A stretch of 64,000 nt of DNA, taken from NCBI RefSeq assembly GCF_000161795.2, contig NZ_CP006882.1, positions 744,001 through 808,000 on the forward strand, in the 5' to 3' direction. The DNA is from Synechococcus sp. WH 8109 (GTDB taxonomy: Bacteria > Cyanobacteriota > Cyanobacteriia > PCC-6307 > Cyanobiaceae). Of this stretch, positions 1 to 64,000 are shown one piece after another. The position numbers and the translations under genes were made by a program. How positions within the stretch are numbered: the first letter of the stretch is position 1; the number at the start of each line of letters is the position of its first letter. Under the pieces are notes generated by a model. It made no database searches and was not told where the DNA came from. It worked only from the letters and a program-made list of their open reading frames with translations.

Positions 1-2
1 GC

Positions 3-302
3 ACCGAGGGCTATGCCGCCGCCGTGGCCGGTGGCTGGTTGGCCGGCACCAATGCGGCTCGGTTGGCCCTGGGCCTGGAGCCAATTGATCTGCCGGCCAC
101 CTCCATGAGTGGAGCCCTCACTCATTTCGTCAGCGAGGCACCAACGGCCAAGTTCCAGCCGATGCCCCCCAATTTCGGTTTGTTGCCCGAGCTGCCAGAA
201 CGTATTCGCGACAAGCGAGCGCGCTATGGCGCCTACCGGGATCGTGCCCTCCAGGATCTTGAGCCGATGCGGGCTCTCCAACCCCAGACAGTGACGGCAT
301 GA
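3..302 (+). CDS. trmFO: TrmFO, folate-dependent tRNA (uracil-5-)-methyltransferase (3' end only)
   Basis: Only the last ~99 codons lie in the window. The visible part runs through a GidA-like segment ([19 protein letters not shown]), where the FAD protein ends its second Rossmann region, followed by the TrmFO-type tail with [10 protein letters not shown] and [15 protein letters not shown]. TrmFO uses methylenetetrahydrofolate and FADH2 to make ribothymidine at tRNA position 54. The stop codon overlaps the start of the next gene (ATGA), suggesting translational coupling. The identification rests on the C-terminal signature; the catalytic part is outside the window. Confidence 0.85.
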
Positions 303-1264
303 CAACCCCTGCGGAGGCTCGCCGGATCGAACAGCGCTCTCTGCGCCTCGGGGTTGGAGCCAACGCAGTGATGGCCTTGGCTGGGTTTTCCGCCCATGTG
401 CTCACCGGATCCTCGGCCCTGCTCTTGGACGGCCTTTATTCCGCTGTGTTGGTGGGGTCGTCCTTGATTGCCAGTCGCATCAGCCTCAACGTGGTCCGGC
501 CGCCGGATCGAGCCTGGCCCTACGGCTACGAGGGCCAGGAAGCCCTGTACGTGCTGTTTCGCTCCCTGGTGCTGCTCGGGGTGATCGGCTTTGGCGTCGG
601 CAGCTCCTGCTCCACCTTGATCGATTGGTGGCGGGGAATAAGCATTGCGCCGCTGCATCTGGAGCCGGTGGCGCTCTACACCGCTTTGATGACAGCGCTC
701 TGTGGACTGCTGGCCTGGCGGCACCGCAGGGATTGGCGCCGCACGGGTCGGGTGTCGCTGCTGCTATTCACAGAGGCCCGCAATGCCCGGATCGATGCTG
801 TGATCACCTTGGCCACCGGTCTGGCCCTGCTGGCGTCGCCGCTGCTCTTGGCAACGCCCTTGTCTGCCCTTGCGCCGATCACCGATGCCCTGCTGGTGCT
901 GGCGGTGAGCCTGGCCTTGCTGCGTGAACCGCTGGCGGCGCTTCGGGATGCCATGACCCAGGCGGCGGGCTGTGCCGCCGACCCGGATGTGCTCCAGCGC
1001 ACGCGATTGGTGTTGATGCAGGAGCTGGTGGGGCTTCAGCTGCAGATGATGGATTTCACGGTGCAGCAGCTGGGCCGCACGGCCTTTGTCGTGGTCTACA
1101 TCAATCCGCTGCAGCCCCAGGAAAGTCGGGTGATTGATGGGTTGCGCCATCACATCGATGCCCGCTGCAGTGCCGAACTCGGACGTCCGGTGCGCTCTGA
1201 GGTGATCCTCACGGTGATGCCGCCGATTCACCGCCAGGATCCAAGGCCGCAGACGGCCCCTTAG
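299..1264 (+). CDS. Cation-efflux (CDF)-like membrane protein with a degenerate metal site
   Basis: This 321-residue protein has the CDF layout: several hydrophobic segments (about 18-36, 40-60, 85-105, 125-140, 165-205) and then a soluble alpha/beta C-terminal domain. CDF transporters export Zn, Fe, Mn or Co in exchange for protons. The TM2 and TM5 positions that normally carry the four metal ligands (D/H-x3-D in each) read D44-x3-S48 and N162-x3-D166, so two of four expected ligands are missing. Transport may be altered or lost. The start overlaps the trmFO stop, and the next gene begins 24 bases downstream. The family call is good, the substrate unknown. Confidence 0.75.
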
Positions 1265-1288
1265 CGTCACCCCCAAAGAAGCGATGCC

Positions 1289-2845
1289 ATGAGCGAGAAC
1301 CAGCAGTGGGATGCCGTTGTGATCGGTTCCGGCATCGGTGGTTTGGTCACCGCCAGTCAGTTGGCGGCCAAGGGAGCCAAGACTCTCGTCTTGGAGCGCT
1401 ATCTGATCCCCGGCGGCAGTGGTGGTGCCTTCAAACGCGAGGGCTACACCTTTGATGTGGGGGCCTCGATGATCTTCGGCTTCGGCAAGAAAGGTTTCAC
1501 CAACCTGCTTACCCGGGCCCTTACTGATGTGGGGGAGCACTGCGACACCATCCCTGACCCCGCCCAGCTCGAGTACCACATGCCCGGTGGGCTGCGCATC
1601 GCCGTGGATCGCGACTACGAGCAGTTCATCGCCGATCTCACGGCGCGGTTTCCCCATGAGGCGAAGGGTATTCGCCGCTTCTATGACACCTGCTGGCAAG
1701 TTTTCAATTGCCTCGATGCAATGCCGCTTCTCTCACTGGAGGATCCGGCTTATCTCACCAAGGTGTTCTTCAAGGCACCACTGGCCTGTCTGGGGCTGGC
1801 TCGCTGGCTGCCGTTCAACGTCGGTGCGGTGGCCCGCGAGCACATCAAGGACGAGCAGCTGCTCAAGTTCATTGACATCGAGTGTTTCTGCTGGTCGGTG
1901 ATGCCGGCGGACCGCACGCCGATGATCAATGCCGGCATGGTGTTTTCCGATCGGCATGCGGGCGGGATCAACTACCCCAAGGGAGGCGTCGGCGTGATCG
2001 CTGAAAAGCTTGTGAAGGGATTGGAGCGTCACGGCGGCGCCATTCGCTACAAGGCCCGAGTCACCGAGGTGTTGATCGAGAATGATCAGGCGGTTGGCGT
2101 GAAGCTGGCCGATGGCGAGGTCATTCGCGCCAAGCGTGTGATCTCCAATGCAACCCGCTGGGACACCTTCTCGGGAGTGGGTGATGATCAGCGCCGCTCC
2201 GGCCAGGCCCTGGTGGATGCTGCCCACACGCCGGGCAAAGAGCAGTTCTGGCGGAAGCGTTATGTGCCTTCCCCCTCGTTCCTGTCGCTGCATTTGGGGG
2301 TTCGGGCTGACCTGATTCCGGCCGGCACCCACTGCCATCACCTTCTGCTCGAAGACTGGAACCGGATGGAGGACGAACAGGGGGTGATCTTCGTGTCGAT
2401 GCCCTCGCTGCTGGATCCGGATCTGGCCCCGGCGGGGCATCACATCGTTCACACCTTCACGCCCTCATCGATGGAGGCCTGGCAAGGACTGACCCCCAGC
2501 CAGTACCGCGAGAAAAAGGAGGCGGATGCGGCACGGTTGATCCAGCGCCTGGAGTCGATCCTTCCCGGCCTCGCCGATGCCATCACCCACAAGGAGATCG
2601 GTACGCCCCGCAGCCACCGGCGTTTTCTGGGTCGCTTTCAGGGCAGTTACGGCCCGATTCCGGCGATGCAACTGCCAGGACTGCTGCCGATGCCGTTCAA
2701 CCGCACGGGATTGAAAAACCTCTACTGCGTGGGTGATTCCTGTTTCCCCGGCCAGGGACTCAACGCTGTTGCCTTCAGTGGGTTTGCCTGTGCCCATCGG
2801 GTTGGGGCCGACCTCGGCCTGAACCCCTGGGCGCTGCCGGCCTGA
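1289..2845 (+). CDS. crtH: Carotenoid isomerase (prolycopene isomerase) CrtH/CRTISO
   Basis: The 518-residue protein opens with an FAD-binding dinucleotide fold (VVIGSGIGGLVTASQLAAKG, residues ~10-29) and a GGSGGAFKREGYTFDVGAS segment typical of the phytoene-desaturase superfamily. It closes with the CRTISO-like C-terminal FAD motif (NLYCVGDSCFPGQGLNAVAFSG). CrtH converts poly-cis-lycopene to all-trans-lycopene before cyclisation, using reduced flavin. Length matches the family. It sits 24 bases downstream of the CDF-like gene on the same strand. A general FAD-dependent desaturase is the alternative, but the C-terminal motif favours the isomerase. Confidence 0.9.
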   Translation: MSENQQWDAVVIGSGIGGLVTASQLAAKGAKTLVLERYLIPGGSGGAFKREGYTFDVGASMIFGFGKKGFTNLLTRALTDVGEHCDTIPDPAQLEYHMPGGLRIAVDRDYEQFIADLTARFPHEAKGIRRFYDTCWQVFNCLDAMPLLSLEDPAYLTKVFFKAPLACLGLARWLPFNVGAVAREHIKDEQLLKFIDIECFCWSVMPADRTPMINAGMVFSDRHAGGINYPKGGVGVIAEKLVKGLERHGGAIRYKARVTEVLIENDQAVGVKLADGEVIRAKRVISNATRWDTFSGVGDDQRRSGQALVDAAHTPGKEQFWRKRYVPSPSFLSLHLGVRADLIPAGTHCHHLLLEDWNRMEDEQGVIFVSMPSLLDPDLAPAGHHIVHTFTPSSMEAWQGLTPSQYREKKEADAARLIQRLESILPGLADAITHKEIGTPRSHRRFLGRFQGSYGPIPAMQLPGLLPMPFNRTGLKNLYCVGDSCFPGQGLNAVAFSGFACAHRVGADLGLNPWALPA

Positions 2846-2880
2846 TCTTCTTCCTAGCGTGATCATCCATAGGAGTTGGG

Positions 2881-3165
2881 ATGCCGCCTGAGTTTCAGCC
2901 GTCGTCGGACGATCTGGCCCGCTACCTCGAGCAGAGGGGCGAGCTGACCAAGCCCTGGAATCTGCAGATGCTGCGGCTCAAGAAGATCAAGGAAGCCAAG
3001 GACTCGATGGATCCTCAGTTGTACCTCGAGAAGGTGCAGGAGGCCCATGCCGATCTCATTCGGCTCGGTCAGTTCTGGAAGGGGCGTGAACAGGAGGTCT
3101 TTGTTGGCACTTACCAACCGTCTGAACTGATTGAACCGCTGCCCGGTTCACCAGACGACCGATGA
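2881..3165 (+). CDS. Small conserved-type protein of unknown function
   Basis: A 94-residue, charged, mostly helical soluble protein with no signal peptide or membrane segment. Visible features are a central Lys/Glu-rich helix (LRLKKIKEAKDSMDPQ) and an acidic, proline-containing tail. I do not recognise a family. A GGAG-like sequence precedes the ATG (TAGGAGTTGGG-ATG), supporting this start. The stop overlaps the next start (ATGA), so the two are probably translated together downstream of crtH. No function is inferred. Confidence 0.7.
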   Translation: MPPEFQPSSDDLARYLEQRGELTKPWNLQMLRLKKIKEAKDSMDPQLYLEKVQEAHADLIRLGQFWKGREQEVFVGTYQPSELIEPLPGSPDDR

Positions 3166-3716
3166 ATGGCATCGAACGTTTCGGGTTATCGCCCCTGATC
3201 CGCTTCACCCTGCTCAGCCTTTATGGGGCCTTGGTGCTTCCCTTGCCATTGCTTGCCCCTGCGGAGTCGCGCTGGCTGATGGTGGCAGGGCTGCTGTTGG
3301 GGTTGGTGTTGGTGATCGGTCTATTGAGTGAACGATTGGAGATCGATGCAGAAGGCATTCAGGTGCGTTACCCCGCCTGGATCAGCTGGTTGCTGCGGCG
3401 CGGCTGGTCCATGCGTTGGAAGGACATTCGTGCTCTGATTCCCGTTGGCACCAGTCAGGGGGGAACGGTGTATTACGTGAAGGCAGCCGATCTGCGCCAC
3501 CAGCTCTTGCCGCAACGCATCGAGCGCTTTGATCGATTCCTCGAGCTGCTGGCAGCCAACACCCCTGTGTCGACCAAGGGCATCGGGCGACTGACCCCGC
3601 CCTGGACATATCAGCTCTTGGCTGGATTGGCCGTTGTGATGATCGCCGGCGAACTGGTCACGTCTCTGGCGCTGGCTCAGGGCTGGATCAGTTTGCCGGC
3701 GGGTTATCCAGGCTGA
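3162..3716 (+). CDS. Hypothetical membrane protein
   Basis: A 184-residue protein with two N-terminal hydrophobic hairpin segments (about 10-30 and 35-55), a soluble central region with LEIDAEGIQVRYP and a WISWLLRRGWSMRWKDI stretch resembling a PH-like membrane-associated domain, and one C-terminal hydrophobic segment (~150-170). I do not recognise a named family. It overlaps the preceding small gene by four bases and is the last gene of the crtH-proximal plus-strand run. Confidence 0.65.
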   Translation: MNGIERFGLSPLIRFTLLSLYGALVLPLPLLAPAESRWLMVAGLLLGLVLVIGLLSERLEIDAEGIQVRYPAWISWLLRRGWSMRWKDIRALIPVGTSQGGTVYYVKAADLRHQLLPQRIERFDRFLELLAANTPVSTKGIGRLTPPWTYQLLAGLAVVMIAGELVTSLALAQGWISLPAGYPG

Positions 3717-3870
3717 ATCAAACCAGTTTTATCAAGGCTTCTTGTCTATGTTCCTTAAGTGTGGAACGTCTAGGGCTAGATCATTTTGGGCTTCCATTCG
3801 TGAGGGCATACGACCGAAAGGCTCCGTTGCTCCATTGAGATGCCAGGAAGTAGGTGGATGTCCGGGACAT

Positions 3871-4008
3871 TTAGACCGGTATTGCCGCTTCGATCTCCCA
3901 GCCGTCGTTGAGCAGCTCTTCGGCCCGTTTCGAAGCCTCTTCAGAAGCAACATCGATGAGGAGAAATCTATCTCCCTGGTTGCAATACAGCCTGGTTAAT
4001 CCGATCAC
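3871..4008 (-). CDS. Possible 45-residue small protein
   Basis: A short minus-strand frame starting at GTG (4006-4008) with a GGGAG sequence about nine bases upstream. The product is amphipathic and acidic, with LYCNQGDRFLLIDVASEE followed by a helix (KRAEELLNDGWEIE). The composition is protein-like and the core resembles small cyanobacterial proteins of unknown function. An ATG-initiated version from 4062 adds a basic, unlikely N-terminus. It lies in an otherwise empty interval. Existence is moderately supported, function unknown. Confidence 0.45.
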   Translation of the reverse strand: MIGLTRLYCNQGDRFLLIDVASEEASKRAEELLNDGWEIEAAIPV

Positions 4009-4420
4009 GGCGGGGGCTCCCGGGTGTCGACAGAGCCATCTTGACCGGCTTGCCCTGATCAAGCAATGAGGACGGCTCTCTGGACAACTCTTGATTTTGT
4101 CCAGATGTCTGGCGTTGCCATCTGTCGTTCAGGCGTTGGAATCGACCCAGTTGTTCCGATCGGATGACAACCGAACTCACCAACCTCCCCTGCGGAACGG
4201 TTCAGCTCAAAGTCTGCTCGAATCACCTTTGTGAATTGGGTTGGGTGACCTCGCACCATCTGGTCCCGCCAAAAGAAGAGCAACTGAAGAAGGCTCTTCG
4301 TCACCACAAGACAAATTAAGACCTCTTCAAAGGGCTCGAGGCAATGGCTTGGGTGGGGGTGGACTTTGATTGGCGCTAACCCCACAATTCCAGTCGCTGA
4401 CTGGAATGAATTCACTTGAC
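4009..4420. other. Interval without a convincing gene
   Basis: About 410 bases between the small minus-strand frame and the regulator gene. Several open frames cross it on both strands, but none has protein-like composition throughout plus a usable start. A minus-strand frame ending at 4059 contains a hydrophobic stretch (LICLVVTKSLLQLLFFW) that could be a decayed membrane protein. I see no tRNA, repeat or clear terminator. Confidence 0.5.
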
Positions 4421-5188
4421 TCAGCTGGCCGGCAGATTGTCCAGGCTGAAGCGATAGCCCCGCTGACGCACGGTGGTGATTCCACCGCCCTCGCCAAGAC
4501 CGGCCTGCTCCAGCTTGCGGCGCAGGGTCAGCACCTGAGTGTCCACCGAACGGGGGCCACCGCTGAAGGGAGGCCAGGCCATCCGCAGCAGTTCCTGTCG
4601 GCTGCGCACCAGCCCAGGCGGCATCAACAGCGCACATAGCAAGGCAAATTCGCGGGGGCTGAGCTCCACCGGCTGCTCCCGTAGCGTCACCTGGCGGAGA
4701 AGCAGATGAACCTCCAGAGGACCAACGGTGACCCGCTCCTGCAGGCCGCTGTGCCCCCGCTTGAGCAGGGTGCGGCAGCGGGCGGCCAGTTCCTCGAGGC
4801 CAAAGGGTTTGCGAAGTACATCATCGGCACCGTCATCCAGCAGGCCCACCACCGGCTCGGCTCCGGCCCGTGCGGTCAGCACAATCACAGGGCAACGCAG
4901 CTGTTCAGCCAAGCGCAGGGCGGAGCTGCGCTCCAGCAGTTCCGCGCTCACCAGGAGATCGGGTGACTGTTCCTGACAGACCTCCAAAGCTTCAGCGGCA
5001 TTGGCCACTGCTGCGGTGAGGTGACCGTCCTGACGCAGCCGCTGCACCAGCACAGTGCGCAGGGTTGGGTGCGGTTCGACCACCAACACTCGCGAAGGTT
5101 CCTGACCTGTGCTTGCGCTTGGCATCACCACCGGATCGGAGCTGGTTGCAGATGCTTCCGCCGTGAGGTCGTGGGGAGTGGAGGTCAC
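4421..5188 (-). CDS. Atypical OmpR-type response regulator lacking the phospho-acceptor Asp
   Basis: A 255-residue regulator with a ~30-residue low-complexity lead, a receiver-like domain (~33-140) and a winged-helix DNA-binding domain (~155-250) ending in the OmpR-type RQRGYRFS strand. The receiver is degenerate. The acidic pair is E38-P39, and the position of the phosphorylated Asp is A82 (in DLLVSAELL). The switch residue T105 and Lys127 remain. Phosphotransfer as in canonical regulators is therefore unlikely. No histidine kinase gene is adjacent. Cyanobacteria have other atypical regulators such as NblR; identity with any of them is not shown here. Confidence 0.85.
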   Translation of the reverse strand: MTSTPHDLTAEASATSSDPVVMPSASTGQEPSRVLVVEPHPTLRTVLVQRLRQDGHLTAAVANAAEALEVCQEQSPDLLVSAELLERSSALRLAEQLRCPVIVLTARAGAEPVVGLLDDGADDVLRKPFGLEELAARCRTLLKRGHSGLQERVTVGPLEVHLLLRQVTLREQPVELSPREFALLCALLMPPGLVRSRQELLRMAWPPFSGGPRSVDTQVLTLRRKLEQAGLGEGGGITTVRQRGYRFSLDNLPAS

Positions 5189-5262
5189 TGGATCGGCCCG
5201 GGCACGCCTACGCTAAGCCGAAATTCCTGGCAGGCTGGTAGCAGGGGCTGCTGTTGTATCTC

Positions 5263-5535
5263 ATGACATCACTCGACGACCCTGAAGCCATCCGTCATTT
5301 TCAATCGCTCTGTGATGCCTGTCAGGAGCTGACAACGAGATATCACACCCCGTCTGAGTTGCGGCTGTATTCCGACGGCTGCCTGCATGCTTTGCGGAAG
5401 TCAGGGTCTCTTGACCCCCGCTCTCAGCATCGCCTCGAACAATTGATCGATCGCTGGATCCTGGACCCATCCAGCTTTATAGGCCCTGACGGGGATGTGA
5501 GCACCTTGTACATGCACCATCCCCAGGGCTATTGA
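5263..5535 (+). CDS. Small cyanobacterial protein of unknown function
   Basis: A 90-residue acidic, mainly helical soluble protein with no membrane segment. The ATG at 5263 (MTSLDDPEAIRHFQSLCDAC) is preferred to an in-frame TTG nine bases upstream. Features include two Cys near the N-terminus, a helical middle rich in Leu and Arg, and a C-terminal DGDVSTLYMHHPQGY tail. It resembles a conserved cyanobacterial family, possibly DUF6761, a name I give from memory with low certainty. It is divergent from the regulator gene and convergent with the glutaredoxin gene. Confidence 0.7.
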   Translation: MTSLDDPEAIRHFQSLCDACQELTTRYHTPSELRLYSDGCLHALRKSGSLDPRSQHRLEQLIDRWILDPSSFIGPDGDVSTLYMHHPQGY

Positions 5536-5536
5536 G

Positions 5537-5860
5537 TTAACTGGCTAGGGCGATTTCAAGCTTTTCGCGAAGTTCGCCGGAGTTGTACATCTCGATCAGG
5601 ATGTCGGAGCCGCCGATGAATTCCCCTTTTACATACACCTGGGGGATGGTGGGCCAGCTTGAAAACTCTTTGATTCCCTGGCGAATCTCTGGATCAGAGA
5701 GAACGTCAAATGTCTCGAATGCCACACCGAGGGAGTGCAGGATCTGCACCACATTGTTTGAGAAACCGCATTGGGGCATCAGCTTGGAGCCCTTCATGAA
5801 CACGAAGATCGGGCTTGAAGCGACCAGGGTTTCGATGCGAGCTTTTGTGGAGGGGTCCAT
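5537..5860 (-). CDS. grxD: Monothiol glutaredoxin (Grx4/GrxD type)
   Basis: A 107-residue protein with the CGFS active site (C31), the preceding FMKGSKLMPQ, and the glutathione-binding TIPQVYVKGEFIGGSD segment. CGFS glutaredoxins bind a [2Fe-2S] cluster with glutathione and hand it on, usually with BolA proteins. The start is the ATG at 5858-5860 (MDPSTKARIETLV); a longer open frame upstream is not protein-like and overlaps bolA. It lies 19 bases downstream of bolA on the same strand, so both partners are probably co-transcribed. Confidence 0.93.
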   Translation of the reverse strand: MDPSTKARIETLVASSPIFVFMKGSKLMPQCGFSNNVVQILHSLGVAFETFDVLSDPEIRQGIKEFSSWPTIPQVYVKGEFIGGSDILIEMYNSGELREKLEIALAS

Positions 5861-5879
5861 CGTTGAGCGTGAGTTGGCG

Positions 5880-6128
5880 TTAAGCGGACGCAGCGTCCGA
5901 AGGGATTGAGGTGTTGAGGGCAAGGGCGTGAATCGCTTCGCTGGCCAATTCCTGCTGCAGAGCGCCGTACACCATTTGATGCTGACGGATGCGCGAAAGG
6001 CCTGCAAAAGCAGACGACACAACCGTCACCTGGAGGTGATCACCGCCACCGGTGAGGTCTTCAACGGTGACGTTGGCGTCGGGAATGACGTGTTGGATCG
6101 CGGCTTCAACGGCATCCGGCTGCACCAT
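5880..6128 (-). CDS. bolA: BolA family protein
   Basis: An 82-residue BolA/YrbA-type protein with the class II KH-like fold signature: [20 protein letters not shown], then [13 protein letters not shown]. The His in GGGDH and the conserved His in RQHQMVY are candidate cluster ligands. BolA proteins pair with CGFS glutaredoxins to form [2Fe-2S] heterocomplexes that sense or traffic iron-sulfur clusters. Adjacency to grxD (19-base gap, same strand) supports this pairing. Confidence 0.92.
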
Positions 6129-6176
6129 GGCGGCGGTTGTGCAAAAGGGGACTGGCTCAGATGCTGACAGACTGGC

Positions 6177-6704
6177 TCATTGGCCGGCAGCCGATGCACC
6201 CCGGAATTCGGTTTCAACGAAGCCCAGTTCCAGGAGGCTCTGATAGGCCTTCTGGAACTGGGGTGTGGCCGGTGTCATCAACTTCACCACCTCGACCAGC
6301 ACAGGAACAGCAACTTCGGGCTGGTTCTGACGGCGGAACAGGGCTGCCAGGCGGAGGTTGGTTTCCGCCAGCAGTTCCAGGGCATCACGGCCCTTGGTGT
6401 CCATCTCACGCGGGATCCGAGCATCAAGACCTCGGAAGGCACCACTTAGGTCGCGATAGAACGCCAGCAGTTGCTTGGAGGCTTTGCGGGCTTTGTCGTA
6501 ATCAGCCCGCGCCTCGGCCAGGTCTCCCCGGCTGGCAGCTGCGTCGCCCTTAGCCAGTATTGACCGAACGGCCGTCGGGTTGAATCCACCCTGGCTCTGA
6601 GCCAGAACGCGGTTCTCGAATGATGTTTGGGTGATGCCGGGAGCTGTGGTGACGCCCAGGGTTGCCACCAGTGCAGCAGTCGTCAGCAATGCGCGACAAC
6701 CCAT
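6177..6704 (-). CDS. Exported helical repeat-like protein, unknown function
   Basis: A 175-residue protein from ATG 6702-6704. It has a signal-peptide-like N-terminus (CRALLTTAALVATLGVTTAPG) followed by helices resembling TPR-type repeats, with alternating small and Leu residues (GDAAASRGDLAEARADYDKA). The open frame extends farther upstream, but that part is antisense to the acyltransferase region and not protein-like. It is probably periplasmic or thylakoid-lumenal. It lies between bolA and plsC on the same strand. The specific role is not recognised. Confidence 0.75.
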   Translation of the reverse strand: MGCRALLTTAALVATLGVTTAPGITQTSFENRVLAQSQGGFNPTAVRSILAKGDAAASRGDLAEARADYDKARKASKQLLAFYRDLSGAFRGLDARIPREMDTKGRDALELLAETNLRLAALFRRQNQPEVAVPVLVEVVKLMTPATPQFQKAYQSLLELGFVETEFRGASAAGQ

Positions 6705-6732
6705 GAGACCAGCATAAAAACGTGGGCGAACT

Positions 6733-7488
6733 TTAGAAGCTTTGGAGCGGTCGGCCAACGGCAGCACGGGCCGCTTCTTCAGCCGTATGCATCGCCGCAG
6801 CGAGTTCGCTGTTGAACTGCCGGGTCGCTTCTCGATCTCCCTTGGCTGGCACGCTGAGCGGTGCTCCGAAACAGAGCGCTGCCCGGCTGAAGGGCCGTGG
6901 TGGGGCCTGGCTGTAGCCCAAGCCAACGGGAACCACCGGAACGGTCACGCCGCGGCTCTGGGCCAGTTGGGCCAGACGCACCAGGCCGGGGCGCAGTTCA
7001 AGCGCCGCGTCCTGCCGGTGAATCTTGCCTTCGGGGAACATCACAACTTGCTGTCCGTCAGCTAATAGGTCGATGGCCAGACGCAGGGTGGTCATCGAGG
7101 GTCGTCCCTGGTCCACCGGGAAGCAGTCGAGACGTTGCAGAAACCAGCCCTGCAGCCCCCGCATTTCGGTGGTGGTCACCATGAAGCGGCAGTCGCGGCC
7201 ACTGACCCGACGGCCAGCGGCCATCGGCAGCATCAGGGCATCCCAGCGGGCGCGGTGCGTCGGTGCCAGAAGAACAGGGCCCTGATGGGGGAGATGCTCT
7301 GGGTTCAGCACCAGCCGCTCACGGAATTGAAAGCGCAGCGCCAGATCCTGGGTGGTGAACATCGCCAGGGGGGCCCAAAAGCTGTCGATGCCGACACGCA
7401 GGCTGTTTTCTCGGGTCGCCAGGGCCGCTTGCAACGGGCGGATCGAATTCGATGCCTGAGAACCTAAATCCCTCAGGCAAAGCTGCAT
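6733..7488 (-). CDS. plsC: 1-acylglycerol-3-phosphate acyltransferase family protein
   Basis: This 251-residue protein carries the acyltransferase catalytic motif H-x4-D (H78 to D83 in THRARWD) and the substrate-binding motif FPEGKIHR (~152-159, a variant of the usual EGTRS). PlsC-type enzymes acylate lysophosphatidic acid to phosphatidic acid at the membrane. The diverged second motif means another acyl acceptor is possible. It diverges from pdxJ with 26 bases between starts, so the promoters overlap. Confidence 0.85.
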   Translation of the reverse strand: MQLCLRDLGSQASNSIRPLQAALATRENSLRVGIDSFWAPLAMFTTQDLALRFQFRERLVLNPEHLPHQGPVLLAPTHRARWDALMLPMAAGRRVSGRDCRFMVTTTEMRGLQGWFLQRLDCFPVDQGRPSMTTLRLAIDLLADGQQVVMFPEGKIHRQDAALELRPGLVRLAQLAQSRGVTVPVVPVGLGYSQAPPRPFSRAALCFGAPLSVPAKGDREATRQFNSELAAAMHTAEEAARAAVGRPLQSF

Positions 7489-7514
7489 AGGATCCGGCTA
7501 ACGACTGCCCCGTC

Positions 7515-8264
7515 ATGGCCAGCCTCGGCGTCAATATCGACCACATCGCCAACATCCGTGAAGCGCGGCGGACCGTCGAGCCAGACCCGGTGTCAATGGC
7601 CCTGCTGGCCGAACTCGGTGGGGCCGATGGGATCACCGTGCATCTGAGGGAAGACCGGCGTCACATTCAGGATCGGGATGTGGAGTTGCTTCGCCAGACC
7701 GTGCGCTCCCGCCTCAATCTGGAAATGGCCGCCATCGAGGAGATGGTGGCGATTGCGCTGCGGATCAAGCCCGACATGGTCACCCTGGTGCCGGAACGGC
7801 GGGAGGAGGTCACCACAGAGGGGGGCCTGGATGTGGCCGGACAAGAGGCTTCCCTGGGGGGCATGGTGCAGACCCTTCAGTCCGCCGGGATTCCGGTGAG
7901 CCTGTTTGTGGATCCGGAGGCCACCCAGCTCCAGGCCTGCAAAGCAACGGGGGCCTGCTGGGTGGAATTGCACACGGGGAGCTATGCCGATGCCGATTGG
8001 AGCACCCAGCCCCAGGAGCTGGCGCGCTTGCAGGAGGGCACGGCCATCGCCCGGCAGCTCGGTCTGCGGGTCAATGCAGGCCATGGCCTCACATACCAGA
8101 ACGTTGAGCCCATCGCGGCCATCCCTGGGATGGAAGAACTCAACATCGGCCACACGATCGTGGCCCGCTCTGTCGCCGTAGGACTGCAACAGGCTGTGCG
8201 GGATATGAAGGTCTTGGTTCAGAATCCCCGCTTTGATCCCCTTTTCGGACAGGCGCCCGGATGA
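7515..8264 (+). CDS. pdxJ: Pyridoxine 5'-phosphate synthase PdxJ
   Basis: A 249-residue TIM-barrel enzyme with the PdxJ signatures [15 protein letters not shown] at the N-terminus, [21 protein letters not shown] and [16 protein letters not shown]. Near the end, [15 protein letters not shown] and [12 protein letters not shown] form the phosphate-binding loops. It condenses 1-deoxyxylulose 5-phosphate with 3-amino-2-oxopropyl phosphate in vitamin B6 synthesis. The stop overlaps the ycf54 start (ATGA). Confidence 0.97.
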
Positions 8265-8581
8265 CCACTTATCACTTCGTTGCAGCCAGCGAGCGCTTCC
8301 TCACCGTGGAGGAGCCGTTGGAGGAAGTGCTCCGGGAGCGCCAACGCAACTACGCCGAAACCGGCAAGACCATCGATTTCTGGCTGGTGAAGCAACCGGC
8401 TTTCCTCTCTTCTCTTGAGCTGGCTGAGCTCAAGGCAACCATTCCCCAGCCCGCTGCCGCTGTGGTGTCCACTGATCCCACCTTCATCACCTTCCTCAAA
8501 CTGCGTTTGGAGTACGTGGCTGTGGGGACCTTTGAAGCACCGTCCGCAGAGGTTCCCGATGCCCTTGCCGGTGCCGTCTGA
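8261..8581 (+). CDS. ycf54: Ycf54, Mg-protoporphyrin IX monomethyl ester cyclase auxiliary protein
   Basis: A 106-residue protein with the Ycf54/DUF2488 pattern: [19 protein letters not shown], then [31 protein letters not shown] and LRLEYV. Ycf54 is needed for assembly or activity of the aerobic (AcsF/CycI) oxidative cyclase that forms ring E of chlorophyll, at the thylakoid or plasma membrane. It overlaps pdxJ by four bases and touches the following gene (TGATG), so three genes look translationally coupled. Confidence 0.93.
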
Positions 8582-8916
8582 TGAATCCCAGTTCCCTTCC
8601 CGTTCAGCAGCGCATTGCACTTCTGGTACAAGCTCTAGACGGTGCGGAGAAAACCAACAAGGCCTTGGCCACCTGTCCCGACGGGGACGCGATGGTGGAC
8701 ATCCTGCTGGGGGCTTCGGCCAAGCTGGGGTTGGGGCTGACCCGCCGGGATCTCACGGAGACGCCGCCGATTCGCGACTGGATCTGGTTCAAGAACAACG
8801 ACCCCCTGGTCACCGTTGGTGATGCCAAGCCCCGCTACCGTCGCGAAACCCCCGAAAAGCCCAAGTCAGACCCGAGCCAACCCAAGGAACGCAAGCGCTT
8901 TCTTGGTTTGTTCTGA
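8581..8916 (+). CDS. Small soluble protein of unknown function
   Basis: A 111-residue protein directly coupled to ycf54 (TGATG junction). Residues ~1-75 are helical (ALDGAEKTNKALATCPDGD, then LLGASAKLGLGLTRRDLTET) and loosely resemble Nif11-like helical domains, though not convincingly. The C-terminus is Lys/Pro-rich and basic, ending in RKRFLGLF. No membrane segment is visible. The link to chlorophyll synthesis is by position only. Confidence 0.65.
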   Translation: MNPSSLPVQQRIALLVQALDGAEKTNKALATCPDGDAMVDILLGASAKLGLGLTRRDLTETPPIRDWIWFKNNDPLVTVGDAKPRYRRETPEKPKSDPSQPKERKRFLGLF

Positions 8917-8959
8917 TCTGCATTACGGATTCTTGGCGCTGCTTGGCTGAGCATCAGAA

Positions 8960-9604
8960 TTGACGCATCTCCAGGTTGTTGCTTTGAACCTGCACAGCCG
9001 CCGGCACTGGGTGATTGGAGATGTGCATGGCTGCCATCAGCCCCTTTGCCATCTGCTCGCCACCCTGCCGCCGAACGACCATCTGGTCTTCTGCGGGGAT
9101 GTGATCAACCGTGGTGAGGCCATTCCCGCAACGATGAATCTGGTCTGGGATCTGGTCCAGGCCGGCCGTGCCACTTGGCTGCGCGGGAACCATGAGCAAG
9201 ACCTCATTGATGCCCTGGAATCCCAGGACGGCCTGAGTCAACACGCCACCTATGCCCAGTTGGGCGACAGCAGCGCTCACCAATGGTTGCCGCACCTGCA
9301 ACAGCTTCCGCTGGTTTATCGCGGTGACGGTTGGTGCGCCACCCATGCCGGGTTCGACGCAGCAGGCCAACCAGATCTCTCCATTCGTGATCCCTTCTGG
9401 GCGTCCTATGACGGCCGTTTTGGCCAGGTTGTTGTAGGCCATACGCCACGTCCCCAGGTGGAACGTCTTGGCGCGATCGTTCTGATCGACACCGGTGCGG
9501 TCTACGGCGGTTGTTTATCGGCCTACTGCCCACAAACGGATGCGATCGTTCAGGTTGAAGGAGCTGCAACCGATGCCGTGCTGGCTGGAGTTGGCCCTTG
9601 CTGA
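8960..9604 (+). CDS. Metallophosphoesterase (ApaH/PrpA-like serine-threonine phosphatase family)
   Basis: A 214-residue protein with phosphoesterase motifs in order: GDVHGC, FCGDVINRG, LRGNHEQDL, ATHAGF and VVGHTPRPQ. The metal-binding residues of GDxH, GDxxxRG and GNHE are all present. Small cyanobacterial members hydrolyse phosphoproteins or diadenosine polyphosphates; the substrate cannot be read from sequence. The start is taken as TTG at 8960 because no ATG precedes the first motif. The stop overlaps the TTG start of recC. Confidence 0.85.
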   Translation: MTHLQVVALNLHSRRHWVIGDVHGCHQPLCHLLATLPPNDHLVFCGDVINRGEAIPATMNLVWDLVQAGRATWLRGNHEQDLIDALESQDGLSQHATYAQLGDSSAHQWLPHLQQLPLVYRGDGWCATHAGFDAAGQPDLSIRDPFWASYDGRFGQVVVGHTPRPQVERLGAIVLIDTGAVYGGCLSAYCPQTDAIVQVEGAATDAVLAGVGPC

Positions 9605-12600
9605 CGGTTTACCGAAGCAACAGGGCTGAATTTCTAGCTCGCTTGCTCTCCCGTCAGTTGATCGAGCAGCAGCCGGGACCCCTTGAGACGGTGGAGGTGA
9701 TGGTCAACACCTGGCCCACCAGCCGATGGTTGGGGGAACAGCTGGCCACGGCCAACGGCATCAGTTCCCTGGTGCGGTTCCCCTTCCCGGGCAGTCACCT
9801 GCGGCAGCTGGTGCGCCAGGTGCTGCATCTCCCCGCGCAGGAGGACGATCCCTGGCGGGCGGGCCAGCTGGTGTGGGCTGTGCTCGAGCTGCTGCCGGAG
9901 CTGTTGGAGCAGCCCGTCGCCCACCCGCTACGGATCTGGCTCACCCAGCGTGAAGGAACCGCCTCAGGGTTGACGCGGGACCGTTGGCAGTTGGCACGCA
10001 CCATCGCCGACGCCATGGACGATTACGCCCTCTACCGCCCCGATCAACTGGAGCAGTGGAAACGGGCCCGGCCCGATGACGACTGGCAGCCCGTGCTCTG
10101 GCGACTTCTGGCCCAAAGGCTTCCCCGGGCTCCCTTTGGCCTGCAGGTGCGTGAGGCCGTCGATCGTCTCCGGCGAGGAGACGTTGATCCAGCCCTGCTG
10201 CCGCAGCGGCTGCGGCTGTTTGGTATCAGTGCCCTGGCACCGGTGCAGGTGGATCTGATTCAGGCTTTGTCCGGCCTGCTGGAGGTGGAGATCTACCTGC
10301 TCACCCCGTGTCCGGATCTGTGGCAGCGCTGCGGCAGTCGGCGTGCCTCGCTCGGGGATGACTGGCTGGTTCCGCCAGACGGGGGGTGGTTGTCGGAGGC
10401 GCCGCGCCTGGAGGCCGTTCTTGGGCGGATGGGTGCCGAATTTCAGCAGTTGCTGGAGGGCTCCGGTGAAGCGCAGCTGGGGGAGCGAAGCGAGGGGGAT
10501 CTGTTTGCAGGTTCCCTGCAGATTGCCGCAGCGGAAGAGCGCCAGCCCACCCTGCTCGATCAGCTTCAGCAGCAGCTGGTGGATGCCGACAGTGTTCCCG
10601 CACTGGAACGTTCCTCAGCCGATCAGTCGCTGCTGTTTCAAGCGGCACCGGGGCCTTGGCGGGAGGTGCAACTGGTGCGTGATCGCATCCTGCAGTGGCT
10701 GGCGGCCGATCCCGATCTTGCGCCCCGTGACGTGCTGGTGATGACGCCGCAGATTGAGCGCTATGCACCGCTGCTCAGCTCCGTGTTCAACGACACGGCG
10801 GCCATCGGTGTCGATTTGCCCTGGCGCCTCACCGATCGCAGTCAGCAGGGCAGTCCGGGGTTGTCGATGGCGATGTTCACGCTGCTGGAGCTGGCTGCCA
10901 CACGCCTCACCGCCACGGGGCTGGAACGTCTGCTGGCCAATCCGGCCCTGCAGGGCCAGCAGGGACTCACGCCGGAGGAGGCGGTGCTGATCACCCATAC
11001 GCTGCAACGCAGCGGTTTTCGCTGGGGCTTGGATGGCCGCGAGCGGGGTGGGGACGAGGTGCACAGCCTGCGTTGGTGTCTCGACCGTTGGCTGCTGGGC
11101 CTGGTGCTGCCGGTGGAGCCGGGCCTGGCTCCAGCAGGGGCGGCTCCGTTCCAGCAGGAGCTGGATCCCGATCGCCTGGTGCGCTGGTGGACGCTGCTGG
11201 ACCGTTTGGCGCGGATGTTCGATCGCCTGCGACAGCCCCGGCCGTGCCATGCCTGGGTGCAGCTGCTGCGGTCCCTGTTGCAGGAGCTGTTCGCTGAGGG
11301 TGGGGCCTGGGCCGATGAGTCGCAGAGCTGGGCGGCGGCCCTTGAGGAGTGGCGATTGCGGGCTCATGACTGCCCCCTGGACCTTGATGCAGCTGTGGCC
11401 CTGGAGGTGCTGCAGGAGGCCTTGTCGGTGGACAGCGGTCGCTTCGGTCACCGCAGTGGCGCCCTCACCATCAGTGCCCTGGAGCCGATGCGGGCGATCC
11501 CCCACAAGGTGGTGGTTTTGATGGGCCTTGATAGCGCCGACTTTCCTCGCCCGAGCCGCCGCCCTGGCTTTCATCTACTCGAGCAGCAACGGCGCCTGGG
11601 GGATCCCCGCAGCAGCGACCAGGACCGCTATGTGCTGCTGGAGGCCTTGATGTCGGCACGCCGTCATCTGCTGATCAGCTGGTGCGGGCGGCTGGAGCGC
11701 ACCGGTGAGTCCCAGCCGCCTGCTGCGCCGGTGGAACAGTGGCTTGCCGTGCTGCAGGAGCAGTTGCAACGGGCCGGTGCCTCCACGGAGGGGTTGTTGA
11801 TCACGCCGGCGGCTAACCCCCTCTCCCGAGAGAACTTCCGGCCCGAGGCGCCGCTCAGCTGTGATCGCCGCCAGCTGGATGCCAGGCGCTGCCTGGATCG
11901 TGCAACGGCATCGGCCCAGGACGAGGGGCTGGCCTGGGTATCGCTCTGGCAGCAAGACCTGACCCATTACGAGGCCGAGGGACGTGACCGAGACGACCTG
12001 GCCTTGGACCCTGAAGCGTTGCTGGCCTGGATGCAGCAGCCCCAGAAGGCCTGGTTGCAGGCACGGGGGTTGCGGCCTGGGGAAGGCATTGAGGCGGTGG
12101 AGGATCTCGAGGCGCTCGAGTTGGAGGGCCTGCAGCGCTATCTGCTGCTCAACCACGAGCTTGAGGAGCACTTCATTCTTGGATCGGCTCCGGATTGGAC
12201 GGCGTCGCTGGCGGGCCAGGGTGTGCTGCCGGCGGGGGCTGGTGCGGCCCTTGAGCAGGAGGAATTGCAGCAGCGTTGGAAGGCCCTGCAACGGCAGCTG
12301 GCATCGCTTGGTCCCTGCCGCCGGGAGGTGCCTGTGCTCGCCGGCCTGCCGATGCCCCTGCTCTACGCCGGTGACACCCAGGTGGTGGTGCAGCCCGGCA
12401 TGCTCACGGCCGCGGCGGTGATGCGCGGCTGGTTGCAGCACCTGTTGCTGTGCGCTGAGGGGTTGGCTCCTGGTGCCGGCTCAGCGGTGGTGGCCCGCAG
12501 CACCCGGGTTGCCGGCGCCGAGGTGCACTTGCGCTGGTCGGCGTTGCCGACTGCTGCAGCCGAGGACCAGCTGCAGCAGCTGGCGCGGCTGGCGCAACAG

Positions 12601-12840
12601 GGGCTGGAGCGGTGCTGGCCGGTCCCCCCGAAGAGCGGCTGGCAGATGGTGTCCAAAGACCGGCGCAAACCGGGGGAGGGGCCTCAGGATTTCCGCAAGA
12701 CCTGGCAGGACGAAGGGGCCACCCCGGTGATGCAGCTCTGCTTCGGCACTGAGATCGCTGCGGAGCAATTGATGGATCAGGCCGGATTCCAGGAGGCCTG
12801 TCAGCTGCTGTACGGCCCGCTTCTGGCCCAGCTGCGTTAG
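9598..12840 (+). CDS. recC: Exodeoxyribonuclease V gamma subunit RecC
   Basis: A 1080-residue RecC protein. The N-terminus (LTVYRSNRAEFLARLLSRQL) and VMVNTWPTSRWLGEQLA match the degenerate helicase fold of RecC. Family-typical DVLVMTPQIERYAPLLSSVF and HKVVVLMGLDSADFPR segments follow in the middle. RecC holds the unwinding machine together and reads Chi. The TTG start overlaps the previous stop. Gene order here is recC, recB, recD, with recB 364 bases away. Confidence 0.95.
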   Translation: MLTVYRSNRAEFLARLLSRQLIEQQPGPLETVEVMVNTWPTSRWLGEQLATANGISSLVRFPFPGSHLRQLVRQVLHLPAQEDDPWRAGQLVWAVLELLPELLEQPVAHPLRIWLTQREGTASGLTRDRWQLARTIADAMDDYALYRPDQLEQWKRARPDDDWQPVLWRLLAQRLPRAPFGLQVREAVDRLRRGDVDPALLPQRLRLFGISALAPVQVDLIQALSGLLEVEIYLLTPCPDLWQRCGSRRASLGDDWLVPPDGGWLSEAPRLEAVLGRMGAEFQQLLEGSGEAQLGERSEGDLFAGSLQIAAAEERQPTLLDQLQQQLVDADSVPALERSSADQSLLFQAAPGPWREVQLVRDRILQWLAADPDLAPRDVLVMTPQIERYAPLLSSVFNDTAAIGVDLPWRLTDRSQQGSPGLSMAMFTLLELAATRLTATGLERLLANPALQGQQGLTPEEAVLITHTLQRSGFRWGLDGRERGGDEVHSLRWCLDRWLLGLVLPVEPGLAPAGAAPFQQELDPDRLVRWWTLLDRLARMFDRLRQPRPCHAWVQLLRSLLQELFAEGGAWADESQSWAAALEEWRLRAHDCPLDLDAAVALEVLQEALSVDSGRFGHRSGALTISALEPMRAIPHKVVVLMGLDSADFPRPSRRPGFHLLEQQRRLGDPRSSDQDRYVLLEALMSARRHLLISWCGRLERTGESQPPAAPVEQWLAVLQEQLQRAGASTEGLLITPAANPLSRENFRPEAPLSCDRRQLDARRCLDRATASAQDEGLAWVSLWQQDLTHYEAEGRDRDDLALDPEALLAWMQQPQKAWLQARGLRPGEGIEAVEDLEALELEGLQRYLLLNHELEEHFILGSAPDWTASLAGQGVLPAGAGAALEQEELQQRWKALQRQLASLGPCRREVPVLAGLPMPLLYAGDTQVVVQPGMLTAAAVMRGWLQHLLLCAEGLAPGAGSAVVARSTRVAGAEVHLRWSALPTAAAEDQLQQLARLAQQGLERCWPVPPKSGWQMVSKDRRKPGEGPQDFRKTWQDEGATPVMQLCFGTEIAAEQLMDQAGFQEACQLLYGPLLAQLR

Positions 12841-13007
12841 TCGAACAGCTCGTCGAGCATTTCGCGCATGCGTTCGTTGGAAATCACCATGGGCTCGCCG
12901 GCCTGACGGCGGAAAAAGTAGGCCCGATGTTCCTGGTTGATGCTTTCAACAGCTGCGGCTTTGCGCACCAGCAGCTGGGCCAATTTCTGACGACGTTCGG
13001 GGGACAC
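12837..13007 (-). CDS. Small protein of unknown function, opposite strand to recC/recB
   Basis: The credible part of this minus-strand frame is about 56 residues, beginning near SPERRQKLAQLL. Then come VRKAAAVESINQEHRAYFF, RRQAGEPMVISNERM and MREMLDELFD: a compact, helical, highly charged composition typical of real small proteins. I chose the GTG at 13005-13007. The frame is open to an ATG at 13100, but that lies eight bases after a minus-strand terminator and the extra residues look random. The stop overlaps the recC stop. Function unknown. Confidence 0.6.
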   Translation of the reverse strand: MSPERRQKLAQLLVRKAAAVESINQEHRAYFFRRQAGEPMVISNERMREMLDELFD

Positions 13008-13108
13008 AACAGGCCGGTGGCTTTCACCAACGTGTTGGCCTGATGGAACCGCACCCGCACAAGCCCCTGTTCTCTCAAGGGTTGGGTTGCATCCGTTCAC
13101 AAGCCCAT

Positions 13109-13138
13109 AAAAAAGCGAGGGTTCTTCAGGCCCCCGCT
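13109..13138 (-). terminator. Rho-independent terminator on the minus strand
   Basis: Read on the minus strand, AGCGGGGG and CCCTCGCT form an 8-bp stem with one mismatch and a nine-base loop, followed directly by six T. This is a textbook intrinsic terminator. No recognised minus-strand gene lies upstream of it (recB occupies the other strand), so its transcript is unexplained. Confidence 0.75.
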
Positions 13139-13204
13139 CAGGTCGTCTTCTGTTCTGGGATGTGACTACTCCCAGTCCAGTTCGCAGCTTTCGCCGGCTG
13201 CTTC

Positions 13205-16200
13205 ATGGAAGTTAACACTGGTTTTGAGGTCGAAGTTGAGCAGACTCCATCCATGGCCCAGCGCTTCGATGCCAACACTTACCCCCTCGGCCCTGGGGTC
13301 CGCCTGCTTGAGGCCAGCGCTGGCACCGGCAAAACCTTCGCCCTGGCGCATCTCTGCCTGCGGCTGATCACGGAGGCCGACTACGCCCTCGAAGCGTTGT
13401 TGGTTGTGACCTTCACCGATGCGGCGGCCGAAGAGCTGCGCTCCCGTATCGGCCAACGGCTGCAACAGTCGTTGCAGGGCCTCGAGCGGCTGGAGCAGGG
13501 GATGGAGGCTTCCGCTCCAGACACCGTCCTGGCGGACTGGCTGTCGGGTTCTGAGCCAGGGGAGGCACGTCAGCGGTGGATTCGGCGCTTGCTGGTGGCC
13601 CTCGAGCAGCTGGACCGGGCCGACATCACCACCATCCACGGCTTCTGCCGCCGCAGCCTGCGCCGTCTGGCCCTGAGCAACGCTGCGGCGATGGAGCCTC
13701 AGCTGGACACCGACGCCTCCGCGCTCCAAGCCGAGGTGGTTCAGGACCTGTGGCAGCAGGAGCTGCTCAGCCTGCCGCCGGATCAGTTCAAGGCGTTGCG
13801 TCAACGCGGCCTCTCGCCCCAGACCCTGCGCAGGGGGTTGGCGCAACTCGATGGTGAACAGCAGCCGCGGTTCAGGGCCGTTGATGGGGCGATTGATCTC
13901 CACCAGCCCCTCGCCCCACAGCTGGAGCACTGGCTGGCGCAGCTTTGGGACGACTTCGTGCCGCTCTGGAAGCGGGACCATGCCGCCCTGGATGCTGGGT
14001 TCCGTCAGGCGGCCGAGCAGTGGAAAGCTCAGGGCTGTGGAGCTACCACCCCTTATTCGGCCAAGCCCAAGAGCGATCGCTGCGCGCAGATCAACCAGTG
14101 GCTGCATGGGCAGACCACAGTTCCTTCACTGCTGGAGATTGCCGCCCATGAAAAGCCGCTGAAGGAGTACTTCCACCCAGGCAGTTGGTGCAAGGTCGCG
14201 CGCAAGTGCGGTGAGACCGACCCCAGCCTGGTGACGCCGGCTCTGCAGGCCGCTGTTGCGGCGCTTTGGGATGCACCGATTGAGCGCACCTGGCAGTACC
14301 TGCTCGAACGGGGCTTGCAGGAGCTGGACCGCCGCCGTCGCCGCCGTGGGGTGATCACCTTTGGTGGTTTGTTGGCTGCCATGGACCCCGGCGATGGCGA
14401 CGTTGCCTGGCTTGCCCCTCTGCAACAGCGCTACCGGGCTGTGATGGTGGATGAGTTTCAGGACACAGACCCCGTGCAGTGGCGCCTGTTGCAACGCGCC
14501 TTCGGTGGTGGTGAACGCCACCTTCTGCTGATGGTTGGGGATCCCAAGCAGGCGATCTACCGCTTCCGGGGTGGTGATCTGGCCACCTACATGGCAGCGC
14601 GGGATCAGGTGGAGCGGATCGATCACCTGCTCGACAACTTCCGTACAACGGCACCGCTGATGGAGGGGTTGAACCGTTTGATGGCTCCGGGTCTCCCTCG
14701 ATCTGAACTGCCTGTGCCCGCGGTGCAGCCCCGCAGCTCCGCCGCTCCACCGCAGGATGCCCCGGCGTTGCAACTGCTGCTGCTCTCCACCGAGGCGCCC
14801 TCCAGCCGTAGTGCCCTGGAAGCAGAGCTGCCCCAGCGGCTCGCCGCGATGGTGCTGGAGCAACTGCAGCAACGGGACGACCTCACCCCCGCAGATCTCT
14901 GCGTGCTGGTGAGTCGTCATCAACAGGCGGAAGACCTGCGCCGCGCCCTTGGGGTCTGCGGACTCCCCACCCGCCTGGTGACTCAGGGGGATGTGCTCGA
15001 AAGTGAGGCTGCCTTGCTGTTGCAGTGGTTTCTCGATGCCCTGGCGGAACCGGGCGATGACGCTCGCTTGCGTCTGCTGGCCTGCTCGGGACTAATGACC
15101 ATCGCGCCCGATGCCCTGGAGCCGGCCCTGTTGGATCAGCTGGCGCTGCAGTTGCGCGGTTTGGCTGAGGCGATGCCGCGGCTGGGCCTGCTCGGGGCGC
15201 TGGCTGATCTGCTAAGGGGTGAACAGATGGCGGGGCTGTCGGAACGGGGCCGGATGCTGGGGGATCTGCAGCAGGCGGCGCGGCTGGTGCAGGAGGCGAT
15301 GCACCGCCAGGGGCTTGATGTGGCAACCGCGGCGGATTGGTTGCGGAGGGAGCGGTTGCACCCCAGCCAGCCGGTGCCTGAGGCTCGCCAGCCCCACAGC
15401 GATCAGGCCGACAGCGCCATCGCCGTGGTTACGGTCCACCGCAGCAAGGGTCTGGAATATCCGGTGGTGATCTGCCCCTACCTCTGGCAGGCCCCCCCAG
15501 CCGTGTCCGGTCCGCTCTGGCGTGACCCCCGCTCCGGAGAGTGCCTGGTGCGGCTGGATGTCCACTGGGGGGAGGGCTGGCAGGCGGCGCAACAGGCGCA
15601 GAGGGAGGCTGCGGCCGAGGCCGAGCGGCTGGCCTATGTGGCGGTGACCCGAGCCCAATCCCAGTTGGTTCTGATTTGGGCCAGGGCCAACGGCCAGGAG
15701 GATTCCCCCTTGCCCGCCTGGTTGTTCGGTGCTGAGGCCGCTGGGGATGCGATCGACAGCCTCACCGATGAGCGGCTGAGCCAAGCCCTGGCGGAGCGAC
15801 AGGTTGCGATCAGCATCGATGGCCTGGTCGAGAGCCTGCCCAGCGGCAAGCGATGGCGGTCTCCGCTGCTGGCCGAGCCGTTGGCCCTTGGTTCCATCCC
15901 CAAGCGGATCGACCGGAGCTGGGGCCGGGCCAGTTACTCGGCCTGGATTGCCTCATCCGACGACGTTCAGCTGCATGAACAGGGTCGTGATCGCGATCCC
16001 GGCGCCGAGGAATTGACGTTGAAATCGACGGCGGCGAGGGCAGAACCGGCATGGTCCGAGACGGGGCCGCTGACGGCCTTCCCGCGTGGGGCCGGGGCCG
16101 GTGATTGCCTGCACCGGATCCTCGAACAGTTCCCTTTCTCTGCGGCGGAGGCCTCTGAGCCCCGCCAACGGCTCGAGCTGATCGCCGCCGAGTTGCGCCG

Positions 16201-16873
16201 GGCCGGGCTTGATCCCGATCTACAGAACGATGTGTTGACGGGGTTGGAGCAGGTGTTGCAGACCCCCCTGGGGGGGGCGCTGGGTGCGTTATCGCTGGAT
16301 CGGCTAGGGCCGCACCAGCGCCTGCCCGAACTCAGTTTTGATCTGCCGGTGCAGCACGTGCGCACGGCCGATCTGGTGGCCGCCTTCGGTTGTGATGCCG
16401 AGGCCCGTTTTGGCCGCACCTATAGCCCGGCGCTGGCATCGCTCTCGATCAACAGCCGCGGGTTTCTCACCGGTTCCATCGATCTGGTGTTCCAGGACCC
16501 CCGGCACCAACGCTGGTGGGTTCTCGACTGGAAGAGCAACTGGATCGGTGAACGGCGCACCGGTGCTGAGCCGGGGCTTTGCGGTCCGCATCACTACTCC
16601 CAGGAGGCGATGGAGGAGCAGATGTTGCACCACCACTACCCCCTGCAGGCCCACCTCTACCTGGTGGCTCTGCATCGCCATCTGCGTTGGCGGCTGCCGG
16701 ATTACGACCCGGAACAGCATCTGGGGGGCTACGTCTACTGCTTCCTGCGGGGGATGCCCGGAGCGGTGATTGCCTCTCCGGAAAATGCTGTTGGGCCGGG
16801 GCGCATCGTTGAACCCGTGCCGCTCAATCGCATCGCGGCCCTGGATCGAGCCCTGGGGGAGGTGCTGGCGTGA
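13205..16873 (+). CDS. recB: Exodeoxyribonuclease V beta subunit RecB
   Basis: 1222 residues with UvrD-type SF1 helicase motifs: Walker A ASAGTGKT (37-44), the Walker B region MVDEFQDTDPVQWRLL, GDPKQAIYRFRGGD, and VTVHRSKGLEYPVVI. A C-terminal RecB nuclease domain carries LDWKSNWIG, with the catalytic D-x-K. RecB is the 3'-5' helicase and the only nuclease of RecBCD, which resects double-strand breaks. ATG at 13253 (MAQRFDANTYPLGPG) is an alternative start that fits the conserved N-terminus better. The stop overlaps recD (GTGA). Confidence 0.95.
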   Translation: MEVNTGFEVEVEQTPSMAQRFDANTYPLGPGVRLLEASAGTGKTFALAHLCLRLITEADYALEALLVVTFTDAAAEELRSRIGQRLQQSLQGLERLEQGMEASAPDTVLADWLSGSEPGEARQRWIRRLLVALEQLDRADITTIHGFCRRSLRRLALSNAAAMEPQLDTDASALQAEVVQDLWQQELLSLPPDQFKALRQRGLSPQTLRRGLAQLDGEQQPRFRAVDGAIDLHQPLAPQLEHWLAQLWDDFVPLWKRDHAALDAGFRQAAEQWKAQGCGATTPYSAKPKSDRCAQINQWLHGQTTVPSLLEIAAHEKPLKEYFHPGSWCKVARKCGETDPSLVTPALQAAVAALWDAPIERTWQYLLERGLQELDRRRRRRGVITFGGLLAAMDPGDGDVAWLAPLQQRYRAVMVDEFQDTDPVQWRLLQRAFGGGERHLLLMVGDPKQAIYRFRGGDLATYMAARDQVERIDHLLDNFRTTAPLMEGLNRLMAPGLPRSELPVPAVQPRSSAAPPQDAPALQLLLLSTEAPSSRSALEAELPQRLAAMVLEQLQQRDDLTPADLCVLVSRHQQAEDLRRALGVCGLPTRLVTQGDVLESEAALLLQWFLDALAEPGDDARLRLLACSGLMTIAPDALEPALLDQLALQLRGLAEAMPRLGLLGALADLLRGEQMAGLSERGRMLGDLQQAARLVQEAMHRQGLDVATAADWLRRERLHPSQPVPEARQPHSDQADSAIAVVTVHRSKGLEYPVVICPYLWQAPPAVSGPLWRDPRSGECLVRLDVHWGEGWQAAQQAQREAAAEAERLAYVAVTRAQSQLVLIWARANGQEDSPLPAWLFGAEAAGDAIDSLTDERLSQALAERQVAISIDGLVESLPSGKRWRSPLLAEPLALGSIPKRIDRSWGRASYSAWIASSDDVQLHEQGRDRDPGAEELTLKSTAARAEPAWSETGPLTAFPRGAGAGDCLHRILEQFPFSAAEASEPRQRLELIAAELRRAGLDPDLQNDVLTGLEQVLQTPLGGALGALSLDRLGPHQRLPELSFDLPVQHVRTADLVAAFGCDAEARFGRTYSPALASLSINSRGFLTGSIDLVFQDPRHQRWWVLDWKSNWIGERRTGAEPGLCGPHHYSQEAMEEQMLHHHYPLQAHLYLVALHRHLRWRLPDYDPEQHLGGYVYCFLRGMPGAVIASPENAVGPGRIVEPVPLNRIAALDRALGEVLA

Positions 16874-18450
16874 CGGAGCTGCTGCCCCAGGGAACCAGCA
16901 CCTGGCCCTCCAGCTTCACGGCCGGACTCCATGCCGCCCTGAGGCGACGGATCCCGCCCAAGGCTGATGGTCCCGCCTTGGAGGAGCTCAGCCGCGATCT
17001 GGTGCTGGCCTTGGAGCAGGGGGTGTTGACTGTGGCGCTGACGCCGGAGCGGCTGGCCGCTGCCCAAGCCAGTGGATGGCTGGAGGGGGATGCCTCCCCC
17101 CTGCTGCTCCAGGGTGATCGGCTGGGCTGGCGCCGCTGGTCGCAGGCCATGGAGCAGGTGGTGGCCGAGCTGGTGGAGCGGGCCCATGCTCCGCTTCCTA
17201 AACCCGTCGAGGCTGCCGATCCCGAGCTGTCGGATCGTCTCAACGCTGACCAGTGCGCCGCCGTGCGCGCCCTGGATCAGGCCTCGGTTGTGCTGCTCAG
17301 CGGTGGTCCGGGCACGGGCAAAACCAGCACGGTGGTGGAGATTCTGGCCCGGGCGGAAGCCCGCCATCCCGGCCTGCGCATCGGTTTGGCGGCCCCCACC
17401 GGCAAGGCGGCCCGGCGCCTGGGGGAGGCGGTGATGGCGCAGCGGGCTCCGTTGCCCTGCAGCACCCTCCACCGCTGGTTGGAGGCCGGAAGCCGTGGCT
17501 TCGGCAGGCACCGCCAGCGTCCCCTGGAGCTGGATCTGCTGGTGATCGACGAGATGTCGATGCTAGATCTGGCCTTGACCCAGGCGCTGTTGGAGGCGTT
17601 GCCCAGTGGTTGCCGGCTGCTGTTGGTGGGGGATCCAGCTCAGTTGCCGCCTGTGGGGAGTGGAGCGGTTTGGCATCGGCTGCAGCAGTCGGACGTGCGC
17701 GGTCGTTTCGGTGCCGGCGCCGTGCATCTGGAGCGCACCTACCGCAACCGCGGTGCCCTGGCGCAGTTGGCGCAACAGCTGCGCCAGGGGAATCTGGAGG
17801 CCTTTGCAGCGGATCTGGCCGCCCTGCCTGAGCAGGCCAATCTTCAGGTGCATCCCTGGCCCCTGCGTCGTTTCCCTGCCTTGGTGCGGCAGCGCTGGAT
17901 TCAGCGCCTCCAGCAGTTGCAGGCACTGACGGTTGATCTCGACCGCTGCACCGAGCAGAAGCTGATGGCGGCATCCCGGCCTTTGTTTGCGCTGCTCGAG
18001 CAGGAGCTGTTGCTCTGTCCACGTCGCCGGGGGCCGTGGAGTCTTGATGATGTGCACTGCACGCTGCTGGGGGCCAATGCCGCCGGCAAGGTCGAGCGTT
18101 GGCCGATCGGCTTGCCGGTGATCTGCGGCAGCAATCAACCCGAACTGGGCTTGGCCAATGGTGACCTCGGGGTGGTGATCGGGGCAGGCTCTGAACGACG
18201 TCTGTTGTTCCAGGTGGTGGACCCTGAAGGCCGGCTCGAGGTGCGCCGTTTGCATCCAGCCCGTTTGCGGCGTCTGGAGCCGGCGGTTGCGCTCACCATC
18301 CATCGGGCCCAGGGCAGTGAGGCGGATCGGGTGATCGTGCTCTGGCCAGATCCCCTTGAGGATGGCCCGGCTGCAGAACACCAACGCCGATTGCTGTACA
18401 CAGCCATCACCCGTGCCCGTGCCAGCCTTGACCTGGTGACGCTGATCTGA
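16870..18450 (+). CDS. recD: Exodeoxyribonuclease V alpha subunit RecD
   Basis: 526 residues, SF1B helicase. Walker A is GGPGTGKTS at ~148-156, Walker B is LLVIDEMSMLDL, then GDPAQLPPVGSGAVW and a C-terminal UvrD-like VALTIHRAQGSEADRVIVLW with YTAITRAR. RecD is the 5'-3' motor of RecBCD. It starts with GTG overlapping the recB stop by four bases, so subunit translation is coupled. It is somewhat shorter than the E. coli protein, as expected for compact marine genomes. Confidence 0.95.
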   Translation: MTELLPQGTSTWPSSFTAGLHAALRRRIPPKADGPALEELSRDLVLALEQGVLTVALTPERLAAAQASGWLEGDASPLLLQGDRLGWRRWSQAMEQVVAELVERAHAPLPKPVEAADPELSDRLNADQCAAVRALDQASVVLLSGGPGTGKTSTVVEILARAEARHPGLRIGLAAPTGKAARRLGEAVMAQRAPLPCSTLHRWLEAGSRGFGRHRQRPLELDLLVIDEMSMLDLALTQALLEALPSGCRLLLVGDPAQLPPVGSGAVWHRLQQSDVRGRFGAGAVHLERTYRNRGALAQLAQQLRQGNLEAFAADLAALPEQANLQVHPWPLRRFPALVRQRWIQRLQQLQALTVDLDRCTEQKLMAASRPLFALLEQELLLCPRRRGPWSLDDVHCTLLGANAAGKVERWPIGLPVICGSNQPELGLANGDLGVVIGAGSERRLLFQVVDPEGRLEVRRLHPARLRRLEPAVALTIHRAQGSEADRVIVLWPDPLEDGPAAEHQRRLLYTAITRARASLDLVTLI

Positions 18451-18463
18451 CGCGGGCGGACTG

Positions 18464-18805
18464 ATGCGGGTTGAGCGTCCCTGGGGCTGGTACGAAACGC
18501 TGACCCAGGGGGACAACTATTTGGTCAAACGGCTGCTGGTTCGTGCCGGGCAGCAGTTGTCGCTGCAGCGGCATCGTCATCGCAGCGAAAGTTGGACCGT
18601 GGTGTCCGGCTCGGGGGCTCTGCACTGCGGCGACACCTGGCATCCCGCCAGCGCGGGCGTCATGCTCTCGATCCCCTGCGGCGCTGTGCATCGCGCCCGT
18701 GCAGACGGTTCAGATCTACTGATTCTGGAAGTTCAGCACGGTGATGATCTGCGGGAAGACGACATCGAACGGCTGCAGGATGATTACGGCCGGGTGATAA
18801 ATTGA
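18464..18805 (+). CDS. Cupin, mannose-6-phosphate isomerase type II-like
   Basis: A 113-residue single cupin domain: RPWGWYETLTQGDNYLVKRL, LQRHRHRSESWTVVSGSG, IPCGAVHRA. This matches the C-terminal isomerase domain of ManC/AlgA-type enzymes, with metal-binding His residues in HRHRSESW and VHR. In bifunctional ManC this domain is fused to a GDP-mannose pyrophosphorylase; here it stands alone. It could interconvert fructose-6-P and mannose-6-P or have another sugar role. It starts 13 bases after recD. Confidence 0.8.
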   Translation: MRVERPWGWYETLTQGDNYLVKRLLVRAGQQLSLQRHRHRSESWTVVSGSGALHCGDTWHPASAGVMLSIPCGAVHRARADGSDLLILEVQHGDDLREDDIERLQDDYGRVIN

Positions 18806-18842
18806 TAATCAACCTTTGAAGCGTAGGCAACACAACCAGAGC

Positions 18843-18858
18843 GCAACTCTTACGTTGC
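18843..18858 (+). promoter_or_regulatory. Small leader hairpin before the DEAD-box helicase gene
   Basis: GCAAC (18843-18847) pairs with GTTGC (18854-18858) around the loop TCTTAC, and the purine-rich GGGAGG follows at 18860-18865. The hairpin directly abuts the likely ribosome-binding site, so it could modulate translation. Cyanobacterial RNA-helicase genes are often controlled through their leaders, but no such role is shown here. Confidence 0.35.
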
Positions 18859-18867
18859 AGGGAGGTT

Positions 18868-20691
18868 GTGAGCCTGATTTCAGAGATCAATCAGGCGAAG
18901 CCACCTTTCATGACTGAACAGCAACAGCAGCGCGACGATTCCGCCTGCGCAGTGGATCTTTCTGCATCCGACCTGCCGGCATCCAACTCCAATGCTGAGG
19001 TGTTCACCACCACCATCACATCGGCTGAGCCGGAATCAGGTTTCGCCGGTTTTGGTTTCAGTGAGGCTCTGCTCCGCACCCTGGCGGACAAGGGATACAG
19101 CGAACCTTCCCCCATTCAGAAGGCGGCCTTCCCCGAGCTGATGCTCGGCCGCGATCTGGTGGGTCAGGCCCAGACCGGCACCGGCAAAACAGCAGCGTTT
19201 GCCCTTCCGTTGCTCGAGCGCCTCGAGAGCGGCCAGAAAACACCCCAGGCCCTCGTGCTCGCCCCCACACGGGAGCTGGCGATGCAGGTGGCCGAATCGT
19301 TCAAGGCCTATTCCGCCGGCCATCCCCATCTGAAGGTGCTGGCGGTGTACGGCGGCACGGATTTCCGCTCTCAGATCAGTGCCCTCAGGCGCGGAGTTGA
19401 TGTGGTGGTGGGGACCCCCGGCCGGGTGATGGACCACATGCGTCAGGGCACACTCGACACCAGCGGTCTGCGCAGCCTGGTGCTCGATGAAGCGGACGAA
19501 ATGCTCCGCATGGGCTTCATCGATGATGTGGAGTGGATTCTCGACCAGCTTCCGGAGCAGCGACAGGTGGTGCTGTTCTCCGCGACGATGCCTCCTGAGA
19601 TCCGTCGCCTGTCCAAGCGTTATCTCAAGGATCCGGCCGAGGTCACGATCCGCACCAAGGATCAGGAAGGCAAGCGGATCCGCCAGCGTTCGATCACGGT
19701 GCCGATGCCGCACAAGCTTGAGGCCCTGCAGCGGGTTCTCGACGCCTGTGGGGGTGAGGGTGTGATCATCTTTGCTCGAACCAAGGCGATCACCCTGACC
19801 GTGGCCGAAACCCTTGAGGCCGGTGGCCATCAGGTGGCGGTGCTCAATGGCGACGTTCCCCAGAACCAACGGGAGCGCACCGTGGAGAGGCTGCGCAGTG
19901 GATCGGTCGACATCCTTGTGGCCACCGACGTTGCAGCACGGGGTCTCGATGTGGAGCGCATCGGCCTGGTGATCAACTACGACATGCCGTTCGACAGCGA
20001 GGCCTACGTGCACCGCATCGGCCGGACGGGCCGGGCTGGACGCACCGGAGAAGCGGTTCTGTTCGTGACTCCACGGGAACGCCGTTTCATCCGCAACCTC
20101 GAGCGGGCCACGGGCCAACCGATTGAAGCGATGGAGGTGCCCGGCAACACAGCCATCAACCAGGGACGGCTGGACCGCCTGCGCAAGCGTTTGAGTGATG
20201 CGGCTCAATCCCAACGCCCTGACGCCGATGAAGCGGCCTTGCTCCAGGAATTGATGCAGCGGGTGGCCACGGAACTTGAGCTCACCCCCGACCAGCTGGC
20301 CATGGCGGCACTCAACCTGGCCATCGGCCCCGATGCGCTGTTGCGTAAGGGCGACGACGACTGGATTCAGAACACCCGTCGCAATGACCGCGACCGCGAT
20401 CGCCATTCAGGGGACCGCCGTGAGCGGCGCGAGCGTCCGGCCCGGGCTCCTGAGGAGAACATGCAGCGCTACCGAGTTGAGGTAGGTCACCGCGATCGGG
20501 TCAAGCCGGGCAACCTGGTGGGTGCCATCGCCGGCGAGACCGGTCTGCAGGGCAGGATGATCGGTCGCATTCAGATTTTTGACAATCACAGCCTGGTGGA
20601 TCTTCCGAAGGGCATGCCGGAAGATGTGTTCAACAGCCTTCAACGCCTGCGCGTGATGAACCGCGAACTGCAAATCAGCAAGGCCGCTTGA
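18868..20691 (+). CDS. deaD: DEAD-box ATP-dependent RNA helicase (CsdA/DeaD-like)
   Basis: 607 residues from GTG 18868; ATG at 18910 (MTEQQQQRDD) is an equally plausible start. The N-terminal ~55 residues are low complexity. The core then has GFSEALLRTLADKGYSEPSPIQ (Q motif), AQTGTGKT (~100), PTRELAMQ, LDEADEMLRMGF (~205), SATMPPEI, and HRIGRTGRAG. A basic linker rich in Arg/Asp leads to a C-terminal DbpA-type RNA-binding domain (~531-605). The protein remodels structured RNA, typically in cold adaptation and ribosome assembly. The stop overlaps the next ATG. Confidence 0.93.
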   Translation: MSLISEINQAKPPFMTEQQQQRDDSACAVDLSASDLPASNSNAEVFTTTITSAEPESGFAGFGFSEALLRTLADKGYSEPSPIQKAAFPELMLGRDLVGQAQTGTGKTAAFALPLLERLESGQKTPQALVLAPTRELAMQVAESFKAYSAGHPHLKVLAVYGGTDFRSQISALRRGVDVVVGTPGRVMDHMRQGTLDTSGLRSLVLDEADEMLRMGFIDDVEWILDQLPEQRQVVLFSATMPPEIRRLSKRYLKDPAEVTIRTKDQEGKRIRQRSITVPMPHKLEALQRVLDACGGEGVIIFARTKAITLTVAETLEAGGHQVAVLNGDVPQNQRERTVERLRSGSVDILVATDVAARGLDVERIGLVINYDMPFDSEAYVHRIGRTGRAGRTGEAVLFVTPRERRFIRNLERATGQPIEAMEVPGNTAINQGRLDRLRKRLSDAAQSQRPDADEAALLQELMQRVATELELTPDQLAMAALNLAIGPDALLRKGDDDWIQNTRRNDRDRDRHSGDRRERRERPARAPEENMQRYRVEVGHRDRVKPGNLVGAIAGETGLQGRMIGRIQIFDNHSLVDLPKGMPEDVFNSLQRLRVMNRELQISKAA

Positions 20692-20939
20692 TGCGTGCGC
20701 TGTTGGCCGTTGGTCTGATGTCGGCTCCCCTGGCTGCTTCAGCCACGGACAACAGCCTGATCACCCAGTTCTGCAAGACGGCCGTCAAGGCCGAGCTTCA
20801 TAGGGCTGGGACCGTTCCTCCGGAGGGAATGGTGGATCACACCTGCCGTTGTTTTCTCGCCGAAGTGCAGAACGGGGCGGGGATCCAGACGGCCCAGGCC
20901 ACCTGCAAGGCCAAGGCTGCCGAGACCTACGGTCTCTGA
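20691..20939 (+). CDS. Small exported cysteine-containing protein
   Basis: An 82-residue protein with a signal peptide (RALLAVGLMSAPLAASA, cleavage near AxA). The mature part is short and contains four Cys (FCKTAV, HTCRCF, ATCKAK), probably forming disulfides in the periplasm or lumen. The ATG overlaps the helicase stop (TGATG). I recognise no family beyond small cyanobacterial exported proteins. Function unknown. Confidence 0.7.
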   Translation: MRALLAVGLMSAPLAASATDNSLITQFCKTAVKAELHRAGTVPPEGMVDHTCRCFLAEVQNGAGIQTAQATCKAKAAETYGL

Positions 20940-20959
20940 TCCCCGGGGATCAAAAACCG

Positions 20960-21154
20960 TCAGAGATAGCTCACCTGAACGGTGGCCTCGGGCTGAAGCA
21001 GCGCCAATTTCTCCACCACCTGAATCAACTCGATCTGCTCGCTCGGCGTGCCCTGCCGGATCAAGTTGTTGAGCAGCACAAGTTTGTCCACTGGATCCAG
21101 CTCTCCATCGGCGGTCCAGCTCAGAACCTGGAAACAAAGGCTGTCGAATGTCAT
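20960..21154 (-). CDS. Small protein of unknown function
   Basis: A 64-residue acidic protein: MTFDSLCFQVLSWTADGELD, then PVDKLVLLNNLIRQGTPSEQ and helical QIELIQVVEKLALLQPEA. The composition is plainly protein-like and resembles small proteins common in picocyanobacteria. It has no membrane segment. It is convergent with the exported Cys protein and divergent from the RRM gene. Function unknown. Confidence 0.65.
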   Translation of the reverse strand: MTFDSLCFQVLSWTADGELDPVDKLVLLNNLIRQGTPSEQIELIQVVEKLALLQPEATVQVSYL

Positions 21155-21351
21155 CTCTCTCCTGCGTCAGGGACTTCTGACAATGGAGTGAATGGCTCGG
21201 TTGCTGGCGAGTCTTCGCAATTGCTTCTTTTTTTTGTGTTGATTCGTGCGACTGCCCTGTAACGTCATCGGGTTCAAGCTTGAGCACTGGCCCTTTCCGA
21301 GCTTTCGGAACCAGCTCAAGCGACTGAGCACGTTCAACGGTTCCACGGTCC

Positions 21352-21639
21352 ATGACCATCTACATCGGCAATCTTTCGTTCCAGGCGGAGCAGGAGCACC
21401 TCTTCGATCTCTTTAGTGAGTACGGCGAGGTCAAGAACTGCAGCCTGCCCCTGGATCGTGAGACCGGCCGCAAACGCGGTTTCGCCTTCGTCGAAATGGT
21501 CAACGATGCCGATGAGCAGAAAGCCATCGATGACCTTCAGGACGTGGAGTGGATGGGCTGCATGATCCGCGTGAGCAAAGCCACCCCTCGGGAGCGCTCC
21601 GGCGGCCCCCGTGGTGGCGGCGGCGGTTACCGCGGCTGA
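21352..21639 (+). CDS. rbp: RRM-type RNA-binding protein (cyanobacterial Rbp)
   Basis: A 95-residue single RNA-recognition motif. RNP2 is IYIGNLS (3-9), RNP1 is KRGFAFVEM (41-49), and a glycine-rich tail runs from ~83 (SGGPRGGGGG). Cyanobacterial Rbp proteins are often cold-induced and help bind or localise mRNA. The ~195-base region upstream contains a T-rich stretch (21227-21239) and may form a structured leader. It converges with the next gene, only three bases between the stops. Confidence 0.93.
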   Translation: MTIYIGNLSFQAEQEHLFDLFSEYGEVKNCSLPLDRETGRKRGFAFVEMVNDADEQKAIDDLQDVEWMGCMIRVSKATPRERSGGPRGGGGGYRG

Positions 21640-21642
21640 GGC

Positions 21643-21837
21643 TCAGGCCTCGGCCTCCATCAGGTCCAATTCCATTTCACGCAAGCTCAGCCGACGCAGC
21701 ACACCATCGCTGCTGTTGGCTGGGCTTTCCTGATGCTCACGGGCGTCCTGGAACTGGGGCAAGACAGCCCGCAGTCCACGGCGTTTCTGCCGCGCCAGGT
21801 AGCGGTGAAAGCGGTTGAACGACCTTGATCGGCTCAT
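21643..21837 (-). CDS. Small basic protein of unknown function
   Basis: A 64-residue protein with a strongly basic N-terminus (MSRSRSFNRFHRYLARQKRR) and an acidic C-terminus (LSLREMELDLMEAEA), no membrane segment. The charge layout suggests nucleic-acid or protein binding, but no family is recognised. It is convergent with rbp and divergent from the ABC exporter. Codon composition is consistent with a real gene. Confidence 0.6.
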   Translation of the reverse strand: MSRSRSFNRFHRYLARQKRRGLRAVLPQFQDAREHQESPANSSDGVLRRLSLREMELDLMEAEA

Positions 21838-21881
21838 GGCACCTCCTTCAATTGTGGTTCCGTTGTAGTGCGTCTTCAGGG

Positions 21882-23696
21882 GTGAAAACCGTGTCGGAAC
21901 GAACCCTCAGGAAAGCTTCAGCAAATCGCTCCCCCTTGATGCGGTTGTTGCGCCATCTGGCGCCGCAGCGCCGCCTGGTGGTTGCAGCGGTGATCTGCTC
22001 CCTGCTCAACAAGCTGTTCGATCTGGCCCCACCGATCTTGATTGGCCTGGCCGTTGATGTGGTGTTACTCAAGGAGCAATCTGTGCTGGCGGGTTTCGGT
22101 CTGAGGACCGCCGGCCAGCAACTGTGGGGTCTGGCCCTGCTCACCTTTTTGATTTGGGCGGCGGAGTCGCTGTTCGAATACCTCTACGACGTGCTCTGGC
22201 GCAACCTGGCGCAAACCACCCAGCACAGCCTCAGGCTCGAGGCCTATGACCATCTGCAGAAGCTGGAGCTGGCCTTTTTCGAGCAGGACAGCACCGGTCG
22301 CCTGATGGCGGTGCTCAATGACGACATCAACCAGCTCGAACGGTTCCTGGATCGGGGTGCCAACCAGATCCTGCAGTTGATCACCACCGTGCTGGTGGTG
22401 GGCATCGGCATGGCGATGGTGGCGCCGGAGGTGGCCCTGTTCGCCTATTTGCCGATTCCGGTGATTCTCTGGGGATCGCTGCATTTCCAGCGCCAGCTGG
22501 CGCCGCGCTATCGGGAGGTGCGGGCCCGGGCTGGCGACCTCGCCTCCAGGCTCGCCAACAATCTGGGGGGGATGCTCACGATCAAGAGCTTCACCGCTGA
22601 GGGTCTGGAACTGGAGCGGCTGCGGGCGGAAAGCCTGGCCTACCGCCAGAGCAATGCCCGGGCGATTCGTCTCTCGGCGGCCTTCATTCCCTTGATTCGC
22701 TTCGCGATTCTGTTCGCCTTCCTGGCGATTCTGTTAATCGGTGGGTTCAAGGCCCTGGCCGGGGAACTGCCTGTGGCCACCTACAGCGTTCTGGTGTTCA
22801 TCACCCAGCGGCTTCTCTGGCCGTTAACCGCCATTGGCCGCACCCTCGATGAGTACCAGCGCTCGATGGCCTCCACGCAACGGGTGCTTGATCTGATCGA
22901 TACGCCGGTGGTAATCCAGGGAGGAACGGTGCCGGTGGATCCGCAGCGGCTCCTGGGCGAGATTCGCTTTGAAGCGGTGGATTTCGCCTATGCCGGCCGA
23001 TCAACGCTTCTGCAGGGCTTCGATCTCACCGTGCCAGCGGGATCGACCCTCGGCATCGTGGGGGCGACGGGGTCTGGCAAGAGCACCGTGGTGAAGCTGT
23101 TGTTGCGGCTGTATGAGCGCAATGGCGGACGCATCTGTCTGGATGGAGTCCCCATCGACACCCTGCAACTGCAGGACCTGCGCCGCTGCATCGCCCTGGT
23201 GAGTCAGGACGTTTACCTCTTCCATGGCACTGTGGCCGAAAACATCGCCTATGGCGTAGCAGATCCCAATCCGGTGGCTATTGAGCAGGCCGCTCGCCTG
23301 GCGGAAGCCGCTGGCTTCATCGACGCCTTGCCCCAGGGTTACGACACCCTGGTGGGGGAGCGGGGGCAGCGGCTCTCCGGCGGACAGCGTCAGCGCATCG
23401 CTTTGGCCCGCGCCATCCTTAAGGATGCGCCGGTGCTGGTGCTCGATGAAGCCACCGCTGCTGTGGACAACGACACCGAAGCCGCCATCCAGCGCTCCTT
23501 GGCACAGATCACTCAGCACCGCACCACCGTGGTAATCGCCCACCGGCTCAGCACTGTGCGCCATGCCGATTGGATTGTGGTGATGGACCAGGGCCGGATT
23601 GTGGAGCAGGGCAGCCACGACAGCCTTGTGGACCAGGGCGGGATCTACACCAACCTCTGGCAGGTCCAGGCCGGCGAAGGGCTTATCGCTTCCTGA
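21882..23696 (+). CDS. ABC exporter, fused permease and ATPase (MsbA/lipid-export type)
   Basis: 604 residues from GTG 21882 (GTG 21891 is an alternative; the frame is open to 21825 but that part is antisense to the preceding gene). There are six membrane segments in the first ~320 residues. The ATPase has Walker A GATGSGKST (~393), signature LSGGQRQRIALARAIL (~498), Walker B VLVLDEATAAVD and an H-loop in VIAHRLST. Such half-transporters dimerise to export lipids, glycolipids, peptides or drugs. The substrate cannot be read. Confidence 0.88.
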   Translation: MKTVSERTLRKASANRSPLMRLLRHLAPQRRLVVAAVICSLLNKLFDLAPPILIGLAVDVVLLKEQSVLAGFGLRTAGQQLWGLALLTFLIWAAESLFEYLYDVLWRNLAQTTQHSLRLEAYDHLQKLELAFFEQDSTGRLMAVLNDDINQLERFLDRGANQILQLITTVLVVGIGMAMVAPEVALFAYLPIPVILWGSLHFQRQLAPRYREVRARAGDLASRLANNLGGMLTIKSFTAEGLELERLRAESLAYRQSNARAIRLSAAFIPLIRFAILFAFLAILLIGGFKALAGELPVATYSVLVFITQRLLWPLTAIGRTLDEYQRSMASTQRVLDLIDTPVVIQGGTVPVDPQRLLGEIRFEAVDFAYAGRSTLLQGFDLTVPAGSTLGIVGATGSGKSTVVKLLLRLYERNGGRICLDGVPIDTLQLQDLRRCIALVSQDVYLFHGTVAENIAYGVADPNPVAIEQAARLAEAAGFIDALPQGYDTLVGERGQRLSGGQRQRIALARAILKDAPVLVLDEATAAVDNDTEAAIQRSLAQITQHRTTVVIAHRLSTVRHADWIVVMDQGRIVEQGSHDSLVDQGGIYTNLWQVQAGEGLIAS

Positions 23697-23728
23697 AGCA
23701 GCTGTTGTTGCCGGCAGATCCCGCGACC

Positions 23729-25858
23729 ATGCTGGGTCCGCAAGCCGGCGGTGCAGCCATGGCCATGCAGGCCTCGATCAGCCACGTCATGCATCACCCC
23801 CTCGGGGTGTTCTCGATGTTGGTGGCGATCAGTGCGGCTGTGCCGCCTTTGATTCGGCGGTTGGGTCTGCCCGACCTGGTGGGGTTGCTGGCGGCTGGTG
23901 TGGTGGTGGGCCCCCATGCCTTGAACTGGGTCGACAGCAGCAGCGAAACGGTGCGGCTGCTTTCCGATCTCGGGGCGGTGTATCTGCTGTTCACCATGGG
24001 GCTGGAGATCGACCTCGAGGAGTTCAACCGGGTCAAACGCCGCTCGTTCATCTATGGCCTGCTGATCCTGTTAATCGGTGTGGGCACGGGAGTGTCGATC
24101 GGCCTGATGGCGGGCTTCGCCTCGGTGTCGTGCCTGTTGCTCGGCGCCCTGATGGCCACCCACACCCCCTTGGGTTACCCGATCGTGCGCAGTTATGGCG
24201 CTCAGAAGGATGAGTCGGTGGTGGTGAGCGTGGGCAGCACGATCTTCACCGACATCGTGGCTCTGCTGCTGCTGGCGGTGGGGCTGGGGCTGGGCCAGGG
24301 CAGCCTCAGCGGACTGGGGCTGGGCCTGCTGCTGCTAAAGATCGGTGGCTTCGCTCTGGTGGTGGTGATCGGCATCCGCTGGCTGGGCCGGCGCCTGGTG
24401 CTGAGGGGCATCAGCGATGAAAACAGGATGGTGCTCGCTGTTCTGGTGGCCCTGTTCTTGGCCTCCCTCGGGGCTGAGCTGGCCGGCGTCGAGAAGATCG
24501 TCGGCGCCTTCCTGGCTGGTCTGGCGGTGAATTCCGTGTTGCCCGAGGGCCGGGTGAAGGAGCAGGTGATTTTTGTGGGTGGCGTGCTGTTCATCCCGAT
24601 CTTCTTCATCGATCTGGGCTTGCTGCTGGATCTGGGCAGCCTTGGCGAAAGCCTGGGCAACTTTCAGTTCACCGCGCTGATGCTGGTGGGCGCCATCGGC
24701 GGCAAGGGCCTGGCGTCGTGGTTCAGCGGTCGGCTGTTCGGTTATCGCCGCGCCCAGATCCTGATGATGTGGTCGCTGACGATGCCCAAGGTGGCGGCGA
24801 CCCTGGCCACCGCTTTCATTGGCTATCAGGCGGGCCTGCTCAATCAGACCGTGCTCAACAGCGTGCTGGCGGTGATGGTGGTGACGGCCACCCTGGGACC
24901 GATCCTCACCGAGCAGTCGGTGACCCGGCTCAAGGATCCCAGCCCCGATGCGGTGCCGGTCAGCTTCGGTGAAGAAGCGGCGGTGCTGGATGGCGTTAAT
25001 GAGGTGGTGCAGCGCCCCCTGCGCATCGTGGTGCCGGTGGCCAACCCCAGCACCGAGAAAGGGTTGCTGAGCATGGCGGCTCGTCTGGTGCAGGGCTCAT
25101 CGGGGGCTGAAGGTGTGCTGCTGCCCCTGGCGATGGTGAATCCCAGCCTCGAGGAGATGCGCGGTGGCTTGAACCGGGCCGTTGCGGCAGCGCGCGGACG
25201 CCTCAGCACGGCGGAGAGCATCGGCGCCCAGTTGGCTGTGCCCACCCGCAGCCTGCTGCGGCTGGATGAAGACATCGCCGGCGGCATGAGCCGCACAGCC
25301 TTGGAGCAGGCTGCGGATCTGTTGCTGATCGGTGCAGCCCGCAGCGATCAGCTCCGGGCCTGGCTGATGGGCGACATCGTTGATGGGGTCTGCCGCACGG
25401 CCCACTGTCCGGTGGTGGTGGTGAATCTGGGCCGTGAGACCGATAACGGCCTGGGCCGGATCCTCGTTCCGATCAAAGATCTCTCCGCCAGTGCCCGCGA
25501 GCAGTTCGAACTGGCGCTGCGGGTGATCAACTCAGCCCCGGAGGATCAGCGCGTGCGGATCACCCTGCTGCATGTACACGACCCCCGCTTCAGCGGCCAG
25601 GACCGTCATTGGATGGAACAGCAGCTGATCCGCTGGCGCCCACCGGGGATTCCGGAGGAGCGGTTCCACATCGTGATCGTGCGGGGGCCCGGCATCGACG
25701 GGGCCATTCATCGCCTCAGTCGCGAACACGATCTGGTGATCCTGCGCACCCAGCGCAGGCGGGTTGCCGGTCTGCCGATTCCCGGCAGTGATCGCACCAG
25801 CAAATTGATCCGTCAGCTCCCCTGCGCCTCGATGGTGATCAGCGATCCGTTGGTTTAA
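23729..25858 (+). CDS. CPA2-family Na+/H+ (or K+/H+) antiporter with C-terminal Usp-like domains
   Basis: 709 residues from ATG 23729; 23759 is an alternative. Around twelve membrane segments begin near PLGVFSMLVAISAAVPPL and include RRLGLPDLVGLLAAGVVVGP and a TDIVALLLLAV segment carrying the conserved acidic transport residue. From ~425 the protein becomes soluble with two universal-stress-protein-like domains (IVVPVANPSTEKG, later ILVPIKDLSASAREQFELAL). Such fusions suggest nucleotide or stress gating. Likely roles are pH, sodium or potassium homeostasis in the plasma or thylakoid membrane. The gene starts 32 bases after the ABC exporter. Confidence 0.88.
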   Translation: MLGPQAGGAAMAMQASISHVMHHPLGVFSMLVAISAAVPPLIRRLGLPDLVGLLAAGVVVGPHALNWVDSSSETVRLLSDLGAVYLLFTMGLEIDLEEFNRVKRRSFIYGLLILLIGVGTGVSIGLMAGFASVSCLLLGALMATHTPLGYPIVRSYGAQKDESVVVSVGSTIFTDIVALLLLAVGLGLGQGSLSGLGLGLLLLKIGGFALVVVIGIRWLGRRLVLRGISDENRMVLAVLVALFLASLGAELAGVEKIVGAFLAGLAVNSVLPEGRVKEQVIFVGGVLFIPIFFIDLGLLLDLGSLGESLGNFQFTALMLVGAIGGKGLASWFSGRLFGYRRAQILMMWSLTMPKVAATLATAFIGYQAGLLNQTVLNSVLAVMVVTATLGPILTEQSVTRLKDPSPDAVPVSFGEEAAVLDGVNEVVQRPLRIVVPVANPSTEKGLLSMAARLVQGSSGAEGVLLPLAMVNPSLEEMRGGLNRAVAAARGRLSTAESIGAQLAVPTRSLLRLDEDIAGGMSRTALEQAADLLLIGAARSDQLRAWLMGDIVDGVCRTAHCPVVVVNLGRETDNGLGRILVPIKDLSASAREQFELALRVINSAPEDQRVRITLLHVHDPRFSGQDRHWMEQQLIRWRPPGIPEERFHIVIVRGPGIDGAIHRLSREHDLVILRTQRRRVAGLPIPGSDRTSKLIRQLPCASMVISDPLV

Positions 25859-25901
25859 CAGAGGTCTGCCCCTCTACCCGAGATGGGACGAGCACGCCAA
25901 G

Positions 25902-26867
25902 ATGCTGCATAGCACGTGTTCCATGCCACAAGCCCCCCCTGCTAAGGCGTCATCTGAGGCCATCAATTGGCCGGTGGTTGCTGCTGTGGTGGCGGGTCTC
26001 AGCGGTGGTCTGATTCTTTCGGTTCCGCTGAGCCGGTTGATCACGGCGCCATCCAGCACGGCAGATCAACCCTTCGCCCTGCCTCAGCCCGCGCCGCTGG
26101 CCAACCCGTTTACCGGGTGGACCGGCTTCGGGGCCAGGGAGGTGGTGGTGCTGGGCCGGGACCGCACCGGCAGCAACACCGATGTGATCTTCACGGTGCG
26201 GGTGGATGGCACCACCACGTCGATCACCCAGATCCCCCGCGACAGCTACATCGATGCCGAGGGCTTCGGCGGCATCAAGCTCAATGCGCTGATGGCCTAC
26301 GGCGGTGTGGAGGCGGTGGAGCGGGAGTTGTCGCGCCTGATGAACCGCCCGATCCGTCATCACATCGTGGTGCGCCTGGATGCGATTGAAACCCTGGCCA
26401 ACCTGGTGGGGGGCATCGAAGTGGATGTTCCCAAGCGCCTGTACTACGTCGATCGCAGTCAGAACCTGTTGATCGATCTGCAGCCAGGACCCCAGCTGTT
26501 GAAAGGCAAGGATCTGGAGGGTTTTCTGCGTTGGCGCAACGACGGCCGCGGCGATTTCGGCCGGCTGGAACGGCAGCAGCTGGCGCTGAAGGGGCTGTTT
26601 GAGCAGATGAAACAACCGCAGAATCTGATCCGCCTGCCGGCCTTGATCACTGCGGCGGGGCAGGCGTTGGAGACGGATCTGGGGCCAATGGAACTGGGCG
26701 GGTTGGTCACCGCCATGGGCACCACCGAGCTGAAGGCCACCAGCCTGAGGGCGGTTCCGTTCGATGCCGACGGCATCAGCTATCTGGATACGGAGTGGCC
26801 GGCGCACTCGAGCACTGGCGCCGATTCAGATGACCCCAACGGCCGGCGTTTCCGCTTCCTGTTCTGA
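25902..26867 (+). CDS. LytR-CpsA-Psr (LCP) family protein
   Basis: 321 residues with a short cytoplasmic lead, one membrane anchor (~25-50) and an extracytoplasmic LCP domain: VVVLGRDRTGSNTDVIFTVR, ITQIPRDSYIDAEGFGGIKLNA, and the Arg/Asp-rich LEGFLRWRNDGRGDFGRLER (lipid-phosphate binding). LCP enzymes transfer polysaccharides from undecaprenyl-phosphate carriers to peptidoglycan or other acceptors. A second LCP gene lies at 52688. The gene converges on psbP with no gap between stops. Confidence 0.88.
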   Translation: MLHSTCSMPQAPPAKASSEAINWPVVAAVVAGLSGGLILSVPLSRLITAPSSTADQPFALPQPAPLANPFTGWTGFGAREVVVLGRDRTGSNTDVIFTVRVDGTTTSITQIPRDSYIDAEGFGGIKLNALMAYGGVEAVERELSRLMNRPIRHHIVVRLDAIETLANLVGGIEVDVPKRLYYVDRSQNLLIDLQPGPQLLKGKDLEGFLRWRNDGRGDFGRLERQQLALKGLFEQMKQPQNLIRLPALITAAGQALETDLGPMELGGLVTAMGTTELKATSLRAVPFDADGISYLDTEWPAHSSTGADSDDPNGRRFRFLF

Positions 26868-27422
26868 TCAGATCAGCAGGGTCAGTGAGCGCACCACCCG
26901 GCCGCAGAGGTCACCCACCTTGTCCCAGCGGTCTTCGTTGACGCTAGTGGCCAGGGTGTAGAGCCGGCCGCGGTCCACCACGACGGTCGCCAACTCGTGG
27001 CGGTCGCGGTCTTCCAGGTGCACGGCGTATTCAAGGTCGTAGAAAGTGTGGCCATTCACTTCACGCTCCTGCGCTTCCACCAGCTCAGCGGTGCGGCCGC
27101 TGCCGGCTGTGGCGATCACTTCACGCCGCAGGCGCTCTCCTACGGCAACGGCGCTGCCCAGTTCACTCAGCTCGTCGTCTTCGTTCACCTTATTGATCAT
27201 CAGGCTCACGGTTTCATCGCTGTGGATGAGGTCGTGAAACACCACCCGGGGTCCGTTGCTTACCTGCACCTCGGTCCAACCCGTTGGATAGAGGAAGGCG
27301 AAACGGCCATCCGGGCTCTGGTACGACTGCAGCCCTGCCGTTGGTCCCGCCGCGCAGGCCCCCAGCACCAGTGCCAGAACGCCGCAAAGGATCACGCGAC
27401 TCAGAGACTGGAGGAGCTGCAT
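26868..27422 (-). CDS. psbP: PsbP-like photosystem II lipoprotein (CyanoP)
   Basis: 184 residues from the ATG at 27422, which gives a classic lipoprotein signal ([20 protein letters not shown] then GAC); an ATG nine codons upstream is also possible. The mature part has the PsbP fold signature [27 protein letters not shown], and a C-terminal [19 protein letters not shown]. CyanoP associates with PSII assembly intermediates on the lumenal side. It diverges from recR with 50 bases between starts. Confidence 0.88.
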
Positions 27423-27472
27423 CAGCGGGGCGATCAATCCACGGGCCATTCTGCCGTTGTGGCCTGAGGGTT

Positions 27473-28132
27473 GTGACCACTGTTGCGGCAGATGATCTCT
27501 GCAACTCCTACATTTCCTGCATCGGCGGCAGATCCCTGAGCGGCTTCACCAAACCGTTGGCTCGGCTGATTGATCAGTTCGAGCGTCTGCCTGGCATCGG
27601 CCCGCGCACGGCCCAGCGGCTCGCGTTGCACCTGCTGAATCAACCGCAGGAGCAGATCCATCAGTTCGCTGATGCCCTGTTGGCAGCCCGCACCCAGGTG
27701 GGCCAGTGCCAGACCTGCTTCCACCTCTCCGCGGATCCCGAATGTGAGATCTGCCGCAATCCCGAGCGCCGCAACGGCGTGATCTGCGTGGTGGCCGATT
27801 CCCGCGATCTGTTGGCGCTGGAGCGCACCCGCGAATTTCAGGGGCGCTACCACGTGCTCGGAGGTCTGATTTCACCCATGGACGGCATCGGCCCGGAGCT
27901 GCTGCACGTCACCGAATTGGTGCAGCGCATCACCAACGAGGAGATCAGTGAGGTAATCCTGGCCCTCACCCCCAGCGTGGAAGGGGACACCACCAGCTTG
28001 TATCTGGGGCGGTTGCTCAAGCCCTTCTGCTCGGTGAGCCGGATCGCCTACGGCCTGCCGATGGGCAGTGAACTGGAATACGCCGATGAGGTCACCCTGA
28101 GCAGGGCCTTGGAAGGGCGCCGGCCGGTATGA
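27473..28132 (+). CDS. recR: Recombination protein RecR
   Basis: 219 residues from GTG 27473. In order: helix-hairpin-helix [17 protein letters not shown] (~39-55), a C4 zinc finger (C79, C82, C91, C94), and a Toprim domain with [29 protein letters not shown] and [18 protein letters not shown]. With RecF and RecO it loads RecA on gapped DNA. The frame is open upstream to 27284, but that part lies antisense to psbP. The stop overlaps lipA (ATGA). Confidence 0.95.
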
Positions 28133-29028
28133 GCAAGTACAGCGCCATCCCCCCTGCCGAGCGACTGCCGGACTGGCTGCGGCGGCCGATCGGCAATGCC
28201 TCTGAACTGGAGCGGGTGCAGGGGTTGGTGAAGCAGAACCGCCTCCACACCATCTGTGAGGAGGGGCGCTGCCCCAACCGCGGCGAGTGCTACGCCGCCG
28301 GAACTGCGACGTTCCTGTTGGGTGGCTCGATCTGCACCCGCAGCTGTTCCTTCTGCCAGGTGGACAAGGGCCAGGCCCCGATGCCGGTGGATGCCGCTGA
28401 AGCCGAGCGGGTGGCCGATGCCGTGGAGGCGATGCAGCTCCGTTATGTGGTGCTCACGGCGGTGGCCCGCGATGATCTCGCCGATCACGGCGCCAGCCTG
28501 TTCACCAGCACCATGGCGGCGATCCGAGCCCGCAATCCGCTGATCGCCCTTGAGGTGCTCACCCCCGATTTCTGGGGGGGCGTGGCGAATCACGATCAGG
28601 CGTTGGCGGCTCAACGGGAGCGGCTGGCCACGGTGCTCGCTGCCCAACCGGTGTGCTTCAACCACAACCTGGAAACGGTGCAGCGGTTGCAGGGGGAGGT
28701 GCGTCGCGGTGCCACCTATGCGCGGTCGCTCGGTTTACTAGCGGCCGCCCGTGAGCTGGCACCGGAGATCCCCACCAAAAGTGGCCTGATGCTCGGCTTG
28801 GGCGAAAGCCGCGAGGAGGTGATCGCCACCCTCCACGACCTCCGTGCCGTGGATTGCCAACGGATCACCCTGGGGCAGTACCTGCGCCCCTCGCTGGTTC
28901 ACATTCCGGTGGCCCGTTACTGGAAGCCCCAGGAGTTCGATGAGCTGGCGGAGGTGGCCCGTGAGCTGGGCTTTGCCCAGGTGCGCAGTGGTCCGCTGGT
29001 GCGCAGCAGTTATCACGCCGCCGACTGA
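28129..29028 (+). CDS. lipA: Lipoyl synthase
   Basis: 299 residues. Auxiliary cluster ligands are C43, C48 and C54 ([12 protein letters not shown]), and the radical-SAM motif CxxxCxxC is C69, C73, C76 (ICTRSCSFC). Later come [10 protein letters not shown] and [12 protein letters not shown]. It inserts two sulfurs into octanoyl groups on lipoyl domains of dehydrogenase complexes. The length matches the family. It is coupled to recR by a four-base overlap, and its 3' end overlaps the next opposite-strand gene by 16 bases. Confidence 0.96.
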
Positions 29029-29510
29029 CGCCAGCCCCGCAGGCTGCGCTCCAGCACGGTGCCCAGATCACCGCTCATCAGGGCCCCGGCGCCGCCCCAG
29101 ACCATGCGCAGGGGCAGATCCCAGAGCGCCGCTTCCACATCGCGAGTTTTGCTGAAACCGCGTTGGCGGAAGTAGCGCACCAGCCGGCGGTGCTGCTGCT
29201 CGTCGTCTCGGATGGCCAGCAACCTGGCCCGTGAGCAGGGGGTGGCCTCTTGGGCCCAGGCCATGGTTGCCGCCCAGATCAGATCACCCACGCCGGCAGG
29301 CGTCTTCGGCATCACCCGCATCGTGTCGAGCTGCAGGCCCGTGGCGGATGGATAGGCCCATCCCTTCATTTCCCCCAGCAGCAGCAGGCTGCTGCTGGAG
29401 GCTTGCTGGGCCACCACCAGCCGCAGGCTCCACAGCCCCAGGGGGCGGCCCACCTGCAACCTCAGCAGCAGGTCCCGTTCGCGGGCTTCGGCTTCCAGTT
29501 GCTCAAGCAT
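29013..29510 (-). CDS. Conserved-type protein, possibly GNAT-like
   Basis: 165 residues, no signal peptide. The N-terminal half alternates strands ([36 protein letters not shown]). A central segment ([20 protein letters not shown] then [11 protein letters not shown]) resembles the acetyl-CoA-binding region and the RxGF strand of GNAT acetyltransferases. The fold assignment is weak. It converges on lipA with a 16-base overlap and precedes the GST fusion gene in the minus direction. Confidence 0.6.
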
Positions 29511-29544
29511 CTATCGGGATCTGGCCATGGTCATGGTCGTCAAG

Positions 29545-30516
29545 TCATGCTGCCGCGGGCACGGTGCCGACCGAGCGCACAGCCTTCAAAGGCAGCGGCC
29601 CGTAGAGATGGGGGAACAGTTCGCCGGTGGGGATGGCATCGGCCCGCAGGGGAGCGTTCACGGCGGCGGGATCAATCTCCAGCAGCAGCACCTCGCCGGC
29701 GTCGGCGTAGAACCGCTCAAAGGTGGCCTGCCACTGCTCCTGCCAGGAGCAGTGGATGAAGCCCACCTGCTCCAAGCTCATTCCCCGGGTGGAGATGCGG
29801 TAGCTGTCGCTGGCCTGGGCGGCCTGCCAGTCGGCCTTGAGGGCCAGGTGAAAAAGGGGCTGATCCAGGGGCACCGCCACGGCATCGGCGGGGAAGTGGT
29901 GTTGTTGCCCCCCGGCACTCCAGGGGTCGGCCCGCTGCATCAGCCGCTCAAAGCGGGGATCCTCGAGGAAACGCTGTAGCCAGTGGCGGAGCGCCTCCAG
30001 GCTGTTGTCGTTGTCGAATCCCTCGGGATCGGCGATGCGCCACTGCCGCACGAACGGCCAGAGCGAGGCATCCGCCAGCGAGCAGCGCTCGCCCAGCAGC
30101 CAACCCTGATCAGCGATCCTCAGGTTCCAGTTTTGAAGGATGGCCAGCCCGGCGGCGCGTTGTTCCTCTTTATTGGTGCCGGGGTAGCGGTCGGTGTATT
30201 TGAACCGGTCGAGATGATGTTTGAACGTGCCGTCGTTCTGCTGGATCAGCGCTGAGGCATCGCCGGCGTTGCGTAGCTCGCGAGGGTCCGCCTGATCCAG
30301 GACCCAGTGCATGACCGCCAGGCTTTCCTCAATCACGCGGCCATCCGGCAGCACCAACACGGGCACGGTGCCCTTAGGGGAGACCGCCAACATCTCAGCC
30401 GGTTTGGCCTTCAGTGCGATTTCCCGCCACTGAACCAACAGTCCTGCCTCCAGCAGCGCCCAGCGGGCGCGCATGGCGTAGGGGCAGCGTCGAAAGCTGT
30501 AAAGGATCGGCAGCAC
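29545..30516 (-). CDS. Glutathione S-transferase / DUF952 fusion protein
   Basis: 323 residues in two parts. Residues ~1-205 are a GST: thioredoxin-fold LYSFRRCPYAMRARWALLEA with a Cys in the active-site region, GTVPVLVLPDGRVIEESLA for glutathione binding, and an all-helical domain. Residues ~223-320 match DUF952 (LFHLALKADWQAAQ, GFIHCSWQEQWQATFERFY, LFPHLYGPLPL). The two domains are usually separate proteins. A detoxification or glutathione-conjugate role is likely for the first part; DUF952 has no assigned function. No stop or frameshift separates the parts. Confidence 0.85.
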   Translation of the reverse strand: MLPILYSFRRCPYAMRARWALLEAGLLVQWREIALKAKPAEMLAVSPKGTVPVLVLPDGRVIEESLAVMHWVLDQADPRELRNAGDASALIQQNDGTFKHHLDRFKYTDRYPGTNKEEQRAAGLAILQNWNLRIADQGWLLGERCSLADASLWPFVRQWRIADPEGFDNDNSLEALRHWLQRFLEDPRFERLMQRADPWSAGGQQHHFPADAVAVPLDQPLFHLALKADWQAAQASDSYRISTRGMSLEQVGFIHCSWQEQWQATFERFYADAGEVLLLEIDPAAVNAPLRADAIPTGELFPHLYGPLPLKAVRSVGTVPAAA

Positions 30517-30564
30517 GGCATCGGGGTGGTCCCTGGCAGGGATTGTCCGATGCGGACTGACTGC

Positions 30565-31533
30565 TCAGGCCTGCTGCTGGTCGATGTTGTGTTGGTCGAT
30601 CTGGCGTTGCCGCATGGCGAAGCGTTCCCGGTCGGCATCGCTGAAGCGAACCACGCAGTGCACGCACTGCACCCCTTTGATGTAGCTCGGCAGTTCACGT
30701 TGCTGGGGTGACACCGGCAGACCGCAGGCGTGGCAAAGGCTGTGCTCTCCAGGTTCCAGCCGATGGTTCAACGCCACCCGTTGATCAAAAACAAAGCACT
30801 CCCCTTGCCAGCGGCTCTCGGCCTCTGGCACCTGCTCGAGGTACTTGAGGATGCCGCCGCGCAGGTGGTGCACCTCCCCGAAACCCTTTTGCTGCAGGTA
30901 GCTGCTGGCTTTTTCGCAGCGGATCCCACCGGTGCAGAACATGGCGATGCGCTTGCTGCCCTGCTGTTCGATCAGGGGCCGCAGCGTGGACTCTGCCCAT
31001 TGCGGGAATTCACGGAAACTCTCGGTGCTGGGGTCGATGGCCCCCTCAAACGTGCCAATCGCCGTTTCGTAGCTGTTGCGGGTGTCGATCACCAGGGTGT
31101 CGGGATCATCCATCAGGGCATTCCAGTGTTCGGGCTCCACATAGGTACCCACGCTGGCGCTGGGGTCCACGCTGGCCACGCCGATGGTCACGATCTCCTT
31201 TTTGCGCCGGGCTTTGAAGCGGCGGAACACCGGTTTGTTGGCCCAGCTGCGCTTCACCTCGAGCCGTGCGTAGTGGTCGTCACCCAGCACCAGGGAAGCG
31301 CGCAGATGATCCAGCACCGCATCAACAGCTGATTCCGGTCCACTGATCGTGCCGTTCACCCCTTCATGGGCCACCAACACCGAGCCGAGCACGCTGCCAT
31401 TGCGGGCCAGGGTCGGCAAGCTGCTCAGCAATGTCTCCCGACGCTCGTCATCCAGGGGCGTGAAGGCATAAAACGCCGCCACCAAGAGTCGGCTGTCGTT
31501 CGCCAGCCCAGGCTCCAGGTCGCTCGGGTTCAC
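30565..31533 (-). CDS. trhO: tRNA uridine(34) hydroxylase TrhO (rhodanese family)
   Basis: 322 residues: N-terminal acylphosphatase-like half (VAAFYAFTPLDDE), central rhodanese domain with VIDTRNSYETAIGTFEGA and the catalytic loop CTGGIRC (C200), and a C-terminal cysteine pair set (CHAC and CVHC) suggesting a zinc site. TrhO forms 5-hydroxyuridine at the tRNA wobble position using O2. Downstream of its start, toward 31850, lie two small frames on the same strand. Confidence 0.92.
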   Translation of the reverse strand: MNPSDLEPGLANDSRLLVAAFYAFTPLDDERRETLLSSLPTLARNGSVLGSVLVAHEGVNGTISGPESAVDAVLDHLRASLVLGDDHYARLEVKRSWANKPVFRRFKARRKKEIVTIGVASVDPSASVGTYVEPEHWNALMDDPDTLVIDTRNSYETAIGTFEGAIDPSTESFREFPQWAESTLRPLIEQQGSKRIAMFCTGGIRCEKASSYLQQKGFGEVHHLRGGILKYLEQVPEAESRWQGECFVFDQRVALNHRLEPGEHSLCHACGLPVSPQQRELPSYIKGVQCVHCVVRFSDADRERFAMRQRQIDQHNIDQQQA

Positions 31534-31598
31534 GCTGTTATCGGTTCAACAGTCCTCCAGCCTGCATCAGGCCGGGACCTGCCCCCGGTGGTTCGTCG

Positions 31599-31850
31599 TC
31601 AAGCCTTCTTGCTGATGCGCACCGAAGCCGGCTTCAGGGGACAGGCCAGGGCATGGAAGGGCTTGTGCCCTCCTTCAAAGATCAGGCTTCCCATGGGTTG
31701 AGCGTTGGCGCTGTCGATCTTCATGGCTGAGCCACAGACCAGCACGGTGTAGCTCAACCGGGATGCCACCCACAATGAGTGTTTTGTGCAGTGTTTCCGG
31801 TTGGTGACAGTCGGGATGGTCCGCGCAGGACCTGTCCGGCTGGATCTCAA
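31599..31850 (-). CDS. Possible small protein, unknown function
   Basis: A minus-strand frame whose last ~45 codons (from MKIDSANAQPMGSLIFEGG) show strong G/C preference at third positions, as in neighbouring genes; the upstream part does not. The true start may be the ATG at 31722-31724, giving 41 residues. The tail is basic (KPASVRISKKA). An overlapping frame (31675-31896) has weaker codon bias and is rejected. Function unknown. Confidence 0.4.
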   Translation of the reverse strand: MRSSRTGPARTIPTVTNRKHCTKHSLWVASRLSYTVLVCGSAMKIDSANAQPMGSLIFEGGHKPFHALACPLKPASVRISKKA

Positions 31851-31954
31851 TAGCGGTGATGTTGGTGACGCTGCTTGTCGTCCTTGATCGCTTCAAGAAT
31901 CACTGAGAGAACAAACAAACCCAGCAGCGAGGGGATGACGACGGGATCAATCAC
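31847..31954 (-). CDS. Possible 35-residue single-span membrane protein
   Basis: A short frame from GTG 31952-31954, preceded by GAGG four bases upstream, with a clear hydrophobic segment (VVIPSLLGLFVLSVILEAI) and a charged His-rich tail (KDDKQRHQHHRY). The layout is like small photosynthetic or NDH subunits, but I cannot match it to a named one. Good start signal and membrane-helix logic support it; length makes proof difficult. Confidence 0.5.
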   Translation of the reverse strand: MIDPVVIPSLLGLFVLSVILEAIKDDKQRHQHHRY

Positions 31955-32043
31955 GGCGCCTCATCGAAGGGCTGTTTCTGGTCTAGCCCTGCGCCCACTC
32001 AGCCTGTGTGCCAGTGGGGCGATCGTTACATGGATGCGGCTGA

Positions 32044-33039
32044 TCAGCGGGGGGAGCAGCTGGCCGGAGCCGCCGCGCCCTCCTGCCAGTTGGCGGTCAC
32101 CCCCGCATCGGCGAGTAGTTGGCGGTCGGCCTCCACGTCCGGGTTGCCGGTGGTGAGCAGAACATCGCCGTAGAAGATCGAATCGGCCCCCGCCTGGAGG
32201 CAGAGGATCTGCGCTTCCCGGCTCATCGATTCACGGCCGGCGCTCAACCGCACCCGGGCATGGGGCATCAGGATCCTTGCTGTTGCCACCATCCGCACCA
32301 GCTCTAGCGGTTCGAAGGGAGCCTGCTCTTCCAAGGGGGTGCCTTCCACCGCCACCAGACCGTTCACCGGAACGCTTTCGGGATGGGGGTTCATGCTGGC
32401 CAGCACCTGCAGCATGGAGGCGCGGTCCCGCAGGGTTTCGCCCATACCGATGATGCCGCCGCAGCAGAGGGTGACGCCGGCCTTGCGCACCCGTTGCAGG
32501 GTTTCCAGTCGCTCCTGATAGGTGCGTGTGGAGATGATCCGGTCGTAGTGCTCGGGGCTGGTGTCGAGGTTGTGGTTGTAGGCCGTGAGGCCGGCCTCGG
32601 CCAAACGTTCCGCCTGCTGGTCGGTGAGCATCCCCGCGGTCACGCAGGCTTCCATCCCCATGCCGCGCACCCCCCGCACCATCTCGAGCATCGCCTCAAA
32701 GGGAGCGCCATCGCGGATCTCCCGCCAGGCCCAGCCCATGCAGAAGCGATCAGCTCCGGCTTCCTTGGCGGCCCGGGCCCGCTGAAGCACCGGCTCTACC
32801 TGCATCTGGGCTTCAAAGGCCGTCACGTCACTGCTGTTGTGGATCGACTGAGAGCAGTAGGCACAGTCTTCTTCGCAGCCCCCCGTTTTCACGCTCAGCA
32901 ATGAGGCCAGCTGCACCCGGTAGCCCGGGTTGGCTTCCCGATGCACGGTTTGGGCCTGCCAGAGCAGCTCCATCAACGGAAGTTCCAGCAGGGTCTGGAT
33001 CTCCTCGGTGGTCCAGTCGTGGCGGATGCTGAGGGTCAT
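32044..33039 (-). CDS. bioB: Biotin synthase
   Basis: 331 residues. The radical-SAM cluster is C55-x3-C59-x2-C62 ([12 protein letters not shown]). Later motifs include [25 protein letters not shown] and [10 protein letters not shown], plus RLSAGRE, the Arg ligand of the second [2Fe-2S] cluster. It inserts sulfur into dethiobiotin. The start overlaps the uppS stop by four bases, so bioB is the last gene of the coupled minus-strand cdaA-uppS-bioB run. Confidence 0.96.
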
Positions 33040-33818
33040 GGGCGGATCGGATCAAGACCGCCGAAGCGGCGGTGGCGACGTTGGAAATCGAGCAGGGCGG
33101 CTTTCAGTGCATCGGCATTGAAGTCAGGCCAGAGCACATCGGTGACGTGAATCTCGGCGTAGGCCAGTTGCCAGAGCAGGAAATTGCTGATCCGGTGTTC
33201 GCCGCTGGTGCGGATCAACAGATCGGGATCCTGTTCGCCAGCCGTGAACAGTTCGGCGGCGATGCTGTTCTCGTCGATGTTGTCGGGGTCCAGCTCCCCG
33301 GCAGCAGCGCGTTGGGCCAGACGCTGAGCGGCTTGCACCAGCTCCCGTCGTCCGCCGTAGTTGGTGCACACGTTGAAGTGAATGCCGTTGTTGCCCGCCG
33401 TCCTGGCCGTGGCATCGGCAATCAGCTCCTGCAGTTTCTGGGGCAGGGCCTTCAGATCGCCGAGAAAGCGAATCCGCACCTGTTCGGCCTCGAGCGCCTG
33501 CAGTTCGGCCTGCAGCACCCGTTCGAACAGGGTCATCAGGAAGTTCACTTCCTCCCCTGGGCGCGACCAGTTCTCTGTGGAGAAAGCGTAGGCCGTGAGG
33601 GCTTGGATCCCCCAGTCGCTGCACAGTCGCAGGGTGGCTTTCAGCGCTTCAACCCCAGCCCGATGCCCCATCACGCGGGGCAAACCGCGGGATTTCGCCC
33701 AGCGACCATTGCCATCCATGATCAAGGCCACGTGCTGCGGGAGCCGACCCGGGTCGAGGTCCGCAGGCAGAAGCGAACGATCGGCCGTGTCAGTGCTGGT
33801 GGCCGGAGGGCGGCTCAA
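33036..33818 (-). CDS. uppS: Isoprenyl transferase (undecaprenyl diphosphate synthase)
   Basis: 260 residues with the cis-prenyltransferase signatures: [18 protein letters not shown] with catalytic D35, [19 protein letters not shown], and near the end [19 protein letters not shown] and LWPDFN. It makes the C55 carrier lipid for peptidoglycan and polysaccharide synthesis, the carrier used by LCP enzymes such as those in this window. It overlaps both neighbours by four bases. Confidence 0.95.
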
Positions 33819-34645
33819 GACAGCGATTCGGACGGAGCGCTACCCACCGTACGCCGTGCTGGCGGCATCGATTCGGCGGTGCTGAACAGCTCCCTGAGCA
33901 GTTCCTGGAGGCGAGAACTGGTGATCGGTCGTTCCAGCTTGCCCTGGTTCGCCAGAGACAGCGTTCCAGTTTCTTCCGACACAACAATGCAGATGCAGCG
34001 ATCGAAGCGTTCGGTAATCCCGAGGGCCGCCAGATGGCGGGTGCCGAAACGGCTCACGCTGTCCCTCGAAAGGGGAAGAATCACCCCCGCCGACTCGATG
34101 CGATTGCCCCGCACCAGCACGGCACCGTCGTGGAGGGGGGTGTCGGCGGCAAACAGGTTGAGCATCAGCTCGCGACTCAACACAGCACCAATAGGGATGC
34201 CGGGATTGAGAAAGTCTTCAGGCCTCAGGTCGCTTCCCAGGTCCACCACAATCAGGGCCCCACGCCGCAACTGCGACAGCCGGCCTGCTGCCTCGGTGAT
34301 CTGGCTGACGGTGCCTGCCGAAGCGCTGAACTCTTTCTGGGGATTGCCCAGCAACACGGCCAGACGACCGGTCCCGAGCAGCTCCATCAGGCGCCGCAGC
34401 TCCCCCTGCCAAAGGATGGCCAAGGAGAGCGAACAGGCCATGACAAGCGCGTCTACCAGCTTTGTGGTGAGGGGAAGGTTGGCGAAGCGCTGGACGAACC
34501 AGGCCATCGCCACTAAAAACAACCAACCCCGAAGCAGCCAGAGGGTGCGTTGCTCGTTGACGCGGGAAAAAAGCAGAAAGCCGATGGAAGAGGCAAAGAG
34601 AACGTCGAGCACCAGGAGCGGATCCACCACCGCCAACACGTTCAC
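33815..34645 (-). CDS. cdaA: Diadenylate cyclase CdaA (c-di-AMP synthase)
   Basis: 276 residues: three N-terminal membrane segments (~8-28, 38-55, 62-80) and then the DAC domain with DGA (173-175), [10 protein letters not shown] and GTRHLAA (201-207; Leu replaces the usual Arg of RHRAA). It makes c-di-AMP, which in cyanobacteria is tied to potassium, osmotic and night-time physiology. The start lies 23 bases downstream of the lysA stop. Confidence 0.93.
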
Positions 34646-34667
34646 TCCGCCCTTTTAATCACTACTG

Positions 34668-36047
34668 TCAACGTAACGCGTTGAATCGTTCTGGCAAAAC
34701 GTCATAGCGCAGCAGGTCATCCGGCTGCTCCCTCTTCTGCACCAGTTCAGCTGCTCCGTCGTGCACCAGAACGGCAGCGGGCCTCGGGATCCGGTTGTAG
34801 TTCGAACTCATCGAGGCGTTGTAGGCGCCGGTGGCAAACACGGCGACGATGTCACCGCTCTCAGTGGTAGGCAGGGCCAGGTTCTTCAGCAACACATCGC
34901 CGGATTCGCAGTGCTTTCCCACCAGGTTCACGCTTTCGTCTGGCTTGGCCAGGGGGCGATCGGCCAGGCAACAGGTGTAGAGCGACTGGTAGGTGATCGG
35001 GCGAGGGTTGTCGCTCATGCCACCGTCAATGGCCACGTAGGTGCGCACATTCGGGATCGTTTTACGCGAGCCCACCGAATACAGGGTCACGCCGGCGGTC
35101 GCCACCAGGGAACGGCCCGGTTCGCACATCAACCGCGGCAGCTCGAGTCCCCGTTCCTGACAAGCGCTGGTAACGGCTTCGGCCACCACCTGGATCCACT
35201 GCTCAATGCTCGGGGGGTCGTCTGACTCCACGTAGCGAATGCCCAGGCCACCGCCCACATTGAGGTCGCTCACGGGATGCCCCAGGTCACGGGCCAGCTT
35301 CAGCTTGTCGGCCATGACCGCCGCCAGATCCTGGTGGGGCTCGAGTTCAAAAATCTGGGATCCGATGTGGGCGTGCAACCCGGTGAGTTGAGACCAGGGC
35401 TGTCCCACCAGGCTGCGGAGTACGGGTTCCACCTGGTCAGGATCGAAGCCGAACTTGCTGTCCAGGTGACCGGTGCGGATGTATTCGTGCGTGTGGCACT
35501 CGATGCCGGGGGTGAAGCGCAGCATCAGGCGAGCCGGTTCGGCTCCAGCGGGCACCAGTTCGGCGAGGCGATCGAGATCGTGCTGGTTGTCCACAACGAT
35601 CGTCACCTTGTTGGCGTAGGCGAGCAGCAGCTCCTCGTCGGATTTGTTGTTGCCGTGCAGCACCATGCGCTCCCCGGGCATTCCCCCATGCAGTGCGGTC
35701 AGCAGTTCACCGGCTGACACCGCATCTAGACCCAGCCCCTCAGAGGCCGCAAGGCTGCTCATCACCAGGGAGCTGTTGGCCTTGGAGGCGTAGATCGGTA
35801 GGGATGGCCCGGCGTAATGCTTTTCCAGGGCCTGGCGGTAGGCCCGGCACGTGGCCCGAACGGTGGCTTCGTCCAGCACATACAACGGTGTGCCGTATCG
35901 CTCGGCCAGATCGCTGAGACGACACCCGCCTACAACAAGACGGTCGGTGCCGTCGAGTTCTGTGGTGATCGGGGTCAGGTTGCGATTGGGGCTCTCCGCA
36001 TCCCGGTTGGCCTCGAAGGGCCGTTGACTGGTGATGGTTTGGGTCAC
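34668..36047 (-). CDS. lysA: Diaminopimelate decarboxylase
   Basis: 459 residues, fold-type III PLP enzyme. The PLP lysine is K89 in YASKANSSL. Later motifs include GLHAHIGSQI, DLNVGGGLGIRY, CEPGRSLV and CESGDVL, all standard for LysA. It makes lysine from meso-diaminopimelate. The start is GTG (36045-36047), and the divergent acetyltransferase start at 36051 lies only three bases away. It is the first gene of a minus-strand run that continues through cdaA, uppS and bioB. Confidence 0.95.
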   Translation of the reverse strand: MTQTITSQRPFEANRDAESPNRNLTPITTELDGTDRLVVGGCRLSDLAERYGTPLYVLDEATVRATCRAYRQALEKHYAGPSLPIYASKANSSLVMSSLAASEGLGLDAVSAGELLTALHGGMPGERMVLHGNNKSDEELLLAYANKVTIVVDNQHDLDRLAELVPAGAEPARLMLRFTPGIECHTHEYIRTGHLDSKFGFDPDQVEPVLRSLVGQPWSQLTGLHAHIGSQIFELEPHQDLAAVMADKLKLARDLGHPVSDLNVGGGLGIRYVESDDPPSIEQWIQVVAEAVTSACQERGLELPRLMCEPGRSLVATAGVTLYSVGSRKTIPNVRTYVAIDGGMSDNPRPITYQSLYTCCLADRPLAKPDESVNLVGKHCESGDVLLKNLALPTTESGDIVAVFATGAYNASMSSNYNRIPRPAAVLVHDGAAELVQKREQPDDLLRYDVLPERFNALR

Positions 36048-36050
36048 GGA

Positions 36051-36566
36051 GTGGCGGCGTCGAAAGGCAATCTAGGAATCGACCCTGCAGGGGGCATACC
36101 GACAGCGCAGATCCTGCGTCTAGACCCGTCCTGGCAGCAAGCCTGTCTGGCACTCGATCAACGGGCGCTCAACGGCCTCTGGACCGCAGAGCAATGGCGG
36201 CGTGAGCTGGACGACCCCCGGCGCCTCTGCATCGGTCTGGTGCAGCCAGAAGCCCTGTTGGGGGTGGCCTGCGGCTGGATGGTGGCCGATGAACTGCACA
36301 TCACTGCGGTGGCTGTGGATCCCGACAGGCGTCGCAGCGGCCATGGAGGTGTGCTTTTGAAAGCACTGTTGCAACGGGCACGACAGCAGGGTGCCGTGCA
36401 CGCCACCCTCGAAGTGGCCAGCGACAACGTTGCCGCTCTGGCGCTTTATGCCAAAGCCGGTTTCCGCACCGCAGGCACCCGTTCCGAGTACTACTCCGAT
36501 GGTCGCGACGCACTTATTCAGTGGTGTCGCATCTCGTCAGCGCCGTCGCCCACGTCGGCGGTTTGA
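36051..36566 (+). CDS. rimI: GNAT N-acetyltransferase, RimI-like
   Basis: 171 residues from GTG 36051. The GNAT core has LHITAVAVDPDRRRSGHGGV with the acetyl-CoA loop (R-R-S-G-H-G), LEVASDNVAALALYAKAGF, and a C-terminal RTAGTRSEYYSDGRDALI typical of ribosomal-protein alanine acetyltransferases. The first ~20 residues are poorly conserved-looking, so the true start could be downstream. It diverges from lysA with almost no gap, so each promoter must lie in the other's 5' region. Confidence 0.82.
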   Translation: MAASKGNLGIDPAGGIPTAQILRLDPSWQQACLALDQRALNGLWTAEQWRRELDDPRRLCIGLVQPEALLGVACGWMVADELHITAVAVDPDRRRSGHGGVLLKALLQRARQQGAVHATLEVASDNVAALALYAKAGFRTAGTRSEYYSDGRDALIQWCRISSAPSPTSAV

Positions 36567-36648
36567 AGTTGTTCGGTTTCCCGTCCCTGGGAGACAAAAA
36601 AAACGGTGAATCTTGTGGGATTCATTGTTATTTTTCTTGCGCGTCAGG

Positions 36649-36663
36649 CCAGTCTCAGACTGG
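36649..36663. promoter_or_regulatory. Perfect 15-bp palindrome upstream of clpC
   Basis: CCAGTCT-C-AGACTGG is a perfect inverted repeat in the 176-base rimI-clpC interval. The one-base centre makes an RNA hairpin unfavourable, so a DNA-binding dimer is more natural than a terminator. Two direct copies of CCGAACA follow at 36671-36677 and 36680-36686. No known cyanobacterial operator is matched. Confidence 0.4.
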
Positions 36664-36742
36664 AAAGTGACCGAACAAACCGAACACTCGCAGCAGTCCC
36701 TCAACCCTGATAGCTTGGTCACATCACTGCATTGGCCCAGCG

Positions 36743-39283
36743 ATGTTTGAACGCTTCACCGAGAAGGCCATCAAGGTGATCATGCTGGCCCAGGAAGAGG
36801 CTCGCAGACTTGGTCACAACTTCGTTGGTACCGAACAAATCCTCCTCGGCCTGATCGGCGAGGGAACAGGGGTTGCCGCCAAGGTCCTCAAGTCAATGGG
36901 CGTCAACCTCAAGGATGCCCGGGTTGAAGTTGAGAAAATCATCGGACGTGGATCCGGCTTTGTCGCTGTTGAGATCCCCTTCACTCCCCGCGCCAAGCGT
37001 GTTCTTGAGCTGTCTCTGGAAGAGGCCCGTCAGCTTGGTCACAACTACATCGGTACTGAACACCTACTGCTCGGTCTGATCCGTGAGGGTGAAGGTGTTG
37101 CTGCCCGCGTGCTGGAGAACCTCGGTGTCGATCTGGCCAAGGTGCGCACACAAGTGATTCGGATGCTGGGTGAAACCGCTGAAGTCACCGCCGGTGGAGG
37201 TGGCGGTGGTGCCAAGGGATCCACCAAAACCCCTACCCTCGACGAGTTTGGCAACAACCTCACCCAGCTCGCCACCGAAGCGAAGCTTGATCCGGTGGTG
37301 GGGCGTCACAACGAAATCGACCGAGTCATCCAAATCCTGGGTCGCCGCACCAAAAACAACCCCGTTCTGATCGGCGAGCCGGGTGTCGGTAAGACCGCCA
37401 TCGCTGAGGGCCTGGCCCAGCGCATTCAGCAGGGCGACATTCCCGACATCCTTGAAGACAAGCGCGTACTGACCCTGGATATTGGTTTGTTGGTGGCCGG
37501 CACCAAGTACCGAGGTGAGTTCGAAGAGCGCCTCAAGAAGATCATGGAGGAGATCAAGGCGGCCGGAAATGTCATCCTCGTGATCGACGAGGTGCATACC
37601 CTGATCGGTGCCGGCGCTGCTGAGGGGGCGATTGACGCGGCCAACATCCTCAAGCCGGCCCTCGCCCGCGGTGAATTGCAGTGCATCGGCGCCACCACCC
37701 TGGACGAGTACCGCAAGCACATCGAACGGGATGCCGCCCTGGAGCGCCGTTTCCAGCCGGTGAATGTGGGTGAGCCGTCCATCGACGACACCATCGAAAT
37801 TCTTCGCGGCCTGCGCGAGCGTTACGAGCAACACCACCGCCTCAAGATCACCGACGACGCCCTTGTTGCGGCCGCAACCCTTGGCGATCGCTATATATCG
37901 GATCGCTTCCTGCCCGATAAGGCCATCGACCTAATCGATGAAGCAGGTTCCCGCGTGCGTCTGCTCAATTCGAAGTTGCCCCCCGCAGCTAAGGAAGTGG
38001 ACAAGGAATTGCGTTCGGTCCAGAAGCAAAAGGAGGATGCCGTCCGCGATCAGGACTTCACCAAGGCCGGTGAACTGCGCGAGAAGGAAGTGGAACTGCG
38101 GGAGCAGATCCGCTCTCTGCTTCAGGCCAACAAGGATGAGGTTAAGGCTGACGCAACCTCTGGATCCGGTGAAACAGTTTCAGCCGAATCGTCTGCTTCA
38201 GACAGCTCACCGATGGTGAACGAAGAGGACATCGCCCAGATCGTTGCCTCCTGGACCGGTGTTCCGGTGCAGAAGCTCACCGAGAGCGAGTCGGTCAAGC
38301 TGCTCAACATGGAGGAAACCCTCCACAAGCGTCTGATTGGTCAGGACGAAGCCGTTAAGGCGGTGTCCAAGGCCATCCGCCGTGCTCGTGTCGGCTTGAA
38401 GAACCCCAACCGCCCGATCGCCAGCTTCATCTTCTCCGGCCCCACCGGTGTGGGCAAAACCGAGCTCACCAAAGCTCTGGCGACCTATTTCTTCGGCAGC
38501 GAGGAGGCGATGATCCGCCTCGACATGTCGGAATTCATGGAGCGCCACACGGTCAGCAAGCTGATCGGCTCGCCTCCGGGCTACGTAGGTTTCAACGAAG
38601 GCGGTCAGCTCACCGAGGCGGTGCGTCGCCGGCCTTACACCGTGGTGCTCTTCGACGAAATCGAAAAGGCACACCCCGATGTGTTCAACCTGTTGCTGCA
38701 GCTTCTGGAAGACGGCCGTCTGACCGATTCCAAGGGCCGCACGGTCGACTTCAAGAACACCCTGATCATCATGACCTCGAACATCGGTTCGAAGGTGATC
38801 GAGAAGGGTGGCGGCGGCCTCGGCTTCGAGTTCTCCGGTGAAAGCGCTGAGGAGTCTCAGTACACCCGTATCCGTTCCCTGGTGAATGAGGAGCTTAAGC
38901 AGTACTTCCGGCCTGAATTCCTCAACCGTCTCGACGAAATCATCGTCTTCCGTCAGCTCAACCGCGACGAGGTGAAGGAGATCGCCGAGATCATGCTCAA
39001 AGAGGTCTTTGGCCGCATGGGCGAGAAGGGCATCACCCTCACCGTGTCCGATGCGTTCAAGGAGCGCCTGGTGGAGGAGGGCTACAACCCTGCATATGGC
39101 GCACGTCCGCTGCGTCGGGCCGTCATGCGTCTTCTCGAGGATTCCCTCGCCGAAGAGGTGCTGTCGGGTCGGATCAAGGACGGCGACCACGCTGAAGTAG
39201 ATGTTGATGAGAACAAGAAGGTGGTGGTCCGCCACAAAGGTCAGGTGGACACGGCACCGCAACTCGCCGGTGCCAGCGTCTGA
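36743..39283 (+). CDS. clpC: Clp protease ATP-binding subunit ClpC
   Basis: 846 residues, full length for ClpC. Two N-terminal Clp repeats are visible (~1-140, each with GHNFVGTEQ or GHNYIGTEH). The first AAA domain has GEPGVGKT (211-218), a UVR-like coiled coil lies at ~430-460, and the second AAA domain has GPTGVGKT (~566-573). The M domain between them is short, as in ClpC. It unfolds substrates for ClpP/ClpR. The stop shares a base with the next ATG (TGATGG region), tightly linking it to a dehydrogenase gene. Confidence 0.97.
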
Positions 39284-40383
39284 TGGGTCGATCCATCTCG
39301 TCCCACTCCATTGCCCCCGCCAGAGTTTTGCGGGGGGATGGAGCTTGGGATGAGTCCTTGCCTCAAATCAAATCTCTCTGCTCACGTCCGCTCGTGCTGG
39401 GTCGCAGTGCTTCCACTGCGGTTCAGCGACAGCGCTTAGTGTCGGATCTTCTGGCCCAGGGGCTTAAAACTTTCCAGGCTCAGCTTCAGTTCGACTGCTG
39501 TGAGCAGGATCTCCAGAGGGTGGCTGCGGAAGCCCAGGGCTGTGACGCCGTTTTGGCCGCAGGGGGCGGAAAAGTACTGGACGCCGGCAAGTTGCTTGCC
39601 CATCGCCTTTCCCTGCCCTGCATCACCGTTCCACTGAGCGCCTCCACCTGTGCCGGCTGGACGGCTCTCTCCAACATCTATTCCCCTCAGGGTGCTTTCG
39701 AAGGGGATGTGGCCCTCGATCGCTGCCCTGATCTTCTTGTCTTCGATCACGGCCTGGTGCGCCAAGCCCCACCCCGCACGCTGGCCAGTGGAGTCGCTGA
39801 TGCCCTAGCGAAGTGGTACGAAGCCTCGGTGAGCAGCGGCGACAGCAGCGATGGTTTGGTGCAGCAGGCAGTACAGATGGCACGGGTGCTGCGGGATCAA
39901 CTGCTGATCGACAGCCTCACGGCGCTGAAGGATCCAGACAGTGAAGCCTGGGTGCGCATCGCCGAAGCCTGTGCTCTCACCGCTGGGGTGATGGGAGGAC
40001 TGGGCGGTGCCCGTTGCCGCACTGTTGCGGCCCATGCCGTTCACAACGGCCTCTCCCAGATGCAGGCCTGTCACCACGTTCTGCATGGCGAGAAGGTGGG
40101 CTTCGGAATTCTTGTGCAGCTTCGCTTGGAGGAACGTCTGGGCGGCAACCGGCTTGCAGGCCAGTCGCACCGCCAGCTGTTGCCATTGCTGCGGCAGCTT
40201 GGTTTGCCTGTCAGCCTTGATGATCTGGGTCTGGCGCAGGCCAGTCTCAGTGAGTTGCAGGAGGTGTGTCGCTTCGCCTGCCGTGATGGTTCCGATCTGC
40301 ATCATTTGCCCTTCGCTGTGACGCCTGGTGCTTTGCTGGAAGCCCTTGTGGGTGCTGCGGAATTCAGCCCCAGCAGCCTTTGA
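39283..40383 (+). CDS. Iron/zinc-containing polyol dehydrogenase (GldA-like)
   Basis: 366 residues of the group III alcohol dehydrogenase/glycerol dehydrogenase fold. The dinucleotide motif is AAGGGKVLDAGK (~92-103). Metal ligands are likely Asp in ASGVADALAKWYE, His in AAHAVHNGL and His in LHGEKVGFG. Substrates in this family include glycerol and glycerol-1-phosphate; which applies here is unclear. The start overlaps the clpC stop by one base and the stop overlaps the hydrolase start. Confidence 0.82.
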   Translation: MGRSISSHSIAPARVLRGDGAWDESLPQIKSLCSRPLVLGRSASTAVQRQRLVSDLLAQGLKTFQAQLQFDCCEQDLQRVAAEAQGCDAVLAAGGGKVLDAGKLLAHRLSLPCITVPLSASTCAGWTALSNIYSPQGAFEGDVALDRCPDLLVFDHGLVRQAPPRTLASGVADALAKWYEASVSSGDSSDGLVQQAVQMARVLRDQLLIDSLTALKDPDSEAWVRIAEACALTAGVMGGLGGARCRTVAAHAVHNGLSQMQACHHVLHGEKVGFGILVQLRLEERLGGNRLAGQSHRQLLPLLRQLGLPVSLDDLGLAQASLSELQEVCRFACRDGSDLHHLPFAVTPGALLEALVGAAEFSPSSL

Positions 40384-41246
40384 AGACGCTTCTGGATCAA
40401 TTGCGGCCGGCTCTGCTTGACCCGCAGGCCGAGTCTCTGTCCGCTGAGGTGCAGTGGTTGAAGTTGCCGGCTCTGGGTGTGGACGATCCGTTCCCGGTGG
40501 CGATGCTCGGCCAGGGCTCTCCGTTGTTGCTGCTGCATGGTTTCGACAGCAGTTTTCTCGAATACCGGCGCCTGGCTCCCCTCCTGGCAGATCGCTTTCA
40601 GCTGTTCATCCCCGACCTGTTTGGTTTTGGTTTTTCGCCGCGTCCCCAGGGCCTCTCCTACGGGCCAGAGGCTGTGTTGCGGCATCTTGATGCCCTGCTG
40701 GAGCGGCTTCCCACCGATGCTCCCCTGGGCCTGATCGGGGCCTCAATGGGAGGCTCCGTGGCCGTTGAGTTGGCCCGGCGTCATCCCGAGCGTGTGGCTT
40801 CTCTGCTGCTGCTGGCTCCTGCCGGTCTCACAGGGCGTCCGATGCCTGTTCCCCCCTTGCTGGATCGTTTTGGGGCCTGGTTCCTGGGGCGTCCTGGCGT
40901 GCGGCGGGGGCTGTGTCGCCAGGCATTCGCTGATCCCGATGCGGATGTGGGTGCTCCGGAAGAGCAAATCGCCTCGTTGCACCTGCAATGCCCCGGCTGG
41001 GCTGAGGCCTTGGCGGCCTTCGCCCGCAGCGGTGGTTTCGCTGGATGTGGGACTCCCCTGCCCTCCCAATCTCTGCACGTGATCTGGGGTGATAAGGATC
41101 GGATTTTGCGTGCTCCGCAGAAGCAGGCGCTTCAGGCCTTGCTGGATCAGCCTGTGGAGACCTTCCCCTCCTGCGGCCATCTCCCCCATATCGATCAGCC
41201 CAGCAAGGTGGCTGAACGGTGTCAGGCGCTGTTGACCCATGGCTGA
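40380..41246 (+). CDS. Alpha/beta hydrolase
   Basis: 288 residues from TTG 40380. LLLLHGFDSSFLEYRRLAPL supplies the oxyanion HG; the nucleophile elbow is GASMGG (Ser in GLIGASMGGSVAVEL). Later an acid (VIWGDKDRI) and a catalytic His (FPSCGHLPHIDQP) complete the triad. Substrate unknown; the nearest type is the MhpC-like esterase/hydrolase group. It overlaps genes on both sides, placing it in a coupled clpC-dehydrogenase-hydrolase-DUF2993 run. Confidence 0.87.
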   Translation: MKTLLDQLRPALLDPQAESLSAEVQWLKLPALGVDDPFPVAMLGQGSPLLLLHGFDSSFLEYRRLAPLLADRFQLFIPDLFGFGFSPRPQGLSYGPEAVLRHLDALLERLPTDAPLGLIGASMGGSVAVELARRHPERVASLLLLAPAGLTGRPMPVPPLLDRFGAWFLGRPGVRRGLCRQAFADPDADVGAPEEQIASLHLQCPGWAEALAAFARSGGFAGCGTPLPSQSLHVIWGDKDRILRAPQKQALQALLDQPVETFPSCGHLPHIDQPSKVAERCQALLTHG

Positions 41247-41859
41247 TCCCGTTCTCAATCTGCTGGCAGGGGCCCTGCGCCTGTGGATTCGCAGCCAATG
41301 CGACACCATCGGCAGCCTCGAACTGGCCCTGAACGGCTCCAGCTGGTCTTTGCTGCGGGGGCGTCTGGATGGTGTGACCCTCACGGCGAGGGATGCCTGT
41401 TTCCAGGGGCTGCCCTTGAAGCACGTTGAGTTGCGCAGCGGTCCGATTGCGGTGGACATGAAGCTGCTCAGTCCCGGTCAGATGCTGGCTCTGAAGCAGC
41501 CGTTCCAGGTGGCGGGCGAGGTGAGCTTCAACGGCCCTCAGCTCAACAGCGCTTTGCTGGCCGAACCCTGGCGCTGGCTCGGAGACTGGATGGCTGAGCA
41601 GCTGATGGGGCTCAGCCCGTTGGGGGCTCTTCGCATTGACGTGGCTCTGCTCGAATTACAGGTGCCCGTCGCTGCCCATCAAGACCCTGTTTGCCGTCGC
41701 TTCCGCCTCAATGCTGAGAAGGGAACGTTGTGCTTCCGGCCGGAGACCTCCGATGAACCGCGCATCTTGCTGCCGATGGACCCCGCCATTCGAATCGAGC
41801 AGGTGCAGCTGGCGGGTGGCCAGCTGGCTCTCAAAGGCCAGGCCAGCGTCACCCCTTAG
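41239..41859 (+). CDS. DUF2993 (LmeA-like) family protein
   Basis: 206 residues. The pattern LELALNGSSWSLLRGRLDGV, ACFQGLPLKHVELRSGPIAV, then LSPGQMLALKQPFQVAGEV fits DUF2993, lipid-binding-like beta-rich proteins found widely in cyanobacteria. There is no obvious signal peptide, though the first 20 residues are amphipathic. It overlaps the hydrolase gene by eight bases and converges on cdsA with six bases between stops. Confidence 0.8.
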   Translation: MADPVLNLLAGALRLWIRSQCDTIGSLELALNGSSWSLLRGRLDGVTLTARDACFQGLPLKHVELRSGPIAVDMKLLSPGQMLALKQPFQVAGEVSFNGPQLNSALLAEPWRWLGDWMAEQLMGLSPLGALRIDVALLELQVPVAAHQDPVCRRFRLNAEKGTLCFRPETSDEPRILLPMDPAIRIEQVQLAGGQLALKGQASVTP

Positions 41860-41865
41860 CGCTGC

Positions 41866-42732
41866 TTATGGGGCTAACAGCGGTTGGCACAGAGCGATCG
41901 CGTAAAAGACCACAGCAGGGGTGAACAAATAGCTGTCGATCCGGTCCAGGATCCCGCCATGGCCGGGCAGTACGTCACCGGAATCCTTCACGCCTGCATC
42001 GCGTTTCATCATCGATTCCGTCAGGTCTCCCACCAGGGCAAAAAGAGCGATTAGTGCCCCCAGCAGCAGGCCCGGCAGGCCATGCAGCGCCCAGCCCATC
42101 AGCTGGCCGCAGACCAGGCCGATCAGCATGGCCGAGATGAATCCCCCGATCGCCCCCTCGATGGTTTTCCCGGGGGAGATCGGTGAGAGGGGCCGTCTCC
42201 CGTAGCGCCGTCCCACTGCCCAGGAGCCGATGTCGGTGGCCACGATCATCAGACAGGCCGACAGCGTGATCTCCAGACCGTTTTCCAAACCGCGCAGACT
42301 CAGCCAGTGGCTGGGCAAAAACCCGAGGTAGAACAGCCCGAAGATCGATGCCGCAATGTCGGCGATGGAACCCGTCACCGGTTGCAGCAGCAGCCAACCG
42401 CAGATGGCGGCTCCAGAGAGGGGCAGAACAGCATGGGCTACATCAGCTGGCAGCCCGCCCTGGATCGCCCACTGGGTGGTGAATAGAAGCAGTTGGCAGG
42501 CCACCAGGGTGGTTTTGGTGGCGGGGCGAATTCCCTTGAATTGCGCCATCCGGAAGAACTCCAGCAGGCCAAGGTGCACCATTCCCCCCAGCGCGGCGGT
42601 GAACCACCACCCCCCCAGGCTCACGACAAGCAGGCCAAAACCGCCCACACCGAGGCCACTGATCAACCGCTTGCGCAGGGCTGCTCGGGCTGCTGGGGCT
42701 TGGCTCTGTTCGAGGACAACCTCACGGATCAC
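41866..42732 (-). CDS. cdsA: Phosphatidate cytidylyltransferase
   Basis: 288 residues with about eight membrane segments. The CDP-diglyceride synthase signature is intact near the C-terminus: SMMKRDAGVKDSGDVLPGHG, then GILDRIDSYLF. It makes CDP-diacylglycerol for phosphatidylglycerol, an essential photosystem lipid. It is monocistronic in appearance, convergent with the DUF2993 gene and 84 bases downstream of the decarboxylase gene end. Confidence 0.94.
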   Translation of the reverse strand: MIREVVLEQSQAPAARAALRKRLISGLGVGGFGLLVVSLGGWWFTAALGGMVHLGLLEFFRMAQFKGIRPATKTTLVACQLLLFTTQWAIQGGLPADVAHAVLPLSGAAICGWLLLQPVTGSIADIAASIFGLFYLGFLPSHWLSLRGLENGLEITLSACLMIVATDIGSWAVGRRYGRRPLSPISPGKTIEGAIGGFISAMLIGLVCGQLMGWALHGLPGLLLGALIALFALVGDLTESMMKRDAGVKDSGDVLPGHGGILDRIDSYLFTPAVVFYAIALCQPLLAP

Positions 42733-42816
42733 GCTGATTGGAGGCGTCCTGGGTTCACACTATCAATCGCTGTTGGTCGTGATCTCGAGGCTTGAGGACA
42801 CCTTTGCCGTCCCAGA

Positions 42817-44223
42817 TCAGCCCCCGCTCACCACAGACAGTGCGTCGGGGATCTGGTCTCCCCAGAACAGCTGCTGGCGTTCAAGCCAGCGCTGCCGCTG
42901 GCGATCGAGGCGTTCGCCCGGAATTAGCAGGGGGATGCCCGGTGGGTAAGGGCACAGCAATTCAGCCGCGATGCACCCCTCCGCATCCTTCAACCCCACC
43001 AGCTGATGCTCCGCCGTCCAGGCCTGGGTCGGTGACTGGGCTGTGGAGGTGACCAGCGGAAGCGGTGGGGCTTCGAACGCCGGCAAGGGAGGGCGATCGG
43101 GGAAGTGCCGCAGCAGGTTCTGCCAGTGGTTTCGCATCTGTCGTTTCAGCCCTCGGTGGCATGCCAGCCCCAGGCAGAAGGTGAGGCTGGCTGGTTCCGG
43201 CAATTCGCCCATCAACCCGCGGGGGAGGAACCAATCGTCGGCATCTAGGCCGGTGATGCCCGCCTGCCCCGTGTGCAGGATCAGGCGCAGCGGATCCTGG
43301 TTGCTCAGCAGAGGCACGCCGCTGTGACGCAGGCCATCGGCGAGAGCTGCAGCCTCCTGCAAACGCTGCAGCAATTGACGGCGTCCCTTGCGTCGTTGCC
43401 AGTGTTGAAGGGCTTCTTCGCAGGAGGCCAGTAGCAGCGCGCTGGGGCTGGTGGTTTGCAGCAGGCCCAGGCTGCGTTCCACGCGCACGGGATCCAGACG
43501 CTCCCCCTGCAGCCAGAGCACCGCCGTTTGCGCCAGTGCTGCAGCCGACTTCTGCAGGGAATGCACCACCAGATCAGCGCCGCAGTGCAGGGCGCTGGGG
43601 GGTAGGGGATGGTCCACCCCAGCGGCGAAATGGCAGCCGTGGGCTTCATCCACCAGCACGCAACAGCCCTGTTGCTGCAGCCGTTGAATCACCGCCGTTG
43701 GGTCATTGGCATAGCCCTGGTAGGTGGGATGCACCAGAACCGCAGCACGGATGGGTGCTCCATCGCGGGGCAGGGCCTGAAGCACCCGTTCGATCCAGGC
43801 CGAATCCGCCGGTGCCGGCTGGCCCCGGTCGCTTTGAAAGGGGAGATCGAACAGCACCGGGCGCAGGTCCCCAAGAACGCAGGCCTGAATCAGGCTGCGA
43901 TGGACGTTGCGGGGCAGTAGCACCCGCTCTCCGGGCCGGACCATGGCCAGCAGTGCGGCCTGCAGCAACCCCGTGGCCCCGTTCACCCCGTACCAGCAGC
44001 GCGCCACCCCCATCTCTGCCGCGGCGGAGCGTTGGCTGTCCGCGATGGCGCCGTCCGCCTCCAGCGGACCGCCAAGGGCTGGCAGTTCCGGCAGGTCCCA
44101 GACGCCGGCGCGGCGTCGCAGCAATTGACGCAGTCCATCCGGAAGGGCAGCCCCCCGTCCGTGGGCCGGCAGAAAGAGGGGCTGACCGAGGCGACGGGTG
44201 AGTTGGGGCAGAAGAGCCATCAA
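42817..44223 (-). CDS. PLP-dependent Orn/Lys/Arg decarboxylase family protein
   Basis: 468 residues. The family N-terminus FLPAHGRGAALPDGLRQLL is followed by CWYGVNGATGLLQAALLAM, VLVDEAHGCHFAAG, and the PLP lysine K225 in VVHSLQKSAAAL. It is the compact type without the E. coli wing domain. Such enzymes decarboxylate arginine, lysine or ornithine to polyamines; the substrate is not resolved. It diverges from the UbiB-like gene with 47 bases between starts. Confidence 0.88.
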   Translation of the reverse strand: MMALLPQLTRRLGQPLFLPAHGRGAALPDGLRQLLRRRAGVWDLPELPALGGPLEADGAIADSQRSAAAEMGVARCWYGVNGATGLLQAALLAMVRPGERVLLPRNVHRSLIQACVLGDLRPVLFDLPFQSDRGQPAPADSAWIERVLQALPRDGAPIRAAVLVHPTYQGYANDPTAVIQRLQQQGCCVLVDEAHGCHFAAGVDHPLPPSALHCGADLVVHSLQKSAAALAQTAVLWLQGERLDPVRVERSLGLLQTTSPSALLLASCEEALQHWQRRKGRRQLLQRLQEAAALADGLRHSGVPLLSNQDPLRLILHTGQAGITGLDADDWFLPRGLMGELPEPASLTFCLGLACHRGLKRQMRNHWQNLLRHFPDRPPLPAFEAPPLPLVTSTAQSPTQAWTAEHQLVGLKDAEGCIAAELLCPYPPGIPLLIPGERLDRQRQRWLERQQLFWGDQIPDALSVVSGG

Positions 44224-44270
44224 ATCCCCCTGATCTCCTTAAAGTCTCTCTCTGTACTAAGCGCGATGCG

Positions 44271-45920
44271 ATGCGTTACGACCCCGGGCGGGATCTCGGC
44301 TGGCTGCTGTTGCGTCCCTGGGTCGCCATTCCGCGCCTTGTTCAGGTGCTGTGGTCCTTGGCGGGGCTGGTGCTGGTGCTGCTGCTGCGTGGAGGCAGCA
44401 ATGACCCAGCCGTTCAGCAGGGGCTGGCGCGTCGCATTCTCAACGCCCTGACGGGTCTGGGGCCCTGCTTCATCAAACTGGGACAGGCCCTCTCCACCCG
44501 ACCTGATCTGGTGCGTCGGGACTGGCTGGAGGAACTGACACGCCTTCAGGACGATCTGCCGGCCTTTCCCCATGCCATAGCCCTGGCTTGCATCCTCGAG
44601 GAACTCGGTGCTCCGGCCGAGGAGTTGTTTGAGGAGTTTCCCGACACGCCGATCGCAGCCGCCAGCCTGGGCCAGGTATATAAAGCCCGTCTGCAGGGTC
44701 AGCACTGGGTTGCGGTGAAGGTGCAGCGGCCCAATCTCACCTTCATCCTGCGGCGTGATCTGGTGTTGATCCGAGCTATGGGGGTGATGACGGCGCCGCT
44801 GCTGCCGCTCAACCTTGGTTTCGGGCTGGGCGGAATCATTGATGAGTTCGGCCGCAGCCTGTTCGAGGAGATCGATTACGCTCTAGAAGCGGACAATGCC
44901 GAGCGGTTTTCGGCGCTTTTCGCGGACAATGACGCTGTCTACATCCCCAAGGTGGAGCGGATGCTCAGTTCCACCCGGGTGCTGACCACCACATGGATCG
45001 ATGGCGCCAAGATGCGCGACAGCGAACAGCTGCGTTCCCAGCGTCTTGACCCAACGGCGTTGATCCGCACCGGCGTGATCTGCGGTCTGCAGCAACTCTT
45101 GGAGTTCGGCTACTTCCACGCCGACCCCCACCCCGGCAACCTCTTCGCCCTACCGGGTCGCACCGGCGATCTCGGCCATGTGGGGTATGTCGACTTCGGC
45201 ATGATGGACTCCATCAGCGACAGCGACCGGCTCACCCTCACCGGTGCTGTGGTGCACCTGATCAACCGTGATTTCTCCGGGTTGGCCAAGGACTTCCAAT
45301 CCCTCGGGTTTCTCAGCCCCACGGCCGATCTTACGCCGATCATTCCTGCCCTAGAAGAGGTGCTCGGCGGCAGCCTTGGCGACTCGGTTGGATCGTTCAA
45401 CTTCAAGGCGATCACCGACCGCTTTTCGGAGCTGATGTTCGATTACCCCTTCCGGGTGCCGGCGCGCTTCGCTCTGATCATTCGGGCCGTCGTCAGCCAG
45501 GAAGGTCTTGCCTTGCGGCTGGATCCGAACTTCCGGATCATTGCTGTGGCCTATCCGTACGTGGCCCGTCGACTGTTGGCGGGAGACACCAGCGAGATGC
45601 GCGAAAAGCTGCTGGAGGTGATCTTTGATGAATCAGGTCGCCTGCGCCTGGATCGGCTGGAAAATTTGCTGGATGTGGTGGGTCAGGACGCTCCCGCTCC
45701 GGGCAAGGAACTGATCCCTGTGGCCGGAGCGGGCCTGCGGCTGCTGCTCAGCCGAGATGGTGCTGAACTGCGCAAGCGTCTGCTGATGACGCTGATCCGT
45801 GACGATCGTCTGCACACCGACGACGTGCGTGCCCTAGTCGGCTTGCTCGGACGCAACTTCGGCCCTGGGCGTCTGGCCGGCGGCCTGTTGCAGCGTCTCA
45901 ACCCGTTAGCGGCAGCGTGA
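44271..45920 (+). CDS. ABC1/AarF/UbiB family atypical kinase
   Basis: 549 residues. Kinase-like motifs: GPCFIKLGQALSTRPDLV (KxGQ), PIAAASLGQVYKARLQG (Ala-rich loop), VAVKVQRP, EIDYALEADNAERF, HADPHPGNLF and VDFGMMD. The N-terminal ~45 residues include a hydrophobic segment. UbiB-family proteins support quinone synthesis or plastoglobule-like functions; cyanobacteria carry several. Which paralogue this is cannot be settled from sequence alone. Confidence 0.9.
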   Translation: MRYDPGRDLGWLLLRPWVAIPRLVQVLWSLAGLVLVLLLRGGSNDPAVQQGLARRILNALTGLGPCFIKLGQALSTRPDLVRRDWLEELTRLQDDLPAFPHAIALACILEELGAPAEELFEEFPDTPIAAASLGQVYKARLQGQHWVAVKVQRPNLTFILRRDLVLIRAMGVMTAPLLPLNLGFGLGGIIDEFGRSLFEEIDYALEADNAERFSALFADNDAVYIPKVERMLSSTRVLTTTWIDGAKMRDSEQLRSQRLDPTALIRTGVICGLQQLLEFGYFHADPHPGNLFALPGRTGDLGHVGYVDFGMMDSISDSDRLTLTGAVVHLINRDFSGLAKDFQSLGFLSPTADLTPIIPALEEVLGGSLGDSVGSFNFKAITDRFSELMFDYPFRVPARFALIIRAVVSQEGLALRLDPNFRIIAVAYPYVARRLLAGDTSEMREKLLEVIFDESGRLRLDRLENLLDVVGQDAPAPGKELIPVAGAGLRLLLSRDGAELRKRLLMTLIRDDRLHTDDVRALVGLLGRNFGPGRLAGGLLQRLNPLAAA

Positions 45921-45991
45921 TCATGAGATCACGACTCCAGCGAGATTGTCGAACCCACCGCTAAGGTCTCAGCTCTTTGAGATCGGCGTCG

Positions 45992-46411
45992 ATGCCTGAG
46001 GAGATCAGCGCCCAGGAGCTTGAGCAGCTGCTCCAGATGATGACTCTGCCCCAGCCCCCCTACCTGCTGGCAGGCATCGGTTTGTTGATGGGTGTGCTCT
46101 GCGGCCTTACCTTCGGCCGTCAGGTACAGAACAAACTGGATGGCTGGAAACAGGACCGGCTCCCCCTGATGCCCCTGGGGACTGCCGAGATCAACCTCAG
46201 CTACGCCGGCACCCTTATTGGGGTGACCCTGTTCATCGGCTGCTGCCTTCAGATCTTCGGGTTTGCCTCAGGCGCTGCCCTGCTGGTGGCCCTGCTGCTC
46301 TCGCTGCTGACCGGTGGAGCTTTGTTCTCTCAGCTGGAGCGCCTGATGCAGCAGGTGGAAGCGGGCAAGTTCAAAGCGGTTGATTTCGACAACTTCGACG
46401 AATTCTTCTGA
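45992..46411 (+). CDS. Small membrane protein of unknown function
   Basis: 139 residues from ATG 45992 (a TTG five codons upstream is less likely). An acidic start (PEEISAQELEQLL) is followed by a hydrophobic segment (~24-43), a linker, and two more (~78-98 and 100-115) with a cytoplasmic charged tail ending DFDNFDEFF. No family recognised. It lies 71 bases after the UbiB-like gene and upstream of the phoB-like gene. Confidence 0.7.
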   Translation: MPEEISAQELEQLLQMMTLPQPPYLLAGIGLLMGVLCGLTFGRQVQNKLDGWKQDRLPLMPLGTAEINLSYAGTLIGVTLFIGCCLQIFGFASGAALLVALLLSLLTGGALFSQLERLMQQVEAGKFKAVDFDNFDEFF

Positions 46412-46518
46412 GCCTTGTTTTGCCTGGCCTCTTCATCAGTGATCTGGGCCCTTAAGCGAAGCCGCTGATCTGCTTAGTCGGTATGCGACCCCGGGCAGAA
46501 TGGATTTGCTCCCGCCAT

Positions 46519-47247
46519 ATGGATGTGACAACCCTGTCTGCGGCTATCTCCACCCGTAGTCTCCTCGTGGTTGAAGACGACGACAGCATCCGGGAAACAG
46601 TCGGAGAGGTACTGCGCGCGGAAGGTTTCGAGGTCCAAACTTGCGCCGATGGCGCTTCAGCCCTCAATCTGATCACCGCTGAAACTTCAGATCCGGTGGA
46701 TCTGATCGTGCTCGATCTGATGCTCCCGGGCTTGGGAGGGCTTGACCTTTGCCGCGAGCTCCGTCGCATCAACAACACCACCCCGATCCTGGTGATCAGT
46801 GCCCGTGACAGTGAGACCGATCGGGTGCTCGGGCTGGAGGTGGGCGCCGACGATTACCTGGTCAAACCCTTTGGGCTGCGCGAGCTGGTGGCACGTTGTA
46901 GGGCTTTGCTGCGGCGATCTAGTCAATCGGAGACGTCGGCCCCTCAACCGCATTCCTTCACTCACGCCAACCTGTGCCTGTTTCCCAGTGAATGCAGGGT
47001 CACCAGGGATGGCATGGATCTGACCCTTTCCCCCAAGGAATACAAGATCCTCGAGCTGTTCATTCAGAACCCCAAGCGCGTCTGGAGTCGCGATCAGCTG
47101 CTGGAGAAAATCTGGGGTGTTGACTTCATCGGTGACACCAAAACCGTGGATGTTCACATCCGCTGGCTGCGGGAAAAGGTTGAGCAGGAGCCTTCATCGC
47201 CTCAGTTGATCCTTACGGTTCGCGGTTTCGGGTATCGCTTCGGCTGA
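46519..47247 (+). CDS. phoB: OmpR-family response regulator, PhoB/SphR-like
   Basis: 242 residues from ATG 46519. The receiver is canonical: acidic pair E19/D20, phospho-acceptor D66 in DLIVLDLMLPG, and Lys in DDYLVKPFG. The winged-helix domain ends LTVRGFGYRFG, with LSPKEYKILELFIQNPKRVW before it. Adjacency to a PhoR-type kinase (eight-base gap) and overall form suggest the phosphate-starvation regulator of marine picocyanobacteria. A different OmpR pair cannot be excluded. Confidence 0.82.
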   Translation: MDVTTLSAAISTRSLLVVEDDDSIRETVGEVLRAEGFEVQTCADGASALNLITAETSDPVDLIVLDLMLPGLGGLDLCRELRRINNTTPILVISARDSETDRVLGLEVGADDYLVKPFGLRELVARCRALLRRSSQSETSAPQPHSFTHANLCLFPSECRVTRDGMDLTLSPKEYKILELFIQNPKRVWSRDQLLEKIWGVDFIGDTKTVDVHIRWLREKVEQEPSSPQLILTVRGFGYRFG

Positions 47248-47254
47248 GGGCGTT

Positions 47255-48385
47255 GTGGTGATCTCTGCCGCACTCGGCTTTGCAGCTGGCATCGGGATCA
47301 CGCTTCTGCTGCAGCGTCGACGCCATGTTCTGGCGTCCAAGCGAAAGCCCAAGGAGCGCTCCATCGTCTTAAACGCTCCCCAGCTGCTGGCCTGGATTGA
47401 TGCGGCCACCCAGGGCTGGATGATCCTGGCCCCGGACCACTCCATCGCTTACATCAACGACCGGGCCGAACGGCTGCTGCGCATCCCCTCCAATCGCCTG
47501 GTTCGTGGCATGAAGCTCCGGGATGTCCTCGATATTCCTGTTTTGGAGGAGTTGATCTTCAGCACCCCCTATCAGCTGCGTTCCCAACGATGTGAATGGG
47601 ATCAACAGGGGACCCCGCTGGAGGCGGTTGTTCTGCCGGGCAGTGACGAATGCTGGCTGGTGCTGATCCAGAGCCGTCAGTCCCTCGAAGCCCAGCAGCA
47701 GCAACAGGAACGCTGGGTGAGTGATGTGGCCCATGAGCTCAAGACCCCCCTCACCGCCCTGATGCTGGTGAGCGATCGGCTGGAACTGGCCGTCAAGGAA
47801 CACGACGCGGCTCTGGTGCAACGGCTGCAAAAGGAACTCCGGCGTCTTCAGCTGCTGGTGGAAGACTTGCTGGAGCTGTCGCGGTTGGAGAACAGTCTGC
47901 CTCATGACGACAGCGAGCATGTGCCCCTCACCCTGGAGGATCTGGTGGACAGCGCCTGGGGATCCATTAGCCCGATCGCGGAGGAACGGCGGGTGACGCT
48001 GCAGCTGGATCGCAGCGAATCCGGCCCCCTGAATGGTGACCAGCTTCGATTGCACCGTGCGGTGCTCAACCTTCTCGACAATGCCCTGCGCTACTCCCCT
48101 GATGAGAGCAGCATCGAAGTGTCCGTGCGCCAGAGCGGCGGCTGGTGGTTGCTCAGCATTCGTGACCATGGCCCTGGCTTGAGTGAGGCCGATCTCACGC
48201 GCATGTTTCAACGCTTCTATCGGGGGGATCCCTCCCGCACCCGCTCCAATCGCAGCGGCAGTGGCCTGGGACTAGCCATCGTGCAGCAGATCGCCGTCAA
48301 CCATGGCGGCCGCACTGAAGCCCGCAACCATCCCGCCGGTGGTGCCTGCATGGATTTGCTCCTGCCCCGGGAGCCCCTGCAATGA
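47255..48385 (+). CDS. phoR: Sensor histidine kinase, PhoR/SphS-like
   Basis: 376 residues from GTG 47255. It has one N-terminal hydrophobic segment (~2-20) with basic residues after it, a PAS-like region (~45-140), and the H-box WVSDVAHELKTPLTAL with phospho-His H160. ATPase motifs follow: LLDNALRYSPDES (N box), IRDHGPGLSEADL (G1) and SGSGLGLAIVQQI (G2). There is no periplasmic sensor loop, as in PhoR and SphS. It is coupled to the rsuA-like gene by a four-base overlap. Confidence 0.82.
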   Translation: MVISAALGFAAGIGITLLLQRRRHVLASKRKPKERSIVLNAPQLLAWIDAATQGWMILAPDHSIAYINDRAERLLRIPSNRLVRGMKLRDVLDIPVLEELIFSTPYQLRSQRCEWDQQGTPLEAVVLPGSDECWLVLIQSRQSLEAQQQQQERWVSDVAHELKTPLTALMLVSDRLELAVKEHDAALVQRLQKELRRLQLLVEDLLELSRLENSLPHDDSEHVPLTLEDLVDSAWGSISPIAEERRVTLQLDRSESGPLNGDQLRLHRAVLNLLDNALRYSPDESSIEVSVRQSGGWWLLSIRDHGPGLSEADLTRMFQRFYRGDPSRTRSNRSGSGLGLAIVQQIAVNHGGRTEARNHPAGGACMDLLLPREPLQ

Positions 48386-49134
48386 CGCGCCAGCGCCTGC
48401 AGAAACTGATCGCTGCTGCCGGCCTCTGCTCTAGGCGCCGGGCTGAGGAATGGCTGCAGGCCGGCCGCGTGACGGTAGACGGCCTGGTCGCCAGCGTTGG
48501 CGACCAGGCCGATCCGCAGCAGCAGACGATTCATGTGGATGGTCAGCCATTGCCGTCTCGTGGTGTCGCGCGGGTGCTGTTGATGAACAAGCCGGTGGGT
48601 GTGATCTGCAGCTGCGATGACCCGCAGGGTCGCCGCACGGTGCTTGACCTGCTGCCCCCGGAGCATCGGGCTGGTCTTCACCCCGTTGGACGTCTGGATG
48701 CCGACAGCCATGGCGCGCTTCTGCTCACCGATCTGGGTGAGCTCACCTTGAAACTCACCCACCCCCGTTACAGCCACGCCAAGACTTACCGGGTGTGGGT
48801 GAAGGGTGTGCCACCGGAGCCGGTCCTCGATCGCTGGCGTCGGGGTCTGCCCCTGGATGGGTGCTTGACCCGCCCCGCTCGGGTTCGCCGGTTGCGGACC
48901 TGGGGTGACCGCTCGCTACTGGAGATTGAGCTGCGGGAAGGGCGCAACCGACAGATCCGCCGAATGGCAGAAGCCCTGGGCCATCCGGTGCTGGACCTGC
49001 AGCGCACGGCCATAGCTGGGTTGCCGCTCGGTGATCTGGCCGAGGGGTGCTGGATCTGGTTGAGCGAGGGAGAATGGGAGCCCTTGCTCGAGCGGGCTGA
49101 CCCGATGGATTGGCCCAACAGCCCATGCGTCTAA
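48382..49134 (+). CDS. Pseudouridine synthase, RsuA/RluB family
   Basis: 250 residues: N-terminal S4 RNA-binding domain (RLQKLIAAAGLCSRRRAEEW) and a catalytic domain with VGRLDADSHGALLL (catalytic D106), SHAKTYRVWVKG, and REGRNRQIRRMAEALGHPV. It isomerises specific uridines in rRNA; the exact site (16S or 23S) is not evident. It overlaps the kinase gene at its start and the RodZ-like gene at its end. Confidence 0.9.
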   Translation: MTRQRLQKLIAAAGLCSRRRAEEWLQAGRVTVDGLVASVGDQADPQQQTIHVDGQPLPSRGVARVLLMNKPVGVICSCDDPQGRRTVLDLLPPEHRAGLHPVGRLDADSHGALLLTDLGELTLKLTHPRYSHAKTYRVWVKGVPPEPVLDRWRRGLPLDGCLTRPARVRRLRTWGDRSLLEIELREGRNRQIRRMAEALGHPVLDLQRTAIAGLPLGDLAEGCWIWLSEGEWEPLLERADPMDWPNSPCV

Positions 49135-50045
49135 AGCGTCCAGGACTTTGGTGGCGACGTCCGTGCAAGGGCTCCAGCCCTGATGCCGGAACGGTTGAGG
49201 CCCAGGAGCAGCAACGTCAGGATCTGGGACTGCTGCTGCGACGGCGCCGCGAGGAGCTGGGCCTCTCGCTTCGTGATCTGGCCAATGAGACCCGGATCAC
49301 CACCCCAGTGATCGAGGCCCTGGAGCGGGGCTGGCGTGATCGCCTGCCCGAGCGGGCCTATCTCGGTTCGATGCTTCCTCAGATCGAGCGTCGCCTGGCC
49401 CTGCCCGGTGGATGCCTCGACCCCCTGCTTCCCCCGCCGGTGTTGATGCGCCGCGGACCCGCCAAAGCGGGTCTGGGTCGCTTCACCCTGGGCAACATCG
49501 ATGTGTTCACTACCTGGCAGGGAACGGTCGTTTACGCCGCGGTGATCGCCATCAGCCTGCTGGCCATCAACCGTCAACAACAGGACCTGGCACTCCGCAA
49601 CAGCCTCAGCCTCGAGCCCGTGCGTGCTGATGTGGAGGCGATCACCCGTGGCTCGAACCCGGTGGGTTCAGACGAAGGCATCGCGGCCCTGCGCCCCCTG
49701 GAACAGGTTCAGAAACGCACGCCTCAGCAGTGGCTTGATCTGGTGCGGGGTGCCCTGCCGCAGTCCCAGGGGGTGCTGGAGGTTGTTGTGGCTGAGCCAA
49801 GAGAGCTGCAGCTCTCCAGCGGTGGGGGAGATCGGGTTCAATTCGCAACGAGCGCCGGCACGCTGGCTCTGCAGTTGCAGGCCCCGATCGAGGTGCGCCT
49901 GGACCCCCCGGCTGGTGCTGAGGATCAGGTGCTCTGGAATGGAGAGCCTCTGCTTGTGGATCAAGAGCGGCCGGGGATCTATCGGGTTAACAAATTGCCT
50001 GCTCCCGAGAGCGACCGTCCCCAGACCGCTCCCCTGCTTCCGTAG
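49125..50045 (+). CDS. RodZ-like protein (helix-turn-helix, membrane anchor, periplasmic domain)
   Basis: 306 residues from ATG 49125. A basic lead is followed by an HTH domain (LGLLLRRRREELGLSLRDLA through NETRITTPVIEALERG, ~33-75), one membrane segment (~128-150), and a periplasmic C-terminal beta domain (~225-295, DUF4115-like). RodZ links MreB to the envelope in cell-shape control; in cyanobacteria such genes may have related roles. It overlaps the rsuA-like gene by ten bases and overlaps malQ convergently by 67 bases. Confidence 0.78.
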   Translation: MRLKRPGLWWRRPCKGSSPDAGTVEAQEQQRQDLGLLLRRRREELGLSLRDLANETRITTPVIEALERGWRDRLPERAYLGSMLPQIERRLALPGGCLDPLLPPPVLMRRGPAKAGLGRFTLGNIDVFTTWQGTVVYAAVIAISLLAINRQQQDLALRNSLSLEPVRADVEAITRGSNPVGSDEGIAALRPLEQVQKRTPQQWLDLVRGALPQSQGVLEVVVAEPRELQLSSGGGDRVQFATSAGTLALQLQAPIEVRLDPPAGAEDQVLWNGEPLLVDQERPGIYRVNKLPAPESDRPQTAPLLP

Positions 50046-51547
50046 CCGCCCAAGGCATTCCTCAGCGCGGTATCGAAGCTGCCAAGCCTCCAGCTCCAGT
50101 TGCCTTCGCAGGTGCCGGGGGTGTTGAACCTGGCCCGGTCGTCGAGGTGCATCAGGTCCTGCAATGGGGCGATCACCAGGCCTGCGGTTGTGGCAAAGGC
50201 CATGTCGAGCAGATGCCAGGCCGGGGCACTGATCTCACCATTCACCCGCGTGGCGATGCGGCCCCGGCTGTCAGCATCCAACGCGTTCCACCAGCCCAGC
50301 GTTGTGGGGTTGTCGTGGGTGCCGGTGTAGACGACCCAGCGATGCCCATTAGTGTTTTCTGGCAGATAGGGGTTGTCGGATGCGCCGTCGAACGCGAACT
50401 GCAGCACTTTCATGCCCGGCAACCGGAAGGCGTCGCGGAGTTTCTCCACATCCTGTGTGATCACGCCGAGATCCTCGGCAATCAAGGGGAGGGAGCCACC
50501 GGCATCCCTGCGCAGTTGGCGCAGCAGGGCGTGACCCGGGGAGGGTTGCCACTGTCCGTTCTCTGCGGTGCTGTCACCACCGGGGACAGCCCAGAAGGCC
50601 GCAAGGGCCCGGAAGTGATCCAGGCGCAGCAGATCCACCATCTCCCGCTGGCGTGCAATTCTTTGCCGCCACCAGCGGAAGCGCGTGATCCGATGCTGTC
50701 CCCAGCGGTATACCGGTGAGCCCCACAGCTGTCCGGTTACCGAGAAGTAATCGGGCGGAACACCGCTCTGGGTGGTGAGCTGGCCGTTCTCCTTGACGGT
50801 GAAGAGCGAACGGTTGCTCCAGACATCGGTGCTGTCACTGCTCACATAGAAGGGCAGATCGCCAAACAGCTGGATGCCCAGGTTGGTCGCCTGGTGGCGG
50901 ATCGCCTGCCACTGCCGGTCGAGTTGCCATTGGATCAGCTGTTCCCGCAGCAACGCGACCTTGTGTTGCTTCGCCCAGGCCTTGAGGGCTTTGTTGTCAT
51001 GCCGGGCCAGCGGCAGAGGCCACTCCCACCAAGCGGTCTTGTGTTGATCGTGCAGAACCTGGAAACGGGCATGTTCCTGCAGCCAGCTGCGCTGCCGTTG
51101 TGCCCAGCGCTTGAAGGCGGCATGTCGCACTGGATCCTGCTCAGGCCAGGCGTCAAGCAGGGCATCCCCTAGGGCACTGGCCCGTTGCTGGGCCAGGTTG
51201 AACTCCACACGCTCCGCACCCTCCAGCGGTGCATTAGCTCCTGGCGCGCTCCTGAGGCTGTCAGCGTCGATGAACCCCTCGTTGGCCAGGTCCTGGCCGT
51301 CGAGGAACCAGGGGTTCAGGGCATTGCAGGAGGGAGAGCTGTAGGGCGAGCCTGTGGGATCCGGCGGGGCCAGGGGCAGCATCTGCCAGACGCCGATATC
51401 GTGATCGGCCAGCAGCTGGAGCCAACGGCGGCAGGGCTCTCCAAAGCTGCCGCAGACGGGGCTGCCCGGCAGGGTGGTGGGATGCAGCAGCACCCCGGTG
51501 CTGCGCCCCCTCCCGGCCTTCGCCGGGTCAACGGTGGACTGATCCAT
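49979..51547 (-). CDS. malQ: 4-alpha-glucanotransferase (amylomaltase)
   Basis: 522 residues, GH77. GVLLHPTTLPGSPVCGSFGE opens the enzyme; IQLFGDLPFYVSSDSTDVW, LLRLDHFRALAAFWAVPGGD (catalytic Asp in RLDHFR), AEDLGVIT and YTGTHDNPTTLGWW are diagnostic. It disproportionates maltodextrins in glycogen turnover. The ATG is at 51547; seven codons of open frame precede it. The 3' end overlaps the RodZ-like gene on the other strand. Confidence 0.95.
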   Translation of the reverse strand: MDQSTVDPAKAGRGRSTGVLLHPTTLPGSPVCGSFGEPCRRWLQLLADHDIGVWQMLPLAPPDPTGSPYSSPSCNALNPWFLDGQDLANEGFIDADSLRSAPGANAPLEGAERVEFNLAQQRASALGDALLDAWPEQDPVRHAAFKRWAQRQRSWLQEHARFQVLHDQHKTAWWEWPLPLARHDNKALKAWAKQHKVALLREQLIQWQLDRQWQAIRHQATNLGIQLFGDLPFYVSSDSTDVWSNRSLFTVKENGQLTTQSGVPPDYFSVTGQLWGSPVYRWGQHRITRFRWWRQRIARQREMVDLLRLDHFRALAAFWAVPGGDSTAENGQWQPSPGHALLRQLRRDAGGSLPLIAEDLGVITQDVEKLRDAFRLPGMKVLQFAFDGASDNPYLPENTNGHRWVVYTGTHDNPTTLGWWNALDADSRGRIATRVNGEISAPAWHLLDMAFATTAGLVIAPLQDLMHLDDRARFNTPGTCEGNWSWRLGSFDTALRNALGGYGSRGAVWGRSLSGAGNLLTR

Positions 51548-51579
51548 GGGGGGGCCTTGGTAACCCAAGGATGGCGGCT

Positions 51580-52608
51580 TCAGAACAGCGCCGCATCCCC
51601 CAGATCTTGCCCGGCCATGCCCTCCCGGGCCACGCGCTCAAAGAACTGCTCCAGCGTGTCGGTTCCATAGGACGGAGTTGCATCCGCGTCGTAGCACTCC
51701 TTCTGCTCGTCCCAAACGAGCATCGATTCGCTGGCGTAGTAGCGGCCGATTCGACCAAATTCCGCCGTGTCGTTGATTCCTGGGAACAGTTGAGCCAGGG
51801 CGTCCAACAAGGCGATCGGCGCATCCATGAGGGCAATTGGCACCGAGAGCATCCGTTCGGGTTTGTTCAAAGCCCGGAAGAGCATCTCTCCCTGCTCACG
51901 GGCGCTCAGTGCCGGACCTGGCCCCCCAATGGGCAGCACCTGGTTGCGTTTGGACTCGTCATGGATGCAGTCCGCCATGAATCGGGCCAGATCGTCTTCG
52001 CTGATCGGCTTGCAGCTGGCCAGGGTTCCACCTCCAAACATTACGTAGGGGCCGCCCTTGCGGCAGCTTTCCACCTGTCCGCCCAGGCTTTTGAAAAAGG
52101 CGGTGGGGCGAACGATGGAGTGGCTCATCGCCTCATCCGCCTGCAACACGGCTTCGAAGGCCAGCTTCGCCTTCTGAAATTCCAGCAGCGGTTTCTGCAC
52201 ACAGATGGCCGAGAGCAGCACGTAATGGGCCACCCCGGCCGCCCGTCCCTGCTCATAGGTGTTGAGGGTGGCTGCGTAGTCAATCGCCCAGGAATCCTTG
52301 CGGCCGCCGGTGCGGGACGCCAGGCAACTCACCACCACATCCGTGGGTTGATCGAATGCCTCGGCTGCGATCGAGGCTGGATCGGTGACATCCCCGAAGC
52401 GCACCTCAGCTCCAGGGAAATCGGCGATCACCTCGTCCCTGCTCTGGCAACCACCGATGCCGCTGCGCTCGCGGGCGAAGGCGATCACCTGGTAGCCCCG
52501 TTCCACCAGTTCTTTCACCACAAAGCGGCCGATGTAGCCCGTGGCTCCGAACACCACCACGCGCACCTGTTCGGGTGGTCGGCTGCGGTAGTCGTGGCGG
52601 AGGGACAT
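51580..52608 (-). CDS. bciA: 3,8-divinyl chlorophyllide 8-vinyl reductase, BciA/DVR type
   Basis: 342 residues, atypical short-chain dehydrogenase fold: [20 protein letters not shown] (NADP-binding), [40 protein letters not shown], and [17 protein letters not shown]. This is the monomeric, NADPH-dependent reductase that turns divinyl into monovinyl chlorophyll precursors. Its presence separates Synechococcus from divinyl-chlorophyll-using Prochlorococcus. A GTG five codons upstream (52623) is an alternative start. Confidence 0.9.
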
Positions 52609-52687
52609 CGATGACGGCTTCACGGGGCCCAGGCTAGGAACTGGAGATCTGGGCGAAACTAAGCGCCGTTGCGGTTCGTCCAGCGAA

Positions 52688-53620
52688 ATGAACTGGTTGT
52701 CGCCACCCCGAGTTCGTGGTGCGCTGTGTGTAAGTGCTGCCGTGATGGGGATTGGTGTGACCGGGTGGTTGATGGCAACCCTCTGGCCAAAACCCGATCG
52801 TGTTGCCGCGGGCGCTCCGCTAAGTGCTAATCAACCTGAAACTCTGGCCCCCTTCCCGGAGGTCCCGGTTACGGTGTTGGTGATCGGTGTTGATGCGGAT
52901 CGGCTGGGTGCCGCCTCCAATCAGGCCGCGCCCAAGGGCCCTCCCAATGCCGATGCGCTGCTGCTGCTTCGCATTGCCGCCCAGGAGCCGCTTCAGGTGC
53001 TCCAGATCCCCACGGAGCTCGGTGTTCAACTCCCTGGTGAAGAGAATCCGGGTCGCTTGGCGCAGTTGTGGCGACGGGGTGGCGTCAGTCTCCTCAGCGA
53101 TGCCATCCGCGACATTGTTGGTCTTCAGCAGGGTGATCCGAAGCGCTATGTGGTGATGCCCCGTGCCGCCCTACGCCGCCTGGTGGATGGTCTGGGCGAG
53201 GTGGAGGTGGTGTTGAGCGACTCCTACAAACGCCAGGACAAGACGCAGAACTACACCGTCATGCTCCAGGCCGGACGACAGCGTCTCAACGGTGCCCAGG
53301 CGGAACAGCTGGTGCGCCATCTGCCCGATCCCAAGGCTGTCCCCCAGCGTCGCCAGCGCCAAAACATCCTTGTTGAGGGGCTCATCGAAAAGGTACAGGC
53401 CCCCAGTGGCATCGAAGTGATCCCTGGTTTGGTGAACCAACTGAACACTGAGGTGGAGACCAACCTCAGTCGTTCGGAGCAGTTGAGCCTGGCCGCGGCG
53501 ATCATCGCTAGCCCTGAACCCGTACGGATCAGCCGCCTCCCCCTGGCCGAGCGGGCCGGTGAGCAGACCTTGCGCCAGATCGACGCCGGCGTCAGCCTTC
53601 CCCTGTGGCCCCAGCGCTAG
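52688..53620 (+). CDS. LytR-CpsA-Psr (LCP) family protein, second copy
   Basis: 310 residues: membrane anchor (~10-32), then an LCP-like domain with [14 protein letters not shown] and [21 protein letters not shown], and a C-terminal [20 protein letters not shown] where the lipid-phosphate-binding Arg residues usually lie. It is more diverged than the copy at 25902; the usual IPRDS reads IPTEL, so the first catalytic Arg/Asp pair is missing. Activity may differ. It overlaps the convergent gene by four bases. Confidence 0.8.
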
Positions 53621-54141
53621 GCGGGGCTGCGGAGTTGCAGCCTCCGGGCAAGGGCGTCGACGCATTCCGTCTGATCCGGATGCTGTTCATCGGGAATCCA
53701 GCCCAGCCAGCTGAGGCCGTCCCGGCGTCGCGCTGGGCCGTTCCAGGGGCCCTGGAGCTGCACCAGGCCGAGCAGCGGCACCTGCAGTTCCCGGCAGAGC
53801 GCTGCGTAGGCCGCGGCGGCGCCAGAGATTGAACCGTCCTGTTCTGCAGTGGTCAGCAGCAGCACCGGCTGACGCCAGTCGGCCAGGGCTTGGAGCCAGC
53901 TGATATCACCCTGCGGGGTCGGCCGGGCTGCGTCGCCGCTGAGCCGCACCAGCCCTGTTGCCGCCGGGTTGGTCTGCAGTACCTCAGCTGGTGGTGCACC
54001 ACTGGCCACCGTGGTGAGAGGGCATCGGCAAGCCCGTGCCAGGGCTTCGCAGGCCTGACGCATTTTGAGCTCAGGAAGCGGACCCGCACCCACCAGCAGT
54101 GGGAAACCTGTGGACATGGGGGCACTGCTCACCTCTACCAT
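53617..54141 (-). CDS. Hypothetical protein, possible nucleotide-fold domain
   Basis: About 174 residues from ATG 54141 (ATG at 54117, MSTGFPLLVGAG, is also likely; the frame is open to 54222 but that overlaps prs). Alternating strands and helices (PLTTVASGAPPAEVLQ, QPVLLLTTAEQDGSISGAAA, VPLLGLVQLQGPW) suggest a small alpha/beta fold, loosely like dethiobiotin-synthase-type proteins, but no P-loop is present. No function assigned. It diverges from prs with ~30 bases between starts. Confidence 0.6.
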   Translation of the reverse strand: MVEVSSAPMSTGFPLLVGAGPLPELKMRQACEALARACRCPLTTVASGAPPAEVLQTNPAATGLVRLSGDAARPTPQGDISWLQALADWRQPVLLLTTAEQDGSISGAAAAYAALCRELQVPLLGLVQLQGPWNGPARRRDGLSWLGWIPDEQHPDQTECVDALARRLQLRSPA

Positions 54142-54173
54142 CGGATTACAGCAGAATTCGTTCCGCGGGCGCC

Positions 54174-55169
54174 GTGACAAGTTTCCTGACAGCAGCCCGT
54201 GCCGAACAGGAGCAGATGACACCTGACAGTCGCCGTCTGCGTCTGTTCAGCGGTACCTCGAATCCCGCTCTGGCCAAGGAGATTTCCGCCTATCTTGGAG
54301 TCCCAGATGGTCCTCGCGTCTGCAAGCGTTTTGCCGACGGTGAGCTCTACGTGCAGATCCAGGAGTCGATCCGTGGCTGCGATGTGTTCCTGATACAGCC
54401 CACCTGCGCACCGGTGAACGACCACCTGATGGAGCTGCTGATCATGGTGGACGCCTGCAGACGGGCTTCCGCACGGCAGATCACCGCCGTTGTGCCTTAC
54501 TACGGCTACGCCCGAGCCGACCGCAAGACCGCTGGTCGTGAATCGATCACCGCCAAGCTCACGGCCAACCTGCTGGTGACGTCGGGCGTTGATCGCGTGC
54601 TGGCGATGGACCTTCACTCAGCCCAGATTCAGGGTTATTTCGATATTCCCTGCGATCACATCTACGGATCTCCCGTGCTGGTTGATTACCTCACCACGCA
54701 GGATCTGGGAGATGTGGTTGTGGTGTCTCCTGACGTTGGGGGCGTGGCGCGGGCCCGGGCCTTTGCCAAGCAGATGAATGATGCTCCGCTGGCGATCATC
54801 GACAAGCGCCGTACCGGCCACAACATGGCCGAAAGCCTCACTGTGATTGGTGATGTGGCGGGGCGGACTGCGATCCTGATCGACGACATGATCGACACCG
54901 GCGGCACGATCTGTGCGGGGGCACGGTTGCTGCGGGAGCAAGGGGCCAAGCGGGTGCTGGCCTGCGCCACCCATGCCGTCTTCTCTCCCCCCGCCAGCGA
55001 ACGTCTGTCCGTTGAAGGCCTGTTTGAGCAGGTGGTGGTGACCAACAGCATTCCGATTCCGCAGGATCGGGTCTTCCCTCAGCTGAAGGTGCTCTCCGTA
55101 GCCAACATGCTGGGCGAAGCCATCTGGCGCATCCACGAAGAGAGCTCCGTGAGCTCGATGTTCCGCTGA
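54174..55169 (+). CDS. prs: Ribose-phosphate pyrophosphokinase
   Basis: 331 residues from GTG 54174 (an upstream open part is antisense to the neighbour). Family motifs: LRLFSGTSNPALAKEISAYL, YYGYARADRK, MDLHSAQIQGYFDIPCDHIY, VVVSPDVGGVARARAFA, and the PRPP loop AILIDDMIDTGGTI. It makes PRPP for purine, pyrimidine, His and Trp synthesis. Length and motif order match the standard class I enzyme. Confidence 0.96.
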   Translation: MTSFLTAARAEQEQMTPDSRRLRLFSGTSNPALAKEISAYLGVPDGPRVCKRFADGELYVQIQESIRGCDVFLIQPTCAPVNDHLMELLIMVDACRRASARQITAVVPYYGYARADRKTAGRESITAKLTANLLVTSGVDRVLAMDLHSAQIQGYFDIPCDHIYGSPVLVDYLTTQDLGDVVVVSPDVGGVARARAFAKQMNDAPLAIIDKRRTGHNMAESLTVIGDVAGRTAILIDDMIDTGGTICAGARLLREQGAKRVLACATHAVFSPPASERLSVEGLFEQVVVTNSIPIPQDRVFPQLKVLSVANMLGEAIWRIHEESSVSSMFR

Positions 55170-55244
55170 TCGTTGGCTTGCGGGCCATGGACTGTTGGAT
55201 GAGCGGGCTTGGTTCGGCTTGATCACGGTTGATCCGCGCCATCC

Positions 55245-56420
55245 TTGAAGCCCGGTGCTGCAACGGCGTTGGCTCAGCGGTGGAGGCCTCAGTTTGGTGT
55301 CGCTCTGGCCAGTCTGATGGCGTGGCTTCCGTCACCTCTGATGGCCGAGTCCCGACTGGACCGTTTGCTCCGAAACCGCAGCATCATGGGGGTGTGGCTG
55401 ACCAATAGCCCCAGTCAGCTCTATTACGACCGGAAGCTCATCAGCACTGCAATGAAGCAGCTGCAGGATGCGGGGTTCAATCGCGTTGTGCCCAACGTCT
55501 GGAGCCGCGGCACCACGTTTCATCGCAGCCGCTTCGCTCCAGTGGAGCCGCCGCTGCAGAAGGCTGGGATTGCTCTTGATCCCATTTGCACCCTTGCGGC
55601 GGAAGGTCGGCGCCGCGGCATCAAGGTGATGCCCTGGTTTGAGTACGGCCTGATGGAGCCGGCCGATTCTTCCGTTGTGAGCAACAACCCAAGCTGGGTG
55701 TTGGCCAAAGCCAATGGCCAGCGTTGGATGGCGATGCATGGCAACCATCGGATGGCCTGGCTCAATCCAGCCCATCCGGAGGTTCGTGCCCGCTTCATCG
55801 GCTTGGTGGTGGAAACCTTGAAGCGCTGTCCGATGGATGGCCTTCAACTGGACGACCACTTCGCCTGGCCGGTGCAGTTCGGTTATGACCCCACGACCGT
55901 GGCTCTGTACCGGCAGGAAACGGGACTGGCACCTCCTCGGGATCACAGCAATCGGCAGTGGATGAAATGGCGCCGCAATCAACTCACCTCTCTCTTGCGT
56001 GAGCTACGGCAACGTCTCAAGCAGGAGCGCCTCTCCACAAAAATCAGCCTGTCTCCTGGCCCCTTCCGTTCGGCCTACAACCTCTGGCTGCAGGACTGGG
56101 AGCTCTGGTCTTTGGGCGGGCTGATTGAAGAGTTGGTGGTTCAGAACTATGCCTATTCGGTTCGAGGATTTGCCAAAGACCTGGATCAGCCGGCGCTGCG
56201 CAAAGCCCGCAGCTGGGGCATCCCCACGCAGATTGGCGTGTTGGCGGGATTCGGCAAACGCACCACCTCGATGGCCGTTCTGGAGCAAAAGGTCCGCCTG
56301 GCACGCCAACGCGGTCATGGCGTGATTTTCTTCTACTGGGAAGGGTTATGGGGCAAGCATGTGGCGGAGCGGTATCGAGATCCTCGTCGCGCTGCATTCA
56401 CCAGGATTGGATCTGATTGA
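55245..56420 (+). CDS. Secreted family-10-like glycoside hydrolase (GHL10/YddW type)
   Basis: 391 residues from TTG 55245. A hydrophobic export signal (FGVALASLMAWLPSPLMA, ~18-35) is followed by a TIM-barrel hydrolase-like domain: RSIMGVWLTNSPSQLYYD, NRVVPNVWSRGTTF, IKVMPWFEYGLM, AWLNPAHPEVRARFIGLVVE, DGLQLDDHFAWPV, and VVQNYAYSVRGF. Proteins of this type act on cell-wall or surface glycans. Candidate acids are in the FEYG and LDDHF motifs. The substrate is unknown. Confidence 0.85.
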   Translation: MKPGAATALAQRWRPQFGVALASLMAWLPSPLMAESRLDRLLRNRSIMGVWLTNSPSQLYYDRKLISTAMKQLQDAGFNRVVPNVWSRGTTFHRSRFAPVEPPLQKAGIALDPICTLAAEGRRRGIKVMPWFEYGLMEPADSSVVSNNPSWVLAKANGQRWMAMHGNHRMAWLNPAHPEVRARFIGLVVETLKRCPMDGLQLDDHFAWPVQFGYDPTTVALYRQETGLAPPRDHSNRQWMKWRRNQLTSLLRELRQRLKQERLSTKISLSPGPFRSAYNLWLQDWELWSLGGLIEELVVQNYAYSVRGFAKDLDQPALRKARSWGIPTQIGVLAGFGKRTTSMAVLEQKVRLARQRGHGVIFFYWEGLWGKHVAERYRDPRRAAFTRIGSD

Positions 56421-56458
56421 CCAGCAGGCCTGACTCGTCACGATCTTTATTTAGCTTC

Positions 56459-56650
56459 ATGAAACAGTTCACCGAAACAAGTTCCAAACCCTATGAACGT
56501 CACCACTACCGCGTTTGGTTGTGTGATGGGTCGTTCAAGGATGTCGAGAGCTACGAAGAAGCGCAACACGTTTGGTATTTCAGTAAGACACGCCCAAAAA
56601 TAATTGAGGTGATGCAACCGAAGCGACGAAGCAGTGCCAAAGGCTTTTAG
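56459..56650 (+). CDS. Small protein of unknown function
   Basis: 63 residues from ATG 56459; the frame is open upstream but that region runs into the previous stop. Aromatic-rich core: YERHHYRVWLCDGSFKDVES, then EEAQHVWYFSKTRPKIIEV, and a basic tail. It is followed by ~185 AT-rich bases without a gene (56651-56836). The base composition is more AT-rich than in the core genes. No family recognised. Confidence 0.6.
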   Translation: MKQFTETSSKPYERHHYRVWLCDGSFKDVESYEEAQHVWYFSKTRPKIIEVMQPKRRSSAKGF

Positions 56651-56836
56651 ACGTTTTGTTCAATGTGCTGTTAATTGATCGGCTTGGGTTCGATTCAGCT
56701 AACCGCAGTTATCTTTTTTTACGGAAGGGTCACGTTGAGGGAGCAGCCTCGCTAAGGTACTGTATCATTAAATATTAGGCCTCTTAAAATATATCTCCAA
56801 TGATGAATAGTTTGCAACACTTCGGAATTTTGAGCA

Positions 56837-57070
56837 ATGAATCAGTTTGAACTTAACCAGCTTCGTTCCAAGCTGCGGCGGCTCGATCTCGATGATCACT
56901 TCATCGAGCAGTACATCGATAAGTTGATCAGGAACAAAGAACCGTTTGTGACGGCATCGAAGGCCATTGATCGTTGGGACAAGAAAGATTCAGGCCAATT
57001 TGTGCTCCAAGCGGTCGCATGCGGCTTGATTGCAGCTTTGGCTGGTGGTTGGTTCGCCGTTGTTCAGTAG
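56837..57070 (+). CDS. Small membrane-tailed protein of unknown function
   Basis: 77 residues: a charged, helical N-terminus (MNQFELNQLRSKLRRLDLDD, then HFIEQYIDKLIRNKEPF) and a C-terminal hydrophobic segment (LQAVACGLIAALAGGWFAVV) that could anchor it in a membrane. It is preceded by an AT-rich promoter-like stretch and followed by a second small membrane protein 16 bases downstream. Confidence 0.6.
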   Translation: MNQFELNQLRSKLRRLDLDDHFIEQYIDKLIRNKEPFVTASKAIDRWDKKDSGQFVLQAVACGLIAALAGGWFAVVQ

Positions 57071-57086
57071 CGGGGTGAATGGAGCC

Positions 57087-57251
57087 ATGCGCGATGCAAG
57101 CCTGATCGCCCTGTTCAGCTTGGGGATGGCCTCAACGCTAACTGTGTTGTTCTTTGCCTTTCGCCGCACCTTCCGCCTGGAGCAGGAACGCACTTTGATG
57201 CGGAGAATGCGCCGCCGCCTTGATCGGATGTTCCTGAAGCAAAAGCCATAA
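57087..57251 (+). CDS. Small membrane protein of unknown function
   Basis: 54 residues from ATG 57087 (GTG 57075 is possible). One hydrophobic segment (SLIALFSLGMASTLTVLFFA, ~4-23) is followed by a strongly basic helical tail (FRRTFRLEQERTLMRRMRRR). The positive tail suggests the C-terminus is cytoplasmic. It probably forms a transcription unit with the previous small gene, and it converges on znuB. Confidence 0.55.
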   Translation: MRDASLIALFSLGMASTLTVLFFAFRRTFRLEQERTLMRRMRRRLDRMFLKQKP

Positions 57252-57260
57252 AAAAGGCTT
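57239..57260 (-). terminator. Probable terminator of znuCB
   Basis: On the minus strand, just after the znuB stop, AAGCC (57256-57260) pairs with GGCTT (57243-57247) across an eight-base T-rich loop, followed by TTG. The stem is short and the trailing T-run weak, so efficiency is uncertain. It also overlaps the end of the convergent small gene. Confidence 0.4.
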
Positions 57261-57265
57261 CCCCA

Positions 57266-58060
57266 TCACTGTTGCTCTGCGGTCTTGGTCCTGTAAGTGA
57301 ACAGAAGAGCCAAGCACAATGTTCCGATCAGCGGGCCCGGGGGTAGGTCAACAGCAATCGCCAGCATCATTCCGCCACCACACAGAAGCAGCCCCGTGCT
57401 TGCGCTGCGGAGCATGAGCTCCTTCAGGCTTCGGCTGTTTTCCACGTGCATCAGAACCGGAGCGCAAAGCAGGCCAATCACCAGAATCACACCCACGGCA
57501 GTGATGGCGCTGATCACCACCAGGGCGGTGATCAGGCTGCAGATCAGCCGAATCAAGAGCACCGGTCGTTTGGCGATGGCTGCCCCCTCAGGGTCGATGC
57601 CAACGAAAACCAGGTCGCGGTAGCCCCAAATCAACATCGCCAATAGGGTTACGGCTGCAAAAGCAGTTCGCAGCAGATCTGTTGTGTTGGCGGCAAGCAA
57701 GTCGCCGAACAGAATCGTTTCCAGGTCTACCCGGGCGTCCAGCAGGGGAACCAACAGCACGCCCAGGGCCGTGAAGCCGGCCAGAACGGTGTTCATGGCG
57801 CCTACTTCCCTGTCCTTGAAGCGCCGGTTCAGGCTTTCAGCCACCAGTGCGCCAAGCAGTCCACTGATTAGGCCGCCGATGCTTGGGTCGATGCCGATGG
57901 CCAGGGCGACCACCAAGCCGGGCAGAACGGAATGGGCCATCAGGTTGGCCAGCAACACCCGGCGTTGAGTGATCAACAACGCTCCAGTGGCTGGACAGAT
58001 GGCGCCGATCAATAACGAAATCGTCAGTGGTAGAAGCCACCAGATATCGGGTTCAACCAC
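57266..58060 (-). CDS. znuB: Zinc ABC transporter permease ZnuB
   Basis: 264 residues with about eight membrane segments, ABC-3 family. LLITQRRVLLANLMAHSVLP and a central GFTALGVLLVPLLDARVDLE are typical, as is DLVFVGIDPEGAAIAKRPV before the last helices. It forms the membrane channel for the ZnuA-delivered metal. It overlaps znuC by eight bases. Family members also transport Mn; the Zur-type operator nearby favours zinc. Confidence 0.9.
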   Translation of the reverse strand: MVEPDIWWLLPLTISLLIGAICPATGALLITQRRVLLANLMAHSVLPGLVVALAIGIDPSIGGLISGLLGALVAESLNRRFKDREVGAMNTVLAGFTALGVLLVPLLDARVDLETILFGDLLAANTTDLLRTAFAAVTLLAMLIWGYRDLVFVGIDPEGAAIAKRPVLLIRLICSLITALVVISAITAVGVILVIGLLCAPVLMHVENSRSLKELMLRSASTGLLLCGGGMMLAIAVDLPPGPLIGTLCLALLFTYRTKTAEQQ

Positions 58061-58742
58061 AGCAATGGCTCCCCATCATGCAAGTCAGGTCGCTTAATTT
58101 TTCGCGAACGCTGTTGGGTGATCCGTTGGCCAGGATCTGGCCGTCCATAACAACAACCTGGTCGTAGCTGTCGAGGGCGCTGCCCCAATCGTGGCTACTC
58201 ACCAGCAGCGTCTGGCCTGCTTCCGCCTGATCCCGCATCACTTTGAGCAGATGGTCTCGCGTAGGTGGATCGATTGCGCTGCAGGGTTCGTCCAGCAGCA
58301 GGATCTCGGTCTGCTGCATCAAAGCTCTGGCCAGCAGAACGCGTTGTTGCTGGCCGCCGGAGAGCTGGTTGAGGCGTCGTGATCCAGTGGCTCCCATGCC
58401 GACGCGTTCCAGCAGCTGTTCGCAGTGGTTCTTTGTTGTGGCTTTGCCCTTTTTGGGCGCCCCCAGCTGAACCATGTCGCGAGCGGTGATCGGAAACGAC
58501 CAGTCAATGGCTGCCCGCTGGGGCATAAGGCCAATTGGCTTGCTGGAGTTGACCGTTCCCTGGCTGGGTGTCAGTCGCCCCTCCAGCAAGTGCAACAGCG
58601 TTGACTTGCCGGCTCCGTTGGGACCTACCAGCGCTGTAAGAGTTCCCGCTTGAAGTTCCAGGTTGACTCTGTCGACGGTGTTGCGGCCCCCGTAGCTGAA
58701 GCTCAGTTCGGTTGTGCTCAGCACAGAAAGCGAATCGTTCAT
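58053..58742 (-). CDS. znuC: Zinc ABC transporter ATP-binding protein ZnuC
   Basis: 229 residues from ATG 58742. Walker A is GPNGAGKSTLLHLLEG, a Q-loop follows (GLMPQRAAIDWSFPIT), signature LSGGQQQRVLLARAL, Walker B ILLLDEPCSAID, and the H-loop LLVSSHDWG. The MPQR/DWSFPIT segment is typical of metal-uptake ATPases. The open frame extends far upstream through the Zur box, which is not coding. It is co-directional with znuB and divergent from znuA. Confidence 0.92.
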   Translation of the reverse strand: MNDSLSVLSTTELSFSYGGRNTVDRVNLELQAGTLTALVGPNGAGKSTLLHLLEGRLTPSQGTVNSSKPIGLMPQRAAIDWSFPITARDMVQLGAPKKGKATTKNHCEQLLERVGMGATGSRRLNQLSGGQQQRVLLARALMQQTEILLLDEPCSAIDPPTRDHLLKVMRDQAEAGQTLLVSSHDWGSALDSYDQVVVMDGQILANGSPNSVREKLSDLTCMMGSHCCG

Positions 58743-58821
58743 CAACCCCTTGGTGGTCTGACTTGGGCCTCTTGTTGTTTTGCACACCCCATGGTGGCAA
58801 CCGATCTGGCGATCGACAGAA

Positions 58822-58836
58822 TGATAATCATTCTCA
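58822..58836. promoter_or_regulatory. Zur-type operator between divergent znuCB and znuA
   Basis: TGATAATCATTCTCA is a near-perfect inverted repeat (TGA-x-AAT...ATT-x-TCA, one mismatch across the dyad), matching the Zur box of cyanobacteria and other bacteria. It lies 79 bases upstream of znuC and 11 bases upstream of the znuA start, positioned to block both promoters when Zur holds zinc. A Fur box has a related but different spacing and is a weaker match. Confidence 0.85.
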
Positions 58837-58847
58837 CTTGGTTGGCC

Positions 58848-59765
58848 ATGCGTCCTTCCCTGGCTCAATCTGCAGGGGTGTGTGTTGCTCTGGCAATAGG
58901 CGCTTCCGTTGTTCCGGCCAATGCGGCTCAACCTGTGGTGGTTGCCGTCGACGGCACGCTGTGCGATCTCACCAAGACTTTGGCTGCAGATGCTGCTTCG
59001 GTGACTTGTCTGATCCCCCCGGGTGGTGATCCACACTCCTATCGATTAAAGCCTAGTGACCGTGCAGTGATCGCAAAGAGCGATCTCATTTTCCATATCG
59101 GTTTTGGGCTCACACCTTCTGCCACCAAGCTCAATTCACCAGGAATGGTTGTGGCTGTGGGTGAAATCGCCCTCCCGTCGTATCGCGGTAGTGACCCTCA
59201 CATCTGGCACGATCCTGCACATTCTGCTGGGATGATTCGGGTTGTCTCTGGTTCTTTAGAGCCTCTTTTGCAGGACAGCGATCGTTCGGCTTTGCGGCAA
59301 CGAACAGCTAAGGCTGTAGCTGTATTCAAGGCTCTTCAGATATGGCAAGAAAAGCAGTTCAGTTCTTTGCCCTCGGCGCAGCGGGTCATAGTGACCGATC
59401 ACAAGACCTACAGCCATCTCGCCGATCGCTTTGGAATTGTGGAGATTGCGATGTTGGACAGCCACACAACAGGTGGAGTCTTGCGTCCCTCCAGTCTCAA
59501 AAAAATTACTGAGGAGGTGAAGTCTTCTGGTGCAAAAACAATCTTTTCTCCTGCTGCATCCCCGAATAAAACCCTAAAGCGCATCAGCAAGAGTACTGGT
59601 TTGCCTATCTCGAAAACTCCGCTCTACGGAGAAGGAATTGCTGCAGGTCGTAATGCTGTTTCAACTGCGACTATGAATGCCTGCACGATTGTTAATGGTC
59701 AGGGTGGTTCTTGCGATATCACAAGTGCCAATACATTAAATGCTGAATGGTCTTCTATTCGTTGA
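58848..59765 (+). CDS. znuA: Zinc ABC transporter substrate-binding protein ZnuA
   Basis: 305 residues from ATG 58848. A signal peptide (QSAGVCVALAIGASVVPANA) precedes VVVAVDGTLCDLTKTLAAD. Putative metal ligands are His in PGGDPHSYRLKPSD, His in SDPHIWHDP and His in TDHKTYSHLADRFGI. The long His/Asp-rich loop of many ZnuA proteins is missing, and the fourth ligand is unclear. It captures zinc in the periplasm for ZnuBC. Codons are more AT-rich toward the 3' end. The next gene starts 41 bases downstream. Confidence 0.88.
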   Translation: MRPSLAQSAGVCVALAIGASVVPANAAQPVVVAVDGTLCDLTKTLAADAASVTCLIPPGGDPHSYRLKPSDRAVIAKSDLIFHIGFGLTPSATKLNSPGMVVAVGEIALPSYRGSDPHIWHDPAHSAGMIRVVSGSLEPLLQDSDRSALRQRTAKAVAVFKALQIWQEKQFSSLPSAQRVIVTDHKTYSHLADRFGIVEIAMLDSHTTGGVLRPSSLKKITEEVKSSGAKTIFSPAASPNKTLKRISKSTGLPISKTPLYGEGIAAGRNAVSTATMNACTIVNGQGGSCDITSANTLNAEWSSIR

Positions 59766-59806
59766 CCATCTCTCTATTCAACTTCCATTTCCACTCTTTC
59801 TATTCC

Positions 59807-60751
59807 ATGATCCGTACTCGTCTTCTTCTCCTGGCTCTACTTTTGAGTCCCTTTGCTTCCATGTCTCCAGCCTATGCACATGGTTCACATGGAGGCGGTA
59901 CAGAATTGGAAGCTGGTGAATTTGATTTCACTCCCCTTTTGACCGTTGAGGGTCATGTTGGATTTGATGATAATCTTGAAATTCCAGAAAAGCACATTGC
60001 AGCCGACTTTTTAATAGGTGGCGAATTTGCTTGGGGTCTTGGTAATGCTAAGCAGTTTTCTCTAAGTGCTTTCGTGGGACCTGCTTTGGTCAGAGGTGGA
60101 GCAGAGCACTTCTACGGTGAAATCCACGCAGAGGATCATAGTGAGGAAGAGCATGAGGCTCATCCGACTCGCTCAAGGGTTGATTTTAAGGCTTATCTGG
60201 AGGCTAATTACAAGCATTCGGATAGACTTAGTTTGCAGGCTTATTGGAACCCATATCTAGTTACAAGTGACGAACTAGAATTCCATGCTGAGGAAAATGA
60301 ATGGGAGAAATTTGAATCCAAGGGTATTAAGAATGAGTTGGGTGCAAAGGTTAAGTATGCATTCGGCGATGGAGATGTTGACTTCGGTCTTGGAGATTCT
60401 GTCTCTGACCTGATCGATGGTGCATATGTATCAGTTGATCATCGGCAAGGTTGGGGTGTGGATGGAGTTTTTATTGGAAATTACACTGATCCTCGTCTCG
60501 GAGTTGGTTTTAATTACGGCGAAACATCTTTCCAGGTAGAAGCCGGTCCTCGGTATTACACTCCTGGTAGCTATGCCAGCGATCTTGATTCCCGTACTGA
60601 CTTTGCAGGCGAGATCATCATCTCCCGACCAGTCAATGAAGATATTGAATTTTTTGCGCACTGGAAAGTAGTTTATTCTTGGGATAAGACGGAAGGATGG
60701 GGTCGTGGGTATCAACATCATGTTGGAACCGGTATTACATATAAGTTGTGA
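59807..60751 (+). CDS. Secreted His-rich beta-barrel-like protein, probably outer membrane, linked to zinc uptake
   Basis: 314 residues from ATG 59807, which gives a clean signal peptide (TRLLLLALLLSPFASMSPAY then AHG). The mature N-terminus is His/Gly-rich (HGSHGGG), and residues ~100-125 hold a second His/Glu cluster (HAEDHSEEEHEAHP). Alternating aromatic strands (RLSLQAYWNPYLV, VDFGLGDSVSDL, GWGVDGVFIGNYTDPRLGVG) and a C-terminal aromatic strand ending GITYKL suggest an outer-membrane barrel. It follows znuA on the same strand and ends at a strong terminator, so co-regulation by Zur is likely. Base composition is clearly more AT-rich than the surroundings. No named family recognised. Confidence 0.75.
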   Translation: MIRTRLLLLALLLSPFASMSPAYAHGSHGGGTELEAGEFDFTPLLTVEGHVGFDDNLEIPEKHIAADFLIGGEFAWGLGNAKQFSLSAFVGPALVRGGAEHFYGEIHAEDHSEEEHEAHPTRSRVDFKAYLEANYKHSDRLSLQAYWNPYLVTSDELEFHAEENEWEKFESKGIKNELGAKVKYAFGDGDVDFGLGDSVSDLIDGAYVSVDHRQGWGVDGVFIGNYTDPRLGVGFNYGETSFQVEAGPRYYTPGSYASDLDSRTDFAGEIIISRPVNEDIEFFAHWKVVYSWDKTEGWGRGYQHHVGTGITYKL

Positions 60752-60769
60752 GTTAAGGTTTTTGAGTAT

Positions 60770-60798
60770 GCCCCGCCAATTTATTGGCGGGGCTTTTT
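60770..60798 (+). terminator. Rho-independent terminator after the His-rich barrel gene
   Basis: GCCCCGCCAAT (60770-60780) pairs perfectly with ATTGGCGGGGC (60783-60793) across a two-base centre, followed by five T. This is the strongest terminator seen in the window. On the minus strand no T-run follows, so it serves only the znuA-barrel transcript. Confidence 0.93.
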
Positions 60799-60832
60799 AT
60801 TGTTTGATTTTTAAAGGTGTTAAGTATTTTGC

Positions 60833-62155
60833 TCAGCCTGCATGAAGCCACTGAGCTTCACTAATGGGTGTGTTGATCACCTTGATGAGATTCAGGCTGT
60901 CGCCATCGATCAGGCCGGCACGGGCATGGGTTTGCATAGGCCGCGTCAGCGTCATCAGCAATTGATTCGTCACTGGGTTCCACTGGATGGGGCTGCCCGC
61001 CTTGAGCGTCCACGGTTCCAGGGCCCTGCGTTGTGTCACCTCTCCCGCGTCGCTGATCAGCATCAGTTCGTGATTGCCCCGTTGCTGCTCCCATCGCCCC
61101 AGAACAGCCCAGATCCGTTTTCCGCGGTTGTCGCAGGCCACCCCCAGCACCGCCTGATTACCGAGGTGCACTTGCTTCGGTGCCTGCCCTGGAATCACTA
61201 GCTCGATTGAGCGCCTGTAATCCGGCCAGTGCCGGATCAGCACGGCCCGTCCTGAGGCACCGCAGAAGGCCCCCAGCTCCCTGCTGCCCGGCAGCATCTG
61301 TTGCTTTTGCTCGGTTGCTTGCAGGGGCCGGAGGCTCAGGCCGTTGCTGTTGGGCATCACCACGCCCCCTCCAGCCGGCAGCAACTGCATCGGCCCGGAG
61401 GGCTTCAGTGCCAGAGCCTTGCGTTTGCCATCGGCCTGCAGCAAAAGGGCCTGGTCGCTGCCCGGTTGGAACCCACCGCTCTGAATCAGCAGATCACCAT
61501 TGAGATTGCTGCTGAGATGGGCAAAGAGCACCTCCCCTTTCAACAGGGGTTCCGTGCGGCTCAGCGTTGGTGGCCCCAAGCCCGCCAGGCGGTTGGCGGT
61601 GCTGCGGGGTGTCAGTTGGCCCCACCACACCTGTTCGGTGCCGTTCTGATCGCGTCCCACCAGGGCAATACCCCGACCATTTCCCAGGGGGACGACGCTG
61701 GGGATGGCGGGCCATAGCCGACTGATCGGCATCCACTCTCCCGATCGCGTCTGTAGTTGAACTTGTTCGCCTTCCTGCACAGGCCGTGTTGCGATCAGCC
61801 AGGGTCTCGGATCCCACCACCATTGCTGCTGCCCCAGCTGCAGCCCGCGTTGGTCGTCCCCTGCGATCGATAGCTCGAGCGGAGCCGTGAGCACGGCATC
61901 CGCATCGATCACAATCCGCAGTGCTGTCGTCTCCCCCAGCCACTGATGGGGCACGGCTGGGGTGATTCTGGTGGCCTCGTTGACCTGGGGCCGATCCATT
62001 GGGCGACTGAACTGCAGATCCAGGGCCGCGCTGCCGCTTTGCACCTGCTGGGGCACCAGGCGCAGCAGCCGCGGAGGCTTTCGCAACAGCAGTTGTTGCT
62101 GCGCCAGAACTGCGGCGCAGGCCATCAGCATCAGCAGCAAGGGCCGCCGTGTCAT
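60833..62155 (-). CDS. Exported protein with N-terminal Ig-like domain, unknown function
   Basis: 440 residues from ATG 62155; a longer open frame upstream overlaps the next gene and is not coding. An export signal or anchor (PLLLMLMACAAVLAQQQLLL) is followed by an Ig-like (Big_5-type) segment: ALDLQFSRPMDRPQVNEATR, then ITPAVPHQWLGETTALRIVI. The rest is beta-rich with repeated motifs of the propeller kind (GVVMPNSNGLSLRPLQ, VLGVACDNRGKRIWAVLGRW, HELMLISDAGEVTQRR). It overlaps the TIGR03943 gene by four bases, so the operon partners are translated together. Confidence 0.75.
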   Translation of the reverse strand: MTRRPLLLMLMACAAVLAQQQLLLRKPPRLLRLVPQQVQSGSAALDLQFSRPMDRPQVNEATRITPAVPHQWLGETTALRIVIDADAVLTAPLELSIAGDDQRGLQLGQQQWWWDPRPWLIATRPVQEGEQVQLQTRSGEWMPISRLWPAIPSVVPLGNGRGIALVGRDQNGTEQVWWGQLTPRSTANRLAGLGPPTLSRTEPLLKGEVLFAHLSSNLNGDLLIQSGGFQPGSDQALLLQADGKRKALALKPSGPMQLLPAGGGVVMPNSNGLSLRPLQATEQKQQMLPGSRELGAFCGASGRAVLIRHWPDYRRSIELVIPGQAPKQVHLGNQAVLGVACDNRGKRIWAVLGRWEQQRGNHELMLISDAGEVTQRRALEPWTLKAGSPIQWNPVTNQLLMTLTRPMQTHARAGLIDGDSLNLIKVINTPISEAQWLHAG

Positions 62156-62808
62156 GGTTCCAGGGGCCGCTCGGGCCTCGCAATCGGCGTGATGTTTTGA
62201 GGAATCACGACGGGGATGCGTCGTTCGTTCCGCGTCTGCACGCTCATCGTTCCCTCGATGGCCAACCACTGGTTGGTTTGGGGGATGAACGACTCCGGCC
62301 ACTCCACGGCCAGGCCAGCGGGCGTGGCGTCGGCCAGGCAACAGCGCACTGTGAGCCGGGCGATTAGCGGTGGGCCCTGGGGTTGCCTCCAGACAAAACC
62401 GCTGATGCGAACAGGATTGCCGGCTACAAGGTCGGGATCGGGCTGGCTGCGCAGCCAGCGCACCCATTCCGTCAGGCTGCGTTGTTCGGGGGGCAGAACA
62501 AAGGCCAACTCCGGTGGATCGGGCAGGCCCTGGGGGCGGTTGCTGGCCAGATCGCTGAAGGAGGGACTCGGCGGAAGGACCAGCACCAGCGCAGCCATCA
62601 CGCCGCTGAGCAGCCAGGGCCGGTGCCAGCGTTCGTTTTGCTTCTCTTTTTTCAGCAGAAGGGCCACGCCCAGCATCAGCAAGACCAGGCCGGTGACCCC
62701 CACCAGGCCATGGAAGACACCGCGTAGCAGCAGATCGAGGCGTCCGCTGTGGAAGCTCCACAACAACGTCAGGCCCCAGAGCAGCAGCAGTGTTCCGCGC
62801 TTCAACAC
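62152..62808 (-). CDS. TIGR03943/DUF1980 family membrane protein (YcgQ-like)
   Basis: 218 residues: two N-terminal hydrophobic segments (~5-20 and 28-52), another at ~65-80, and a soluble C-terminal domain with RISGFVWRQPQGPPLIARLT and the paired cysteines C156-C157 in RCCLADATPAGLAVEW, which matches the family signature. Members pair with DUF318 permeases and are often under Zur control in Firmicutes. It starts ten bases downstream of the (repaired) permease stop. Confidence 0.88.
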   Translation of the reverse strand: MLKRGTLLLLWGLTLLWSFHSGRLDLLLRGVFHGLVGVTGLVLLMLGVALLLKKEKQNERWHRPWLLSGVMAALVLVLPPSPSFSDLASNRPQGLPDPPELAFVLPPEQRSLTEWVRWLRSQPDPDLVAGNPVRISGFVWRQPQGPPLIARLTVRCCLADATPAGLAVEWPESFIPQTNQWLAIEGTMSVQTRNERRIPVVIPQNITPIARPERPLEP

Positions 62809-62818
62809 GACCGGCCCC

Positions 62819-63776
62819 TCACAGCAGCCACAGGTTGATCCACTGACCGATTAGCAGCACGCCAAGACTGGCACCTATCGCCGTGATCAGGATCGCCCTT
62901 GGCCGCATCAGCACGGTGAACAGGCCTGCGAGTTTGAGATCCACAACGGGCCCCAGCAAGAGGAAGGCCAGCAGGGCTCCTGGGGTGATCTGAGCGGCAA
63001 ACCCCAGCGCAAGAAAGGCATCCACGCTGGAGCAGACCGATAACACCACCGCCAGCAGCATCAAGGCCAGGATCGATGCTGTCGGCGCACCCCCCCACGG
63101 CCAAAAGCCAACTGCGCGGCAGCCAGGTCTGCACCAGGGCCGCAATCACACACCCAAGCACCAGCAGAGCCAGCAGATCGAGAAATTCGCGGCAGCTCTG
63201 GTCCAGCACCTGCCAGGCCTTGAGGCGCCGGCTGCTCAGGGATCGTGGGCTGCTGGGTGATCCGCCGATCACACCACTGCTGCGCTGCAGCAGCCCCAGG
63301 TTGCTGAGGGGCTGGCTCATGCGGCGTTCCTCCAGAAGCGCAGTGGCCAGGAGCTGCGTTTCGGGCAGTTGCACCAGCGACAAACTCAGCAGAATCGCCA
63401 GCAGGAAGGCCCCCAGCGGCCGGGCCACCAGCAGCCAGGGCTGATCAGGAAACGCGGCCCAGGTGCTGGCCAGGACGATGGGATTCAGCACCGGAGCTGC
63501 AAACAGAAAGCCGAACGCCGTACCCATCGGTGCACCGCTGGCCAGCAGACGGCGGGCGACGGGAACGTTGCCGCATTCGCAGGCCGGAAGGGCAAAGCCC
63601 ATCAGTGCCCCGATGATCGGAGCCAGCAAAGGATTCTTCGGGAGCCGCTCGATCCAGGCACCCGGTGGCACCACCCATCGGGCCAGCCCTGCGATGGCAA
63701 CGCCGAGCAGCAGAAATGGAACGGCTTCCAGCAGTAACCCCTGAAAGATCGCCCAGGCCGTGGCGAGCTTGTCCAA
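62819..63776 (-). pseudogene. DUF318/UPF0718 permease (YcgR-like), frame broken in a C7 run
   Basis: From TTG 63776 the frame encodes a typical permease: LLLEAVPFLLLGVAIAGLA, the signature ALPACECGNVPVARRLLASG with C66 and C68, then APVLNPIVLASTWAAF. After ~228 residues the frame leaves coding sense at seven consecutive C (63090-63096 on the plus strand) and would end at 62802. One base fewer gives AVGGAPTASILALMLLAVVL and a natural C-terminus ending at 62819, ~318 residues. This is either a sequencing error, a phase-variable tract or a recent mutation. It is the first gene of the three-gene operon. Confidence 0.8.
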
Positions 63777-63895
63777 GCGTTCGGGCGGCAGTTGCCTTTC
63801 AACGTTCTCAGTTCAGCTTGCCCATCGGGGGGCGTTGACATGGTTTGTTGATCGGCTTGCGCGGCAGGCTGGGATGACGTTGGCCAGGGCCTGAG

Positions 63896-64000
63896 ATGGG
63901 GTGGTGCTTCTGGATTGATCGCGGTGGCACCTTCACCGATCTGATCGGTCGTGATTCAGAAGGCCAGCTGCACGTGCGCAAGGTGCTCTCGGAGCAGGCC
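63896..64000 (+). CDS. Hydantoinase/5-oxoprolinase family protein (5' end only)
   Basis: The first 35 codons from ATG 63896 read [19 protein letters not shown], the nucleotide-binding start of the hydantoinase A/oxoprolinase family. These ATP-dependent enzymes open 5-oxoproline or hydantoin rings. The fused or split form cannot be told from the fragment. It diverges from the permease operon with ~120 bases between starts. Confidence 0.85.

Follow-up and report, generated by a model that had tools for sequence, protein, structure and literature searches.

The described proteins most like the one reported here are ZnuD of Neisseria meningitidis and MspD of Mycobacterium smegmatis, the latter an MspA-type octamer of mycobacteria. 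According to the available part of the source, ZnuD is an outer-membrane protein that is repressed by Zur and carries His/Asp-rich stretches in its extracellular loops (PMC2895646). ZnuD is a plugged, TonB-dependent receptor of 22 strands, whereas the barrel of the present locus has 12 strands in about 290 residues and is plugless. MspD is a pore whose expression rises under zinc starvation and when Zur is lost; it differs in the kind of pore and of membrane, and the accessible text of PMC13098993 mentions no His-rich loop. A third likeness, by description only, is to ZepA of Anabaena, which is Zur-controlled, extracytoplasmic and zinc-supplying and has His at its mature N terminus. Unlike the barrel, ZepA is a secreted exoprotein, as given in the available part of PMC10957091. 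By analogy with ZnuD and MspD, we filed the barrel as a putative outer-membrane zinc entry protein. Compared with ZnuD, it has neither the plug and receptor barrel nor the 22 strands, and it has the His/Asp-rich loop, here presumably on the extracellular side. The preliminary description of this DNA had proposed a step missing from the textbook ZnuABC system. An outer-membrane barrel was indeed predicted, but an outer-membrane zinc step as such is already known elsewhere from ZnuD and MspD.

Much about the regulation is known from WH8102, whose Zur is the solved structure 7NE9 (PMC9337993). As far as the available text of that paper goes, znuC and znuA of WH8102 likely have a common Zur box overlapping both -10 elements, expression of synw0968-synw0973 is raised when zur is mutated, and RNA-seq without added zinc shows higher levels of synw0971 and its neighbour synw0972. 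SYNW0972 resembles our barrel gene in lying directly behind znuA (synw0971), in the Zur box common to znuC and in its regulation by zinc and Zur (PMC9337993). The paper calls it uncharacterised and takes co-transcription with synw0971 as likely; the part available proposes neither a structure nor a function for it, unlike the barrel reading given here, and nowhere does the main text use "outer membrane", "porin" or "beta-barrel". The string SYNW097 is also absent from the main text of the WH8102 zinc/phosphate proteome paper (PMC3865332), the tables of which may list bare numbers, and within the open-licence literature SYNW0972 is named in a single paper and the nature of the barrel protein was not found in print. 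SYNW0972 was equated with the barrel gene by its position and by the closest genome available (G032), in which Zur is 98% identical to 7NE9 and the gene order is a perfect Zur box, znuA and the barrel gene. The expected zinc- and Zur-dependent transcription, likely shared with znuA, is borne out through synw0972, the WH8102 gene at the same position, and Zur binding has likewise been published for that WH8102 locus (PMC9337993, available part). Zur control of the barrel gene is therefore not new, because it has been published for WH8102; what is new is the barrel fold, the family-wide link to znuA, the His/acid loop and the pore-wall residues.

The window (the whole stretch of 64,000 nucleotides analysed, from Synechococcus sp. 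WH 8109) belongs to a genome of 2.11 Mb in a single contig. On the minus strand lie znuB, the permease of a zinc ABC importer (57266..58060; PF00950, E 9.7e-43), and znuC, its ATPase (58053..58742; PF00005, with AztA as the best NCBIfam match at E 3.8e-51, below its cut-off). On the plus strand lie znuA, encoding a periplasmic zinc-binding protein of 305 aa (58848..59765; PF01297, E 5.3e-40), and the gene for an outer-membrane β-barrel of 314 aa and 12 strands (59807..60751, assigned by AlphaFold2, VIA-align and PF24653). The ATG of the latter at 59807 is located 41 nt beyond the znuA stop. A scan of 58700-60900 found no terminator-like or promoter-like site in this gap. The barrel gene is followed at 60770-60793 by a 10-bp G+C-rich hairpin with a T-run, which together form an intrinsic terminator closing the znuA-barrel unit (60770..60798, plus strand; hairpin scan and folding energy). 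Its folding energy of -21.1 kcal/mol (z -4.7) was equalled by none of 200 shuffles, in keeping with the strong terminator noted earlier. The same scan gave 6 terminator-like sites in total against 2.5 expected; the five besides the strong one are weaker, with 5-6 pairs, and lie at 58755 between znuC and znuA, at 59069 and 59250 within znuA, and at 59833 and 59940 within the barrel gene.

The Zur box, a 15-bp dyad TGATAATCATTCTCA at 58822..58836 between znuA (plus strand) and znuCB (minus strand), was located by consensus and matrix. It is the only match without mismatch to the consensus TGATAATSATTMTCA in the 2.11 Mb genome, which confirmed the Zur-type dyad proposed for this position; all coordinates given in the preliminary description were correct. 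Over the whole genome, sites with up to 2 mismatches to TGATAATSATTMTCA numbered 8 per strand, versus 1 for a reversed-pattern control. With a matrix built from relatives, the box scored 26.8 bits and the runner-up in the window 8.7 bits. This matrix was trained on 30 distinct boxes, all of them upstream of znuA. In the 56 loci whose upstream sequence was long enough, the box before znuA was the top site of the entire locus in 51 and was outscored by another site in 5 (L056, L061, L078, L089 and L102); it was weak in L087. One of the three Fur-family genes of the genome matches 7NE9 at E 1.2e-65. The unit therefore has both a Zur box in its promoter region and a SynZur orthologue in the same genome.

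The predicted structure of the protein is that of an outer-membrane barrel. AlphaFold2, run on a 41-sequence alignment, gave twelve strands with a mean pLDDT of 79.7 and a pTM of 0.76. The RCC307 relative, modelled on a partly different 30-sequence alignment, gave the same twelve strands (pLDDT 76.6, pTM 0.74); the count of 12 was obtained by joining broken strands of the DSSP lists. Foldseek returned 174 PDB matches at E <=0.001, and the best 50 of the 174 are outer-membrane barrels. A signal peptide was assigned by eye from the sequence to residues 1-24 (59807..59878, plus strand; AYA^HGSH), and the C-terminal residue is F in 39 of the 41 aligned sequences and L in 2, including the protein of the window. 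With the even number of strands, these are the features of an outer-membrane barrel. The secreted His-cluster protein announced 41 bases after znuA is accordingly present, with 5 His in residues 101-123. The preliminary description had offered an outer-membrane zinc pore or a periplasmic zinc trap, and had named a structure prediction as the result that could overturn it. The outcome in the two AlphaFold models and in VIA-align is clearly a barrel. The outer-membrane half of that proposal stands, with zinc transport as the probable role, and the periplasmic trap is disfavoured by the 12-stranded barrel in both models, the signal peptide and the C-terminal F (39/41 relatives) or L (here).

No solved homologue was obtained by sequence, the best match (E 0.054) being an unrelated complex I subunit. 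The sole Pfam match is PF24653 (Phage_OMP, a cyanophage outer membrane protein-like barrel), which covers the C-terminal part only (residues 205-300, profile 22-110 of 122) at 31.5 bits, above the Pfam cut-off of 27. It was found at E <=0.01 in 28 of the 41 aligned members, with the RCC307 (15.8) and WH7803 (21.2) proteins under the cut-off. In fold, small cyanophage proteins align with some 110-130 columns of the model. RCC307 also has a PF24653 paralogue, in which the conserved His are absent as judged by eye. A phage origin was considered and rejected, as tblastn against 50,697 phage records found no relative. A scan of viral contigs gave 39 stretches that matched a pattern, none of them a relative; the phage search with the RCC307 paralogue found nothing, and a PHROGs search of the barrel protein yielded nothing useful.

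Taken with its genetic context, the barrel probably helps zinc through the outer membrane at times of zinc shortage. We put at about two in three the probability that it is a TonB-independent, 12-stranded outer-membrane channel for zinc capture, made together with ZnuA at zinc scarcity and feeding ZnuABC. The Zur box, the conserved arrangement of the genes, the fold as a barrel, the pattern of conserved His, the variable loop and the lack of a detectable TonB receptor in this genome are computed results, while zinc binding, zinc passage and the hand-over to ZnuA are what we infer from the conserved His/acid pattern and the genetic context. Under scarce zinc, zinc-free Zur would leave the box at 58822, and the znuA-barrel transcript would run to the terminator at 60770. 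The barrel would then be inserted into the outer membrane, where its surface loop, rich in His and acidic residues, would gather dilute Zn2+ and raise the local zinc. From there, Zn2+ would move to E48, H50, H63, D67, H285 and H305 on the pore wall just under the outer mouth and enter the periplasm, where the loop-less ZnuA would carry it to ZnuBC.

The conservation of His residues on the strands points to such a site. Five His (50, 63, 101, 285 and 305) are invariant in all 41 aligned sequences, and three more are nearly so (H25 and H107 in 38/41, H304 in 37/41). Judged strand by strand from hydropathy phase, H50, H63, H285, H305, E48 and D67 were predicted to face the lumen, and H304 to face outward; the phase is weak for strand 11, which carries H285 (difference 0.80), and for strand 6. 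The predicted pore-wall residues lie 1-6 residues from the outer end of strands 11, 12, 1 and 2, which are neighbours in the closed barrel. These His, Glu and Asp residues likely form a metal site below the outer mouth.

The second distinctive element is the loop between strands 3 and 4. As a rule, both ends of outer-membrane barrels of such kind face the periplasm. Since this loop joins an odd strand to the next one, we infer from the topology rule that it lies on the extracellular side. Counted from the invariant HFYG on, it spans 23-174 residues (median 44.5) and contains 3-53 His among 76 distinct proteins, in which its composition is 27% His and 39% Asp/Glu, versus 2.8% His elsewhere. In the window genome, the predicted extracellular loop comprises residues 101-123 (60107..60175, plus strand). 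With 23 residues and 5 His, it is among the three shortest of the 76, and 12 of the 76 loops have no more than 5 His; a long loop is therefore not essential. In L025, the loop is encoded by tandem repeats.

The loop also lends itself to a reading without a channel, in which the barrel is a mere anchor and does not conduct, the loop holds zinc as a surface buffer, and entry takes place through general porins. It is the most variable part of the protein (23-174 residues), and both models leave it without secondary structure and at low confidence; moreover, 12-stranded barrels can be narrow. However, the invariant strand residues are predicted to lie in the pore wall and are kept by the short-loop relatives. 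We consider a surface buffer unlikely, though it fares best among the alternatives to a zinc-capture channel.

Somewhat less probable again is an ordinary porin that is raised at zinc shortage for general permeability, as MspD is, with the His residues incidental. A porin under zinc and Zur control does exist in MspD, going by the available part of PMC13098993. In VIA-align, the best matches after the translocator domains are solved channels and porins, namely the COG4313 channel (Z 16.5), KdgM (15.3) and NanC (14.7); the likeness to this group spans Z 14.2-16.5. Incidental His residues are hard to reconcile with five that are invariant in 41/41 sequences and with a loop that has roughly tenfold the His content of the remainder.

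The top VIA-align matches are 12-stranded translocator domains, namely AaaA (Z 20.3 over 249 residues at 2.9 A), EspP (19.2) and EstA (18.9). As the VIA-align list re-examines the Foldseek matches, the absence of any given family from it is uninformative. Fold matches from Z 13.7 (LpxR) to 20.3 (AaaA), autotransporter domains among them, would also suit an outer-membrane enzyme or a surface protein of zinc stress that is no uptake device. Such a protein seems improbable here, because an autotransporter passenger domain is missing, strand 1 beginning about 14 residues after the assumed signal cleavage, and because the partnership with znuA is tight.

The TonB-independence of the proposed zinc-capture channel was examined through the TonB receptors. 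A profile search of the whole genome detected neither a TonB receptor barrel nor a plug, and plug PF07715 and receptor barrel PF00593 gave no match to the barrel protein at E up to 1. No TonB-receptor plug was found in 81 of 90 genomes of the family, many of which are incomplete. Of the genomes with the barrel, 43/49 are without a plug and 6/49 carry one as well, so a strict replacement of TonB receptors by the barrel is not supported. The partner ZnuA is distinctive too. Zinc-specific ZnuA has been described with a His-rich loop, according to the available part of PMC8786288. No 30-residue segment of the window's ZnuA contains more than 3 His, which places it in the class without a His-rich loop, and 53 of 56 partner ZnuA proteins had no His-rich stretch. 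Exceptions with a His loop are L101 and, as judged by eye, the ZnuA-like gene of RCC307, so the absence is not strict. It is as if the His-rich element missing from the partner ZnuA were now placed on the barrel.

The barrel family was found only in picocyanobacteria. A scan of named genomes, which is not exhaustive because it required conserved peptides, gave 62 barrel loci (two of them, L065 and L108, from one bin), all in Synechococcus, Prochlorococcus, Cyanobium, Vulcanococcus or cyanobacterial bins; the closest relative among them is that of Synechococcus sp. MU1642, at 82% identity. Among 292 sampled cyanobacterial genomes, the barrel was present in 17, all in the window's own family. 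The conservation of the neighbourhood with znuA, suggested earlier as a check, proved strong. In 59 of the 62 loci, the barrel gene is immediately preceded by znuA on the same strand, and znuA is upstream in 120 of all 131 fetched loci, many of which are duplicates. The 11 others break down into four contig ends, one distant relative (L050) and six entries that are detached loci or duplicates of these. The znuA stop overlaps the barrel start in 5 loci (L064, L065, L069, L080 and L104). Within the window's genus, genomes at least 90% complete have znuA in 19/19 and the barrel in 18/19. The remaining one of these (G007) has kept znuA with a decayed barrel remnant behind it; G057 and G081 have znuA without the barrel. 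Across the 90 family genomes (G000-G089, the family being assigned from the listing order), 46 have both genes, 3 znuA only, 3 the barrel only and 38 neither (Fisher p 3e-18, uncorrected for relatedness or incomplete genomes). For this table, G007 and the distant relative in G064 (29% identity) were removed from the 51 barrel matches, and znuA was counted from matches of at least 41% identity, which excludes the other ZnuA class (29-38%).

Where the two genes are parted, the barrel gene keeps a Zur site. In the detached loci L067 (Prochlorococcus AG-363-O15), L094 and L111 (RCC307), which were left out of the matrix training, the highest-scoring Zur site of the locus is located 30, 78 and 91 nt, respectively, before the assumed barrel start; for L094 and RCC307, alternative start codons shift this distance to 42 and 31 nt, respectively. 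In a fourth detached case (G058), the best site of the locus is also before the barrel gene, but it is weak at 11.6 bits. In RCC307, zur itself lies upstream of the barrel gene (7NE9 match at E 1.3e-41), and the locus has two more Zur sites, one between the His-rich ZnuA-like gene and a permease gene and the other before a CobW-family gene. That the barrel gene merely happens to follow znuA and is unconnected with zinc is strongly disfavoured, and is the least credible alternative of all, given the linkage in 59/62 loci, the barrel's own Zur sites when detached, the regulation published for WH8102 (PMC9337993, available part) and no direct evidence found in its favour.

The proposed TonB-independent zinc-capture channel offers a Zur-controlled candidate for the passage of trace zinc across the outer membrane of marine Synechococcus and Prochlorococcus. 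With defined pore-wall His and a loop that can be deleted, the question of zinc at the outer membrane becomes directly testable in the tractable WH8102. If the reading is true, outer-membrane metal capture can do without TonB, by way of a surface loop tuned through repeats. More tentatively, and with the odds somewhat against it, the system may be a picocyanobacterial form of the zinc importer in which the His-rich collector has moved from ZnuA to a surface antenna on a TonB-independent, zinc-selective channel. The antenna, rich in Asp-Asp-His and with up to 53 His per loop, might change in length as short tandem repeats are gained and lost, which would adapt the cells to natural waters poor in zinc.

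One further observation concerns the 3' side of the barrel gene. Why synw0973 responds to Zur was left open in PMC9337993, as far as the available text shows. In the closest genome (G032), the gene 3' of the barrel is convergent with it, and the two 3' ends are a few bases apart. If synw0973 is that convergent gene, antisense read-through could explain its Zur signal. In the present window, the terminator separates the barrel gene from the following gene.

A natural loss of the barrel was found in G007, a genome of the same family that is 98% complete. Its znuA and a Zur-like site are retained, and the barrel gene behind them is reduced to a broken remnant (L049:4961-6812). This genome can serve as a comparison for the barrel-bearing ones. 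The barrel is also absent from another family member, G081, in which the znuA class that accompanies the barrel is present. By eye, G081 carries a TonB-dependent receptor gene adjoining ExbB/ExbD/TonB-like frames (L154:2732-7965), and its znu cluster (L147) contains a Zur-type gene. Inspection by eye likewise placed a Zur-type gene within the znu clusters of two Prochlorococcus genomes (L150:5197-7209 and L151:3671-5446), where it is flanked by znuC and znuB and runs antiparallel to them.

In RCC307, a second, shorter barrel directly follows the first (L111:6917-7687). Two separate stretches of it match PF24653 (Phage_OMP), and the invariant His residues are absent by eye. The matches of the barrel model in BFVD included small cyanophage proteins of 119-176 residues, which covered about 110-130 columns with TM-scores by target length of 0.50-0.70. 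These proteins look as if phages might carry a half-barrel.

Beside the zinc locus, the minus strand encodes a 440-aa protein, convergent to the barrel gene, and a TIGR03943/DUF1980 putative permease subunit (window 60836-62808). Searches of Pfam and NCBIfam gave no match for the 440-aa protein. Similar genes were also seen by eye near the barrel in RCC307 and in the related genome G032. The subunit gene is followed by an ArsP_1-type permease (PF03773 profile match; 62822-63776, minus strand). This gene is interrupted: its reading frame shifts at about 63.1 kb, which puts the first 224 aligned residues in one frame and the last 91 in another. This might reflect either decay or a sequencing error; in two relatives, by comparison, the permease occupies an uninterrupted single frame.
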